From Candidatus Gastranaerophilales bacterium (GTDB lineage Bacteria; Cyanobacteriota; Vampirovibrionia; Gastranaerophilales; Gastranaerophilaceae): DNA of 53,502 nt. The stretch spans positions 1 to 53,502 of the forward strand of contig CALUTP010000028.1 of assembly GCA_944323725.1 (NCBI GenBank), given 5' to 3'. The notes under the pieces were generated by a model. It did no database searches. It was not told the origin of the DNA and worked only from the letters and a program-made list of their open reading frames with translations. A program made the position numbers and the translations under genes. This document shows positions 1 through 53,502 of this stretch, piece after piece; positions within the stretch are counted from its first letter, which is position 1, and each line of letters opens with the position of its first letter.

Positions 1-123
1 GCTACTGGTGATAATTGTAAAGTATCTAACCCAACAGATATTTATCCAGTTGTAATGTATGATCAAACAATTTTACCTGCTACAAGAGCTGCTGAAGCTG
101 TTCTTTATGGCGCTGGTAAATAG
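1..123 (+). CDS. C-terminal end of an unknown protein, cut by the window edge
   Basis: Frame 1 is open from the first base and ends at the TAG at 121-123, giving the last 40 residues of a protein. The fragment has one Cys and the segment YPVVMYDQTILPATRAAEAV. Its tone resembles C-termini of the type IV pilin-like proteins found elsewhere in this window, but no prepilin motif is visible, so that link is a guess. A strong hairpin terminator follows 22 bp after the stop, which supports a real gene end. Its start and function cannot be seen here. Confidence 0.6.
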   Translation, partial: ATGDNCKVSNPTDIYPVVMYDQTILPATRAAEAVLYGAGK

Positions 124-145
124 TTAAAAAATAAACTTTTACTAC

Positions 146-181
146 AAAAATACCGAGGTTTTATAAAACCTCGGTATTTTT
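146..181. terminator. Bidirectional intrinsic terminator
   Basis: A perfect 17-bp inverted repeat (146-162 and 165-181) has the GC core ACCGAGG/CCTCGGT flanked by A and T runs. It lies between the stop of the partial plus-strand gene and the stop of the minus-strand TOPRIM gene, so it can serve both convergent genes. Confidence 0.9.
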
Positions 182-192
182 GTTTTTAAAAT

Positions 193-1194
193 TTATTTAG
201 AAAATAATTTTATATTTTTTATTTCATTAATTACAACTTTAATTTCATCAGAAATATCTTCCATATCTGACACATTCATCTTTACTAGAGATGCAAATTC
301 AGCTTTTTTAAATTCATGCAGACCTCGATGCTTAAAAAACTCCTCAAGATACTTAACTCTAGAAACAGAATAATTTATATTATCTAAAGGTGCATATGAA
401 ATATTATTAGTTGCATATTTTAATGTTTTTTCAATAAGAGAACTCGTTAAAGTATCCTCAAACTCTCCGACTTTCAAAACATGTACTTTATCAATATCTC
501 TAAGTTTTGGAAGAATTTCATTATAATTATCAAAGGCATCATGATCTAACAAAACAAAAATAGGAATCTTTAAACAGTCTACAAGTCTATAAAACAGCTT
601 TACAACTTGGTTTTTCCCACCAGCTGAGATTATATAGACACCATTTTTATCAAAATCGTAACCTAAAATTTTTGCGAATTTAGGCAATAAAGTTTCTTCA
701 GTTATCCCTTCACAAATAACTACCTTTTCTAAAGGATAACACAATGAGGACTCAAAACGAGAAAGTATATTATTTTTACTAGTAAGTAATGATTTAAGCC
801 ATTTTAAATTAATTGGCAGCTTTTCTTTATCCAAAAGAGTCAATGCGGCTTTATAATTAATTTTATTTTTTAATAATTTCTCAGTTTCAGAATCAATAAT
901 AAAAATGGAATTTTCATAATCTAAGAGTTGTTGATTTATTATATAATCATCATCTAAATTTATGTTAAAAGTTTTTAATGAATAATTAAATACAAATTCA
1001 GCGAGAACTCTTATTTCATTATAATCCATTCTTTCTAACTCAGATTTTTTAAATTTTGGGGAAATCAAGTTATTTGTAAGTATGTCATAGAACACTCGCA
1101 AATACTTAATTTCTGGAGGTTTAAATCGAGTAAGCCTGTCAATTGATATTATAACTTGTTCCTTTGTTAATGGTTTAATCTTAAGATCTTTCAA
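193..1194 (-). CDS. TOPRIM-domain protein, OLD-nuclease-like C-terminal half without ATPase
   Basis: The product is 333 residues. A TOPRIM fold is visible at about residues 155-240: VVICEGITEE carries the conserved Glu (E162), ISAGGKNQ follows, and IFVLLDHDA supplies the DxD pair (D217, D219) that binds metal in OLD-family nucleases, primases and topoisomerases. No Walker A or ABC-type ATPase is present, so this is not a complete OLD protein. The N-terminal 150 residues are helical and unrecognised. The start is TTG, supported by a GAGGAAG ribosome site just upstream; no better ATG is near. The gene stands alone, ending against a bidirectional terminator. A nuclease or nucleotidyl-transfer role is likely from the family, but the substrate is unknown; a defence role is possible and unsupported by the neighbours. 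Confidence 0.72.
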   Translation of the reverse strand: MKDLKIKPLTKEQVIISIDRLTRFKPPEIKYLRVFYDILTNNLISPKFKKSELERMDYNEIRVLAEFVFNYSLKTFNINLDDDYIINQQLLDYENSIFIIDSETEKLLKNKINYKAALTLLDKEKLPINLKWLKSLLTSKNNILSRFESSLCYPLEKVVICEGITEETLLPKFAKILGYDFDKNGVYIISAGGKNQVVKLFYRLVDCLKIPIFVLLDHDAFDNYNEILPKLRDIDKVHVLKVGEFEDTLTSSLIEKTLKYATNNISYAPLDNINYSVSRVKYLEEFFKHRGLHEFKKAEFASLVKMNVSDMEDISDEIKVVINEIKNIKLFSK

Positions 1195-1272
1195 TACTTC
1201 CTCTTTTTTGTTTGTAACAATATTTACAAAAATTAATTAAAATAGCAACTTTTTAAGTTCTCTATATTTTAA

Positions 1273-1278
1273 TATAAT
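1273..1278 (+). promoter_or_regulatory. -10 box for the cysteine peptidase gene
   Basis: A perfect TATAAT lies 20 bp before the GTG start at 1299, with the ribosome site GGAG at 1288-1291. No good -35 hexamer is seen at the expected distance. Confidence 0.5.
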
Positions 1279-1298
1279 AGTAGCAGTGGAGTGAAATC

Positions 1299-2717
1299 GT
1301 GTATTCAATAAATCCAAACTTTCCTCAATACAATTATACCACAACAGGTAAGACAAAATCTTCACGTGTTGATGTAAATATTGACAAACCTGTCAATAAA
1401 GCTCCTCAAGGTTATGTTACTAATCCAAAATATAATATTCCATTTAATGCAGCAATGCATTCTTCTGATTTTAGAACAAGACTCATATCAAATGAAGAAA
1501 AGCAGAAATATAATGATTTACAAAAAGTATTAGACAGACATAGTAAAAAATCACTTGATGCCTTACTGAAAAAAGGTATTCTGCTAAATTCAGACTCTAA
1601 TAATAATTCAACCGTATTAGACAATTTACATAAAATAGCTAATACCCCAAGAGCTGCAGGACTAGACAATATTGTTACTTTAAAAGAAACAATCAATACA
1701 CTTAATAATCCTTTTGTAATTAATCAAGAATTTGGAGATATTCCATCAAAATATCAAGATTATGCAAAACAGGCAAACAGCATAGGTGCAAGTAATTTAT
1801 TTGAAAAAAGATCTGCAGAAAATGATATAAATGTAACACATTCAGGAACTTGTGTTGCTGCGAGCATAGAATTTAACATGGCACAAAAACACCCCGCAGA
1901 ATTCACAAGATTTGTTGAAGGGCTAAGCTCTCCAAACATGTCAGTAAATAAAGAGATTCATCTTAATAATCTTGCAGATAATACACTTGATGCAATCTGG
2001 CTTTTAAATGCTTTTGAAATACCATATGAAGCAAAAGACTTCAACAAAGCAACACTTACTTTTGCACCAGATAAAAATGCTATAATAAGAGCTCAAATAC
2101 AAACCACCGATAAAGATCCACAAGAACGATCCGTTGTTGATGTACTAATGCAATCAACTCTTATGCAGGTAGGATCTCAACAATCTTATAATACACTAAC
2201 TGATAAACGTCAAGGTAAATTTAATCAAAATGACAAAGGTCTAATTGAATTTGAAAAGACATTTACAGAATCAGTTGTTGAAGACAAAAACAAAATTTCA
2301 GTAACATATCAAACTGTCGATGAAAATGCAAAATTAATTGGGTATGAAACTGATATGGCAACAACAAAAAGACATTTAGTTGACTCTCTTAATAGGGGAG
2401 AAAATGTCATTATTGGATATACTCAAGTAGATAAAAATAACACAATAATAAATGGACATGAAATAACAATTTTAGGTTATAAACAAGGTAAAGATGGTAA
2501 ATTAATCTTTATTTGCAATGATACAGACGACAATCAATCTAAAGCAATAGAATATAGTGAAGATTATTTATTACCTAAAATTCACCATGCAGCACTTCCT
2601 CATGACATAGTAGAAAATGATGTAAAACTTGTCGAAAACTGGGTAGAAGGAATAAATAACTATAAAGAACTCAAAAAGAAACAACAATCAGAATCACAAA
2701 TACAACTGGCAGCATAA
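1299..2717 (+). CDS. Putative papain-like (C39/BtrH-like) cysteine peptidase
   Basis: The product is 472 residues. HSGTCVAASIEFNMA at residues 181-195 looks like the nucleophile helix of papain-fold peptidases (candidate nucleophile C185). NGHEITILGY holds a candidate His (H387), and ICNDTDD supplies a candidate Asn/Asp (N407 or D408), matching the Cys...His...Asn/Asp order of the fold. The first 140 residues are Asn/Lys-rich and there is no signal peptide or membrane segment. The GTG start is chosen because GGAG lies 7 nt upstream. The metallophosphatase gene follows after 11 bp, so the two are probably one operon. It could instead be a transglutaminase-like or inactive member; the substrate cannot be told. 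The catalytic assignment is by motif only. Confidence 0.6.
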   Translation: MYSINPNFPQYNYTTTGKTKSSRVDVNIDKPVNKAPQGYVTNPKYNIPFNAAMHSSDFRTRLISNEEKQKYNDLQKVLDRHSKKSLDALLKKGILLNSDSNNNSTVLDNLHKIANTPRAAGLDNIVTLKETINTLNNPFVINQEFGDIPSKYQDYAKQANSIGASNLFEKRSAENDINVTHSGTCVAASIEFNMAQKHPAEFTRFVEGLSSPNMSVNKEIHLNNLADNTLDAIWLLNAFEIPYEAKDFNKATLTFAPDKNAIIRAQIQTTDKDPQERSVVDVLMQSTLMQVGSQQSYNTLTDKRQGKFNQNDKGLIEFEKTFTESVVEDKNKISVTYQTVDENAKLIGYETDMATTKRHLVDSLNRGENVIIGYTQVDKNNTIINGHEITILGYKQGKDGKLIFICNDTDDNQSKAIEYSEDYLLPKIHHAALPHDIVENDVKLVENWVEGINNYKELKKKQQSESQIQLAA

Positions 2718-2728
2718 GGGAAAAATAA

Positions 2729-4342
2729 ATGATAAATCTTATAAATGCATACTCCAATACAAATCAACTTAAAGCATATGTTCAAAAAAACTCCCAAATA
2801 ACATCTACAAAACAAAATAAAAACTTAATCCAAGCACCATTAGAAAATAAATTAAAATACCCAGAACAAATGCCTATTAAAACGAGCATTTTTTATTTAA
2901 ATGATATTCATGGGAAAATGACTAATATGGAAAGGATTTACGCTGCGGCAAAAGAATTTGATAACAAAAATGAGCCTAATACCGGCAAATTAAAACTAGC
3001 ATCAGGAGATATTATTCTAGGCGCAAATTATACATCAAATCAAGTAGCAAATAAATTTCTAAACTGGATTGGAGTAAGTGCTAATGCTCTGGGGAATCAC
3101 GAATTAGATGTTGTTCCTAAAAATCTTTCTGCTTTAATGGATAACGCAAAATATAAACTTCTAGCAATAAATGCAACAGTAGATAGTGAAAGTCCTATGG
3201 CAGGTAAAATAGGTAACTCAATAATTGAAGAACGCAATGGACAAAAATACGGTATTATAGGTATAGCCCCTTCAGATATGGCAGAAAGAGTAAAACTTAA
3301 TGATTCAGTTAAAGATATCAAAATCGATGACTTCCCAACAACTGTAAAAAAAGTTCAAGCAGAAGTCGATAGACTAAAAAATGAAGGAATAAATAAAATC
3401 ATAGTACTCTCTCATAGCGGATTAAAACATGATAAAAAGTTGGCACAAGAAACCAGCGGAATAGATGTAATTCTTGGCGCTCATACACATGACTTAATCA
3501 ATGGGATAAAAGAAGGTGAAAATCTTTTGTATTCCAAAACTGGAGAACCAGTAGTTATTACTCAAGGCGGTAAAGACGGAGAGAATGTTGGCATTTTGAA
3601 TATAGAATTTAATCAAAATGGAGTAATTACCAAAGCACAAAATAATATTATTAAAACAAGGAATTATACAAGAAATCTTTCATCAAGAAGCGCTGTAGAA
3701 AGTATAATTGGAAAGCCCGAAGTACTTGGAAAAGTAACTTCAACTGTAGCACCTCCAAAAGAAAGATTAATAGAAAATAATCCTCATGGAAATATCATAG
3801 CTGATGCAATGAGAAGTGAACTTGGAACAGATATTGCAATTCTGAACGCAGGAAATATAAGAGGACATTTTGATTTAGGCCCTGTAGATTCCCGTTTAAT
3901 AAACGATATTACTCCATTTGAAGATAAAATGCTTATCGGTAAATTAAGTGAAAAGGAAATTGTTGATGCAATTAAAGTCGGTGGTCAATCCTTTGTTAGA
4001 ACTGGTCATAAACCAGGTATCCTGCTCGTTTCCGGTCTAAAATATACAATGACTGATAAAGGAGAATTAAAATCACTATCATTTATTGATAAATCAGGTA
4101 ATGAAAATTTAATTGACATAACAAACCCTAGTACTGAACGCAAATATACAGTGGCAATGGATGATTTTTTTGCAACAGGAGGAGATAATTATCTTCCAAC
4201 TAATGAAAACCCAGATTTTATTATTAAAAAATTTAATATAGATAAAAATAAGCTAGCCTGCGATTATATCAAAAAGATGAACGGCTCATTTGAAGTCAAA
4301 CATGACGACCGTATAAAAATTATTAGCCATGAAAATAACTAA
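2729..4342 (+). CDS. 5'-nucleotidase / UshA-CpdB family metallophosphoesterase lacking a signal peptide
   Basis: The product is 537 residues. The calcineurin-like metallophosphatase domain is clear: FYLNDIHG (D59, H61), ASGDIILG, ALGNHELD (about 121-127), and LGAHTHD. The C-terminal 5'-nucleotidase substrate domain follows from about residue 340, with PHGNIIADAM and ILNAGNIRG. Family members hydrolyse nucleotides or cyclic nucleotides, usually in the periplasm or on the cell surface. This one begins with a polar, Asn/Lys-rich stretch of about 50 residues and no export signal, so its location is uncertain. The ATG has AAGGG 8 nt upstream. It sits 11 bp behind the cysteine peptidase gene. Its stop at 4340-4342 touches the stop of the convergent sigma-factor gene with no base between. 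Confidence 0.9.
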   Translation: MINLINAYSNTNQLKAYVQKNSQITSTKQNKNLIQAPLENKLKYPEQMPIKTSIFYLNDIHGKMTNMERIYAAAKEFDNKNEPNTGKLKLASGDIILGANYTSNQVANKFLNWIGVSANALGNHELDVVPKNLSALMDNAKYKLLAINATVDSESPMAGKIGNSIIEERNGQKYGIIGIAPSDMAERVKLNDSVKDIKIDDFPTTVKKVQAEVDRLKNEGINKIIVLSHSGLKHDKKLAQETSGIDVILGAHTHDLINGIKEGENLLYSKTGEPVVITQGGKDGENVGILNIEFNQNGVITKAQNNIIKTRNYTRNLSSRSAVESIIGKPEVLGKVTSTVAPPKERLIENNPHGNIIADAMRSELGTDIAILNAGNIRGHFDLGPVDSRLINDITPFEDKMLIGKLSEKEIVDAIKVGGQSFVRTGHKPGILLVSGLKYTMTDKGELKSLSFIDKSGNENLIDITNPSTERKYTVAMDDFFATGGDNYLPTNENPDFIIKKFNIDKNKLACDYIKKMNGSFEVKHDDRIKIISHENN

Positions 4343-5008
4343 CTAGTAACCGTATTGCTCTTTTGAATTTAAGTATTCTCTAATTGTATTTAATGAAGCT
4401 TGAACAATACGTGTAACCCTTGAAGAAGACAGCCCAACCTGACGAGCTATATCTTTTACCTGCATGTTTCTATAAAATCTATACTCAACTACAGTCCTTT
4501 CTTTTGGAGGTAATTTAGAAATAGCTTCTCTAATCATTCTAGCCATTTCTGAAATTTCAGCATTTTCATCCGGCATAGCATGCGTATCTTTTAAGAAATC
4601 AAATGGGGAATCATTATCACTTGCCGCATCAGCTAAACCATCAATAGAAAGTACTGTTTCATAAATAGCTTCTCTTACTTTAGCTTTTTGTGTTTCCTGA
4701 CTGTTATCAACCTCTTCCTCAGAATCATCCTCTTCTTCAACTTTATGTTTTAGAGAATACCATTTATATCTTATTCTTAATTCGTTTCTAATAGCCCATC
4801 TGACTGCTGTCGCTATATATGCAGAATTATAACGAGCCAATTGTTCTTCACTTTTATTTTTAATCAAGGCCTGGATTGCAATAATACCAATAGACAAAAG
4901 TTCCTCATACTCAACCATATGAGATGGAATTCTTCTATGCTCAACCTTCGCAACCTTTTGAACTATGTCTATATATTCTTTTAACTTATTTTTATCTTGC
5001 ATAATCAT
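4343..5008 (-). CDS. fliA: Sigma-70 family sigma factor, FliA-like
   Basis: The product is 221 residues. Region 2 is seen at about residues 25-80 (YEELLSIGIIAIQALI, then AYIATAVRWAIRNELR). Region 4 is at about 165-215 with a helix-turn-helix, VKDIARQVGLSSSRVTRIVQ, close to the FliA type. Between them is an unusually acidic linker (EEEDDSEEEVDN) where region 3 would lie, so region 3 looks reduced. The gene starts 9 bp after flhB on the same strand, which supports a role in transcribing flagellar genes. A second ATG 6 bp in is an alternative start, and the ribosome site is weak, so translation may be coupled to flhB. A general stress or SigB/F-like role is the alternative. Confidence 0.75.
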   Translation of the reverse strand: MIMQDKNKLKEYIDIVQKVAKVEHRRIPSHMVEYEELLSIGIIAIQALIKNKSEEQLARYNSAYIATAVRWAIRNELRIRYKWYSLKHKVEEEDDSEEEVDNSQETQKAKVREAIYETVLSIDGLADAASDNDSPFDFLKDTHAMPDENAEISEMARMIREAISKLPPKERTVVEYRFYRNMQVKDIARQVGLSSSRVTRIVQASLNTIREYLNSKEQYGY

Positions 5009-5017
5009 GATTATTAA

Positions 5018-6112
5018 TTATTTTTTCTTAGGCTCTTGATTTATTCTACCCTGATTTCTATTATTTTTCAAGTTGTAAACAAAAAGTAAGATTTCTGCAA
5101 CAGCTTTATATAATTCTGGTGGAATTTGCTGATTTAAATCAACCATTTTGAAAAGGGCTCTAGCTACAGGAGGATTTTCTATTATAGGAATTCCATGTTC
5201 TGTTGCAATTTTTATAATTTTTTTAGCAATAAGCTCTGTTCCTTTAGCAATTAGCATAGGAGAAGCCATCTCTTCTGCTTTATATTTTAGTGCACACGCG
5301 ACATGGACAGGATTTGTAACAACAAAATCAGCATCAGGAACTGCATCCATCATACCTCTTTGTAGCATTTGCATACGGCGCTGTCTTAGTGCTGCTTTTA
5401 CATTAGGATCACCTTCTGTATTTTTGTATTCATCTTTAATTTCTTTGAATGACATTTTCTGATCTTTTAGAAATTTCCACTTGGTAACCCCATAATCCGC
5501 TGCCGATATGATTAAAAAAGCAATACAAGCTTTAAAAATAAATTCTGTAATTAGCTTTCCAAACTCAATCATTACAGCAAAATTATTATCAATAGATGCA
5601 AGCATTAAAATACTTTCAATATGATCAGAATAGACAGACCAACCAATATATCCTAAAATTACAACTTTTAATATATTTTTAAAAAGTTCAAAAAGAGTCT
5701 TAATAGACATGATATTTTTGAAATATTTTGTAGGATTAAGCTTATCTAACTTTGGCATTAAAGGCGCTGTTGCAACAAGAGGCCCTACTTGAATAAAATC
5801 AGCCATCACTGCTACAAACCAAGCTAAGGCTAATATTGGAGCAATAATTAAAACTGCAGCCTTGACTGTTATTGTAAATATATAAGCCAACCCTATTTTA
5901 TCTAAATGGGTATTTGGAATTTGTTCATACAAAAGAGTAAATAACTGTGCAATTTGATTCCAAATAAAAGGAGCTAGACCAAATATTGCACAAAATAAAA
6001 TAAGCAAGGAAATAGCTGTTGAAAAATCTTTTGATTTAACAACTTGTCCTTCTTTTCTTGCCTGCTCCAATTTTCTCGGGGTGGCATCATACTGCTTATC
6101 TTCATCACCCAT
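5018..6112 (-). CDS. flhB: Flagellar export switch protein FlhB
   Basis: The product is 364 residues, the usual length. It has the N-terminal EDKQYDATPRKLEQARKEGQV signature, four hydrophobic segments between about residues 30 and 205, and a cytoplasmic C-terminal domain ending with the flagellar-type QQIPPELYKAVAEIL. FlhB gates substrate order in the flagellar type III export apparatus and cleaves itself at NPTH. Here that loop reads NPVH (residues 267-270): the scissile Asn-Pro and the His are kept and Thr is replaced by Val. A Shine-Dalgarno-like AAAGGA lies before the ATG. The FliA-like sigma gene follows at once. No other flagellar gene is in the window. Confidence 0.93.
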   Translation of the reverse strand: MGDEDKQYDATPRKLEQARKEGQVVKSKDFSTAISLLILFCAIFGLAPFIWNQIAQLFTLLYEQIPNTHLDKIGLAYIFTITVKAAVLIIAPILALAWFVAVMADFIQVGPLVATAPLMPKLDKLNPTKYFKNIMSIKTLFELFKNILKVVILGYIGWSVYSDHIESILMLASIDNNFAVMIEFGKLITEFIFKACIAFLIISAADYGVTKWKFLKDQKMSFKEIKDEYKNTEGDPNVKAALRQRRMQMLQRGMMDAVPDADFVVTNPVHVACALKYKAEEMASPMLIAKGTELIAKKIIKIATEHGIPIIENPPVARALFKMVDLNQQIPPELYKAVAEILLFVYNLKNNRNQGRINQEPKKK

Positions 6113-6133
6113 TTATTTAATCCTTTATTAATC

Positions 6134-6157
6134 AAAAAACATAACCTGCATAGGTTA
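6134..6157 (-). terminator. Short hairpin with T-run between deoC and flhB
   Basis: A 6-bp stem TAACCT/AGGTTA (6142-6147, 6152-6157) is followed on the minus strand by a T-run (6135-6140). It may end the metF-deoC transcript. A TATAAT on the minus strand at 6167-6172 could start the flhB transcript, which would put the hairpin in the flhB leader instead. The stem is short, so either reading is tentative. Confidence 0.4.
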
Positions 6158-6175
6158 CTATCAACATTATAATGA

Positions 6176-6826
6176 TTATGAAATTATTTTCACGCCAGAA
6201 GACGTACCTAAACGTGAGGCTCCAGCATCTATAAGATTTAAAGCTGTGTTTTTATCTCTAATTCCACCTGAAGCTTTAACTTTCAGTCCATGCGGACTAA
6301 CTGTTTCATACATAAGTTTCACATCTTCCACTTTAGCTCCAATACCGTTTTTAACAAACCCAGTAGAAGTTTTCACAAAATCAGCTCCTGCTTCAACTGA
6401 TAATTCACAGGCTTTTTTAATTTCATCTTTATCTAATAAATCAGTTTCTAAAATAACTTTTAATGGGATATTACCGCATGCAATTTTTACAGCTTTTATA
6501 TCATCTCTAACAAAATCGTAATTTTTATTTTTTATTCCTGAAACATTAATTACCATATCAATTTCATCAGCACCATCAGCTACAGCGCAGGAAGCTTCAA
6601 AAGCTTTCACCTCAGTTTTATTTGCACCTAAGGGAAACCCAATTACAGTAACAACTTTTACATCTGTATCAATAAGGGCTGTTTTTGCCATTTTTACGTA
6701 TGCTGGATTTATACATACTCCTAGAAACTTATATTCTTTTGCTTCTTTAAATAAATTTTCTAAATCTTCTTTTGTTGCATCTTGCTTTAATAATGTATGT
6801 TCAATAAAATTATTCAAATTATTCAT
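6176..6826 (-). CDS. deoC: Deoxyribose-phosphate aldolase
   Basis: The product is 216 residues, normal for the family. It catalyses reversible cleavage of 2-deoxyribose-5-phosphate to glyceraldehyde-3-phosphate and acetaldehyde in deoxynucleoside catabolism. The Schiff-base lysine is in FVKTSTGF (K152), the second active-site lysine in KASGGIR (K184), and the acid residue in DEIDMVINV (D90). The ATG has an excellent AAAGGAG site. It lies 11 bp downstream of metF on the same strand, so the two are probably cotranscribed. There is no nucleoside phosphorylase or phosphopentomutase of the deo pathway next to it. Confidence 0.95.
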   Translation of the reverse strand: MNNLNNFIEHTLLKQDATKEDLENLFKEAKEYKFLGVCINPAYVKMAKTALIDTDVKVVTVIGFPLGANKTEVKAFEASCAVADGADEIDMVINVSGIKNKNYDFVRDDIKAVKIACGNIPLKVILETDLLDKDEIKKACELSVEAGADFVKTSTGFVKNGIGAKVEDVKLMYETVSPHGLKVKASGGIRDKNTALNLIDAGASRLGTSSGVKIIS

Positions 6827-6837
6827 AAAATTCTCCT

Positions 6838-7716
6838 TTATACAACAGACATAATATTATCTAAAATATTAGCGGTTGAATAAGCTTTGTTTAAAGTATA
6901 GAAATGTAATCCGCTAACACCTGATTGTATAAGACTACAACATTGTTCACTAGCATATTCAATACCGAATTTTTTAATATCCTCAGGGCGATCCTTATAC
7001 CTTTCAAGTTTTTCTCTCATATTTACAGGCACAGAAACTCTTGCCAAAGAAGTCATCCGTTCAATCTGCTTATAACTGATTACAGGCATAATACCTGGGA
7101 TAATTGGAACACTAATCCCTTGTTTTCTAACTTTTTCAACATACGAAAAATACATATCATTATTAAAAAACAGCTGAGTATAAATTGCATCAGCACCAGA
7201 ATCAACTTTGCGTTTTAAATTTTCGATATCAAATTCCAAATCAGGAGATTCTATATGTCCTTCTGGATAACCAGCAACAGCTATTGATAAATCAGTCTTA
7301 GACTTAATAAATTCAACTAATTCATTAGCATAACGAAAATCATTATGACAGACTTCTATATCTTGAGGCTCATCACCTCTGAGAGCTAGAACATTTTCAA
7401 TTCCCAATGACTCAATTTCTTTAATATGTTTTTCTACATTCTCTTTACTGTTACAAATACAGGTAAAATGAGCCATTACATTTAATTTCAAATCAGTAAG
7501 CAGGGATTTGACAAGCTCCATTGAATTGTTATTATTTCCACCAGCACCCCAAGTAAGAGAAACAAGAACTGGATTGTATTTTTTCAATAAATTTAATTCC
7601 TGATATAATAAAGGAAACTCACTTTCTCCACCTTTAGGCGGGAATACTTCAAAAGAAATCTTTGGCATTACATTTGAAGCAATTGCTCTATCCTCATATA
7701 TCTCACTTAGTTTCAT
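6838..7716 (-). CDS. metF: Methylenetetrahydrofolate reductase
   Basis: The product is 292 residues, the size of bacterial MetF. It reduces 5,10-methylene-THF to 5-methyl-THF for methionine synthesis, using FAD. SFEVFPPKG at residues 21-29 includes the catalytic Glu (E23). VSLTWGAGG, NVMAHFTCIC and ENVLALRGDEP are family signatures for folate and flavin binding. The start has no ribosome site; instead a TGATATAAT extended -10 box lies 6 nt before the ATG, so the mRNA probably begins at or within a base or two of the start codon. It heads the metF-deoC pair and is divergent from the SulP gene with 42 bp between. Confidence 0.95.
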   Translation of the reverse strand: MKLSEIYEDRAIASNVMPKISFEVFPPKGGESEFPLLYQELNLLKKYNPVLVSLTWGAGGNNNNSMELVKSLLTDLKLNVMAHFTCICNSKENVEKHIKEIESLGIENVLALRGDEPQDIEVCHNDFRYANELVEFIKSKTDLSIAVAGYPEGHIESPDLEFDIENLKRKVDSGADAIYTQLFFNNDMYFSYVEKVRKQGISVPIIPGIMPVISYKQIERMTSLARVSVPVNMREKLERYKDRPEDIKKFGIEYASEQCCSLIQSGVSGLHFYTLNKAYSTANILDNIMSVV

Positions 7717-7722
7717 AAGCTG

Positions 7723-7728
7723 ATTATA
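7723..7728 (-). promoter_or_regulatory. -10 box of metF, leaderless arrangement
   Basis: On the minus strand TGATATAAT forms an extended -10 element; the hexamer ends 6 nt before the metF ATG. Transcription would start about at the A of the start codon. Confidence 0.65.
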
Positions 7729-7743
7729 TCATGAAAAAATTTA

Positions 7744-7752
7744 TGCTAAAAT
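7744..7752 (+). promoter_or_regulatory. Extended -10 of the SulP gene, leaderless arrangement
   Basis: TGCTAAAAT (hexamer 7747-7752) lies exactly 6 nt before the ATG at 7759, with no Shine-Dalgarno sequence between. It shares the 42-bp divergent space with the metF promoter. Confidence 0.6.
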
Positions 7753-7758
7753 AAAACC

Positions 7759-9402
7759 ATGATTACAGCTGACAAATTAAAGTTAAAGCTTAACATACTA
7801 ACTGGGGATATTTTTGGAGGAATTAATGCTGCAATAATCGCACTACCACAAGCATTAGCATTTGGTGTCGCAACTGGTTTTGGAGCTAGTGCTGGTGTAT
7901 GGGGAGCAATTATTTTATGCTTTATTGCAGGAATATTAGGCACAAAAGTGCCTATGATCTCAGGAATTACTGGACCTTCAGCAATTGTTATCGCATCAAT
8001 CATGCACGCACTAAATAAAGATATAAATTCTGTATTAATGATTATGATATTAGCTGGAATATTCCAACTTTTATTATCTTTAACAAAACTCATCGATATA
8101 GTAAAATATGTGCCATACCCTGTTATATCAGGATTTATGAACGGGGTTGGAACAATCATTATCATAATGCAGTTAAATCCGCTTTTAGGATTGAAGCCTT
8201 TTTCTAACACTATTGAGAGCCTTGAGCATATTCTTACATCACTGCATCCGATGAATATACAAGCAGCATTACTCGGGTTTTTAACATTAATAATAGTATT
8301 TGGTATTCCAAAACGCTTAAATAAATATTTACCATCTCAAATTCTAGCATTAATAATTTGTACAATAATTTCCATAAAAATGGGGCTAAATATCCCAAAA
8401 ATTTCAGAAGTATCTATATCAATCCCATCAATTCATTTGCCATCAAGCAACTTGCATGATGTAATTACATATTTTCACTATGCGATAACCCTTGCAATAA
8501 TTCTATCATCTGAAACACTTTTAACAGGACTTGTATGTAATTCGCTTACTAAAACTCAACTATCTCCAAGAACACTTATAGCATCACAAGGTATCGGTAA
8601 TGTTATATGTGCATTAACCGGATCCTTACCTGGTGCGGCAGCTACTATGAGAACTGTTGCCGCAATCAAAACCGGTGCTACAACTAAAATTGCGGCAATA
8701 GTATGCCCCATCGTGCTATTACTTTTGTTATTTAAATTTTCAGGATTTGTCGCAGAAATACCGCTTTGTGTACTCGCAGGTATTCTGATAAAAATTGGAT
8801 ATGATATCATAGATATTAAATTATTAAAAGTCTTAAAATTAGCACCAAAAGAAGATAAATATGTACTTGCAGTGGTTTTCTTACTTACTGTTTTCTATAA
8901 TTTAATAGTTGCGGTAGGTGCAGGCATAACCCTTGCAGCATTACTTTACGCAAAAAAAGTTGCAGATAATGCAAAACTAATCCACAAAGAAGTATATGAT
9001 AAAGATATTATTAAACTTGAAAAAGAAGTAGAACGTGACTATAAATTAAAAATACGTGTAGTCCACATTGACGGACAATTTTTCTTCGGATCCGCTACAC
9101 AGCTTATCTCGCAATTTGACGAACTTTTAGGTACCAGATACTTGATATTAAACTGTGATTTTGAAGAGAAACTAGATATATCAGCACTGTTTGCGTTTGA
9201 AGATATTGTACTCCGCTTAAAATCCCAACATATTAAACTAATTCTTGTTTTACAAAATACAGAAATCTTCAATCAATTAAAAGAATATAAAATGATTGAG
9301 GAAATCGGAGAGGATAATATCTTCTATTCTGAAATCAAAGCCATTGAATATGCAAAAAAATCATTCACAAAAAACGCAAGAAAAAAATATAAAAATAAAT
9401 AA
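7759..9402 (+). CDS. SulP-family anion transporter with C-terminal STAS domain
   Basis: The product is 547 residues. The membrane part (about residues 15-400) has the SulP pattern: GDIFGGINAAIIALPQALAF, then GLYG-equivalent VWGAIILCF and ISGITGPSA. A cytoplasmic STAS domain follows at about 425-520 (VVHIDGQFFFGSATQLI ... LILNCDFEEKLDISALFAFE). Members move sulfate, bicarbonate or other anions; in cyanobacteria BicA is the bicarbonate carrier, but the substrate here cannot be told from sequence. It is translated from an apparently leaderless mRNA. Its stop touches the stop of the convergent XRE gene with no gap. Confidence 0.9.
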   Translation: MITADKLKLKLNILTGDIFGGINAAIIALPQALAFGVATGFGASAGVWGAIILCFIAGILGTKVPMISGITGPSAIVIASIMHALNKDINSVLMIMILAGIFQLLLSLTKLIDIVKYVPYPVISGFMNGVGTIIIIMQLNPLLGLKPFSNTIESLEHILTSLHPMNIQAALLGFLTLIIVFGIPKRLNKYLPSQILALIICTIISIKMGLNIPKISEVSISIPSIHLPSSNLHDVITYFHYAITLAIILSSETLLTGLVCNSLTKTQLSPRTLIASQGIGNVICALTGSLPGAAATMRTVAAIKTGATTKIAAIVCPIVLLLLLFKFSGFVAEIPLCVLAGILIKIGYDIIDIKLLKVLKLAPKEDKYVLAVVFLLTVFYNLIVAVGAGITLAALLYAKKVADNAKLIHKEVYDKDIIKLEKEVERDYKLKIRVVHIDGQFFFGSATQLISQFDELLGTRYLILNCDFEEKLDISALFAFEDIVLRLKSQHIKLILVLQNTEIFNQLKEYKMIEEIGEDNIFYSEIKAIEYAKKSFTKNARKKYKNK

Positions 9403-9624
9403 TTAATCTTTCTCTGTCAATAAATAATCTATAGTTTTACCATAAAAAGATGCAAATTTTGATGCATTTACAAGTGACAAATTATGCTTGCCAAGCTCTA
9501 CATTAGACAAATAAACGGAACTAAAATCAAGAGCCTCAGCGACTTTTTCCTGCGACAAATTCCGTTTCATCCGCTCTATTTTTATGTTCATTCCGAATAT
9601 TTTTAACAAATTTTTATTATCCAT
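9403..9624 (-). CDS. Small XRE-family HTH regulator of cassette A
   Basis: The product is 73 residues and is nearly all one HTH_3 domain: GMNIKIERMKRNLSQEKVAEAL, then DFSSVYLSNVELGKHNLSLV as the recognition helix and following turn. It is divergent from a prepilin gene (82 bp between starts), which is its obvious candidate target along with its own promoter. The inverted pair ATAGTTTA (9623-9630) and TAAACTAT (9680-9687) and an 11-bp palindrome at 9650-9660 lie in that space. No ribosome site precedes the ATG; TATAAA lies 8 nt upstream, suggesting a leaderless mRNA. Its stop abuts the SulP stop. Confidence 0.88.
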   Translation of the reverse strand: MDNKNLLKIFGMNIKIERMKRNLSQEKVAEALDFSSVYLSNVELGKHNLSLVNASKFASFYGKTIDYLLTEKD

Positions 9625-9641
9625 AGTTTAAATTTATAATC

Positions 9642-9670
9642 TTGACTTTATTGTTACAATAATCTATAAT
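9642..9670 (+). promoter_or_regulatory. Consensus promoter of the cassette A prepilin gene with palindrome in the spacer
   Basis: TTGACT (9642-9647) and TATAAT (9665-9670) are separated by exactly 17 bp, the best sigma-70 type promoter in the window. The spacer holds the palindrome ATTGTTACAAT (9650-9660), a good place for a repressor such as the adjacent XRE protein. A GAGGT ribosome site (9695-9699) precedes the ATG at 9706. Confidence 0.8.
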
Positions 9671-9705
9671 ATAAATATATAAACTATAATTTATGAGGTA
9701 AATTA

Positions 9706-10392
9706 ATGAACAGACTAGCTTTTACACTAGCAGAAGTATTAATAACCATAGGGATAATCGGAATAATTGCAGCAATGACTATACCTTCTCTAATACAAAA
9801 AAAAACTAACAGAGAACTAAAGGCTGCATTGCAGAAAAACTATTCTGTTCTTCAATCAGCACTAAATAAAGCTAACTACGAGAATGGCTTAGTAATAAAC
9901 CCAAGTAATGTGAGTGGAACGAGATTTCATGAACTTTTAATGACGCAATTCGACTACGTAAAAGACTGCAAGCTCGGTAGTTGTATTGTTAGAAACACAG
10001 AAACTAATGAAAGTGGGGATATTTTAGATTTTGTTATAAAGGAATATAAAACTTTTAATAAAAAACAAACAGTTCAAACGAACTACTTTGATGATGGACA
10101 GTTTATTATAAAAGATGGAAGTCTTATTATGATAGAGCATCAAACTACACATAATGCACCTATTTATTTTACAATAGACGTTAATGGAATGGACAAAAAG
10201 CCAAATGCTTGGGGACACGATTTGTTTACATTTCAGATTATTAACAATGGAAAACTATTACCAATGGGCGCAGAAGGTACGGAATACAGCAATGATATCT
10301 ACTGTTCTTATACTTCAACTAATGTAATAAATGGCATAGGTTGCACTTATAAAGCACTAACTGATAAAAATTATTGGGATAATCTTCCATAA
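9706..10392 (+). CDS. Prepilin-like protein of cassette A
   Basis: The product is 228 residues. It opens with a type IV prepilin signal: short basic leader MNRLA, then FTLAEVLITIGIIGIIAAM as the hydrophobic N-terminal helix with the Glu at +5. The residue before the cleavage point is Ala rather than the usual Gly. A globular part follows, with FTIDVNGMDKKPNAWGHDLF, two late Cys residues (DIYCSY, GIGCTY) and a tail ending in WDNLP. Such proteins are processed by prepilin peptidase and assembled into pili, pseudopili or DNA-uptake fibres in the envelope. The gene is divergent from an XRE regulator. A strong terminator follows immediately. Confidence 0.88.
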   Translation: MNRLAFTLAEVLITIGIIGIIAAMTIPSLIQKKTNRELKAALQKNYSVLQSALNKANYENGLVINPSNVSGTRFHELLMTQFDYVKDCKLGSCIVRNTETNESGDILDFVIKEYKTFNKKQTVQTNYFDDGQFIIKDGSLIMIEHQTTHNAPIYFTIDVNGMDKKPNAWGHDLFTFQIINNGKLLPMGAEGTEYSNDIYCSYTSTNVINGIGCTYKALTDKNYWDNLP

Positions 10393-10421
10393 AAAAAGCG
10401 GGTTATATAACCCGCTTTTTT
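10391..10421. terminator. Bidirectional terminator between prepilin A and phosphohexomutase
   Basis: GCGGGTTAT/ATAACCCGC (10398-10415) is flanked by seven As and six Ts, working in both directions. It overlaps the last bases of both convergent genes. Confidence 0.92.
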
Positions 10422-12687
10422 AGAATTTATATTTTGGGATTTGAAATACTTCATTATTTGCATCTTTATCTACAAAAGCAAGATAATATTTCATAGCTTC
10501 ATCTTTTGTTTTTTCATAGAACTCATCAGAAATGAATTTTTTATGCAATTCAGTTCTATCACCTGAATAATTTCCCAAAACATTCGCATAAGTTTCAATC
10601 ATTCCTTTATTTGAACCGCCTCCATAAGCCTTAGTTTTCGCATCTGTACCAGAAGGTCTAATTTCGATATACTTATGAGCAAATTTCAAATAAGTGCCAT
10701 CACCTACAAACTTAATTTCTTCTAGGTTATCAAAAATTAAGCTTTTAAAAGCATCATTTAAGACTTCTCTTACATCTTCAATTGTCATAAGCCCTTTCTT
10801 GACTCCCATTGACATGGATAGATAAAATAAGTCATTTTTAGTACGTTTTTTTTCACCTTCAATTTTATCAGCTTTTAACTTATTAATATCTGGCTCAGAC
10901 TCATTATAATAGGCTATATCTACCCGTGTATCATATCTTCCTATGATATTGTTTTCATCAAATATTTCTTTCAAATATCCAGACATAGGAGTATTTACTA
11001 ATTTAGCAATAAGAGCAGATGAAACAATAATAGCCTCAGTAGCACTTTTTTCTCTCATAGCTATTGCTTTACGGCCAGCTAAAGATTCAATCAAATCTTC
11101 TGTTCCCATAATCATTCCGCCAGATTCTTCTCCACCAAAGAGCAATCTAGGATTTTTGCCTAAATTAATTGAATTGCCGAATACATCATCTACAACGACT
11201 TCTTTATCCGGATATTTCTTTAATTGCAATTCTACTTTTTTCATAATATTTGCAATTTCTTTAAAGCCTACAGGAACATTTACAACTTTTACATTATGAG
11301 CCCTTGCCCATTCATCCCATGAACTAGCAGAAGCAGTCGTTTTTATAATAAATCTAGGATGGTTATCCCAAGTATTTTGAAATTTTAACTGTTTTGCCCA
11401 GAAATCCATTAGCATCAAAAATGCTTGATTTGCTGTGAATACTGTTAAAATTCTATCTTCATTTAAAATAACATAATCAATACCATTTTCTTCCAAGAAA
11501 GGTATTCTGTCAGAACTTTCTATCTGCGTGATAGTAAGTCTGTCATGGTCAGGATCTGTAATCAATATCGCTGTATTTAAAGGAGATTTTTTAAGTTTTT
11601 CATCATAATGAAGAGTTTCTATTACTGGGAAAAACTTTTCACCATTTTGTCTATGAGAAATAACTGTAGCATCTACAGAATAGTCATAAAATGCGTGTTC
11701 TCCTTTAGGTGTAATATTATATTTGCCAATAGAATGAAAAAATGGATCTTCTTCTATATTGAACCATTCAAACTTATCTGAAATATCTAATTTCTTCAAA
11801 ACCCTAGATAGAGTTCTATATGCTGATCCCCCAACATTTTCAATAAAAATTTTATTTTTGAAATCCTTAATTAAATCAAGATTAACTTTTTGAGCTACAC
11901 CTGATTTAAGATAATCAACATACAAATCAACACCATCATCAAGCTTTGCCATAATTTTTTCATCTATTAAAGGATTATCTTTTGCCGCAATTTTAATTTC
12001 ATAACTTCCTTCTTTTTCAACTTTATCGAAAATTTCCTGAATCTTATCAACAAATTCCATAGATTCTTCAGGTAAATATTGACTACCTTGAGAATTCAAA
12101 TCTTTAGTAGCGTTTTTAACAGAAATTCCGTGACTTGAAGTAATATATTCACCACCTAACAAATCTAATTTGAATGCTAAAAATGAGGCAAGCCAAATTG
12201 GAATAGTTTTTCTTCCTACAGGAATTAAAGTCTTAATACCATTTGCAGCCTGAACTCGAGCTATAGCATCAAGAAAAAGTGCCGAATTATACCTTACTTC
12301 ACGGCCTGCAATTTTTAAAATTTCTTTTCCTTTATATTTTCCATTAGCTACAAGAGCCTTAGCAAGTGTTGCCAAAACTATACCTACAAGATTAATGGGG
12401 AATCTAGTATCCTGAGGATATAAAATATTCTGAGGACCTCTAATCCCCGCAGTAGAAACTTTAGCTTCCTTTGCATAATTTGCAAACCATTCTTTTAAAT
12501 TTAATCCTTCAGGATTTGTCTTTTCATTATATGGTTCAAGATGAGATTTTTTCAAAACAAATGAAATTTCTCCATCTTTTGAAAAATCCATTAAATTCGC
12601 ATTTTTTATATAATCAGGTGTTTTATCATAAACACTTTTAAACAACTCATTTTCCAAACTATTACTTGATGTCTTTGGCATTGGCAT
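10420..12687 (-). CDS. Phosphoglucomutase/phosphomannomutase superfamily protein, unusually long
   Basis: The product is 755 residues, against about 450-580 for common relatives. All four superfamily loops are seen: an N-terminal STAGIRG (78-84), the phosphoserine loop ITSSHGIS (S185 probable phosphoserine; usual motif TASHNP), the metal loop TDPDHDR (378-383), the sugar loop GGEESGGM, and the phosphate loop RPSGTDAK near residue 690. It should interconvert 1- and 6-phosphohexoses for glycan precursors or storage. Replacement of Asn-Pro by Gly-Ile in the serine loop and the extra length mark a divergent subfamily, so substrate is uncertain. The ATG has an AGGAG site upstream. Convergent with prepilin A. 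Confidence 0.88.
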   Translation of the reverse strand: MPMPKTSSNSLENELFKSVYDKTPDYIKNANLMDFSKDGEISFVLKKSHLEPYNEKTNPEGLNLKEWFANYAKEAKVSTAGIRGPQNILYPQDTRFPINLVGIVLATLAKALVANGKYKGKEILKIAGREVRYNSALFLDAIARVQAANGIKTLIPVGRKTIPIWLASFLAFKLDLLGGEYITSSHGISVKNATKDLNSQGSQYLPEESMEFVDKIQEIFDKVEKEGSYEIKIAAKDNPLIDEKIMAKLDDGVDLYVDYLKSGVAQKVNLDLIKDFKNKIFIENVGGSAYRTLSRVLKKLDISDKFEWFNIEEDPFFHSIGKYNITPKGEHAFYDYSVDATVISHRQNGEKFFPVIETLHYDEKLKKSPLNTAILITDPDHDRLTITQIESSDRIPFLEENGIDYVILNEDRILTVFTANQAFLMLMDFWAKQLKFQNTWDNHPRFIIKTTASASSWDEWARAHNVKVVNVPVGFKEIANIMKKVELQLKKYPDKEVVVDDVFGNSINLGKNPRLLFGGEESGGMIMGTEDLIESLAGRKAIAMREKSATEAIIVSSALIAKLVNTPMSGYLKEIFDENNIIGRYDTRVDIAYYNESEPDINKLKADKIEGEKKRTKNDLFYLSMSMGVKKGLMTIEDVREVLNDAFKSLIFDNLEEIKFVGDGTYLKFAHKYIEIRPSGTDAKTKAYGGGSNKGMIETYANVLGNYSGDRTELHKKFISDEFYEKTKDEAMKYYLAFVDKDANNEVFQIPKYKF

Positions 12688-12743
12688 ATGTTAAATCTCC
12701 TTCTTATTTATTGAAAATATTATATAATAAAAATTTTTTATTG

Positions 12744-12762
12744 TATAATTTTAATGAGGGAG
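12744..12762 (+). promoter_or_regulatory. -10 box and ribosome site deciding the plsC start
   Basis: TATAAT at 12744-12749 is followed by GAGGGAG at 12756-12762, 6 nt before the ATG at 12769. An earlier in-frame ATG at 12754 lies between the -10 box and the ribosome site and is therefore unlikely to be used. Confidence 0.7.
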
Positions 12763-12768
12763 ATATCT

Positions 12769-13458
12769 ATGGCTAAACCTAAAAAAGAATACTCTAAACG
12801 TACAGCTGAAGAATATAATATCTGGCGCAGTATTTTCATGTTTCTTGTATGTAAAGTTTTTTATATGATAAGATTTAAACTCGTATATAGACTTCAAGTT
12901 GAAGGACTTGAAAATGTTCCAAAAGATAACGAGTATATAGTGTGCCCCAATCATCTTTCTACGCTAGATCCCCCGCTTATTTGCGCAGTAATACCCAGAA
13001 GAGTGTCTTTTATGGCTAAAAAAGAATTATTTGATATTCCTTTTCTAAGATGGTGGATAGATTGGCTTGGTGCTTTTGCTGTAAACCGAGAAAGTCTAGG
13101 CCCATCTACAATAAAAACCGTTATGGAAATAAAAAAAAGCCAATGGGTATTTGGAATATTTCCACAAGGAACAAGAGGAATTCCTGGTGAAATTAAAGGA
13201 GTTACGAAAGGGTTTGCTGGACTTGCCAAAATAACAAAATGTGCTGTGCTCCCTGTCGGCATAATTGGAACTAACGAAGTTAAAAGATTCCCTTTTACAG
13301 GAAAAATTATAGTTAAAATTGGAAAACCAATTCCATATAGTTCTGATACTGAAAGTGTTGTAAAACAATGGACAGACGAAATTCAAAAATTAACAGGGTT
13401 TGAATATATCCCTAATGATGGTTCTCAAGATATGATTGGAGTTAAGGATGACAAATAG
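12769..13458 (+). CDS. plsC: 1-acyl-sn-glycerol-3-phosphate acyltransferase family protein (PlsC), copy 1
   Basis: The product is 229 residues from the start supported by GAGGGAG. The acyltransferase block I is CPNHLSTLDPP (HX4D), followed by SFMAKKELF, and FPQGTRG is block III. It should transfer an acyl chain to lysophosphatidic acid at the inner membrane; a hydrophobic segment near residues 20-35 fits membrane attachment. A second family member overlaps its 3' end by 11 bp, so the pair is translationally coupled. The two proteins share YNxxRS, FMAKKELF and FPQG and look like an old tandem duplication. Confidence 0.88.
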   Translation: MAKPKKEYSKRTAEEYNIWRSIFMFLVCKVFYMIRFKLVYRLQVEGLENVPKDNEYIVCPNHLSTLDPPLICAVIPRRVSFMAKKELFDIPFLRWWIDWLGAFAVNRESLGPSTIKTVMEIKKSQWVFGIFPQGTRGIPGEIKGVTKGFAGLAKITKCAVLPVGIIGTNEVKRFPFTGKIIVKIGKPIPYSSDTESVVKQWTDEIQKLTGFEYIPNDGSQDMIGVKDDK

Positions 13459-14164
13459 ACAAAGAAATTTCAATAGACGATATGCTTCTGAATATAATGT
13501 ATTCAGATCAGTTTTCTATCTTTGCTTTTTATATTCTGTTGTAATACCATTTTTCACTATTTTCTATAATTATAGAATTACAGGAAAAGAAAACCTTCCA
13601 AAATGGAATAAACGTGATAAATATATCTTTACAGCTAATCATGTTTCTATCTTTGATCCATTTTTAGTTCCAATGGCGGTAAAAAAACTTATAGCATTTA
13701 TGGCTAAAAAAGAATTATTCGAACCACAAGAAAAATTCAGCTGGCTTATAAAAAGATTAGGTGCATTTGCAGTAGATAGAACAAAACCAGAAATCGCAAC
13801 CTTTAAAACTGTACGTGATATATTTACTACAAGCTGGTCACTAGGAGTATTCCCTCAAGGCGGAACCAGACCTTATGGAAAGCTCGAAGGAATCAAGAAA
13901 GGGTTTGTTGTTATCGCAAAAAATGCAAAAGCTGATATCATTCCTGTTGCAATAGCCGGCTGGGATGGATATCCGAAACTTAAGCCATTTACAAGAAGAA
14001 ATGTTCAACTCCATATTGGTAAACCAATTTCATATAAATTACCAGAAGATGTTATAATCTATGAATGGTGCAAACAAATTTCTGAACTCGCTGAATATGA
14101 GAATTGTGCACCAATTCCTGAAAGTTACAAACAAACAATCGTAGAACAACCTGCAAAAGTTTAA
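13448..14164 (+). CDS. PlsC-type acyltransferase, copy 2
   Basis: The product is 238 residues from the ATG at 13448, which has GGAG 6 nt upstream; an in-frame TTG at 13436 is less likely. HX4D reads TANHVSIFDPF, followed by IAFMAKKELF, and block III is FPQGGTRP, with one more Gly than in copy 1. A hydrophobic N-terminal segment (about 20-40) suggests membrane attachment. It overlaps copy 1 by 11 bp. The two may act on different acceptor lipids or chain lengths, which sequence does not show. After the TAA stop the same frame stays open for 20 codons to 14226. Confidence 0.87.
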   Translation: MTNRQRNFNRRYASEYNVFRSVFYLCFLYSVVIPFFTIFYNYRITGKENLPKWNKRDKYIFTANHVSIFDPFLVPMAVKKLIAFMAKKELFEPQEKFSWLIKRLGAFAVDRTKPEIATFKTVRDIFTTSWSLGVFPQGGTRPYGKLEGIKKGFVVIAKNAKADIIPVAIAGWDGYPKLKPFTRRNVQLHIGKPISYKLPEDVIIYEWCKQISELAEYENCAPIPESYKQTIVEQPAKV

Positions 14165-14232
14165 TCCCCCATCAAGAATGAAACTACTGTAGAATATTTA
14201 AATAAACTTGAAAAATATAAAATTTAATAAAT

Positions 14233-14271
14233 ACAACAAATCTCTGAAATTATCTTTCAGAGATTTGTTGT
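14233..14271. terminator. Long inverted repeat between convergent genes
   Basis: A perfect 17-bp stem (14233-14249 and 14255-14271) with a 5-nt loop lies between the stops of the acyltransferase and the HEAT-like gene. No clean T-run follows on either strand, so it may act as a weak terminator or an mRNA 3' end stabiliser. Confidence 0.6.
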
Positions 14272-14308
14272 CATTTATATTTAAAGAAAGGAATGAATTG
14301 CTTTTGCA

Positions 14309-15394
14309 CTAAGCAGCCATTTGATTCAACTTATCTAATGCTGCAGTTGCTGCGTCTTGAACACCCTTGTCTTCATCATTCTTAGCAATTGTAAACAATG
14401 TATTCAAATCTTTTTTGTAACTTGGGTTTTGTATATAGCTTAATGCTTCGATTGCAGAAGTTCTAACCATTGGGTTAGGGTTATTCTTTAACTGTTCAAC
14501 TACAGTAACTGCACCTGGCAATTCAGTAAGAGGTACTGTTGTATTAGTTAACTTAGCTACTTCATCCCCATAGAGTTTTTGAAGAATTGCTGAGGTAAAT
14601 AAAGCATAGCTTTTATTTCTTTCGGCTTGTTCCATCGGAGTAATCGTTGTAGCTAATTGCTTTTCTGCATCAGTCATTTGTTGATTAGATAATAACTTCT
14701 GTCTAGCTGCAATTTGTTCTTGAGTAGGACCTGCTAATTTGCTAGAATCAGTCTTCACAATATTAGATAAAGCATCCATTACTTTTACATCAAGCAATTC
14801 TGTTGCTTTTTGTGGATCTTCTTTTACCATATTAGCCATTTCTTCCATTGTAGCTGCTTGTACTTCATAATCTGGACTTGCTAGTTTTGAAATGAAAGCA
14901 TTTAAATCAACCTGAGGAGCTACAGGAGCTGATGGAATAACTTCCGGTTTTTGAGCTTCTACAGGAGCTGATGAGGGTTGAGAAGCCTCAGGCTGAGTAA
15001 CTACAGGTTGAGGTACATTAATATTTTGTTGAGCTACTTGAGGAGCTGGAACTACAACCGGTACTGGAGCTTGTGCTTGAGGTTGTACAGGAGTTTGAGC
15101 TACTGGTGCAGAAACTGGTTGTACTGGCACCTGTGGCTGAACCGGAGGCATGTAATATGGTTGTTGTGGAGCCTGCGGATATTGGTATAACTGAGCCTGT
15201 GGATATGTGTAATAAGGCATTGTAGGAGTTGCATACTGAGGTACTTGCTGTGGTACATTTACTACAGACTGACCAACGCCAGGAGCTGAAACACTAGGAT
15301 TGTGAACGTCAATTTTTACAGCATTGTAATTAGGAGCAGGTGTTGCTATTGGTTGCTGTAAGTAAGGATTTACGTAATTTGGAATTTGCATCAT
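14309..15394 (-). CDS. Pro/Gln-rich protein with C-terminal HEAT-like repeats
   Basis: The product is 361 residues. Residues 1-165 are a low-complexity stretch of Pro, Gln, Val, Ala and Tyr (QPYYMPPVQPQVPVQPV and similar). Residues 168-360 are helical with HEAT-like pairs: AFISKLASPDYEVQAATMEEMANMV and the last repeats, PMVRTSAIEALSYI and GVQDAATAALDKL. HEAT domains are protein-binding scaffolds. There is no signal peptide or membrane helix, so a cytoplasmic scaffold is the simplest reading. The ATG has an AAGGAAG site. It is not a family I can name. Confidence 0.7.
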   Translation of the reverse strand: MMQIPNYVNPYLQQPIATPAPNYNAVKIDVHNPSVSAPGVGQSVVNVPQQVPQYATPTMPYYTYPQAQLYQYPQAPQQPYYMPPVQPQVPVQPVSAPVAQTPVQPQAQAPVPVVVPAPQVAQQNINVPQPVVTQPEASQPSSAPVEAQKPEVIPSAPVAPQVDLNAFISKLASPDYEVQAATMEEMANMVKEDPQKATELLDVKVMDALSNIVKTDSSKLAGPTQEQIAARQKLLSNQQMTDAEKQLATTITPMEQAERNKSYALFTSAILQKLYGDEVAKLTNTTVPLTELPGAVTVVEQLKNNPNPMVRTSAIEALSYIQNPSYKKDLNTLFTIAKNDEDKGVQDAATAALDKLNQMAA

Positions 15395-15582
15395 CTTATT
15401 TTCTTCCTTTCAATAAATAATATTGTCTTATTCCTATTCTACCCTTTAAATACTCCTCAAGAAATAAAATTGCTAAAATGACGTTTTTTTTTAACAAAAG
15501 TTAACAATCAATCTTTCTTTAAAATTTAAATTTTTACAAAAGATGAGATATATTTACATTTGTAAGACAAATATTTTATTTA

Positions 15583-15591
15583 TGATATAAT
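15583..15591 (+). promoter_or_regulatory. Extended -10 promoter for the transketolase-ftsEX operon
   Basis: TGATATAAT is a perfect extended -10. A leader of about 60 nt follows, with the ribosome site AAAGGTG at 15642-15648 before the ATG at 15659. The rest of the 264-bp gap from 15395 is AT-rich and shows no gene. Confidence 0.65.
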
Positions 15592-15658
15592 ATTAATTGG
15601 ACACGGGGTATTATATCCAAAGTAGAAATTCTTACAGAACTAAAGGTGTTTATCAATT

Positions 15659-16621
15659 ATGTTAATAAATAAACAAGAAAAAAAATCTATACGTTCAGCT
15701 TTTGGAAAAACACTTGCTAAACTAGGGCATACTCATCCGGAAATTGTTGTTATGGATGCTGATTTAGCATGCTCAACTCAGACTCAGATTTTTCAAAAAG
15801 AATTTCCTGAGAGATTTTTTGATGTTGGTATAGCTGAACAAGATATGATTGCCTCAGCTGCAGGGTTAGCTGCTATGGGGAAAACACCTTTCGTATCAAG
15901 TTTTGCAATGTTTGCAACTGGCAGGACTTATGATCAAATTAGAAATACAGTATGTTATCCTGAATTTAATGTAAAAATCGTAGGCACACATGGTGGAATT
16001 ACAGTTGGAGAAGATGGAGCTAGCCATCAAGCTTTAGAAGATATTTCACTTATGCGTTCTATACCTAACATGTCAATAATTGTTCCCGCAGACTGCAAAG
16101 AATGCGAACAAGTAATTAATTTTGCTGCTGAAAATTATGGACCTATGTATATCAGAATTCCAAGAACAAATGTTTGCGATATATTTGATGAAAATTATGA
16201 ATTTGATTTTTGTAAAGTAAAAGTTATTGAAGATGGGACTGATGTGACTGTCATTACAAATGGGGAAACTCTTGCTGAAGTAATTGAAGCTGGAGAAATA
16301 CTAAAAAAAGACGGATACTCAATCCAAATAATACATGCACCAGTTGTAAAACCTCTTGATGGTGCAACTATTATTGAAAAAGCTAAAAAAACAAAATTTG
16401 TCATAACTGTCGAAAATCATTCAATAATAGGCGGATTAGGCAGTGCTGTATGCGAACTTTTAGCTGAATATTACCCGATGCCGGTACAAAGAATAGGTAT
16501 TAATGATACATTTGGACAAAGCGGCAAATGGGATTATCTACTTGAATATTATGGACTAACAGCTAATAAACTAGCTAAAAATATAAAAAAACATATTGAT
16601 ACCTACAGACTGGTAAAATAA
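15659..16621 (+). CDS. Transketolase C-terminal subunit (split transketolase / DXS-like)
   Basis: The product is 320 residues and matches the second half of split transketolases: pyrimidine-binding domain with VVMDADLACSTQ, RFFDVGIAEQDMIASAAGLA (the catalytic Glu of the GIAEQ motif), VGTHGGITVGEDGASHQALEDI, then the C-terminal domain with VENHSIIGGLGSAV. It must pair with a separate N-terminal, ThDP-diphosphate-binding subunit for sugar phosphate transfer in the pentose phosphate pathway. That partner is usually directly upstream, but here the upstream gene is on the other strand and unrelated. It heads an apparent operon; ftsE starts 13 bp after its stop. Confidence 0.87.
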   Translation: MLINKQEKKSIRSAFGKTLAKLGHTHPEIVVMDADLACSTQTQIFQKEFPERFFDVGIAEQDMIASAAGLAAMGKTPFVSSFAMFATGRTYDQIRNTVCYPEFNVKIVGTHGGITVGEDGASHQALEDISLMRSIPNMSIIVPADCKECEQVINFAAENYGPMYIRIPRTNVCDIFDENYEFDFCKVKVIEDGTDVTVITNGETLAEVIEAGEILKKDGYSIQIIHAPVVKPLDGATIIEKAKKTKFVITVENHSIIGGLGSAVCELLAEYYPMPVQRIGINDTFGQSGKWDYLLEYYGLTANKLAKNIKKHIDTYRLVK

Positions 16622-16634
16622 TAAGGAATAAAAT

Positions 16635-17312
16635 ATGATTCAATTCAGAGCTGTAACTAAAAAATATAAAAATGACCATTACGCATTAAAAAATATTAAT
16701 CTTGATATTTTATCAGGGGAATTTGTCTTTATAGTAGGAGCTTCTGGGGCTGGTAAATCTACTTTAATGAAACTTCTATATAATGAAGAACGCCCTACAA
16801 GCGGAACTGTTACTATTGGTGGTATTAATATCGCTAATTTATCAAATGACAAGGTTCCAAATTTAAGACGATGCATGGGAATTGTTTTCCAAGATTATAA
16901 ACTACTTCAAAATATGAGTATATATGATAATGTAGCATACGTAATCAGAACACTTGGTATAAGTTCTAGAGAAATTAATGCTCGTGTTGCTGGAGCTTTA
17001 AAAATTGTAGGTCTACACGATAAAATGCATGCTACCCCAGCGGAACTTTCTGGTGGAGAACAACAAAGAGTTGGTATTGCTAGAGCAATTGTTAATGGGC
17101 CTCCTCTTTTAATAGCTGATGAGCCTACTGGAAATTTAGATCCTAAAAATTCTTTAGAAATTATGCAAATATTAGATCAGATTAATCAAAGAGGCATTAC
17201 TGTTATAGTCTCTACGCATGATAATGCTATGGTAGATTATTTTAGAAAAAGAGTTATAACTCTTGATAAAGGTGAAGTTGTAAGGGATATTCAAGCAGGT
17301 ACTTATGAATAA
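16635..17312 (+). CDS. ftsE: Cell division ATP-binding protein FtsE
   Basis: The product is 225 residues, an ABC ATPase with Walker A GASGAGKST, Q-loop FQDYKLL, signature LSGGEQQR, Walker B LLIADEPT and the FtsE-typical GNLDPKNS. FtsE works with FtsX at the division site to activate peptidoglycan hydrolases. It overlaps ftsX by 8 bp. The ribosome site is AAGGAA just upstream of the ATG. Confidence 0.95.
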   Translation: MIQFRAVTKKYKNDHYALKNINLDILSGEFVFIVGASGAGKSTLMKLLYNEERPTSGTVTIGGINIANLSNDKVPNLRRCMGIVFQDYKLLQNMSIYDNVAYVIRTLGISSREINARVAGALKIVGLHDKMHATPAELSGGEQQRVGIARAIVNGPPLLIADEPTGNLDPKNSLEIMQILDQINQRGITVIVSTHDNAMVDYFRKRVITLDKGEVVRDIQAGTYE

Positions 17313-18213
17313 TCAAAAATCAAAAATAAAAAAGCAGGTAAAAAAACATATTCCAAAAGATTGGCTGTGTGAGTTAAGAATTTTATATAGACTTACAATG
17401 GAAACTTTTTATGATATAAAAAGGACTGGAATTGTTAATCTTGTTATTATTACAACAATGGCAGCTATTTTGACAATATTCGGTTCATTTTTTAGAACGG
17501 CAATGTCAATTTCCGCTTTTGCACATGAGTTAGGGAATGTTTTGGAAATTTCTGTTTATTTAAAATCTGGAACAGATTCCAATATAGCAAAAAATCGAAT
17601 AAAAGAATTTGAACATGTTGAAAATGTTAAAATTATTCCTAAGGATGTATCTTGGCAAAATTTAAGGAGAGAAATGAATTTACCAGATATTAGCAACCCA
17701 CTCCCTGATACATTGCATGTTAAAGTTGATAAGCCTGAAAATATTTCAACTGTTTTTAATAATATAAAAAAACTTAATTCAGTAGAAGATATGAGTTATG
17801 CTCAAGAACTATCCAAAAAAATTCAGACATTAAACCATGTTGTAAATACGATTACAATACTAGTAATAATTATAATGGGTATACTAACAATCACAATTAT
17901 AAATAATACTATCCAACTCGTAATTCAATCCAGAAAAGATGAAATCGAAATTATGAGATTAATGGGAGTATCTAACTGGTATATTAGGTTCCCTTTAATC
18001 ATGCAAGGTGCTTTCTACGGATTTACAGGGGCTGTCGTTGCGATAATCCCGTTAAATTTCGTTCAAACTGGGCTTAATAATATGCACCAGTTCTTCATTG
18101 TACCATCACCTGTATATGCTCAAAGTATTGTAATATTTACAATGTTTATGATGGCTATACTATTTGGAGCTGGAGGCAGCTTTTTATGTATCAAAAAACA
18201 CTTACAAGTGTAA
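17305..18213 (+). CDS. ftsX: Cell division protein FtsX
   Basis: The product is 302 residues. It has an N-terminal membrane helix (about 43-65), an external domain (about 75-165, VYLKSGTDSN...VENVKIIPKD), and three more helices near 178-200, 235-260 and 270-295; SRKDEIEIMRLMGVSNWYIRFPL is the conserved coupling loop. It is the membrane partner of FtsE. The start overlaps the end of ftsE, giving translational coupling. Confidence 0.94.
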   Translation: MNNQKSKIKKQVKKHIPKDWLCELRILYRLTMETFYDIKRTGIVNLVIITTMAAILTIFGSFFRTAMSISAFAHELGNVLEISVYLKSGTDSNIAKNRIKEFEHVENVKIIPKDVSWQNLRREMNLPDISNPLPDTLHVKVDKPENISTVFNNIKKLNSVEDMSYAQELSKKIQTLNHVVNTITILVIIIMGILTITIINNTIQLVIQSRKDEIEIMRLMGVSNWYIRFPLIMQGAFYGFTGAVVAIIPLNFVQTGLNNMHQFFIVPSPVYAQSIVIFTMFMMAILFGAGGSFLCIKKHLQV

Positions 18214-18220
18214 TTAAATT

Positions 18221-19438
18221 ATGAATAATATTTTATTAATCACAAATAACACATCTACTATAGAAACATTTGACGAGAAACTCATTTTATTAAGAGAATC
18301 TGATAAAATGTCTTATTGTAATTATGAAGATGCTCCTGACGTCGTATTTATGAACAAATATGACTTAGCAATTATACAGGAACATGAAAATAAAGAAAAA
18401 ACTCTTAATTTAATAAAATATATTAAAGATAAATGCAATAATATTATTCTTCTTATTAATAAATACAATAGAGACTTTGTGCTAAATGCATATGATGAAG
18501 GTATTGATGATTATGTTTCAATAAATGCAGATCCATCTGAAATACTTATTAGAGTAATTAATTGCATAAAAAAAACTAATTTAAAAAATGAAGTATTACA
18601 ATATAAAAGCTATTTAAAAGAATATGGCATAATTTCAAAAGATACAGACTTTATAAGTCCAAAATTTACACAGGATATATGTCAACTTGAATTAAATAAC
18701 TTTAAAGATAAAGGGGCTTTAATTATATTATCACCAGATGAAGATGGTAAAGCAAACTTTTCTGATGAGAACTTTGTATATGCAATAAAAAAATCAATTA
18801 GGCATGGAGATATAACAACCACCGCAAGCGGATCTAAATATTACATAATGCTCAATGAAACAGGTTTAAATGGCGCTATCGCAGTATATGAAAAGATAAA
18901 AAGCGAATTGAAAGATAAATTCACTATAAAAGCAGGAATATGTGAAATAAAAGGGAGAAAATTTTCTGATATTGAAAAAAAAGCACAATGTGCACTTTCA
19001 GATGCTATGATTAATAATCAGGAAATGGTTATTTTTGCAGATAAAAATGAAACTCTTGATGAATGGCTTGAACCACCTCAAATAAATGAAAAAAATTATA
19101 AATTATTTAAACAAATATTCAATAAAAAACTTGAAAAAGTTATTGCTCCAGTATTTTACAGATTACAAAAAAGTTATGAAGAAAAACTTTTTAATACAAA
19201 AATTGAACAATATACAAATGAAAATCAAAGTGTATTTAGCTTAAAACATCCAAAACAAGATAGCAAGTTAAAAATTGTATATCCAGGGTTTGCAAAGATT
19301 ATAATATATATTACACATTCAGGTCTAGATAGTCCAGAAAATAGTGAAATTTCAATACCATTAAACAAAATTACTCAAAAAGAGTTAATAAGAATAGTTG
19401 AAGATTTTATCAATGAATTTAAAAGAACAATAGATTAA
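18221..19438 (+). CDS. Degenerate receiver plus degenerate GGDEF protein
   Basis: The product is 405 residues. The first 120 have a receiver-like fold, but the phosphoacceptor position after YDLAII is Gln rather than Asp. Residues 160-285 follow the GGDEF pattern (GALIILSPDEDG, YAIKKSIRHGDITT, GAIAVYEKIKSEL, IKAGICEIKG, AQCALSDAM), but the GGDEF signature itself is replaced by SGSKYYIML (203-211). A C-terminal 100 residues are unrecognised. It is therefore unlikely to make c-di-GMP and may be a signalling scaffold or a nucleotide sensor. It starts 7 bp after ftsX without a clear ribosome site and lies in that operon, so a role near cell division or envelope control is inferred. Confidence 0.65.
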   Translation: MNNILLITNNTSTIETFDEKLILLRESDKMSYCNYEDAPDVVFMNKYDLAIIQEHENKEKTLNLIKYIKDKCNNIILLINKYNRDFVLNAYDEGIDDYVSINADPSEILIRVINCIKKTNLKNEVLQYKSYLKEYGIISKDTDFISPKFTQDICQLELNNFKDKGALIILSPDEDGKANFSDENFVYAIKKSIRHGDITTTASGSKYYIMLNETGLNGAIAVYEKIKSELKDKFTIKAGICEIKGRKFSDIEKKAQCALSDAMINNQEMVIFADKNETLDEWLEPPQINEKNYKLFKQIFNKKLEKVIAPVFYRLQKSYEEKLFNTKIEQYTNENQSVFSLKHPKQDSKLKIVYPGFAKIIIYITHSGLDSPENSEISIPLNKITQKELIRIVEDFINEFKRTID

Positions 19439-19448
19439 GGAGAAAAAG

Positions 19449-19994
19449 ATGAATACACTATCAGCAAAAGATAGTCTTGTAATGATTATTGATATTCAAG
19501 AACGATTAGTTGGAGCTTTAGATAAGGATATTGTTGTAACAAGAGCAGTCAAAATTGCCAGTGCTGCAAAGACTTTAGGAATTCCTATTCTTGTAACAGA
19601 GCAATACCCAAAAGGACTTGGAAATACTGTTCCCAAATTAAAAGCAGTATTACCTGAAAATACACAAATAATTGAAAAAACAAACTTTAATGCTCTTTTA
19701 GAAGAAGGATTGTCTGAAAAAATAGCAAGCTATGGGAAAAAACAAATTGTTTTATTTGGTATAGAAACTCATATCTGTGTACATCAAACAGCTGCTGCGC
19801 TAATTGAAGCAGGTTATGACGTATATATTATCAAAGATGCTTGTGCAAGCCGTAATAAATATGAATTCAAGCAAGGAATTGACATTATGCAACAAAACGG
19901 AGCAAAAATTTCTTGTGTAGAAATTGCATTATTTGAATGGCTAAAAGGAGCTAAAAATCCAAAATTCAAAGAAGTCCAAGCACTTATTAAATAA
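19449..19994 (+). CDS. Isochorismatase-family cysteine hydrolase
   Basis: The product is 181 residues. The D-K-C triad is visible: VMIIDIQE (D15), IIEKTNF (K77) and GIETHICVHQTA (C110). The family hydrolyses amides or enol ethers, for example nicotinamide-like compounds; the true substrate is not shown. AAGGAG lies 7 nt before the ATG. It is the last gene of the operon that starts at 15659, 10 bp behind the degenerate GGDEF gene. Confidence 0.9.
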   Translation: MNTLSAKDSLVMIIDIQERLVGALDKDIVVTRAVKIASAAKTLGIPILVTEQYPKGLGNTVPKLKAVLPENTQIIEKTNFNALLEEGLSEKIASYGKKQIVLFGIETHICVHQTAAALIEAGYDVYIIKDACASRNKYEFKQGIDIMQQNGAKISCVEIALFEWLKGAKNPKFKEVQALIK

Positions 19995-20023
19995 AAATAT
20001 GGGGAAACCTTTATTTTATAAAA

Positions 20024-20704
20024 TTACCAAGGGTAATCATCTTTAAATTCCCAACCATCGGCAATAATTTTTGCTGCACAATCATTATAATTTCCATGAC
20101 TACTCAAACTACAATCAATATCCTTGTATTCTACATCATAATGATATGGTCTCAACATTTTCCCATCTTTCAATGTAAAAATAAAAACATCTTTACCTAA
20201 TACATTAGGTTTCTTTGGACCGTTTATATCAACATAAAAAAATAAAGCAGTTTGATATAAATCATCCCCTTCTAAATATGTATTTCTAGGACTAAAAATA
20301 AATGTTCCATCTGCAAGTATAAAAAGTATACGACTATTTCCACTAAGAAGCTGCCATTCTAACCTATTTCCACTTAAGTTATTCCAAGGATAATTGGACA
20401 CATAGCCACAATCAGTCGCTTTTTGGCAAATTTTAGGTCCTTTATAATAAGGCTTCCAGTACTTGTTAAAATATTCATTCATATCACTTATTTGCTCACC
20501 TATTGGCCAAGTTGATATATCACCATTATCAATTTCTGACTGCTTTATACCTTGAGATAATACACTATACGCTTTCTTTAATCTAGCTATCGTTTCAAGT
20601 TTTTCAGTTTTAGCAAGAATAGCAGGTAGAGTTAAGGCAGCAATGATACCTATTATACCTAAAGTAATAAGCACTTCTGCTAATGTAAAGCCAAGTTTTT
20701 TCAT
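20024..20704 (-). CDS. Prepilin-like protein of cassette B
   Basis: The product is 226 residues. The N-terminus MKKLG|FTLAEVLITLGIIGI has the canonical Gly before the cleavage point and Glu at +5. The globular part has Cys pairs (KICQKATDCGY, DIDCSLSS...DCAAKII), a FYVDINGPKKPNVLGKDVFIF block like the one in prepilin A, and ends in KDDYPW. The ribosome site AAGGAGG is excellent. It is divergent from an XRE gene 124 bp away and convergent with the isochorismatase-fold gene. Confidence 0.9.
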   Translation of the reverse strand: MKKLGFTLAEVLITLGIIGIIAALTLPAILAKTEKLETIARLKKAYSVLSQGIKQSEIDNGDISTWPIGEQISDMNEYFNKYWKPYYKGPKICQKATDCGYVSNYPWNNLSGNRLEWQLLSGNSRILFILADGTFIFSPRNTYLEGDDLYQTALFFYVDINGPKKPNVLGKDVFIFTLKDGKMLRPYHYDVEYKDIDCSLSSHGNYNDCAAKIIADGWEFKDDYPW

Positions 20705-20777
20705 ATACCCTCCTTACTTTTATTATAATTAAACACCAATAAATATTCAATATATTATTCGTTTTAAGCAACATTTT

Positions 20778-20805
20778 GTTACTAATAGTATGTGTAACTA
20801 ATAGT
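20778..20805. repeat. Direct repeat GTxACTAATAGT, candidate operator of cassette B
   Basis: GTTACTAATAGT (20778-20789) and GTAACTAATAGT (20794-20805) differ at one base and are 16 bp apart start to start. They lie in the divergent space between prepilin B and its XRE gene, just upstream of the XRE -10 box. The spacing would place two protein subunits about one and a half helical turns apart. Confidence 0.6.
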
Positions 20806-20816
20806 CGCATATTTTG

Positions 20817-20822
20817 TAAAAT
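20817..20822 (+). promoter_or_regulatory. -10 box of the cassette B XRE gene, leaderless arrangement
   Basis: TAAAAT ends 6 nt before the ATG at 20829 and no ribosome site is present. Confidence 0.5.
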
Positions 20823-20828
20823 AAAGCT

Positions 20829-21047
20829 ATGAATACAAAAATACTTGAAAATTTCGGTAAAATAGTTAAATTAAAACGCAAAATTTCAGGACTTTCTCAA
20901 GAGGACCTTGCTGAAAAATTAGGTATTCATAGAACATATATGAGTTTTATAGAAAGAGGAATGCGAAATCCAAGTCTTTTAATGATATTTAAAATTTCAA
21001 GAGCATTGAAAATAAAATTACCTGAATTATTCGAATTTGATAAATAA
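20829..21047 (+). CDS. Small XRE-family HTH regulator of cassette B
   Basis: The product is 72 residues, a single HTH_3 domain: FGKIVKLKRKISGLSQEDLAEKL, then GIHRTYMSFIERGMRNPSLL. The domain is closest in style to small phage or restriction-modification control proteins, but no such gene is beside it. It is divergent from prepilin B. Its stop (21045-21047) touches the stop of convergent ribF with no base between. Confidence 0.9.
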   Translation: MNTKILENFGKIVKLKRKISGLSQEDLAEKLGIHRTYMSFIERGMRNPSLLMIFKISRALKIKLPELFEFDK

Positions 21048-21944
21048 TTATATGCTCTGAATATCAAGATTAATCTGAGCTTTTAATTCATCAAGCGAAT
21101 TAAATTTTCTTTCTGCTCTTATCATTTTTAAAAATGATACAGAAATTTCTTCCCCATAAATATCTTTATTAAAATCAAGAATATGAGTTTCTAAAGAACA
21201 GCTATTGGCATTTGAAACAGTAGGTCTCATACCAAAATTAGTAATTCCCCTATACTTTTTCCCAGAATAATTAACAATTACTGAATACACACCAAATGGC
21301 AAAACAATCAATTCAGGAGGATATAATAAATTAGCAGTTCGAAAACCTATTTTACGTCCTAATTGCTGACCCTTGATAACTTTACCAGAAATCGTAAAAT
21401 TATACCCTAACATTTCATTAGCATTTTGAATTTGACCGTCAGATAAGGAATTTCTGATAGCAGTACTGCTTATTGTTTCACTAAAAACCCTTTGAGGAGG
21501 GATTTCACAATAGACATATCCATATTCAGATTGTTTTTCTGACAATAAATCTACTCCACCAGATTTTTTAGAACCGAAATAATGATTAAATCCCGTTGAA
21601 ATCGATTTTGGAGCGAAATTATCTATTAAAATATTTTTTAAATAATCCTCAGCTGAAAGCATACATAAATTTGCATTAAAATCTAAAATATAAACATAAT
21701 CAACACCTAGAGCTTCTAGGTGTTTCAACCTATCTTTACGTGTCAAAATATACTTAGGACAAACTCCATAAAAAAAACAGCATGGATGATCTTTAAAAGT
21801 AATAACCGCAGATTTATTACCATTTTGCTTAGCAAAATTCACCGCACTTGAAATGACTCTTTGATGACCTAAATGAACTCCATCAAAATAGCCTAGCGCT
21901 AATGATAAATTCGGGTTTTTATTTAACTCAGTATAAATCTGCAT
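21048..21944 (-). CDS. ribF: Bifunctional riboflavin kinase / FAD synthetase
   Basis: The product is 298 residues from the ATG at 21944. An upstream in-frame TTG (21962) overlaps the -10 box and is unlikely. The adenylyltransferase domain has LALGYFDGVHLGHQ and SSTAIRNSL; the C-terminal flavokinase domain has GRKIGFRTANL and KYRGITNFGMRPTV, ending with the usual FLKMIRAERKF. The flavokinase motif normally reads GFPTAN; here Pro is Arg. The enzyme makes FMN and FAD from riboflavin. A TATAAT box exactly 6 nt before the ATG indicates a leaderless mRNA. Confidence 0.93.
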   Translation of the reverse strand: MQIYTELNKNPNLSLALGYFDGVHLGHQRVISSAVNFAKQNGNKSAVITFKDHPCCFFYGVCPKYILTRKDRLKHLEALGVDYVYILDFNANLCMLSAEDYLKNILIDNFAPKSISTGFNHYFGSKKSGGVDLLSEKQSEYGYVYCEIPPQRVFSETISSTAIRNSLSDGQIQNANEMLGYNFTISGKVIKGQQLGRKIGFRTANLLYPPELIVLPFGVYSVIVNYSGKKYRGITNFGMRPTVSNANSCSLETHILDFNKDIYGEEISVSFLKMIRAERKFNSLDELKAQINLDIQSI

Positions 21945-21950
21945 AAATTT

Positions 21951-21956
21951 ATTATA
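21951..21956 (-). promoter_or_regulatory. -10 box of ribF, leaderless arrangement
   Basis: Minus-strand TATAAT is followed by 6 nt and then the ATG at 21944. It argues for that start over the upstream TTG. Confidence 0.6.
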
Positions 21957-22033
21957 ATACAAATTAATATAACTTCATATTTTATTAAAAAATTTTTATT
22001 ATGATTATTGTATTTATAAGAAAAGGAGTATTT

Positions 22034-22411
22034 ATGGAAATTGGTAAAATTCAAAATAACAAAAAATCAAATAGTATATTGACATTCTCTGGAGGAGGGC
22101 ATCATCCAAGACGCTTTTCCTCACTAATGAACTATCTTTACAAAAAAACAATCGCACAAAATCCAGATATGTTTGAATCAATAAATACTATTAGTATAAG
22201 TACAAAACTTGATAATGGTAAAGATATTACAGGTACAGCAAATTTTTCTAATGGACAATATATAGGACTTACCCTTGACAAAAAGAATAAAGCTTTAAAA
22301 ACGAAATTTATACAAACTATATTGGATAAATACATAAATAAAATTTCGAGTAAAAGTGTTAAAGAAAAAATTGCAAGAAATAAACAAAATGAGCTAAAAA
22401 GAAGCTTTTAA
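22034..22411 (+). CDS. Small protein of unknown function
   Basis: The product is 125 residues from the ATG with AAAGGAG upstream; an ATG at 22001 lacks a ribosome site. The N-terminus MEIGKIQNNKKSN...LTFSGG is polar and without export signal, similar in style to the N-termini of the proteins at 2729 and 32909. The rest is basic, with a predicted strand-rich middle (STKLDNGKDITGTANF) and a helical, Lys-rich end. No family is recognised. The same frame remains open beyond the TAA for 47 codons and encodes a hydrophobic segment, so this may be a truncated version of a longer protein. Confidence 0.6.
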   Translation: MEIGKIQNNKKSNSILTFSGGGHHPRRFSSLMNYLYKKTIAQNPDMFESINTISISTKLDNGKDITGTANFSNGQYIGLTLDKKNKALKTKFIQTILDKYINKISSKSVKEKIARNKQNELKRSF

Positions 22412-22516
22412 AATATATTTTTTGGTTATAACGTACCAAAAACATTTTGGAATATGGCTGTAAGAGTCATAACTGTAGGTATACTTACTGCTAGTGCTAA
22501 AGCTATCAGTCAGCAT
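22412..22516 (+). other. In-frame extension after a stop codon, possible remnant of a membrane tail
   Basis: Directly after the TAA of the preceding gene the frame continues without interruption and reads NVPKTFWNMAVRVITVGILTA and a basic end SQHKK before running into a terminator. The hydrophobic run followed by Lys/His looks like a membrane helix. A nonsense mutation that cut the tail off is the simplest reading. An ATG at 22454 could also start a tiny peptide, but no ribosome site is seen. Confidence 0.4.
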
Positions 22517-22547
22517 AAAAAAAGCTCGGAAATTCCGAGCTTTTTTT
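22517..22547. terminator. Bidirectional terminator before aspS end
   Basis: GCTCGGAA/TTCCGAGC (22524-22531, 22533-22540) is flanked by seven As and seven Ts. It serves the plus-strand small gene and the minus-strand aspS, whose stop overlaps it. Confidence 0.92.
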
Positions 22548-24324
22548 ATTTATGAGTTACTGTACTTTTTAAATGAAGTTCTCTTAATTGCTGCAAAGAA
22601 GCTTCTCCAGGCGCATCACTCATCAAGTCTTTTGCACCTGAGTTTTTAGGAAATGCTATTACATCACGAATAGAATCAGTTCTTGCAAGCAGTGCTACAA
22701 GTCTATCTAATCCGATAGCAAGACCAGCATGTGGCGGAGTACCATATTGCAGAGCATTTACCATAAATCCGAATTTCTCTTTAGCTTCTTCTTCAGTCAA
22801 ACCAAGTGCCTTAAATATTGCAGATTGAACCTCTGAAGAATGTATTCTCACAGATCCACCACCCAACTCAGTACCATTATATACGATATCATAAGCGATA
22901 GATTTAACATTACCCAAATCACCGGATTTTAGTTTGTCTAAATCCTCAATACAAGGAGATGTGAATGGGTGGTGCATAGCCATAAATCTATTTTCTTCAT
23001 CACTCCATTCAAACATAGGAAAATCTACAACCCATAATAAATTATGTTTACTTTCATCAATTAAATTCAATGACTTACCAAAATGAAGTCTTAATCTACC
23101 CATAATATCGTAAACTAATTTTGGTTTATCTGCGACAAAGAAGATAATATCACCAGCTTCAGCACCTGCTCTTTCCTGAATAGCTTTTGCTTGTTCTTCA
23201 GTCACAAACTTCAATACAGGAGATTTAGCTGTACCATCTTCATTATAAATAATATTAGCTAAAGCTTTAGCTCCAAATGACACTGCAAGTTTTGTAATAT
23301 CATCAATATCTTTTCTTGAATATTTAGCCCCGCCTGGAACTCTTATACCTCTAACTATTCCACCATTTTGAAGAGTCTTTTTAACTATATCAAAATTTGA
23401 TTCAAGAATAATATCTCCAATATCAAATAATTCAAGCCCAAAACGAGTATCAGGCTTATCTGAACCGAATCTATCCATAGCTTCCTGCCAAGACATTTGA
23501 ATGAATGGAGGTTTTACCTCAACTCCGGCAGCTTTAAATGTATCAACTATAAGACCTTCTACAACTCGGATTACATCCTGCTGTTCTACAAATGACATTT
23601 CTATGTCAATTTGTGTAAATTCTGGCTGTCTATCCGCACGTAAGTCTTCATCTCTAAAACATTTTGCAATTTGATAATATCTTTCAATACCACCTACCAT
23701 CAATAATTGTTTAAAAATTTGAGGAGATTGCGGCAATGCATAAAATTTGCCTTCCTGAACTCTAGATGGAACCAAATAATCCCTCGCACCTTCCGGTGTA
23801 GTTTTAATTAAAATAGGAGTCTCTACTTCCAAGAAATCAAGATTATTCATATAATTTCTCGCAGCTTGAACTATTTTGTGACGAAGTACAAGTTTATCTT
23901 TCATTGCATCACGTCTTATGTCAAGATATCTATATTTTAGACGAATATCTTCTGAAACATTCTCATCATCTAATACAAACGGCAAAGTTTTTGCTTCTGA
24001 AAGGATCTCAATACTTTCAGGATACATTTCTACCTGTCCTGTAGGATATTTTTCATTATAAGTTTCTTCTGGTCGTTTTGAAACTCTACCTTTTACTGTA
24101 ATAACATATTCTGTTCTTACTTTTTCCAATATTTTGTGAACTTGAGGATTAATCTGAGGATTAGCTACAATCTGGAAAAACCCACTTCTATCTCTCAATT
24201 CCACGAATAAAATTCCGCCTAAATCTCTGATTGTTGATGCCCAGCCTGATAAAACCACTTCTTCATCCAGGTTATTCAAGTTAAGCTCTCCACAATTATG
24301 TGATTTCATTCTTGTTTTAATCAT
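22546..24324 (-). CDS. aspS: Aspartyl-tRNA synthetase
   Basis: The product is 592 residues, the bacterial type with a GAD insertion. The N-terminal OB-fold (VVLSGWASTIRDLGGILFVELRDRSG) binds the anticodon. Class II motif 2 is FRDEDLRADRQPEFTQIDIEMSF-like, seen near residue 215, and motif 3 is GLAIGLDRLVALL near residue 550. It charges tRNA-Asp; whether it also charges tRNA-Asn is not decided here. Start ATG with AAGGAAAA upstream. It is transcribed alone. Confidence 0.96.
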   Translation of the reverse strand: MIKTRMKSHNCGELNLNNLDEEVVLSGWASTIRDLGGILFVELRDRSGFFQIVANPQINPQVHKILEKVRTEYVITVKGRVSKRPEETYNEKYPTGQVEMYPESIEILSEAKTLPFVLDDENVSEDIRLKYRYLDIRRDAMKDKLVLRHKIVQAARNYMNNLDFLEVETPILIKTTPEGARDYLVPSRVQEGKFYALPQSPQIFKQLLMVGGIERYYQIAKCFRDEDLRADRQPEFTQIDIEMSFVEQQDVIRVVEGLIVDTFKAAGVEVKPPFIQMSWQEAMDRFGSDKPDTRFGLELFDIGDIILESNFDIVKKTLQNGGIVRGIRVPGGAKYSRKDIDDITKLAVSFGAKALANIIYNEDGTAKSPVLKFVTEEQAKAIQERAGAEAGDIIFFVADKPKLVYDIMGRLRLHFGKSLNLIDESKHNLLWVVDFPMFEWSDEENRFMAMHHPFTSPCIEDLDKLKSGDLGNVKSIAYDIVYNGTELGGGSVRIHSSEVQSAIFKALGLTEEEAKEKFGFMVNALQYGTPPHAGLAIGLDRLVALLARTDSIRDVIAFPKNSGAKDLMSDAPGEASLQQLRELHLKSTVTHK

Positions 24325-24414
24325 TTTATTTTCCTTTTCTAGTAAATGTCTGTTAATATTCTAACAAAAACATAAAAAATAAGTTAGTTTTTTTATATTT
24401 TTACAAAATAATTA

Positions 24415-25665
24415 TTAATAAAACAGATGAATTACCCAACGCATATGATAAGTTTTCAATAGCATCCATGAAGAATATAAAAGAAGCATAAAAATATATA
24501 CGATTGAAAATATTTTATAACTATTTTGAAAATTTTTTGAGAATATACTTTTATTTTGTGCAAATACTAAAAATACAAAAGGTAGTAATGAAATTAAATA
24601 TCTCCCCTGAAAACCTGCAATTTTATATGTATTTACTGGAGTCCAAGTTATATATAAAATACAATGAAGCATTGTCAAAAATAAAAATATAACAAATATT
24701 GAAATAAGTCTTTGTGAATTTGAAATTTTCTTCTCTGGTAATGCAAAAAACGAAAATAAAAAGACTAAAACTGTAATAATATAAACTGGCATAGCTAATC
24801 GAATATTAAGAAATCCTAAAATACCAATACAACTCCTTATATAATAAAAACAATTATATATAAGAGCTTTTACATATAAAATTATAAAATCAAAAGGATT
24901 ATGCAATAATAAATATTTATGATAATCCGGAGAAGCTTCTGGATTATAAAATGGAAGATTTATAGCACCCCAAAACGACATCAAAATAAATGCTAATCCT
25001 AAACAAAAAAATGCAAACAAATATTTATGTCTTTTAATAGGTAAGAAAAAGAATAGAAATATTGGGTAAATCGCACCTTTAGTAAATGCACTTAATATAG
25101 ACATTAATATAAGCAATACATAATCATACTTTTCAAGCTTATCTTTCTCATAAATAAGCCTAAAAATATATGCAAAAAATAAAAATGAGAATGCATTATT
25201 AAAAGCATCCGCAGATAACGACATTCCAACAAATACAGACATTGGTAAAAGCCCTGCAAATAAAAAATGATATTTAAATACAGGTGTTATTTTAATAGCT
25301 AAAGCAATTAAAATAAGCCACATAAGAAAATTAAAAATTCTGCCCATATAAAACATTACAGCACCACCCCAATGCTTTCCAACATTCAAACCTAAGGCAG
25401 AAAAGGTATATAAAGTAGGAGGATAACCAGTAACTTGATACACTTCGTTTGGACGAATTAAAGCAAATTGTTTTTTTATATATTTATCACATTCAACATT
25501 TTGAGCAGGTTCCTTATTATAAAAAATTCCATCAGCAACTTCACATGCCCTCAATAGATGAGAAGACTCATCAGGAACTTTATATGGAGGGGTTAAAAAC
25601 ATGAAAATTATTCCAAAAATAAAAGCTAAAATTATAAATATAATTTCTGGTTTCTTAATCAACAT
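24415..25665 (-). CDS. DUF2142-family multi-pass membrane protein
   Basis: The product is 416 residues with about 10-11 hydrophobic segments. The family marks are TPPYKVPDESSHLLRACEVADG near residue 26, TGYPPTLYTFSALGL, SLSADAFNNAFSFLF, and the C-terminal FQGRYLISLLPF. DUF2142 proteins are GT-C-like membrane proteins linked with surface polysaccharides; the reaction is not established. SD TAGGA lies before the ATG. No sugar genes are adjacent. It follows the SPFH gene on the same strand after a terminator, so it is transcribed separately. Confidence 0.82.
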   Translation of the reverse strand: MLIKKPEIIFIILAFIFGIIFMFLTPPYKVPDESSHLLRACEVADGIFYNKEPAQNVECDKYIKKQFALIRPNEVYQVTGYPPTLYTFSALGLNVGKHWGGAVMFYMGRIFNFLMWLILIALAIKITPVFKYHFLFAGLLPMSVFVGMSLSADAFNNAFSFLFFAYIFRLIYEKDKLEKYDYVLLILMSILSAFTKGAIYPIFLFFFLPIKRHKYLFAFFCLGLAFILMSFWGAINLPFYNPEASPDYHKYLLLHNPFDFIILYVKALIYNCFYYIRSCIGILGFLNIRLAMPVYIITVLVFLFSFFALPEKKISNSQRLISIFVIFLFLTMLHCILYITWTPVNTYKIAGFQGRYLISLLPFVFLVFAQNKSIFSKNFQNSYKIFSIVYIFMLLLYSSWMLLKTYHMRWVIHLFY

Positions 25666-25675
25666 ATCAAAATCC

Positions 25676-25704
25676 TAAAAAATAGGGCGAAAATATCCGC
25701 CCTA
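25676..25704 (-). terminator. Terminator after the nfeD-SPFH pair
   Basis: On the minus strand TAGGGCG pairs with CGCCCTA (25683-25689, 25698-25704) and a run of Ts follows (25677-25682). It lies between the SPFH stop and the DUF2142 start. Confidence 0.85.
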
Positions 25705-25722
25705 AAAAGTTATATTAACAGT

Positions 25723-26694
25723 CTATTTTTTATCAAACATTTGTTTTATACCATCAACAGAAGATAAAATACCTGTAGCTTCATAAGGCATATATACAAC
25801 CTTATTATTCTCACCAGCTGTAATATCTGATAAGGTTTCTAAATATTTCATAGCAATTAAATATTTATCAGGCTGTCCTTTATCTGCTAAAGCATTTATT
25901 ATTCGCTGAATTGCTTCTTTTTCAGCATCTGCCTCAATCACACGAGCTTGCGCAATACCTTCTGCTCTCAAAATTGCCGCCTGCTTTTCACCTTCAGCCT
26001 GATTGATTGCAGCTTCTTTTTGACCTTCAGCTTTTAATATAGCGGATTTCTTTAATCCTTCAGCTTCCAAAATAGCTGCACGTCTATCTCTTTCTGCTTT
26101 CATTTGTTTTTCCATTGAACTTTGAATATCTGCTGGTGGAATAATATCTTGGAGTTCAACTCTATTGACTTTTACACCCCATTTATTTGTTGCTTCATCT
26201 AGAATTGCCCTCAATTCTTGATTAATTTTATCTCTTGATACTAGAGTCTCATCCAAATCCAATTGTCCAACTAGATTTCTTAATGTTGTTTGAGTTAGTT
26301 TTTCTATTGCATCAGGGAGATTTGCAATCGCATATACGGCTTTTTTTGCGTCTACTATTTGATAATATAAAAGTGCATTAATTGTAATAGTTACATTATC
26401 TTTAGTAATAACATTTTGACGAGGAAAATCAAATACAGTCTCTCTTAAATCAATCCTAGAAACTTCTTTTGAATAAGAATATACATTCCCATCAATGCTT
26501 CTTTGAGTAACTCTTTTTGCCATACCTCTAGGAGCTTCCAATATTGGAATTATAAAATTCAAACCAGACTCAAGAGTTTTTTCATATTTACCTAATCTTT
26601 CAACAATTATTACCTCTTGCTGCTGTACAATTAAAATTCCTTTCGCAACATATATAATGACTGCAACAAATAAAATCCACAATAATATTGTCAT
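25723..26694 (-). CDS. SPFH/stomatin-like membrane protein (paraslipin, QmcA type)
   Basis: The product is 323 residues. One N-terminal membrane helix (2-20) is followed by an SPFH domain (VVQQQEVIIVERLGKYEKTLESGLNFIIP onward), with DLRETVFDFPRQNVITKDNV as the typical core, then a long Ala/Glu-rich helix of repeats (AILEAEGLKKSAILKAEGQK) at about 205-265. Such proteins form membrane-bound cages or microdomains and work with NfeD. It starts 4 bp after nfeD on the same strand, the classic pairing. Confidence 0.92.
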   Translation of the reverse strand: MTILLWILFVAVIIYVAKGILIVQQQEVIIVERLGKYEKTLESGLNFIIPILEAPRGMAKRVTQRSIDGNVYSYSKEVSRIDLRETVFDFPRQNVITKDNVTITINALLYYQIVDAKKAVYAIANLPDAIEKLTQTTLRNLVGQLDLDETLVSRDKINQELRAILDEATNKWGVKVNRVELQDIIPPADIQSSMEKQMKAERDRRAAILEAEGLKKSAILKAEGQKEAAINQAEGEKQAAILRAEGIAQARVIEADAEKEAIQRIINALADKGQPDKYLIAMKYLETLSDITAGENNKVVYMPYEATGILSSVDGIKQMFDKK

Positions 26695-26698
26695 AATT

Positions 26699-27127
26699 CT
26701 ATATCCTTTCTACGTACATAACCAAACTATCATTTTTTACAATACGAACTTCTGAACCTGCAGGGATTTCATCATCATTTTCAATACGCGCATCCCAGCG
26801 CTCATCATAAATAGTAATAGCTCCTTTATACTTCGATATTGGCTCAATAACCTTTACTACCTTACCAATATATTCGGAATTAATTCCAGTTTCTTTATCC
26901 TTTGAAGACTTCAACAACCGCAAAAGCATAGGTCTTAAGAGAAATACTGAAACTATTGCTAAAACAATAAAATCTATAGCTAAAATATTACTATCATGAA
27001 TAAATAAAGAAATAATAGCTGTGATAAAACCTGCAATAGCAATATTTAAGAAAAACATTGAAGGGATAACCATCTCTAGAATAATACCAACCACTCCAAC
27101 AATTGAATAAATTTGCCACAATTGCAT
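26699..27127 (-). CDS. NfeD-family membrane protein
   Basis: The product is 142 residues from the ATG at 27127, supported by an AGGAG site; a longer frame to 27214 has no site and runs through the promoter. Two or three hydrophobic segments at the N-terminus (VGVVGIILEMVIPSMFFLNIAIAGF...) are followed by the NfeD OB-fold domain: GKVVKVIEPISKYKGAITIYDERWDARIENDDEIPAGSEVRIVKNDSLVMYV in style. It is the short NfeD type without a protease domain. It is cotranscribed with the SPFH gene from a strong promoter. Confidence 0.88.
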   Translation of the reverse strand: MQLWQIYSIVGVVGIILEMVIPSMFFLNIAIAGFITAIISLFIHDSNILAIDFIVLAIVSVFLLRPMLLRLLKSSKDKETGINSEYIGKVVKVIEPISKYKGAITIYDERWDARIENDDEIPAGSEVRIVKNDSLVMYVERI

Positions 27128-27158
27128 ACAAATAACTCCTATTTTTAATACGAAAATA

Positions 27159-27187
27159 ATTATATCATATATACAAGATTTAAGCAA
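27159..27187 (-). promoter_or_regulatory. Strong promoter of nfeD
   Basis: Minus-strand TTGCTT (27182-27187) and TATAAT (27159-27164) are 17 bp apart, and TGA precedes the hexamer as an extended -10. The structured element begins about 3 bp upstream of the -35 box. Confidence 0.75.
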
Positions 27188-27192
27188 TCTTA

Positions 27193-27617
27193 CATAATAT
27201 ATGTTATCAAGCACTATAAATTCATTTCTTTCTCTTTTATTGCAAGTAAAAGAGAAAGAAATGAATCAAAGAAAGAGAAAAATGCAAAGACATAGCGGCA
27301 TGTTGTGCCGCCTCAATCAAATTGATGGAGTGAAAAGCTTAGCTTTTCACCAATCAGCTCGCTATTGTGCTTTGCACACGCTCGCTTGTTATTACCAGAC
27401 TTTTATATAGGTCTGGTCGCCGAACGTGCACTTTAGTGCAATAGTGAGGCTTAAAAGGTTAAATGCGCCAGCATTTAACTACGTCCATTTTTCTTTGCAT
27501 CGTTTTACGATGCTATAATAATAGCCGATTTTTCTTTTCTTTGGTTCGGTTTCTTTTCTTTTTTCTGGCTAAAAAAGAAAAGAAATGAACTAATTAAACA
27601 AGATAACATATATTATG
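27193..27617. mobile_element. 425-bp non-coding element with terminal inverted repeats, a mosaic of hairpins
   Basis: The ends are CATAATATATGTTATC (27193-27208) and its exact reverse complement (27602-27617). TTA flanks both sides (27190-27192, 27618-27620) and could be a target duplication. A second inverted pair, TTCATTTCT (27221-27229) and AGAAATGAA (27581-27589), sits at equal distance from each end. Inside are at least nine separate hairpins: 27221-27265 (19-bp arms), 27295-27311, 27330-27350, 27366-27378, 27395-27416, 27427-27440, 27458-27479, 27497-27513 and 27550-27585 (15-bp arms). GC is higher than in the surroundings. No credible protein is encoded. It looks like a MITE-type insertion between the divergent nfeD and rqcH promoters. 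Confidence 0.65.
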
Positions 27618-27624
27618 TTATCTG

Positions 27625-27633
27625 TGCTAACAT
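27625..27633 (+). promoter_or_regulatory. Extended -10 of rqcH, leaderless arrangement
   Basis: TGCTAACAT has its hexamer at 27628-27633, 6 nt before the ATG at 27640. The -35 region would fall inside the right inverted repeat of the structured element. Confidence 0.45.
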
Positions 27634-27639
27634 AATTAT

Positions 27640-29229
27640 ATGATCACATTCGATAGTTTAACATTAAAGGCTTTCATAAACGAAAATATAAAATTTTTGA
27701 CAGGGGCTAGAATACAAAAAATTCAACAACCGACAAGAAAAGATTTTTTATTCACTATTAGAAATAATACACAGTCAAAAAAACTATATATTAATATAAA
27801 CCCGCAATATCATCATCTTTGTTTCCTCAGCAAAGAAAACGAAGAAAAAAGACTTATTGATATCCCTCAAAAACCGCCGATGTTTTGTATGCTTTTGAGA
27901 AAATATTTAGAAAATGCAAAAATTTGCAATGTAAAACAACCTCCTTATGAAAGAATTTTAGAATTTTATATTGAAACTTATAATGAATTATCAGAAAAAA
28001 TTTATTTATGTCTTGCAATAGAACTTATGGGAAAACACTCAAATGTAATTTTATATAATGATGATACTAATGTTATCATTGGATGCGCACATAATGTAGG
28101 AGCTGAAAAAAGCAGCATTAGAGAAATGGCAGGGACTCTTCCTTATGTGTATCCGCCTAAACAAATAAAAAATGATATTTTAAATTACAATGGGGAAATT
28201 GATTATGAAAAACTTTCTGATGAATTTTTTTGGTTTTCAAAATCATTTGCCAAACAATGTAAAAATATTCCACTACAAACATTGAAAAACTATATTAATT
28301 TAATAAATATATCCCCTGTAATATCGAAAGATTACAAGGAGTTTTGTCTATTCAAAGAACTTATAGAACCAGCTATTTTACAAGACAGTGTAAATTCTAT
28401 GATTGATAATTACTTTACATATTATCAAGTCAAAGAAAAATATAACCTGCTAAAAACTCATCTTATAGCTGAAACAAATCAAAAATTAAAAAAAATACTA
28501 AATTCAATACAAAAAATAAACAAACAAATAATACATGATGCTCAATATGACAAATACAGATTGCTTGGGGATTTAATTATGGCTAATCTTTATAATAATA
28601 AAGATTATTCATCCAACATATCAGTATTTGACTATGAAAATGGTCATACCATCACAATAGAACTCGATGAAAACAAAACGCTAAAAGAAAATGCAAATAA
28701 ATTTTATAAATTATACAATAAAGGAAAAACTTCAAAACTCAAACTTACAGAAATGATTGATAAACTTAATGAAAATAAGACCTATTATGAGCAAGTACTA
28801 TATTCAATAAATTGTGCCAAAAATATAAAAGAATTACTGGAGATAAAAAACGAATTAGAACCGGAAAAGATAAATAACAAAGAGAAAAAAACTGCAATAG
28901 AACCTATTAAAATAAAAGATGGTGATTATACTATTTTTATAGGTAAAAATAACAAGCAAAATGATTACATTATATCAAAACTAGCACAAGATGACGACTT
29001 ATGGTTTCATACAAGAAACTGTGCAGGATCTCATATATTATTAAAGGGCAAAAATCCAACAAATGAAATTATACTAAAATGCGCAAAACTAGCTAAAATA
29101 AACTCATCAGCATCCGACTCATCAAAAGTAGGTGTAATCTATACAAAACGAAAATTCATAAAAAAACCTCCTAAAGCAAACTTAGGATATGTTACATATA
29201 AAGAAGAACAAGAAATAATAATCGACTAA
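27640..29229 (+). CDS. rqcH: NFACT-family ribosome quality control protein (RqcH/FbpA-like)
   Basis: The product is 529 residues. The NFACT-N domain runs from ITFDSLTLKAFINENI through MFCMLLRKYLENAKI, a coiled-coil middle lies at about 265-415, and the NFACT-R domain at about 425-525 has DDDLWFHTRNCAGSHILLKG. RqcH binds stalled 50S-peptidyl-tRNA complexes and recruits tRNA-Ala to build Ala tails. The Asp-Arg pair needed for tailing in Bacillus appears here as Glu-Arg (PPYERILEF, residues 104-105). No ribosome site is seen. The stop overlaps the start of the polymerase gene by one base (TAATG), so the two are coupled. Confidence 0.9.
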   Translation: MITFDSLTLKAFINENIKFLTGARIQKIQQPTRKDFLFTIRNNTQSKKLYININPQYHHLCFLSKENEEKRLIDIPQKPPMFCMLLRKYLENAKICNVKQPPYERILEFYIETYNELSEKIYLCLAIELMGKHSNVILYNDDTNVIIGCAHNVGAEKSSIREMAGTLPYVYPPKQIKNDILNYNGEIDYEKLSDEFFWFSKSFAKQCKNIPLQTLKNYINLINISPVISKDYKEFCLFKELIEPAILQDSVNSMIDNYFTYYQVKEKYNLLKTHLIAETNQKLKKILNSIQKINKQIIHDAQYDKYRLLGDLIMANLYNNKDYSSNISVFDYENGHTITIELDENKTLKENANKFYKLYNKGKTSKLKLTEMIDKLNENKTYYEQVLYSINCAKNIKELLEIKNELEPEKINNKEKKTAIEPIKIKDGDYTIFIGKNNKQNDYIISKLAQDDDLWFHTRNCAGSHILLKGKNPTNEIILKCAKLAKINSSASDSSKVGVIYTKRKFIKKPPKANLGYVTYKEEQEIIID

Positions 29230-30458
29230 TGTTAGAAAAATTTGAAGAACTTCAAAATAGAATAGATAATACTGCTATGGTAAAGAAAAATATTATAGCA
29301 CTGGTTGATTGTGATTCTTTCTTTGTATCATGCGAACAAAAAGTTAATCCAGAGCTTAAAAACAAACCTGTATGTGTTATGTCAGGACGTGGTCAATGCG
29401 TGATTTCACGTTCTAAAGAAGCAAAGGCTCTTGGGATTAGAATGGGGATGCCCTACTTTCAAATTGAAGGCAAAATGAAAGAAGCAATCTATATAAATGC
29501 AAGTCATGATTTGTATGGAAAAATTTCAAAAGAAGTCATGGCAGTGTTAAAACGATTCTCACCGAAAGTTGAAATATATTCAATTGATGAAGCCTTTGTC
29601 GATTTAACCGGATTAGAAAGATTATATAAAAAAAATTACCTAGAAATTGCACAAATGATAAGACAGGCAATAAAAGATGAGGTAGATATCCCAGTCTCAA
29701 TAGGGTTAAGTTCATCAAAATCCCTCGCAAAATTAGCTTCTGATAAAGCTAAAACAAATGGAGATGGTGTATTTTTAATAGGCTCAAGGAAAATAATTCC
29801 AGTACTTGAAAATACAGGTATTGATGAAATTTGGGGGATTGGGAAAAATTTATCTGCTCTGCTCAGAAAAAATGGTATTTTAACAGCCTATGAACTAGTA
29901 AGACAATCTGATATATGGATTAACAAGCAAATAGGAATACGCGGTTTAGAAATGAAACATGAACTTTTAGGTGAAATGGTATCTCCGGTATCCGATGATA
30001 TAAAACTACCAAAATCAATCCAACAAACAAGTGCAATGGCAAAATTCACATCAGATAAAGATTACATCAAAAACTCCCTTAATTACCATATCCACAGAGC
30101 TTGTGTAAGACTTAGAAAAATAAATGCGAAATGTCATGGTATAGGAATTATGCTAAGAACAAAAGATTTTAAAGTTTTTTATGACAAAAGAATATTAAAT
30201 CAACCAACAAGCTTTGAACTAGAGATATCTGATATTGTATTTGAAATGCTTGATTATCTTTATAACCCAAGTATCTTATATAGAAGTACCGGCATTATCT
30301 TAGATACCTTTGTTCAAAATTCAGAAGCTCAACTTTCTCTTTTTGCAGATAATGAAGCAATTGAAAAAAAAGATAAATTATCAAAATGCTTTGATAAACT
30401 GGAAGAAAAATTTGGCAAAAATATAATACAAACAGGTTTTATAACCAAAGATATCTAA
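29229..30458 (+). CDS. Y-family translesion DNA polymerase, UmuC/DinB-like
   Basis: The product is 409 residues. The palm motif IALVDCDSFFVSCEQ holds the first catalytic Asp, and YSIDEAFVDLTG holds the SIDEA catalytic pair. CVISRSKEAKALGIRMGMPY is of the UmuC kind rather than the classical DinB kind. Helix-hairpin-helix (ENTGIDEIWGIGKNL) and little-finger regions follow. Near the C-terminus AQLSLF is a clear beta-clamp-binding motif. It copies across damaged bases. No umuD or LexA box is seen. A second ATG at 29277 would remove a 16-residue extension. The gene's stop overlaps the stop of the convergent XRE gene by 4 bp. Confidence 0.92.
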   Translation: MLEKFEELQNRIDNTAMVKKNIIALVDCDSFFVSCEQKVNPELKNKPVCVMSGRGQCVISRSKEAKALGIRMGMPYFQIEGKMKEAIYINASHDLYGKISKEVMAVLKRFSPKVEIYSIDEAFVDLTGLERLYKKNYLEIAQMIRQAIKDEVDIPVSIGLSSSKSLAKLASDKAKTNGDGVFLIGSRKIIPVLENTGIDEIWGIGKNLSALLRKNGILTAYELVRQSDIWINKQIGIRGLEMKHELLGEMVSPVSDDIKLPKSIQQTSAMAKFTSDKDYIKNSLNYHIHRACVRLRKINAKCHGIGIMLRTKDFKVFYDKRILNQPTSFELEISDIVFEMLDYLYNPSILYRSTGIILDTFVQNSEAQLSLFADNEAIEKKDKLSKCFDKLEEKFGKNIIQTGFITKDI

Positions 30459-30772
30459 AGAAAAGTCTGTATTATTTTATATACCTGACGGAATTTTTCC
30501 TCAGGCATATCTTGTAAATTTTGAATGAGTTCTTCTAATAAAATTTCTCTATTTTCTATATGTTCAGTTTCTAAAAACTTAGACACAGGCTTTTTTAAAC
30601 AAAAAGCAATTTTATCTAATAATTCAAATGAAGGGAAACATCTTCTACACTCAATTTTACTCATATGTTTGGAATCAATACCAACAATTTCAGCTAATTC
30701 TGTCTGTTTGAGAACTTGCTGCCTGCGAATTTCTTGAATTCTTGCTCCTAAAAATTTTTTAGTATCCTGCAT
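30455..30772 (-). CDS. XRE-family HTH regulator of cassette C
   Basis: The product is 105 residues. The HTH_3 domain fills residues 7-62 (LGARIQEIRRQQVLKQTELAEIV, then GIDSKHMSKIECRRCFPSF); a helical tail of about 40 residues follows (LLEELIQNLQDMPEEKFRQVYKI), longer than in the regulators of cassettes A and B. It is divergent from the broken prepilin gene 74 bp away. An AAGGAT site precedes the ATG. Its stop codon overlaps that of the Y-family polymerase. Confidence 0.9.
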   Translation of the reverse strand: MQDTKKFLGARIQEIRRQQVLKQTELAEIVGIDSKHMSKIECRRCFPSFELLDKIAFCLKKPVSKFLETEHIENREILLEELIQNLQDMPEEKFRQVYKIIQTFL

Positions 30773-30809
30773 AACCTATCCTTAAATTAGGCATAATATA
30801 TGATATCAC

Positions 30810-30826
30810 ACTTTTTTACAAAAAGT
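30810..30826. promoter_or_regulatory. 17-bp palindrome in cassette C, candidate operator
   Basis: ACTTTTT and AAAAAGT are perfect arms around TAC, between the XRE gene and the prepilin remnant. The overlapping TTTACAAAAAGTCGCA resembles GTAACTAATAGTCGCA of cassette B at 12 of 16 positions. Confidence 0.5.
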
Positions 30827-30846
30827 CGCAATATAAGGAGGATAAA

Positions 30847-31567
30847 ATATTCAAAAAGGCATTTTCACTTGCTGAAGTCTTAATTACGTTAGGAATTATT
30901 GGAATAGTTGCATCAATAACATTACCAACAATTATCCAAAAATATAGAAAGATAGTAGTTGAAAATCAATTAAAAAGCGCATACACAATTATTTCAAATG
31001 CAATAAAATGGGCAGAAGTAGATAATGGAATAGGATTTGAAATCACTACGGATAATTTTGATGATTATAATGACGCAAATGGATTTTCATATGAACATAG
31101 CGAAGCTGTATTTGAAAAATACTTTAAAAAATATTTTAAAATTACACAAAGCTATAATAAAGCAGAATCTCAAACTAACTCAAGATATAGGGGGCAAAAC
31201 TCAAATATTTACCAGAGTCCCAGCAAATGCAAATACTTATAAACTTATAAATGGTACCGGAATATGCTATACCGCTAGAGGCGGTGACCAAATGGGCTAT
31301 TTTTATATATATCTAAAACCTGATAAACAAGATAAAGTTATAGGAAGAGATGTATTTTCACTAGAATTCACAAGAAAAAATAACAGGTTTAAAGTATATC
31401 AGCTAATACAAGACAGTTATAAAGAAACTGATCGAACACAATATATAAACGGATGTGTGTCTGAAAATGAATATCCAATAGACGTACTCCCAAGAGTAAT
31501 GATTTGCACATTTTTAATATGGAATAACAATTTTAAAATACCAAAAGATTATCCAATCAAGTTTTAA
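30847..31567 (+). pseudogene. Broken prepilin-like gene of cassette C
   Basis: A good AAGGAGG site (30835-30841) is followed at the right distance by ATA (30847) instead of ATG. The frame then reads FKKAFSLAEVLITLGIIGIVA, a prepilin signal with Ala before the cleavage point, and continues sensibly to about 31160 (EHSEAVFEKYFKKYFKI) before stopping at 31243 (TAA). The matching C-terminal half is in the next frame (+1) and runs to the TAA at 31565-31567, with GYFYIYLKPDKQDKVIGRDVF like the other two prepilins and an ending NDYPIKF-like KDYPIKF. A one-base insertion near 31150-31230, perhaps at the GGGGG run, would explain it. Loss of the start codon and a frameshift together argue for decay. 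A sequencing error could explain one of them but hardly both. Confidence 0.78.
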
Positions 31568-31570
31568 AAA

Positions 31571-31600
31571 AACTCCCTTTAAAAAGGGAGCTTTTAATTT
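31571..31600. terminator. Terminator between the prepilin remnant and SLH gene
   Basis: CTCCCTTT/AAAGGGAG (31573-31580, 31583-31590) has an A-run before and a T-rich stretch after it. It lies between convergent genes and can serve both. Confidence 0.85.
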
Positions 31601-31604
31601 TAGA

Positions 31605-32756
31605 TTATTCAAAAATCCAACCGTTTGTTAAATCAACTTTTATAGGTTGTAACAATTTCAAATAAAGAACACCATCAGGTTGAACATCTAATTTTTCACC
31701 CTTCAAAGTAGCTCTAACAAATTTCATAAACCAGTTTCTATGTTTTGTGACATTACTTGTACCAGGAAAACTTGCAGTCTGGTCATTATTAGTTACTACA
31801 AGCGAATTATCAAGAACTAATACTCCATTTCGTACAAACCACTTTCCATCACGTACATCCATCAATTGACCTTTCAATTGAGAACCTTTATAGACAAGAA
31901 TATATTTATCCTTTGTTATATAATTTTCAGGAGCTACAGCAGCATAAATTTCTCCAGCTTTTGAAGATTGGGAACTGATATATTTTGTAAGTTTAATTGG
32001 AACAATTGCACCTGCTGGGATTGTTCCAACACTACCTTGAACGATCGCACTCTCTACTACATAACCCTCACCTGTCTTCTTTCTCATTGCCTCTGCTAAT
32101 TTTGCATTTGGATTTAGCTTTGCCTGCTCCATCATATTATATAAAATTGCAGCAACTTCAGCTCTTGTTGCAGGGCGCTCAGCTTCTATATTTTTCTTTC
32201 CATCAGCTGGCATTACAACTAACATATCTAATATTTCAGCTTTACCTGCAGGAATTATAAATTCTTCTGGGATTTTATTTGCATCAGCATATTTTCTGGA
32301 TAACACTTCTTTTGCTTTTTGTACACTTATTTGTTCTGTAGTTAAAGCATTAACTGCAACTGTCATAGATTCTGCTCTTGTTACGGTATCATCCGGTCTA
32401 AATGGTTCCCCTGATGGTGGACATGAAATTAAATCAAAAAATAAAGCTTTTTGAATAGCATCATATGCCCAAAAATCTTCTGTAATATCAGTAAAAGCAA
32501 CAGGTTGGGCAACATTTGTATGTTCTTGTCCTAATGCTTTTATTGCCATTGATGCAAATTCTGCTCTTGAAACATTATCATCAGGTTTAAATGTTCCATC
32601 TGGGTAGCCTACAATTACACCTTTGTCAGTTAGAATTTGAATTTGTTCTGATGCCCAGTGATTTTTCGCAACATCTGGGAATTGGAATGCATTTGCAGCA
32701 TTAAAACCAAAAACAAATACTAATAACAAAAGAGCCATTCTTAGTACGTTTTTCAT
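31605..32756 (-). CDS. Secreted protein with S-layer homology (SLH) domains
   Basis: The product is 383 residues from the ATG with AGGAG 7 nt upstream; upstream in-frame starts lack a site. A signal peptide (MKNVLRMALLLLVFVFGF, cleavage after ANA) is followed by three SLH units: FPDVAKNHWASEQIQ...GYPDGTFKPDDNVSRAEF, FTDITEDFWAYDAIQ...FRPDDTVTRAES, and a weaker third to ATRAEVAAILYNMM. The C-terminal 160 residues (TIPAGAIVPIKLTKYISSQSSKAGE onward) resemble the beta-rich domain of VirB10/TrbI-type proteins. SLH domains bind cell-wall polysaccharide, so this is probably an envelope-anchored periplasmic or surface protein. Confidence 0.88.
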   Translation of the reverse strand: MKNVLRMALLLLVFVFGFNAANAFQFPDVAKNHWASEQIQILTDKGVIVGYPDGTFKPDDNVSRAEFASMAIKALGQEHTNVAQPVAFTDITEDFWAYDAIQKALFFDLISCPPSGEPFRPDDTVTRAESMTVAVNALTTEQISVQKAKEVLSRKYADANKIPEEFIIPAGKAEILDMLVVMPADGKKNIEAERPATRAEVAAILYNMMEQAKLNPNAKLAEAMRKKTGEGYVVESAIVQGSVGTIPAGAIVPIKLTKYISSQSSKAGEIYAAVAPENYITKDKYILVYKGSQLKGQLMDVRDGKWFVRNGVLVLDNSLVVTNNDQTASFPGTSNVTKHRNWFMKFVRATLKGEKLDVQPDGVLYLKLLQPIKVDLTNGWIFE

Positions 32757-32908
32757 AACCATTCTCCTATAATAAATATCCAATAAAATCGTAACCTTAA
32801 AACAGAATTTCAGCAAGATAATCTAAAGTTATGTAAAATAGGCTAAAATATAGATTGACAGATTTTTAAATTCTCACGATGATAAAATAAAAAGACAAGG
32901 AGTATTCT

Positions 32909-33970
32909 ATGAAAATTTTACCTTTAGTTTCTTACAAAACAAACAATACTAGAAATTTTGAAAATAATAAAAAACAAATAAGTATGACACCAGTATTTAC
33001 ATCAAATGACTCTGCTCAGTTTGGGACTGTACTTGATTCACAAATTTTCAATCTAAAGGAAATTTTCGATAAAGAAATTAATCCCTATATAAATCAAAAT
33101 AAACCTAAATTTACACAAATTGGGAAAATTGGTTATGATTCTCAAGAAAAATTAAAACTTGCACAAAATCTTACACAACAACTATTTAATAAAAAAATAG
33201 ATTTTGAAAATCAAAATACTTTTAAAAAAGTAAAAAAAGTAATTGACCCGTATGAAAAATATTTATCTAATATAAAAGAATTTGAATATACATCAAAGAT
33301 TATTCTAAACAACGAAAATTATGCAACCCCTGAAATTAAAAATTTTATTAAAAAAAATACACATAAAATCTACCAAGAAGATGTAGAATTTAACAAAATT
33401 AAACCTCTTTATGAAGAATATAATTCTACAAAAGAAGAATTAAATCAAAACTTAGATAAAATCAACATAAATAATAAACCTGATTTTGCAAGAAGACTAA
33501 AAGTTCTTGATAAAACAAACAGAGAAGCCGTAATGCTTATATTAGTTTCAGGATACACAGATATGATTAAACTATCTACAGAGGCTGAGGATTTATTCAT
33601 TGACTACAAAGAGAAAAATGAGCCAAACTTTAAACTTATGGAAAGAGCTAATAGACTTTACTATGCTGCACAGCAATTTCAAGAACAAACTATGAATAAT
33701 AACAGTATTGATAGTGAAATCAATTACTTTTTGCTTGAAAACAAAAATTATATTTCAGAAAATTTAACCAAAAGTGAAATATCAACTGAATACAATGAAT
33801 TATTTAATAAAACTGATAACATAATTAATTTACATGCCCAAAAATTGAATGAGTTTTATAAAGAAAATCCTATCAAAACAAGTCCAAGAATAATTGATAA
33901 AACATTAAAAGCTCAAGAAAAAGTAAACAAACAGCTTAATCAAATGTTATTAGCAGAAAAACAAAAATAA
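32909..33970 (+). CDS. Lys/Asn-rich helical protein of unknown function
   Basis: The product is 353 residues. It starts with a polar segment of about 45 residues, MKILPLVSYKTNNTRN...PVFTSNDSAQFGTVL, without export signal, and continues as charged helices with coiled-coil tendency (YNSTKEELNQNLDKININ, KTLKAQEKVNKQLNQML). Cys is absent. AAGGAG precedes the ATG. The N-terminus recalls those at 2729 and 22034, which suggests a lineage-specific group. No family or function can be named. It lies between the SLH gene (divergent) and the tRNA cluster. Confidence 0.65.
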   Translation: MKILPLVSYKTNNTRNFENNKKQISMTPVFTSNDSAQFGTVLDSQIFNLKEIFDKEINPYINQNKPKFTQIGKIGYDSQEKLKLAQNLTQQLFNKKIDFENQNTFKKVKKVIDPYEKYLSNIKEFEYTSKIILNNENYATPEIKNFIKKNTHKIYQEDVEFNKIKPLYEEYNSTKEELNQNLDKININNKPDFARRLKVLDKTNREAVMLILVSGYTDMIKLSTEAEDLFIDYKEKNEPNFKLMERANRLYYAAQQFQEQTMNNNSIDSEINYFLLENKNYISENLTKSEISTEYNELFNKTDNIINLHAQKLNEFYKENPIKTSPRIIDKTLKAQEKVNKQLNQMLLAEKQK

Positions 33971-33983
33971 AACTCAATATTAA

Positions 33984-34008
33984 TAAAAAAGACTTCCAAA
34001 GGAAGTCA
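33984..34008 (-). terminator. Terminator of the tRNA-Tyr transcript
   Basis: GACTTCC/GGAAGTC (33991-33997, 34001-34007) is followed on the minus strand by six Ts. It lies directly downstream of tRNA-Tyr. Confidence 0.85.
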
Positions 34009-34011
34009 AAA

Positions 34012-34097
<86 letters not shown>

Positions 34098-34155
34098 ATA
34101 TTTGAATTATATAATCATCACCTCTGCCTTGCCTGCAACTTGCTGGTAGCACATA

Positions 34156-34227
34156 TGCCCTTGACGAGATTTGAACTCGTGGCCTCTCCCTTACCAAGGG
34201 AGTGCGCTACCCCTGCGCCACAAGGGC
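34156..34227 (-). tRNA. tRNA-Thr (anticodon GGT)
   Basis: Acceptor GCCCTTG/CAAGGGC, anticodon stem CTCCC-TTGGTAA-GGGAG with GGT, T-arm GAGTTCAAATCTC. The CCA end is not encoded. It is the second of three minus-strand tRNAs. Confidence 0.95.
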
Positions 34228-34257
34228 TCGTCGAAGCTTTGATTATAAAGTACAAAA

Positions 34258-34329
34258 AGCCGGCAATAGGAATCGAACCTACAACCTACGGTTTACAAAA
34301 CCGTTGCTCTACCGTTGAGCTATGCCGGC
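34258..34329 (-). tRNA. tRNA-Thr (anticodon TGT)
   Basis: Acceptor GCCGGCA/TGCCGGC, anticodon stem ACGGT-TTTGTAA-ACCGT with TGT, T-arm AGGTTCGATTCCT. CCA is not encoded. With the GGT isoacceptor it covers most Thr codons. Confidence 0.95.
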
Positions 34330-34384
34330 TAACAGAATTTATTGTATTAAGAAAATTTCTAAAAGTCAAGCACTTTTTTTGTTG

Positions 34385-34390
34385 TATAAT
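34385..34390 (+). promoter_or_regulatory. -10 box of the DMT/DUF486 gene
   Basis: TATAAT lies 9 nt before the ATG at 34400 with no ribosome site, so the leader would be 0-3 nt. It is divergent from tRNA-Thr(TGT). Confidence 0.55.
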
Positions 34391-34399
34391 TTTATTGTT

Positions 34400-34741
34400 A
34401 TGATTAGAAATTTAATGCCTATATTACTACTTACTATATCTAATATTTTTATGACTTTTGCTTGGTATGGTCATTTGAAATTTAAAGCAGCTCCTATTTT
34501 GCTTGTAATCCTTGTAAGCTGGGGAATTGCTTTCTTTGAATATTGTTTTCAAGTCCCTGCTAACAGAATTGGGAGTTATGTTTACAATGCAGCACAGCTT
34601 AAAACTATCCAAGAGGTAATTACTCTTGTTGTATTCAGTTTCTTTTCTGTTCTATATCTTAAAGAACAGTTCAAATGGAACTATCTTGTCGGATTTTTCT
34701 TTATTATTCTTGCTGTATTTTTTATATTCAAAAAATGGTAA
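34400..34741 (+). CDS. DMT-like small membrane protein, DUF486 family
   Basis: The product is 113 residues with four hydrophobic segments. The family signature is strong: LTISNIFMTFAWYGHLKF, then SWGIAFFEYCFQVPANRIG and QLKTIQEVITLVVF, ending with FFIILAVFFIF. It belongs to the drug/metabolite transporter clan as a single-repeat protein; its substrate is unknown. A longer in-frame start at 34322 lies inside the tRNA gene and is rejected. Confidence 0.88.
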   Translation: MIRNLMPILLLTISNIFMTFAWYGHLKFKAAPILLVILVSWGIAFFEYCFQVPANRIGSYVYNAAQLKTIQEVITLVVFSFFSVLYLKEQFKWNYLVGFFFIILAVFFIFKKW

Positions 34742-34776
34742 CAACTTTTAAAATTAGACCATGCTTTATAAATTTG

Positions 34777-35256
34777 CTAACGTTTTCTTATTATTCTTGG
34801 AAACCACATTGGTACTTTTTTTCTATATTCTATATATTCATCACCAAAATTATTTACTAATTGTTTTTCTTCAAATAATTTAAAATAAATACAATTTATT
34901 AAAAAGAATACACAAGCCCAATAGAAAATATTTATATCATTCAAAATTAAAGCTTCTGCTATAAGAATAAAAAGTATTCCTGTAATCATAGGATTTCTAG
35001 AATATTTAAACGGACCATCCACAACAAGATGCTTGGTCGCTGCCCATGGAGCAAGAGTACCTTTCCCTATCTTATGGAATAATACCATTGTCCATATTGC
35101 CAAAAATAATCCACATAACAACAATATAAACCCAAAAATTATTTGTAATATAGCAGGTGCAATATACTTGAAATTTGAAAAATATAATATACAAAAAGGA
35201 ATTGATACTAATACATTAAATGGTAAAATTAATATTGCTTTTACCCATTCTTTCAT
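34777..35256 (-). CDS. Isoprenylcysteine carboxyl methyltransferase / PEMT-like membrane methyltransferase
   Basis: The product is 159 residues with four hydrophobic segments. LVVDGPFKYSRNPMITGILFIL is the family core, and FEEKQLVNNFGDEYIEYRKKVPMWFPR holds the conserved Glu-Glu and Arg near the C-terminus that bind S-adenosylmethionine. The bacterial substrate (lipid or small molecule) is not known. AAGGAGAG precedes the ATG. It lies between the DUF486 gene and tRNA-Gly. Confidence 0.88.
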   Translation of the reverse strand: MKEWVKAILILPFNVLVSIPFCILYFSNFKYIAPAILQIIFGFILLLCGLFLAIWTMVLFHKIGKGTLAPWAATKHLVVDGPFKYSRNPMITGILFILIAEALILNDINIFYWACVFFLINCIYFKLFEEKQLVNNFGDEYIEYRKKVPMWFPRIIRKR

Positions 35257-35283
35257 ATATTACTCTCCTTAATTAAATTAAAA

Positions 35284-35355
35284 AGCGGACGACGGGACTC
35301 GAACCCGCGACGTCAACCTTGGGAAGGTTGCATTCTACCACTGAATTACATCCGC
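35284..35355 (-). tRNA. tRNA-Gly (anticodon CCC)
   Basis: Acceptor GCGGATG/CGTCCGC with one wobble pair, D-stem ATTC/GAAT, anticodon stem CAACC-TTCCCAA-GGTTG with CCC, T-arm CGGGTTCGAGTCCCG. CCA is not encoded. It reads GGG. Confidence 0.93.
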
Positions 35356-35481
35356 TTACAATTAATGATTAACTTAATTTCTATTTTATTTTAACACTAA
35401 TATAATTATACTGCAAATTTATCTATATGTTTAATTAAAACTTTATTTATCTATGATATTAATGCCATCAAAGGAGAAAAT

Positions 35482-36057
35482 ATGTTAAAAATAATTCTTA
35501 TAGGATTTTGCTTTTTAATATTCACAGCAATTGCCCTTACAAACTATACTAATGCAGAAGAAATCCATTTTAATAATAATATATACACACTTAAATACAG
35601 TACATTTTCTGTAATCAATAAAGGATATGAAAATGAATATTTTTTAAATAATCAAAATAAAACAAACTGGATTAAAATGATTGGAATTTATTATTACCCA
35701 GATGAAAGCAACCCACTCAAATTTGCTGATAATAAATGCAAAGAAGTAGAAAATGATGAAACTAATGTACTTTTAAAATTTATTGAAAACAAAAAAGCTG
35801 ATAAAGCCGCCCTAAGTTTTCTACAATATGGGAATAACAAAAACAAAAATTTCTTCGAATACAATATTTACAAATATGAAAAACACCCAGATAAAGGTAT
35901 GATGGTACTACGCTATGCAGATAGATACTTCTTTGACAACAATAATGAAATCACTGAAATTGGAAATAATATCAAAAAAGAAAACGATAATTATCTTCAG
36001 ATGATAGTAGAATCCCCAATTCCACAAATTATAGAAAAAGACATTGACGAAAATTAA
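35482..36057 (+). CDS. Secreted or membrane-anchored protein of unknown function
   Basis: The product is 191 residues. The N-terminus MLKIILIGFCFLIFTAIALT ends in NYTNA|EE, a good signal peptide or anchor. The mature part is Asn/Lys/Tyr-rich, with no recognised domain. AAAGGAG precedes the ATG at the usual distance. It converges on the GT39-like gene with two bases between the stops. Its job is unknown; export to the envelope is the only supported statement. Confidence 0.7.
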   Translation: MLKIILIGFCFLIFTAIALTNYTNAEEIHFNNNIYTLKYSTFSVINKGYENEYFLNNQNKTNWIKMIGIYYYPDESNPLKFADNKCKEVENDETNVLLKFIENKKADKAALSFLQYGNNKNKNFFEYNIYKYEKHPDKGMMVLRYADRYFFDNNNEITEIGNNIKKENDNYLQMIVESPIPQIIEKDIDEN

Positions 36058-36059
36058 TT

Positions 36060-37742
36060 CTATTTTTCAAAAACAAAAATTACATTTCCGTCTCTTTCAA
36101 ATCTACCTATAAATTTCAAATTATAAGCACAAATTTCTTTGATAATTATTAATGATTTTATAGTTAACAAATCATTATAACTTATCTCACTATATTTTTT
36201 ATCATCATTAACCGTATCAACAAATATTTGAGGAGAAAATTTATCAAAATATTTATTTGAAGTTATAACAAATTTTTGCCCTGATTTCATCCTATTTAAA
36301 ATAAAAATCATCAAACTTATATTGTTTTTAGGAGGTCTTAAATCTGCAAAATATGATCTTAATATCACCTTACGTTCTTCAAGAGATAATTTATTAAGTT
36401 CTAATTCATGACCTAAAATTTTTTCTGACTTATATGCAAAATCTACTAACAAACTTAGTATTTGTAATTTATTTGTATTTACATATTTATCAAGAATTTC
36501 TCTTCTATTCCAAACTACAATATAATCTCCACTATTTAACCGTTGCTCATTTATAAGTTCTGACACTGCGCGAAAGCCATTTCTTGGTAGTTTAAATGCT
36601 GAATTAGCCGAAAATATAAGATATGAACAATTAATTAAAATAAGCAACCCTGGAATTATAATATTAAGTTTTTTAAATTTAGGTAATTCAGATAGACCAA
36701 CACCCAGTATTAAAAGGACATTAGGCACAGCTATAGCAACATATCTTGGCAAAATTTTAAAATTAGTAAATTCAAAAGCTAAAATTTCTGCCAATAAAAA
36801 AAGTAAAGAAGGAATTAATATAAACCTTGCCTGTTTGTTTTTCTTAAGAATATAACAAATCACAAAAACCGAAATTAAAACTGGCAAAATTATATATATT
36901 AAAGTTTCCAATGTTAAATTATTAAACAAATAATCAACATAATTAGCTGGATTATTTAACAACCCGTTAAGGACTGGGCTAAACCAATCTTGTATTACCA
37001 CAACTAAAGATGACCAGTCACAATAGTACCCATTTATTTGATTAGTATAATTTTCGTAATGAGAAAACATATATATCAAAGTTGGAATTGACAATATTAC
37101 AAACAAAATTAATGAATAATTTAACATTCTAAAATAAGATTTTTCTTCTTTGAATAATTGACAATAATATAAAATTCCAAACACAGGAATTACATATAAA
37201 AAAGCTATCGTATAGGTATTAACTATTAACCACGATGTAATTGCCAGTCCAACAATCACAGGTAGAGAATTCTTATATTGTATATTGTGAAACTTTAAAC
37301 CAAAGTACGTTAATAGTGTTGTAAAAAAAATCAACAAAGAATAAAGACGAACTTCTTGAGAATAATATATTAAAAAACTATTTACTGAAAAAACTCCAGC
37401 ACAAAAAAGACCTGTTTTTTCTGACTTTAACTCTTTTCCTGTAAAATAAGCTATAATTACAGTTAATATCCCAAAAAATGCAGAAAATAATCTTAATGAA
37501 ATATCACTTAAAGAAAATAATTTAGCCCAGAAATGAAGTAACACAGGATAAATTGGCAAATGAACGTCAGTTTTTAAAGTATATGTAATTACGTTAAAAA
37601 TATTACTCTGAGAAGCTTCTTTAAATGATACAATCTCATCATACCAAAGGCCTCCAGTTTTATCTATAAATAAAATTCTACAAATTACAGCTATTAATAT
37701 TATAAAAATACTAATAATTAAATTTCTATTTTTTAAATTCAA
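36060..37742 (-). CDS. GT39-like (ArnT/PMT-type) membrane glycosyltransferase
   Basis: The product is 560 residues with about 11 hydrophobic segments in the first 400. GGLWYDEIVSFKEA near residue 30 provides the acidic catalytic loop of GT-C enzymes, and TDVHLPIYPVLLHFWAKLF is the second conserved loop; YYSQEVRLYSL follows. Such enzymes move sugars from polyprenyl carriers to proteins or lipids on the outer face of the membrane. The start is TTG with a very strong AAGGAGG 7 nt upstream; no ATG fits better. It lies 58 bp downstream of the giant adhesin gene on the same strand with no terminator between, so glycosylation of that adhesin is a reasonable but unproven idea. Confidence 0.85.
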   Translation of the reverse strand: MNLKNRNLIISIFIILIAVICRILFIDKTGGLWYDEIVSFKEASQSNIFNVITYTLKTDVHLPIYPVLLHFWAKLFSLSDISLRLFSAFFGILTVIIAYFTGKELKSEKTGLFCAGVFSVNSFLIYYSQEVRLYSLLIFFTTLLTYFGLKFHNIQYKNSLPVIVGLAITSWLIVNTYTIAFLYVIPVFGILYYCQLFKEEKSYFRMLNYSLILFVILSIPTLIYMFSHYENYTNQINGYYCDWSSLVVVIQDWFSPVLNGLLNNPANYVDYLFNNLTLETLIYIILPVLISVFVICYILKKNKQARFILIPSLLFLLAEILAFEFTNFKILPRYVAIAVPNVLLILGVGLSELPKFKKLNIIIPGLLILINCSYLIFSANSAFKLPRNGFRAVSELINEQRLNSGDYIVVWNRREILDKYVNTNKLQILSLLVDFAYKSEKILGHELELNKLSLEERKVILRSYFADLRPPKNNISLMIFILNRMKSGQKFVITSNKYFDKFSPQIFVDTVNDDKKYSEISYNDLLTIKSLIIIKEICAYNLKFIGRFERDGNVIFVFEK

Positions 37743-37800
37743 GGAATCTCCTCCTTATGCCTAAGTTTATCAAATTATTTAATCATATTTGTTCAATTAA

Positions 37801-40800
37801 TTACTGTTTTGAAGTTTGAACACCTTGATGATCTGCACTATACATATTCATATATAAGATTTTATTAGCAGTTGCTGCATCTAAGTTTATAAACTGCAAT
37901 CCAGCTCTGTTTCCAGAGACTCTGACAACTTTCGTCTCTGGGGAAGCATCTATGCCATGACAGCTCAAATTTAACACAAATACTTCTCCAACTTTCAACG
38001 ACCCATCATGAGTAACTAGAGCTCCGCCTCTTGATATATCATTTATTGCAATAATTCTAGGTGATTTCTTATGTTTTTTATCTGAAACCTTAATATATCC
38101 ATCACCCTCTGCTATTTCAAATCTTAAATACTGACGTTTTGTTGGCTTATAAGTTGATTTATCAATATCTTCGAAATCTGGAGTTGTTGTTGTTTTCTGG
38201 ATTTTATCATCTTTATATGTTAATCTGTAGAAACTGTTTTCTGTTCTCGGAAGATTTACAACTTCATAAGGATTGTAATGAACAACAGGAGCTTTTGTTT
38301 CCATTGCAATAACATTACCCATGCTTAATGCGTATGAACCGGTTAATTTCGTATATAACTGTGCAGTGACCGGCATATTAGGATAGTCATTTGCTAAATT
38401 TCTATAGAAATCATTATCTACAATTACAGACCATCTGTAATCATCATTTATATAGTGTCCTCCAGGTTCTCCTCCCCTGTTACCGTTTCTGAATTCTGCA
38501 TAGTTAGTAATAAATGCATCACTCATATGAATATTTAAATCTTTTGTATCAACATAAGCATAATCAGTATAGAATTTACTTAGTTCCATACCTCTATTAA
38601 ATTCTTCAGACTTTTCTTCTGATGAATTTAATGATAATGTGACATCCTTAGCTTTATACACAGTTTCCTTAAACCCTAGAGGGTTATCAAATATTTCAAT
38701 AGTTTGAACAACCTCTTGAGGTTTATAATTTCTTGCTTCAACTGATACACCTGCATCTTTTACTGCATCCGGAGATACTCCTTGAATATCAAATACCAGT
38801 TTATCTCCATCTCCGACTGTATTAAATCCGGAAGCTTTCAAATCTTTTGGTGAATTTGGATCCATAAAATCATTTGCGTATGTTCTATCCAATGTTGCAT
38901 CAAAGCCGTTATGAGCATTATTATATACCGGTGAACTTGGAGCATCGTAAGCATGAGCAATTACATTATCCGCTCTTAATATAACATCAGGAGTACCATC
39001 ATTTTTACCTTCTAGGTATGCATTATAAATATTCAAGATTGAATTTGCATCATCTGGATTTACCCTTGTTGAAGGATTTACATCAAGAACATGGATTTCA
39101 ATTGAATCAGGAATAACAGAACCCATTAAGATTTTATCATGTGGATATAAGATATCGTCATCTTCTCCTAATAGATTTGTAATTTTTCCTAAGTCATAAA
39201 TTGTCAAACTTGCCGCTTTTGAAACAATTTTCAAATGACCGCCCGCAGTTATTTCACGAATTACAGCATTACCGGAGAAATCCAATCCCATATTGCCTCT
39301 TTTAGCAATTAACTGCCAGATATTATCATTATTGCCTAAACCACTCAGGTATAGGTCATTTTCAGCTAAAGCACTTATTGAGCCGTTTGCTAGCTGATTG
39401 TATGTAAAAGAATTACCATTAGAGCCAATATTATCACTTGAAATTAAAGACATATGTCTTCCTGTAATATTTGCTTTAGATTTATCTGCAGAAGCATTAT
39501 TAATTGAATAGCCATGATAATATGGTTCATTATCAGGATTTGGATTGTACTCATCAGCCTGTTTCCAATCTGCTGCTGTCAGCATCACATTTCCATCTGT
39601 TACTATATTTCCGACATTCAAATTAGAATTTTTCGCTCTTATATTAACTAAAGCATTACCATTATTAGTTGCACTACCAGATACAGTACCCGCTATATTA
39701 ACATTTATTGATTCTGTATAATCTCTGGTTGAAGCATTTATGCCAAAGCCTGATTCTTTATCAGTTAATGCATGAGTATCATTACCCATATTACCGTTAA
39801 TTATATTAAATTCAAGATTTCCACCTGTTTTAATTAATGTTTTATATGATTTATCTGGATTTCCTAAATCGTGATTTTGATTTTTAGATGAATTATCAGG
39901 ATCCACAATACCATTTAGAACATCGCCATTAGTTTGGGTAATTTTTACACTGCCATTAGACGCTGTCAAATAGTCATCATTATTACTATCATATTCACCG
40001 ATAACAATATTAGAATTTTCATTGGTCAACTCAATATTTTGTCTTATAGCTGTGATAAGACCATCTATATCTATACCGGCAAATCTTGTACCAGAATTTG
40101 ATATTTTTATAGTTCCAGCATCATTTGTAATTCTACCTATTGTAGAAATTGTAATTCCAGAAGTAGAAGATGTATTATTATTGTTTATTTCAGTAACACC
40201 TTTTTTATTATTAATTAAACCATCAACTAAAATTCCTTGTTTTCCATCATTTGTAATATGAATTTTACCATCGGTATTAATCACTTCACCGGAATCTGCA
40301 ATTTTAATTCCACTTTCGGAATTTGTATTTTTAACTATTGTATTACCTTTATTTTTGTTGAATATCTTACCTAAAATATTCATAAGACCAGTACTGTTAT
40401 TTTCAACAGTCAAATTATCTTCAGATGTTTCCGAATTATTAGAAATTTCTGCATCTTTAGCAACAGTTAACGCCCCTTGATTATTTACTACCGATACTTT
40501 TGATGTTTTACCTGTGCCTGCAACAGTTCCTGTAATTTCAGTTCCGCCAGTGCCATTATTTGTTACATTTAGGTTATTTCCATTATTTTCTACTGTACCA
40601 GATACTGACAATTTGCCAGCATCATTTGTCACTTCTAAGATATTTCCAGTATTTTTTACGGTACCTGAGATTTCTGTACCTTCTGCTCCTTTATTGCTTA
40701 CTGTTAAGTTATTTCCATTATTTGTTACTAATCCATCTATTAATAACTTTCCGCCTTCATTACTTACAAGCGAATTCCCATCTGTATTTTCTACAGTACC

Positions 40801-43800
40801 GCTTATTTTTGTTCCACCTGTACCTATATTTGTTACTTTTGTATTACCTTTGTTTTTATTAAATATTTTCCCTATTACTGCAAGTATTCCTGAATCACTT
40901 GTATTGCTTACTGTCAAATTATCTTCAGATGTTTCTGAATCATTTGTTACTTCTGCATTACTTGCAATTGTTATATCTCCTTGTGTATTTGATACTGTTA
41001 CTTTTGATGTTTTACCTGAACCTGTAACAGTTCCTGTAATTTCAGTTCCGCCAGTACCATTATTTGTTACATTTAGGTTATTTCCATTATTTTCTACTGT
41101 ACCTGACACTAACAATTTGCCGGCATCATTTGTCACTTCTAAGATATTTCCAGTATTTTTTACGGTACCTGAGATTTCTGTACCTTCTGCTCCTTTATTG
41201 CTTACTGTTAAGTTATTTCCATTATTTTCTACGATACCTAATACTAACAATTTGCCAGCATCATTTGTCATGACGATACTATCACCATCGTTGTAAATTG
41301 TTCCATTTATATTTATACCGCCATCGCCGGAATTTGTTATTTCACTGTTTCCTGAAGTATTTTGCATAATACCATCTATAATGACAGAAGCTCCAGTATT
41401 AGTAATTTTTGAATTACCATAAGAATTTATAGTAGCAATCAATACTCCTGTATCTGATAATTTTTCTGCGACATTAACTCCATTTTCTCCGTTAATTAAT
41501 AATTCAGATACAGCATCGCCATTTTTATATCCAAATCCATTATTAATCACACCGAGAACATTAATGCTGCCATTTGATGAAATTGTTGTATTTGCCTTAT
41601 CATAACCCTGATTAGTTATATTTGTAATTGCACCCTTATTAACAAAAGTACCATCCATTCTGTTATTATCAAGATTATTTACAACTAGCTGTTTATCAGT
41701 TTGGTTATCAATTGTAATTTTTGCATAACCATCTGTATATGTAACACTGCCATTACCTGTTACTGTACCTGTTAGTTTAACATTTCCACCTTCTTGTTTT
41801 GAATTAAATAATATAAGTTTTTCATCTTTATATAAAACTTTTAAATTATTATTTTCATTTAAGTATGGAGATTTATCACTACCTCCGAGATTTACCATAT
41901 TCTTTTCACCTGTAGTAGGATCTTCAATAAGATTAGTTAACATATCCTCTGTAATAGTTAAATTTTTATCACCATACCCCGCTTTTACAGTACCATCAAT
42001 TTTTATATTCGTAGCATTTATTTCTACATTTTTACCTGCAATAATTCTATCATTTGATTTTAATTCAAAAGAGACACCAGCATTTTTGTAAGTTACATCA
42101 CCTTGAGTAGCAACGACATCAGTACTTCCTGTACTTACACTGGTGTTAAATATAACATCTCCGCTTTCATTCCAAATACTTAACTGTTCTCCAGAATTTG
42201 AAATATAACCGTTAAATATTATATCTGAAGCAACAGAATTTACTAATGTCGGATTCATATAATCATAGTAATTATTGATAACAATACCAGTTCCATTAGT
42301 CGAATCTGAAACCAAATATACATTTTTACCAGGCGTATCCGGTAAATTTACAGGGGTGCTTGTATCTGCTAAATAATTGTAATTTGTACCATTTATTATA
42401 AACCCTGACAATCCCCTGTTATCAAGACTAACATTTTTAAATATTAAATCTAGATTTGAATAATTATCAATTTTTAGATTTGGAGTAAAGGTTTTAAATA
42501 TCCCCGTACCGGTTGTAGAGGAAATTTGTTCTCTTGTTAGTCCGTTTAATTCAATTTTAGATTCCGGAACATATAAGTTATCAAATTCAACTGCACCTTT
42601 ATCAACTACCAAATCTGCCAGCGGATTTTCTTTTAAGTATGCAATTTCTGCAGTTATGGAATTCTTAGCAGTTGTCAAAGAATTCATACTATTATTATAG
42701 TTTTCTTTTAGTTTATTTAAATTATTCAAAAAAGTAGTAATATTATTTTTACTATCATTCAATAAATTTTCTACCTCTTGTTTCTGTGCAGCATCTTCAG
42801 CACAAACAATGACACCTTTATACAAAGTAACACCATTTGATTCGGTAAAGTTTGCATTAACAGTATTATACGAATTTACCAGACTGGTCTTTTGATCTCC
42901 GCTTATACCTTGTTCGTCTAACACTTCTGAAAAGCTTTTTCCGGTTTCATTAGTAGAAATTGCATTTTCCCAAACTTTATCAAATACATCTTGAGATATT
43001 TGATTTTCGCCATCTCCTACAAGTGCATTTTGTAAGTCTTGTTTAAACAAATTGGATGCTTCGTCTGCGGTAATTGAAGAATTTAAAGAATTTATTAGAT
43101 CATTTACCTCATTCAACTTACTTGTATAATCAGCAATCAAAGCATCATTTTGAGCCTTGTTATTGGCAAGCTCATCGATGCTTTTTTGAAGTTTATCAGC
43201 TTCTTTTTGCAAGGATTCAATTGTATCTAGAGTTAATTCTTCCCCTGAAACATTAGTAGCTTCAACTACGTTATATTCATTTTGCATAAATCCTTCTAAC
43301 TTAGATATATCTACTTCACCGTTTCTATTAATATACATATATCTTTTTGCTGAAGAACCCGCAGCCATAGTTCCGTCTAAAACCAATGAATTATTAGTCG
43401 ACTGCTCTAAACGAGTAAATCTTGAAACTATTTTTATTGGTATACCAAATAATAATCTTGAAATTTTTGTCTCTACCATCTTAGAACTCAATGTGTGATT
43501 ACCATTTGTATAATTAGCAATAATATCTTTACCGGATGTAATATCAGCACCTTGAGCCACATTTAGTTTATTATTAACAGTATATCTTAACTGTCCGCCA
43601 GACTCTGCTGTTGCAATTGCAGCTTCAACTTTCAGATTAACACCCTGCGTAATATTATTTATAGAATTTTTCATGAAATCAAACTGAGCAAGAGTCGCTG
43701 TATTAATATGCCCATTATTATTTACATTATTATTTACGGTTAACCAAGCATCAGCATAACCATCAATATCTCTAAATCCGAATTGAGAAACACTTATATC

Positions 43801-46800
43801 AACGTTGTTTGATAGAGTATTTGTTGAATCAAGGGCAACATTCAAAGTATCAGCGTTTAATGTTGAATTATTAAGAATATTCAAGTTATTGTTATTTGTC
43901 ACTTTCAAAATTGATTTTGAGTTGAAATCTGTAGTAAATCCTGAACCATCCATATCAACAGATTGAGAGAACTTTGAATTGGACTCAACATCTAAATCCA
44001 TATTTTTAGCTGCGGATACAGTAGAATTATCTATTGTTATATTTGAAGATTGTGTAACCTCGTTGTCAATATTAACATCAACTTTTCCTATACCAGTTTT
44101 TACATATACGGTATATTCAATATTTTTATCTTCTTTTGTACCTAAATCAGCCTTTGAGCTTATTGCGATATTATCAGCAGTTAAATTTGAACCGCCTTTT
44201 ATATTTATATCAGAATTTGAAGTAACATTATTATATAATTCTCCGACAGAAGAAACGATTGCACCATAATCTTTGGAATTACGTTTCATTGCAATTTTAT
44301 TATCACTTTCTGCATTTAACTCTAAATCACCTTTTGCATTAATATTTGCACCATCTAAATTGATATTATTTGTAGCATTAAGAGTATTACCAGAATTATT
44401 ATTTGTAACAGCAACTACTGCAGCATTATTCTCAGTAAATACAGATTCAGCAGTATTTACAGCTTTTGCATTAATTGATAAACCATTATCAAAATCACTA
44501 TTTACGGCATCTGCAGTAACATTTACATTTGATGTACCTTGAGTACTTGTTGCAACTTGCAGTCTGTTAACTTCTACAAGACCTTTGCCAGAAGAATTAA
44601 TAGAGTTAAATGTATCTCTATTAACAGTTGAAGTAACATCCATATTATCCATAGCTAATGTGCCGTCAAGATTGATTGCAGTAGTTGTATTAATAGTTGA
44701 TTCGGATTTGCTTAAATTACCACCTACCAGTTTAATTTCAGCATTTAGCATTTGAGTATTTGTATCAGCATCATCAACTAATGCAACTACAGCATCATTA
44801 ATAATAGTATTATCACCATTAATTGTAATAGTATTAGAACCGGTTACTGAAGACTTCATATTTAAAGTATTAATCGTTAAAAGTCCTAAAGATTCACTTG
44901 ATGAGCCTACATTCGCTGTTCTTTTCATTTTAGAAGCAATATTTAAACTGTCAGTTGAGAACTTACCTGTATTTAATTTTGCTTCTGTCGCAGCATTAAC
45001 TTTAGCAGTTAATTCTGTCACATCTACACTACCAAGTGTTGCACTTGATTTTTGAGATTTAACCTCTGCTTTCATTTCAGAAGCTTCATTTACATTTGAA
45101 GTCTTAACACCTGATGCAATTGTTGTTTTTCCGCCATTATTAACTGTTATATTGGAATTATCAATTCCTGCGTTGAATTGAGAATTAATTTCTGCACCTT
45201 GTATATAACCATTTCCGCTAATTCCGGCTATAGTACCCACACTCAATGTAGTTGAAGCATTTATACCATTTGAAGATGATATTATGTCCATATTATTATC
45301 TGCATCTATAGCACCAGAAGCATTAATAAGAGCTTGAGTTATCGCATTAGATTTAGTTCTATTAACTATTACATTGACTCCGATTCCTTGAACTGTTTTA
45401 TTATCAAGTTTTGATACTAATGTACTGTTATTAGAAGATTTTACACTTACATTATTTGCATCAATATCAACATTCCCTGAAATTAAAGCTTTTGAATTGT
45501 TTGCAGTATCAGCAACGGCAACAGACGCAGCACCTCCTGCAATATTTGCAATAACACTTAACACATCAACATTAATATTGTCATTTGTAATCGCACTAAT
45601 TATTAAATCATTATTTGTATCAATTTTTGTATTTTCAGCTTTAGCAATAGTCTCAGCAGAATTATTGAAGTAGCCTACACCGCCTTGAATACCAACTGCA
45701 CCTACAGCAGCATCCGTAATATCTACTTCGGCATTAACGTTTGAAGAAGCATTAACTTTTACATTACCGGCATTTGCAATAACCTCGCCACCTGATATTG
45801 AAGCATTGGTTTTATACTTCATATTAGTAACCATAACACTGCCATTTACAGCACCTAAACCAACCGCCGCTGATGTATTATTCGAACTGAATGTATTATC
45901 GCTATACCCTTTCAATGTATTTGTTGCAGATACTTTTGCCGCATCTCCATCAGAATTTTTATTATTTGTTGTAACTTTAGCATTTAAGTTAGACTTAACT
46001 CCATCTTTAGCCTGACCGCTTTGCAAATCATATGAAGCAGTTTTAGATACTCCAACTTTTTCATATTGAATATTATTGGTATTTTTATCAATTTTGGCAA
46101 TTGACTCATTTATTCCGACATTATTTAACTCACCAGCACCAGAAAAATCAACCTTACCACCGATAGAATTTATAACAACATTACCTGCAATTCCGCCAAT
46201 ACCACCTGCAGCAGTTGCAGCAGTATTATCCATACCTATAATAGAATCTGCTACGACTTCAACATTTCCTGCACTAATCTGTCCGTTTGTATTGCTCAAT
46301 AACTCAGCTAACACTGCATTATTTATGACATTTACATTAACACTTGCACCTACACCTGCACCTAAACCTGCTACTGAAGCAAGTCCAAGTTTGTTATTTA
46401 CTAATATTTGATCATTTGCATTAACTGTCACTGAACCTGACGCTTTAATAGCATTATTTCCAGCATTAATATATGCCTTAGATGTATTTTCAAGAACATT
46501 TACAACTGAATGAGCAGACACACCAGCACCTACAGCCGCAACAGATACACCCATATTGGTATTTTGAATATTTTCATCACTGTCCACAGCAACAGAAATT
46601 GTTGAAGCATTTTCTACAGACGTATTATCAATATAAGAATTCATATTATTATTGAATACGTTCACAGCAGAATTAATTGCCGCAGCTGCACCTTCTAAAG
46701 TTGCAGTACCGAAATATGCGTTATTATTAATATAAGAATTTTGGATAGCTGAAGATGCAATACTACCTCCAGAAATAGATGAATTTGCTATATATGAATT

Positions 46801-49800
46801 AATATTATTATTGACTACATTAACCAGAGAATTAATAAGAACACCTGCACCTACAGCATTTAACCCTCCTGAAGCCAAACCGTTAAGAATATCTATATCT
46901 GAATTAGCACTAACAGATGTAGAGTTAGCTTTTGTTATGTTTGCACCATCTATTATAGCCTTTAAATCATTATCAAAGACATTAGTAATTGCATATCCGC
47001 CAACAGCAGCACCTACTCCAGAAACTGATACTCCAACAACTCCAGATTTAACATTATCAGTAGATATTGCAGAAACAGTTGTTGTTGCTCCATTTATTAA
47101 GTGATTTTGACCTTGTATTTTAGCCTCTGTCATTCCTGTAAATACATTTGTAATAGGAATTATTGTTGCAGAAGCTCCTGTACCAACAGCTGAAATCGCA
47201 GCTAATATGTCATTTACATTAACTGTATTTATCGCTTTCACATTAACTGTAGAAGCATTTAAAATATTAGTATTAATAACATTAGCAATTACATTATTGG
47301 AAATTAAATTTGCATTTTCTATTCCGGTAACAGCTGTGCCGGCAACAGAACCAGCACCACTAAATACAACCGTATTCAAATTAAATGTATCCTGTGCTGT
47401 TGTACTAAGACTGCCATTTTCTATTTCAGAATTTTCAACTAATGCTTTTGTATTCCCAGAATATACATTATTTACACCGGTTATATTAACCGCAGCAAAT
47501 GACGCAAATGATGTACTTAATACAGCATCATAAGTATTCATTGAAGATAATGCATTTACATTCAAACCGTTTGTTGAAGATATAATAGAATTTTTTACAT
47601 AGGAATTAATATCAGAAGATACAACATTAGCTATGACATTAGCTCCAATAGACGCCCCACCGCTACCTGATATACTTACAATACCTACTAACAGCATTAA
47701 TGAAGCTACATCAGAAGAGGTAATTGTATCTTTTCCAAATAAATTACCTATACCTACAGCTTCTTTATCTTTATTGAAATAATTCTCAGCTTTAACATCA
47801 ATTTGTCCATTAGAAGTTTTCACAGTGGTATTTTCAATACCTGCATTTACATCAGATGCCATAGTATTAGATATAGCAACACCATCTACAGCAACAGCAC
47901 CACTACCTGAAATCAATGCAATATTAGCTTTAAAGTTTTGTGTATCATCCGCCGAAATATCAACGTTACCGCCAACATTTATTTCACCTGCTTTTTTACC
48001 GTCAGTACCATCTTTTCCGACGACAGCATTAACTTTATTTGCTAAAACATCAACATACACAGCACCACCGATACTTGCACCGCCTGCTGCAGCAACACCT
48101 AAATTCAAAGATTCAATATCCATTACATCTGTTGCATCAACAGTCAGAATACCATTTGAATTTATTGTTACTCCATTTCCAATATAAGCATTTGTAGCAT
48201 TTGCAACAATATTTGAATTTATTGAGCCATCTACAGCGGCACTACCAGCCGCTCCTATTATAAACATAATTGATTTATAAATCTGAGAAGATTCAGCATC
48301 TACATTTATATTCCCGACATTAGAACCAGTTCCGATTTTCGCACCATTTGCAATATAAGCACTTACATCACTTACATTTACATTTGAGAATACAGAACCT
48401 CCAACAGCAGCAGAACCTGCTCCTGCAACATTCCCTACAATTACATCAGCTACAGTCTTGTTAGAAGCTAAAACATCAATATTACCTGCATTTTGAATTT
48501 CCGTGTCAGCACCTATGTAAGAATTTACCTCATTTACAACTGTTTTGGAGATTAATGAACCAGCCGCTGCAACATTACTTGCTCCAGCCGCATCAAATGT
48601 CATATCCCAATTTTGGAAATCGGCATCAGTTGATGCATCATAACTGCCATTTTGAATTTTTTCAACTATAGATGATGCCGTAATTGCTCCAGGAGTTTCT
48701 TCACCAAAAATGTTTTTAGCTGTTGCCTGAACTTTAATATCTTCACCTTTTTCTATTGAAGTATTATCTATATGTGCATCAACATTTTTAACATAGACAT
48801 CAGCTAAAATAGAGCCACCGACTCCTGCTGTTCCACCTGTCGCTGCTAATGTTCCGCCACGACTTCTTGACTTTGTATTATCAGAAGCTATAACATCAAT
48901 TCCGTTTGAAGATATCGTTGATGATTTAATTACATTGCCACTATCATCTTTTACAGCATCAATTTTAGCGGTTGTTGAATTTTTAACAACATTTACTCCA
49001 ACATTCACAGCCGCAGAAGCTGTAGCACTTCCTGCTATTGCTGCAGCAACCGGAATTATATCTATATTTTCATCAGATGTTGCACTTACTGTTAATTTCC
49101 CTTTAGTTTTAACATTAGAGCCTGTTACCTGAGCTGAATTACTGCTAAGCATTGTATTTGACAACACATTTGCCCCAAACGTTGCTCTGCCTGAACCTGA
49201 AATAGCTCCTACTACAGTAATACCTTGAATTAAATTATCATAATCCGTCAATACATTAATTGCATTAACGCTATCTACTACTGAAGCTGTTATTGAAGAA
49301 TTTACTTCATTTTGGATAACATTTACAATTCCGTTTGCATTTACAGGTATTCCGGCTCCTGTCTGTACCCCCATATTTGCAGCCAAGAAAGATAATTCTT
49401 CTTTATTATTTGCATTTATATCAATAGAATTTGCTATGACATTTGATTTATTTTGAATAGAAGCATTGATATTATTGTTGATAACACTGACAATAGCTCC
49501 TACTCCTACACCTGCACCATTTGAAGCTGATGAAAAATTCAAAGATCCAGCAAGATTGGTATTTCTAAAATTATTATTTGCTACAGCATCCAAATCACCA
49601 GTTGCTGTAATAGTTGAATTATCGATTATAGCAGCAATTTCATTATTTACAACATCTGTTGCCATAGCACCTGAGAATGTATAAGCATTTGTTCCGCCAC
49701 CAATTACAGTACCGCCTACACCTACAGAAATTAAATCCTCTGTTAATTTACTACTATCTTTATTTGCACTAACTGATATGTTATTTGCATTGTTAATTTC

Positions 49801-52800
49801 AGAATTTTTAACTTCCGCTTTTGTTGTTTTGTTAATAATATTTAAATCACCGCTCATGCCAGCCCCAACAGAATTATTTCCTGTTGAAGCAATACCTACG
49901 GCAAGGCCACCTGCACCTTTATAAGCAGCAGAGTGGTTTTCTGCATCAACATTAACATCAATTTTGCCGTTATTATTATGCGAAATAACAGCACCATCAA
50001 TTGCTGAAGTTACAGAATTTTCAAGTACGTCAGCATTAAACGATCCACCTGCAGAAACTGAAGTATTTGCATCACCTGAATCAACTTTTGTAACCCCTAC
50101 ACCTATTGCGACTTGAATATTGTCATTATTTTCTTCTGATATGACATTTAACTGATTATTGGCAGATTTATCAGTGTATGTAATAGTTGCACCATTAATT
50201 AATGCATTGGTATTATTTGAATTTTGAATAAAGTTAACCGCTGCACCGGCACCTACGGTAGCAGCATTTGCAACACCTCCGCCAACATTCAACGATTTTG
50301 TAGTTTGGTTTGCTTCTACATTTACATTATTTGCAACGTTGATTGTCGCATTACCAATCTCAGCTTTTACTACAGATTCATTAATTTGAGCATTAACAGA
50401 ACCTGCAGCCGCTAATGAAATATTCTTTGACTGACCTTTATTTGCATCTAAATTATCCAATGATGAAGCTTCTTTTCCTGTAGAACCTTGAAATTTAACA
50501 TCATTACCATTTGCATCTTTTAATGAAGTTCCGCCCTTAGTTACAATATTCCCATCCTTATCAATGTTATATTTTTCGTTTTCAACAGAAATTTCAGGGT
50601 TTGCATCAGTTGAAGTATTTGCAGAAGTTGATGACAACTTACCAGATAATTTATTAAATACATCTCCAACCTTTGATAAAGCCTTATTTGATGCAGTTGA
50701 ATCAGAAGCTGCCGGCTTTTGAACACTCACTCCGCCTGCAAAAGCTCCAGCTAGAGCAATATTTAAAGATTGAGTCTGACTCTTAGCATAAACATTTAAA
50801 CTATCTGTAAGCGTAATTGTCGCACCATCTGCAATAGTCGCTGATATATCTCTATTAAACTGACTTACATTCACCGAAGCACCTACAGCTCCACCTGATG
50901 AGCTTGTAGCACCTCCACCTGAAGTTTGACTTTGCTGTGATAATGCTCCTGAAATTAAAATATTTGATATTCCATCTTTTATTGTTACAGGATTATCTTT
51001 AAAAGTTAATAAGCCTGTATCAGGATCAATTCCACCAAAATTACTTATAGTTGGAGAAGTTAAGTCTGGATCAAAACCAGGCTCAAAATTTACATCAGTC
51101 GGCAAATCATTCCAAATTTCATCACCAAAAGTAAATAAAACATCATCAGCTTTTGCTAATTCTTTTAGTTCTGCACCACCGACTTTTACATTTAAATTTT
51201 TAGCTTTAAGATTTTTGACCTTACCAACAGAAGATTTAGTAGTGCCATCTACAGTCTGAACCGTAACACTTCCTGATATGGCAGCACCGTTTGCCCCTGT
51301 TGCTTTACTGCCTGTAGATACCACAGTTAAGAATTGGTTTTCTGTACCAGAAAGTACATCTACATCCCCAGTGACTGTAATTGTAGAATTATCTCCAATT
51401 TTTGATTCTGTGTTATTAGTAACATTTTCTACAATAACATTACCGCCTAGACCATTTTCACCACTTATACCTCCTGTAGGAATAAACAATTTCTTTATCT
51501 GCCCTGCTGCATTATATTGAACAGTCTTATTCGCTGCATTAACTAAAACATTTCCGCCATTTACAGTTGCATAGTCACCAATTGTCGCAAATGTATCATT
51601 AGTAATTGAAGAGTCTATAACTGATGATGCAATTCCTGTACCCTCCATCAAAGAAGATGTTGTAGATGCCCAGTTATTGAAAAACCCTTGTAGACCTAAA
51701 GAATCGTTTACATTAGTTTTTAAGCCATATAAAACATTACTGATATCTGTAGAGACTTCTTCTGCAGGATTAATTAATCCTTGCATCAATAAACGAATAT
51801 CCCAATCATCACCATACGCTGCTTTCAGATTACCTTTTATATCATCCGGCAAGCTATTTATATCAGAACCTGTTTGCAATAGATTTAAAATAAACTCAAT
51901 TGTACCGCTGTTTCTCGGTAATTCAGTCGTAGCATTAACTGATAATGTGTCATTTGCTGTAACTTTTGCATATTGATTTTCTGAACCTGATTCAATTACG
52001 GCATTAGTTGAATTATCCTGTTTATTTACAATTACTGCAACTCCTGGATTTGGAATATATGATGAATCGCTTCCTGATTTATTTTCTACTTTTATATTTG
52101 AAAGTGCATTATTAACAGTTAAATCTATCGTATTTGCATTTACACTGACATTATCAGCATGAATAGTTGCATTTTTACCGATAGTTGCATTTGTATCAAT
52201 TTTTGATTCGTTAATCACTGTTGCTATACTAGCATTTGGCAAGCCTGAAGTATCAATAAGCGGAGTACCTTGCAAATCTAATAAACCAGCAAATTTATCC
52301 ACGACTTTTTGCAATAAATTAAATTTCAGTTTATTGATCATGCTCTGTTTTGGCGCCTCTGATGACACATCCGCTTTAGCAACTGTAGAACTCATATGAA
52401 GATTTTGTGCATTTACGGAAACATTACCCTTACCATTTGTATTAATTGTTCCGTCAATTTTTGCATTTGTATCTATATCGGAATTATTTATATTTACTGC
52501 AACTGCTACTCCCATATTTGTACCTGGAGTCATATTGGCTAAGGACTGAATATTTGATGAAATACTTGAATGATTTACGGCATCAACTTCAACATTTACA
52601 GCATTAACAATTGCTCCTGAATTAATTGCAGCAGTAGTTTCAGCATCAGTTTCACTCGCTAGGATAAGCACCTGCAAGCTTGGAAGCCCTGTAATTTTAT
52701 CTATCGTTGCACCTGCAACTGCTGTCGGGTTTTTTATTTTTATACTATGGGCATTCTGGGATTGAGCATGTAATTTGACATTATTACCTGATGTAATAAC

Positions 52801-53502
52801 TGCTCCATCATTTACATTTACAGATGATATAGTTTTAGAACCTAATGCGTAATATAACTCTTCTGATGTATCTAACATAGGAGCAAATCTGCTTGAGGAT
52901 TTATAAATAGTATTTGCAACTGCATTTGAACTCAAATTTACATCATTTCCAGCAGTAAGTTCAGCTCCGGAATTAATATTCACTTCCGCCTTTGCTCTTG
53001 CCCCTTCAAAATCAAATTTTTCACCGGTAATAGCTGCTTCAATTTTTTGTCCAAGTGCTGAAGTATAAGTATCTCCCAATATCGGCACTAAGCTTACACT
53101 ACTGCCTGAAATATAATCTACTTTACTTGTAGCATCAATAGTTATATCATTTGCAGCCTTTAAAATTGCATTATCTATATTTACTATTGCATAATTTGTA
53201 TCATTATGAGCATTAGTATTTGTAGCATCAGATGGTAATGAATTTTCTATTGTAGTTTTCAATAAATTTGTTAAATAACTGCCAGTTACACCTTTATCTC
53301 TTAGCTCTTGAGGTAATAAGTTGTCATCTAGCCAATTACCTGTTTCTTCATTAATTAAATCATTAACCAGATATTCTTTACCTTCAATTACAAGCTTTTC
53401 TACTAAACCTGGATTTACAGCTTCTTTAATTGACTGAGCTTTAATTACAATATTTCCTTTACCATCAAATGCGGTAGCATTTTTTACATCATTATTTACC
53501 AA
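37801..53502 (-). CDS. Giant LktA-like filamentous adhesin with C-terminal PilZ domain (5' end beyond the window)
   Basis: The open frame runs from the window edge to TAA at 37801, at least 5233 residues; the first codon seen is an internal TTG. Residues 1 to about 3300 are imperfect repeats of roughly 60-70 residues: an alternating IxVxA strand, a Gly/Ala-rich block (GAVGASVNV), then INSxIxNS. This is the pattern of beta-solenoid filamentous adhesins. A coiled coil follows (about 3420-3635), then Asn/Thr-rich repeats (NNGNNLTVSNKGAEGTEISG) with a near-identical duplication at about 4067-4394. The non-repetitive end carries RQYLR and NDISRGG (PilZ motifs) at about 5121-5230. Cys is very rare. 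A surface adhesin is the natural reading; the secretion route lies in the missing N-terminus. Confidence 0.82.
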   Translation of the reverse strand: MVNNDVKNATAFDGKGNIVIKAQSIKEAVNPGLVEKLVIEGKEYLVNDLINEETGNWLDDNLLPQELRDKGVTGSYLTNLLKTTIENSLPSDATNTNAHNDTNYAIVNIDNAILKAANDITIDATSKVDYISGSSVSLVPILGDTYTSALGQKIEAAITGEKFDFEGARAKAEVNINSGAELTAGNDVNLSSNAVANTIYKSSSRFAPMLDTSEELYYALGSKTISSVNVNDGAVITSGNNVKLHAQSQNAHSIKIKNPTAVAGATIDKITGLPSLQVLILASETDAETTAAINSGAIVNAVNVEVDAVNHSSISSNIQSLANMTPGTNMGVAVAVNINNSDIDTNAKIDGTINTNGKGNVSVNAQNLHMSSTVAKADVSSEAPKQSMINKLKFNLLQKVVDKFAGLLDLQGTPLIDTSGLPNASIATVINESKIDTNATIGKNATIHADNVSVNANTIDLTVNNALSNIKVENKSGSDSSYIPNPGVAVIVNKQDNSTNAVIESGSENQYAKVTANDTLSVNATTELPRNSGTIEFILNLLQTGSDINSLPDDIKGNLKAAYGDDWDIRLLMQGLINPAEEVSTDISNVLYGLKTNVNDSLGLQGFFNNWASTTSSLMEGTGIASSVIDSSITNDTFATIGDYATVNGGNVLVNAANKTVQYNAAGQIKKLFIPTGGISGENGLGGNVIVENVTNNTESKIGDNSTITVTGDVDVLSGTENQFLTVVSTGSKATGANGAAISGSVTVQTVDGTTKSSVGKVKNLKAKNLNVKVGGAELKELAKADDVLFTFGDEIWNDLPTDVNFEPGFDPDLTSPTISNFGGIDPDTGLLTFKDNPVTIKDGISNILISGALSQQSQTSGGGATSSSGGAVGASVNVSQFNRDISATIADGATITLTDSLNVYAKSQTQSLNIALAGAFAGGVSVQKPAASDSTASNKALSKVGDVFNKLSGKLSSTSANTSTDANPEISVENEKYNIDKDGNIVTKGGTSLKDANGNDVKFQGSTGKEASSLDNLDANKGQSKNISLAAAGSVNAQINESVVKAEIGNATINVANNVNVEANQTTKSLNVGGGVANAATVGAGAAVNFIQNSNNTNALINGATITYTDKSANNQLNVISEENNDNIQVAIGVGVTKVDSGDANTSVSAGGSFNADVLENSVTSAIDGAVISHNNNGKIDVNVDAENHSAAYKGAGGLAVGIASTGNNSVGAGMSGDLNIINKTTKAEVKNSEINNANNISVSANKDSSKLTEDLISVGVGGTVIGGGTNAYTFSGAMATDVVNNEIAAIIDNSTITATGDLDAVANNNFRNTNLAGSLNFSSASNGAGVGVGAIVSVINNNINASIQNKSNVIANSIDINANNKEELSFLAANMGVQTGAGIPVNANGIVNVIQNEVNSSITASVVDSVNAINVLTDYDNLIQGITVVGAISGSGRATFGANVLSNTMLSSNSAQVTGSNVKTKGKLTVSATSDENIDIIPVAAAIAGSATASAAVNVGVNVVKNSTTAKIDAVKDDSGNVIKSSTISSNGIDVIASDNTKSRSRGGTLAATGGTAGVGGSILADVYVKNVDAHIDNTSIEKGEDIKVQATAKNIFGEETPGAITASSIVEKIQNGSYDASTDADFQNWDMTFDAAGASNVAAAGSLISKTVVNEVNSYIGADTEIQNAGNIDVLASNKTVADVIVGNVAGAGSAAVGGSVFSNVNVSDVSAYIANGAKIGTGSNVGNINVDAESSQIYKSIMFIIGAAGSAAVDGSINSNIVANATNAYIGNGVTINSNGILTVDATDVMDIESLNLGVAAAGGASIGGAVYVDVLANKVNAVVGKDGTDGKKAGEINVGGNVDISADDTQNFKANIALISGSGAVAVDGVAISNTMASDVNAGIENTTVKTSNGQIDVKAENYFNKDKEAVGIGNLFGKDTITSSDVASLMLLVGIVSISGSGGASIGANVIANVVSSDINSYVKNSIISSTNGLNVNALSSMNTYDAVLSTSFASFAAVNITGVNNVYSGNTKALVENSEIENGSLSTTAQDTFNLNTVVFSGAGSVAGTAVTGIENANLISNNVIANVINTNILNASTVNVKAINTVNVNDILAAISAVGTGASATIIPITNVFTGMTEAKIQGQNHLINGATTTVSAISTDNVKSGVVGVSVSGVGAAVGGYAITNVFDNDLKAIIDGANITKANSTSVSANSDIDILNGLASGGLNAVGAGVLINSLVNVVNNNINSYIANSSISGGSIASSAIQNSYINNNAYFGTATLEGAAAAINSAVNVFNNNMNSYIDNTSVENASTISVAVDSDENIQNTNMGVSVAAVGAGVSAHSVVNVLENTSKAYINAGNNAIKASGSVTVNANDQILVNNKLGLASVAGLGAGVGASVNVNVINNAVLAELLSNTNGQISAGNVEVVADSIIGMDNTAATAAGGIGGIAGNVVINSIGGKVDFSGAGELNNVGINESIAKIDKNTNNIQYEKVGVSKTASYDLQSGQAKDGVKSNLNAKVTTNNKNSDGDAAKVSATNTLKGYSDNTFSSNNTSAAVGLGAVNGSVMVTNMKYKTNASISGGEVIANAGNVKVNASSNVNAEVDITDAAVGAVGIQGGVGYFNNSAETIAKAENTKIDTNNDLIISAITNDNINVDVLSVIANIAGGAASVAVADTANNSKALISGNVDIDANNVSVKSSNNSTLVSKLDNKTVQGIGVNVIVNRTKSNAITQALINASGAIDADNNMDIISSSNGINASTTLSVGTIAGISGNGYIQGAEINSQFNAGIDNSNITVNNGGKTTIASGVKTSNVNEASEMKAEVKSQKSSATLGSVDVTELTAKVNAATEAKLNTGKFSTDSLNIASKMKRTANVGSSSESLGLLTINTLNMKSSVTGSNTITINGDNTIINDAVVALVDDADTNTQMLNAEIKLVGGNLSKSESTINTTTAINLDGTLAMDNMDVTSTVNRDTFNSINSSGKGLVEVNRLQVATSTQGTSNVNVTADAVNSDFDNGLSINAKAVNTAESVFTENNAAVVAVTNNNSGNTLNATNNINLDGANINAKGDLELNAESDNKIAMKRNSKDYGAIVSSVGELYNNVTSNSDINIKGGSNLTADNIAISSKADLGTKEDKNIEYTVYVKTGIGKVDVNIDNEVTQSSNITIDNSTVSAAKNMDLDVESNSKFSQSVDMDGSGFTTDFNSKSILKVTNNNNLNILNNSTLNADTLNVALDSTNTLSNNVDISVSQFGFRDIDGYADAWLTVNNNVNNNGHINTATLAQFDFMKNSINNITQGVNLKVEAAIATAESGGQLRYTVNNKLNVAQGADITSGKDIIANYTNGNHTLSSKMVETKISRLLFGIPIKIVSRFTRLEQSTNNSLVLDGTMAAGSSAKRYMYINRNGEVDISKLEGFMQNEYNVVEATNVSGEELTLDTIESLQKEADKLQKSIDELANNKAQNDALIADYTSKLNEVNDLINSLNSSITADEASNLFKQDLQNALVGDGENQISQDVFDKVWENAISTNETGKSFSEVLDEQGISGDQKTSLVNSYNTVNANFTESNGVTLYKGVIVCAEDAAQKQEVENLLNDSKNNITTFLNNLNKLKENYNNSMNSLTTAKNSITAEIAYLKENPLADLVVDKGAVEFDNLYVPESKIELNGLTREQISSTTGTGIFKTFTPNLKIDNYSNLDLIFKNVSLDNRGLSGFIINGTNYNYLADTSTPVNLPDTPGKNVYLVSDSTNGTGIVINNYYDYMNPTLVNSVASDIIFNGYISNSGEQLSIWNESGDVIFNTSVSTGSTDVVATQGDVTYKNAGVSFELKSNDRIIAGKNVEINATNIKIDGTVKAGYGDKNLTITEDMLTNLIEDPTTGEKNMVNLGGSDKSPYLNENNNLKVLYKDEKLILFNSKQEGGNVKLTGTVTGNGSVTYTDGYAKITIDNQTDKQLVVNNLDNNRMDGTFVNKGAITNITNQGYDKANTTISSNGSINVLGVINNGFGYKNGDAVSELLINGENGVNVAEKLSDTGVLIATINSYGNSKITNTGASVIIDGIMQNTSGNSEITNSGDGGININGTIYNDGDSIVMTNDAGKLLVLGIVENNGNNLTVSNKGAEGTEISGTVKNTGNILEVTNDAGKLLVSGTVENNGNNLNVTNNGTGGTEITGTVTGSGKTSKVTVSNTQGDITIASNAEVTNDSETSEDNLTVSNTSDSGILAVIGKIFNKNKGNTKVTNIGTGGTKISGTVENTDGNSLVSNEGGKLLIDGLVTNNGNNLTVSNKGAEGTEISGTVKNTGNILEVTNDAGKLSVSGTVENNGNNLNVTNNGTGGTEITGTVAGTGKTSKVSVVNNQGALTVAKDAEISNNSETSEDNLTVENNSTGLMNILGKIFNKNKGNTIVKNTNSESGIKIADSGEVINTDGKIHITNDGKQGILVDGLINNKKGVTEINNNNTSSTSGITISTIGRITNDAGTIKISNSGTRFAGIDIDGLITAIRQNIELTNENSNIVIGEYDSNNDDYLTASNGSVKITQTNGDVLNGIVDPDNSSKNQNHDLGNPDKSYKTLIKTGGNLEFNIINGNMGNDTHALTDKESGFGINASTRDYTESINVNIAGTVSGSATNNGNALVNIRAKNSNLNVGNIVTDGNVMLTAADWKQADEYNPNPDNEPYYHGYSINNASADKSKANITGRHMSLISSDNIGSNGNSFTYNQLANGSISALAENDLYLSGLGNNDNIWQLIAKRGNMGLDFSGNAVIREITAGGHLKIVSKAASLTIYDLGKITNLLGEDDDILYPHDKILMGSVIPDSIEIHVLDVNPSTRVNPDDANSILNIYNAYLEGKNDGTPDVILRADNVIAHAYDAPSSPVYNNAHNGFDATLDRTYANDFMDPNSPKDLKASGFNTVGDGDKLVFDIQGVSPDAVKDAGVSVEARNYKPQEVVQTIEIFDNPLGFKETVYKAKDVTLSLNSSEEKSEEFNRGMELSKFYTDYAYVDTKDLNIHMSDAFITNYAEFRNGNRGGEPGGHYINDDYRWSVIVDNDFYRNLANDYPNMPVTAQLYTKLTGSYALSMGNVIAMETKAPVVHYNPYEVVNLPRTENSFYRLTYKDDKIQKTTTTPDFEDIDKSTYKPTKRQYLRFEIAEGDGYIKVSDKKHKKSPRIIAINDISRGGALVTHDGSLKVGEVFVLNLSCHGIDASPETKVVRVSGNRAGLQFINLDAATANKILYMNMYSADHQGVQTSKQ
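37850..38140 (-). other. PilZ-like domain coding region at the adhesin C-terminus
   Basis: Translation gives RQYLRFEIAEG (RxxxR, codons at 38122-38136), then AINDISRGGALVTHDG (DxSxxG, codons at 38023-38040), LKVGEVFVLNLS, and VVRVSGNRAGLQFINLD, matching the order and spacing of PilZ domains. Both c-di-GMP-binding motifs are intact. Confidence 0.75.
40320..41300 (-). repeat. Two tandem copies of a ~504-bp unit inside the adhesin gene
   Basis: The sequence around 40502 recurs at 41006 (504 bp later). Over the best 220 bp about eight differences are counted. At about 40341 and 40842 the period is 501 bp, so the copies also differ by one codon. Each copy encodes about 168 residues with GGTEITGTV, NILEVTNDAGKL and IFNKNKGNT. 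Confidence 0.8.
42600..43240 (-). other. Coiled-coil interruption in the adhesin
   Basis: The repeats give way to heptad-rich helix: DTIESLQKEADKLQKSIDEL near 43200 and NLLNDSKNNITTFLNNLNKL near 42750, with one of the protein's few Cys residues (VIVCAEDAA) between. It separates the N-terminal solenoid from the second repeat class. Confidence 0.65.

What the first reader, a model, noticed from the sequence alone, without database searches (positions are those of the whole stretch)
37801..53502. Giant adhesin of more than 5200 residues ending in an apparently intact PilZ domain
The C-terminus has RQYLR and DISRGG with correct order and spacing for c-di-GMP binding, attached to thousands of residues of adhesin-type repeats. 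PilZ domains are known as cytoplasmic c-di-GMP sensors, while filamentous adhesins are exported. Either the C-terminus stays inside, so the cell could hold or release the fibre according to c-di-GMP (a one-protein analogue of Lap-type control), or the domain binds something else outside, or the whole protein is not surface exposed. I know of no described system with this layout.
Basis: partly seen in the sequence, partly recalled or inferred. Interest (0 to 1): 0.85.

Follow-up and report, generated by a model that had tools for sequence, protein, structure and literature searches.

The report
Exported PilZ tail on giant adhesins
A family of gut bacteria related to cyanobacteria makes giant secreted surface fibres, and small secreted proteins beside them, that end in a PilZ domain, a sensor of the internal signal c-di-GMP, with its binding residues intact although the proteins are built for export, so either this signal is read outside the cytoplasm or a known sensor has been given a new job there.

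Summary
Window 37801-53502 (-) encodes 5,233 residues ending in a real PilZ domain (Pfam above cut-off; model matches c-di-GMP-bound YcgR and Alg44) with RQYLR and DISRGG. The frame is cut by the contig end. Its N-terminus lies on another contig of the same genome: a Sec signal peptide and LktA-type two-partner-secretion (TPS) domain, beside a divergent TpsB. A relative carries the same protein as one 5,444-residue frame. Genomes of one family (Candidatus Gastranaerophilales, non-photosynthetic relatives of cyanobacteria) carry PilZ-tailed TPS adhesins of about 850-5,500 residues. In 76 diverged copies the binding-motif residues are the most conserved of the domain; one copy is degenerate. All 102 complete copies start with a signal-peptide-like sequence. 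Small signal-peptide+PilZ genes follow the adhesins in operon-like order; in a second family such a gene stands divergent to a TpsB under strong purifying selection. LapG was not found. Most likely the PilZ is an extracytoplasmic module that anchors or gates the fibre at TpsB and binds c-di-GMP or a similar ligand there. Binding, location and ligand are inferred, not shown. I found no described system with this layout.

The parts
37801..53502 (-). Giant PilZ-tailed LktA/TPS-family adhesin, 5,233 codons up to the contig edge (5' end missing; the N-terminal 208 residues are on contig C26 of the same genome, about 41 residues unseen in between)
   Evidence: 92.8% identical over 5,236 columns to residues 252-5442 of the single 5,444-aa frame L090, while the C26 fragment is 88.8% identical to its residues 5-210
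38179..53502 (-). Passenger: LktA-type repeats, predicted fibrous
   Evidence: NF012206 LktA_tand_53, 6 stretches, 99.6 bits; three tandem arrays only at DNA level, one of 66 bp x 3.2 at 41058-41270
37804..38178 (-). C-terminal PilZ region used for alignment and structure prediction
   Evidence: PF07238 at 37858-38094, 34.6 bits; AlphaFold2 core pLDDT about 90-97; structural matches to YcgR and Alg44 with c-di-GMP
38122..38136 (-). RQYLR (RxxxR motif), residues 5123-5127
   Evidence: first R in 76 of 76 and second R in 75 of 76 representatives
38023..38040 (-). DISRGG ([D/N]xSxxG motif), residues 5155-5160
   Evidence: S and G in 76 of 76, D or N in 75 of 76

Best explanation
The window carries one member of a family of two-partner-secretion (type Vb) exoproteins whose C-terminus is an exported PilZ domain. 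Sec takes the chain into the periplasm, TpsB threads the passenger out N-terminus first, and the small folded PilZ barrel stays on the periplasmic side as the anchor or gate, in the place where other TPS adhesins (HMW1, HxuA, CdrA) carry a disulfide hook. Its RxxxR and [D/N]xSxxG pocket binds c-di-GMP or a chemically similar ligand present there, which would set whether the fibre is held or released; the small signal-peptide+PilZ proteins encoded next to the adhesins would be partners or competitors in the same process. Shown by sequence: export signals, TPS domain and TpsB, PilZ fold, motif conservation and selection, operon-like small PilZ genes. Inferred: periplasmic location of the folded domain, anchoring at TpsB, ligand binding, and the hold/release switch.
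For: PilZ in Pfam above cut-off and canonical c-di-GMP-class fold. N-terminus with signal peptide and NF012204 TPS domain, 145.7 bits, next to a divergent TpsB with POTRA_2 and ShlB domains; the same adhesin/TpsB neighbourhood in G004 and G008. Motif residues are the most conserved columns in 76 representatives under 80% identity, in loci partly found without using the motif. Signal-peptide-like start in 102 of 102 complete PilZ-tailed frames against 1 of 25 cytosolic PilZ proteins of the same genomes. Small signal-peptide+PilZ genes, six of them 39-186 nt downstream of PilZ adhesins. In family f7 a 173-aa signal-peptide+PilZ gene divergent to a TpsB, dS 0.46, dN 0.019 in the mature part. All exported copies form one clade (77 of 77, support 0.946) apart from 25 cytosolic PilZ proteins. 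No LapG in 39 genomes and no cysteine in the last 120 residues of 58 of 60 tails, so neither known retention device is evident. Every genome tested has GGDEF proteins.
Against: No periplasmic c-di-GMP is known; one TPS study states that c-di-GMP is normally only cytosolic (PMC8472254). Ligand binding was not tested. One adhesin tail (L091) has lost the motifs. LktA-type adhesins without any PilZ exist in the same genomes, so it is not needed for secretion. G010 has PilZ adhesins but no clear TpsB. Signal peptides were judged by a simple hydropathy rule. The RxxxR region of the window model has low confidence, pLDDT about 51.
Confidence: 0.5

Rival explanations
1. Inside-out plug: the chain is exported N-terminus first while the PilZ tail is still in the cytosol. 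c-di-GMP binding stabilises its fold so that it cannot pass SecYEG, leaving a fibre that spans both membranes and is held while c-di-GMP is high.
For: It needs no c-di-GMP outside the cytoplasm. Ligand-stabilised folding does stall Sec substrates in vitro: methotrexate bound to DHFR makes a true translocation intermediate (PMC4148884). GGDEF proteins are present in all genomes and the cytosolic-type binding motif is retained.
Against: Small signal-peptide+PilZ proteins with the same conserved motifs are hard to explain as plugs. A stable SecYEG jam should be costly to the cell (own knowledge). No stop-transfer segment precedes the PilZ.
Confidence: 0.17
2. Mere stopper: the PilZ barrel is only a compact fold that cannot pass TpsB and anchors the fibre, with no ligand.
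For: TPS adhesins are known to use a folded C-terminal knot (HMW1, HxuA, CdrA; PMC5422565). Domain and position fit, and these tails lack the disulfide hook.
Against: A ligand-free stopper would not be expected to keep RxxxR and [D/N]xSxxG as the most conserved columns of the domain, more conserved than most core positions, nor to exist as a separate small exported protein.
Confidence: 0.16
3. Outside receptor: the whole protein is released or surface-displayed, and the PilZ binds cyclic dinucleotides or other phosphate-rich molecules from neighbouring or lysed cells in the gut.
For: Long acidic or Thr/Pro-rich linkers precede many PilZ tails. Added extracellular c-di-GMP changes biofilm formation of Campylobacter jejuni (PMC9608569).
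Against: In TPS export the C-terminus leaves last and is commonly retained (PMC5422565). The effect in C. jejuni used 50-400 uM added nucleotide and names no receptor of this kind.
Confidence: 0.12
4. Chance or decay: a leftover fusion of no function.
For: One degenerate tail, L091.
Against: dN/dS-type ratios of about 0.03-0.06 in tail and small-gene pairs with measurable dS; conservation across a family and part of another.
Confidence: 0.02

Closest known systems
CdrA/CdrB with LapG/LapD of Pseudomonas aeruginosa (TPS adhesin with c-di-GMP-controlled release)
   Same: TPS adhesin held at the outer membrane by its C-terminal tail, with c-di-GMP as the controlling signal (PMC5422565, PMC8472254)
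   Different: There c-di-GMP acts indirectly: LapD in the inner membrane sequesters the periplasmic protease LapG. Here LapG (PF06035) was not found in 39 genomes, the tail has no cysteine pair, and the adhesin itself ends in a c-di-GMP-class receptor domain
HMW1 and HxuA C-terminal anchors; FhaB prodomain (TPS)
   Same: C-terminal element retained on the periplasmic side (PMC5422565; FhaB from own knowledge)
   Different: Those are a disulfide-closed loop or a prodomain; here it is a PilZ barrel
Leukotoxin LktA-family filamentous adhesins (NF012204, NF012206)
   Same: TPS domain and repeats match both models
   Different: The NCBIfam models do not include a PilZ tail; LktA-type proteins without PilZ occur in the same genomes
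Alg44, YcgR, BcsA (canonical PilZ receptors)
   Same: Fold and both binding motifs
   Different: Known canonical receptors act in the cytosol; these are on proteins with Sec signal peptides

Membership tests
PilZ domain (PF07238) | Profile match above curated cut-off | tested here: met
   34.6 bits for the window tail against 22.5; small proteins 35-43 bits
PilZ domain (PF07238) | Six-stranded barrel fold of c-di-GMP-binding PilZ | tested here: met
   Z 13.5 to YcgR PilZ with c-di-GMP, rmsd 2.4 over 107 residues; Foldseek E 1.2e-4 to Alg44 with c-di-GMP
PilZ domain (PF07238) | RxxxR and [D/N]xSxxG present and conserved | tested here: met
   75 of 76 representatives
PilZ c-di-GMP receptor | Binds c-di-GMP | not testable with these tools
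   Needs a binding assay
Two-partner secretion (type Vb) TpsA | Sec signal peptide | tested here: met
   MNNKLFKSKRVIAGFLSCMVMMQQAICLPVIASEI on C26; heuristic hit in 102 of 102 complete PilZ-tailed frames
Two-partner secretion (type Vb) TpsA | N-terminal TPS domain | tested here: met
   NF012204, 145.7 bits; Pfam PF05860 gave no match in the own genome
Two-partner secretion (type Vb) TpsA | Cognate TpsB nearby | tested here: met
   678-aa protein with POTRA_2 and ShlB, divergent to the N-terminal fragment
Lap/CdrA-type c-di-GMP-controlled retention | LapG protease (PF06035) | tested here: not met
   0 of 39 genomes; the control genome Caulobacter vibrioides rang
Lap/CdrA-type c-di-GMP-controlled retention | C-terminal disulfide hook (TPS form) | tested here: not met
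   No cysteine in the last 120 residues of 58 of 60 tails, one in 2
Lap/CdrA-type c-di-GMP-controlled retention | Fibre held at high and released at low c-di-GMP | not testable with these tools
   Needs an experiment

The most novel reading that the evidence does not exclude
A lineage of c-di-GMP-class receptors works outside the cytoplasm: exported PilZ domains on secreted adhesins and on small companion proteins bind a cyclic dinucleotide in the periplasm or at the surface and gate fibre retention at TpsB, which would mean that this second messenger, or a close relative, acts beyond the inner membrane.
Probability: 0.3. Interest if true: 0.93.

Novelty: new variant of a known kind. Interest (0 to 1): 0.8.

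Why it matters
PilZ domains are regarded as cytosolic c-di-GMP sensors. An ancient, lineage-wide family of exported PilZ domains with the binding residues kept under selection either puts a c-di-GMP-type signal outside the cytoplasm, or shows a new one-protein way to couple cytosolic c-di-GMP to a surface fibre, or shows that this pocket reads another ligand. Each can be tested with a purified 120-residue domain. It also gives the first concrete hypothesis for surface attachment in Gastranaerophilales, common and mostly uncultured gut relatives of cyanobacteria.

Tried and rejected
Pfam TPS (PF05860) does not see the domain in the own genome; NF012204 does. Chance origin of the motif was rejected. 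Chance fusion or assembly artefact was rejected because relatives carry the same architecture in uninterrupted frames. LapG control was sought and not found. A disulfide hook was sought and not found. TM-scale hydrophobic stretches after the signal peptide were flagged in 11 of 102 frames; those near residues 128-168 fall in the conserved TPS segment and I read them as beta-strands, but a few others in the giant frames were not examined one by one. A sequence profile search of PDB gave only sub-significant PilZ hits (best E 0.099), so the fold claim rests on Pfam and the models. Non-canonical PilZ (XC1028 type) scored far below the canonical class (Z 5.6 against 13.5). The 'CARF-associated HTH' Pfam hit in the passenger (no stretch passing on its own) was taken as a repeat artefact. 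A literature search for 'periplasmic PilZ' gave no paper; other searches gave no PilZ-tailed adhesin. The held library is open-access only, so absence there is weak evidence. One scan of 84,980 species genomes was allowed and its pattern came from this family, so the architecture in distant phyla is not excluded.

Full report
Observation. The minus-strand frame 53502..37801 is open for 5,233 codons and ends in a PilZ domain. PF07238 matches at 37858-38094 with 34.6 bits, above its cut-off of 22.5. RQYLR lies at 38122-38136 and DISRGG at 38023-38040, each once in the protein. The window is a whole contig (C28 of a 1.91 Mb genome, 99% complete), so the 5' end is cut and the TTG at 53502 is not a start.

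The missing N-terminus. A 208-residue fragment at the edge of contig C26 starts with a Sec signal peptide and matches the LktA-type TPS domain NF012204 with 145.7 bits. In the closest relative, L090 (G012), one uninterrupted frame of 5,444 residues covers both: the C26 fragment is 88.8% identical to its residues 5-210 and the window frame 92.8% identical to residues 252-5442. About 41 residues are unseen, giving about 5,480 in all. The contig join is inferred from this, not observed. Next to the fragment, divergently, lies a 678-aa TpsB with POTRA_2 and ShlB domains. TpsB stands beside the giant adhesin also in G004 and G008. The passenger matches the LktA tandem repeat.

A family, not an oddity. 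PilZ searches in 59 relatives show many hits in frames of 800-5,300 residues besides the usual frames of about 200. Typical members have a signal peptide, a TPS domain, repeats, a low-complexity linker of (DADADSD), (PTEQ), (TTPTGD) or (PPGDDDD) type, and PilZ. A profile of the tails finds 135 of 386 genomes of the phylum: 131 listed from the same family, two from family f7 of the same order, and two weak hits elsewhere. One scan of 84,980 species genomes gave 212 related loci; the best 80 are almost all labelled Candidatus Gastranaerophilales or Melainabacteria, or unnamed gut MAGs. Of complete N-terminally complete LktA-type frames in the N-anchored set, 16 have the PilZ tail and 7 do not, while 12 are cut at a contig end, many of them inside the linker. 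The own genome has both kinds: C13 with PilZ, C18 without.

The motif is under selection. In 76 tails under 80% identity, the first R, the S and the final G of the two motifs are invariant, the second R and the D/N hold in 75, and these positions rank at the top of the domain by entropy; K before the first R and R after the S are nearly invariant too. Bias check: the scan used only a C-terminal peptide pattern and the search only the N-terminus. The one exception, L091, has lost both motifs. Tail pairs with measurable dS show dN of 0.007-0.11 at dS of 0.25-2.4. AlphaFold2 gives a PilZ barrel (core pLDDT about 90-97; RxxxR region about 51) whose best structural matches are c-di-GMP complexes of YcgR (Z 13.5) and Alg44, well above the non-binding XC1028 type (Z 5.6). 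Exported tails form one clade apart from cytosolic PilZ of the same genomes (77 of 77, support 0.946), which suggests a single origin.

The domain is exported. All 102 complete PilZ-tailed frames begin with a signal-peptide-like sequence by a hydropathy rule, against 1 of 25 cytosolic PilZ controls. Independent of the adhesins there are small proteins made of signal peptide, linker and the same PilZ with motifs intact (Pfam; model pLDDT 89-98 over the barrel). In six loci they start 39-186 nt after a PilZ adhesin, which may itself follow another PilZ adhesin, so they look like the last gene of an operon. In family f7, G041 has a 173-aa signal-peptide+PilZ gene divergent to a TpsB with no adhesin in the 10 kb read; its counterpart in G046 differs mainly in the signal peptide (mature part 96.6% identical, dS 0.46, dN 0.019). 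The PilZ thus seems to have a job with TpsB that does not need the fibre.

How it probably works. Known TPS adhesins are held at TpsB by a C-terminal knot, a disulfide loop in HMW1 and HxuA, and CdrA is cut from its hook by LapG when c-di-GMP is low (PMC5422565; PMC8472254). Here LapG was not found in 39 genomes and the tails have no cysteine pair. The PilZ barrel sits where the knot would be. The simplest reading is an exported anchor whose hold on TpsB depends on a bound ligand of c-di-GMP type, with the small PilZ protein as partner or competitor. The difficulty is the ligand: c-di-GMP is held to be cytosolic (PMC8472254). The alternative, in which c-di-GMP folds the tail in the cytosol and stalls it at SecYEG, has a laboratory precedent with DHFR and methotrexate (PMC4148884) but does not explain the small exported proteins. 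A ligand-free stopper does not explain the invariant binding residues.

Known or new. All parts are known; the combination was not found in the searched literature, which covers open-access papers only. I file it as a new variant of a known kind: a TPS adhesin by tested features, with a PilZ domain by tested features. c-di-GMP binding, location and hold/release remain untested.

Noticed in passing
L059:802-2838 (contig C26 of the same genome): The TpsB beside the adhesin N-terminus has a long, very basic N-terminal extension before its POTRA domain (KNYQERKKKKNNKK...FFRNKKNKK), while many PilZ adhesins have acidic (DADADSD)n linkers; an electrostatic pairing is conceivable.
   Followed up: no
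L039:2751-7103 (contig C13 of the same genome): A second PilZ-tailed LktA adhesin of 1,450 residues with a long Asp/Ala/Ser linker that resembles the SD repeats of staphylococcal MSCRAMMs only by composition.
   Followed up: partly
L091:750-14663 (G017): A 4,637-residue adhesin of the same family whose PilZ tail has lost both motifs: a natural control for loss of ligand binding.
   Followed up: partly
G010: A 99% complete genome with PilZ adhesins but only a marginal, BamA-like ShlB match; its TpsB is missing, diverged or unassembled.
   Followed up: no
L136, L171, L176: Records titled Fusobacterium sp. CAG:439, Heliobacteriaceae and Muribaculaceae carry the PilZ-tailed adhesin; the titles may be mislabelled metagenome bins.
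   Followed up: no
L215:4276-6646 (G041) and L216 (G046): TpsB paired with a signal-peptide+PilZ gene and no adhesin in the 10 kb read: either a miniaturised adhesin or a separate TpsB regulator.
   Followed up: partly
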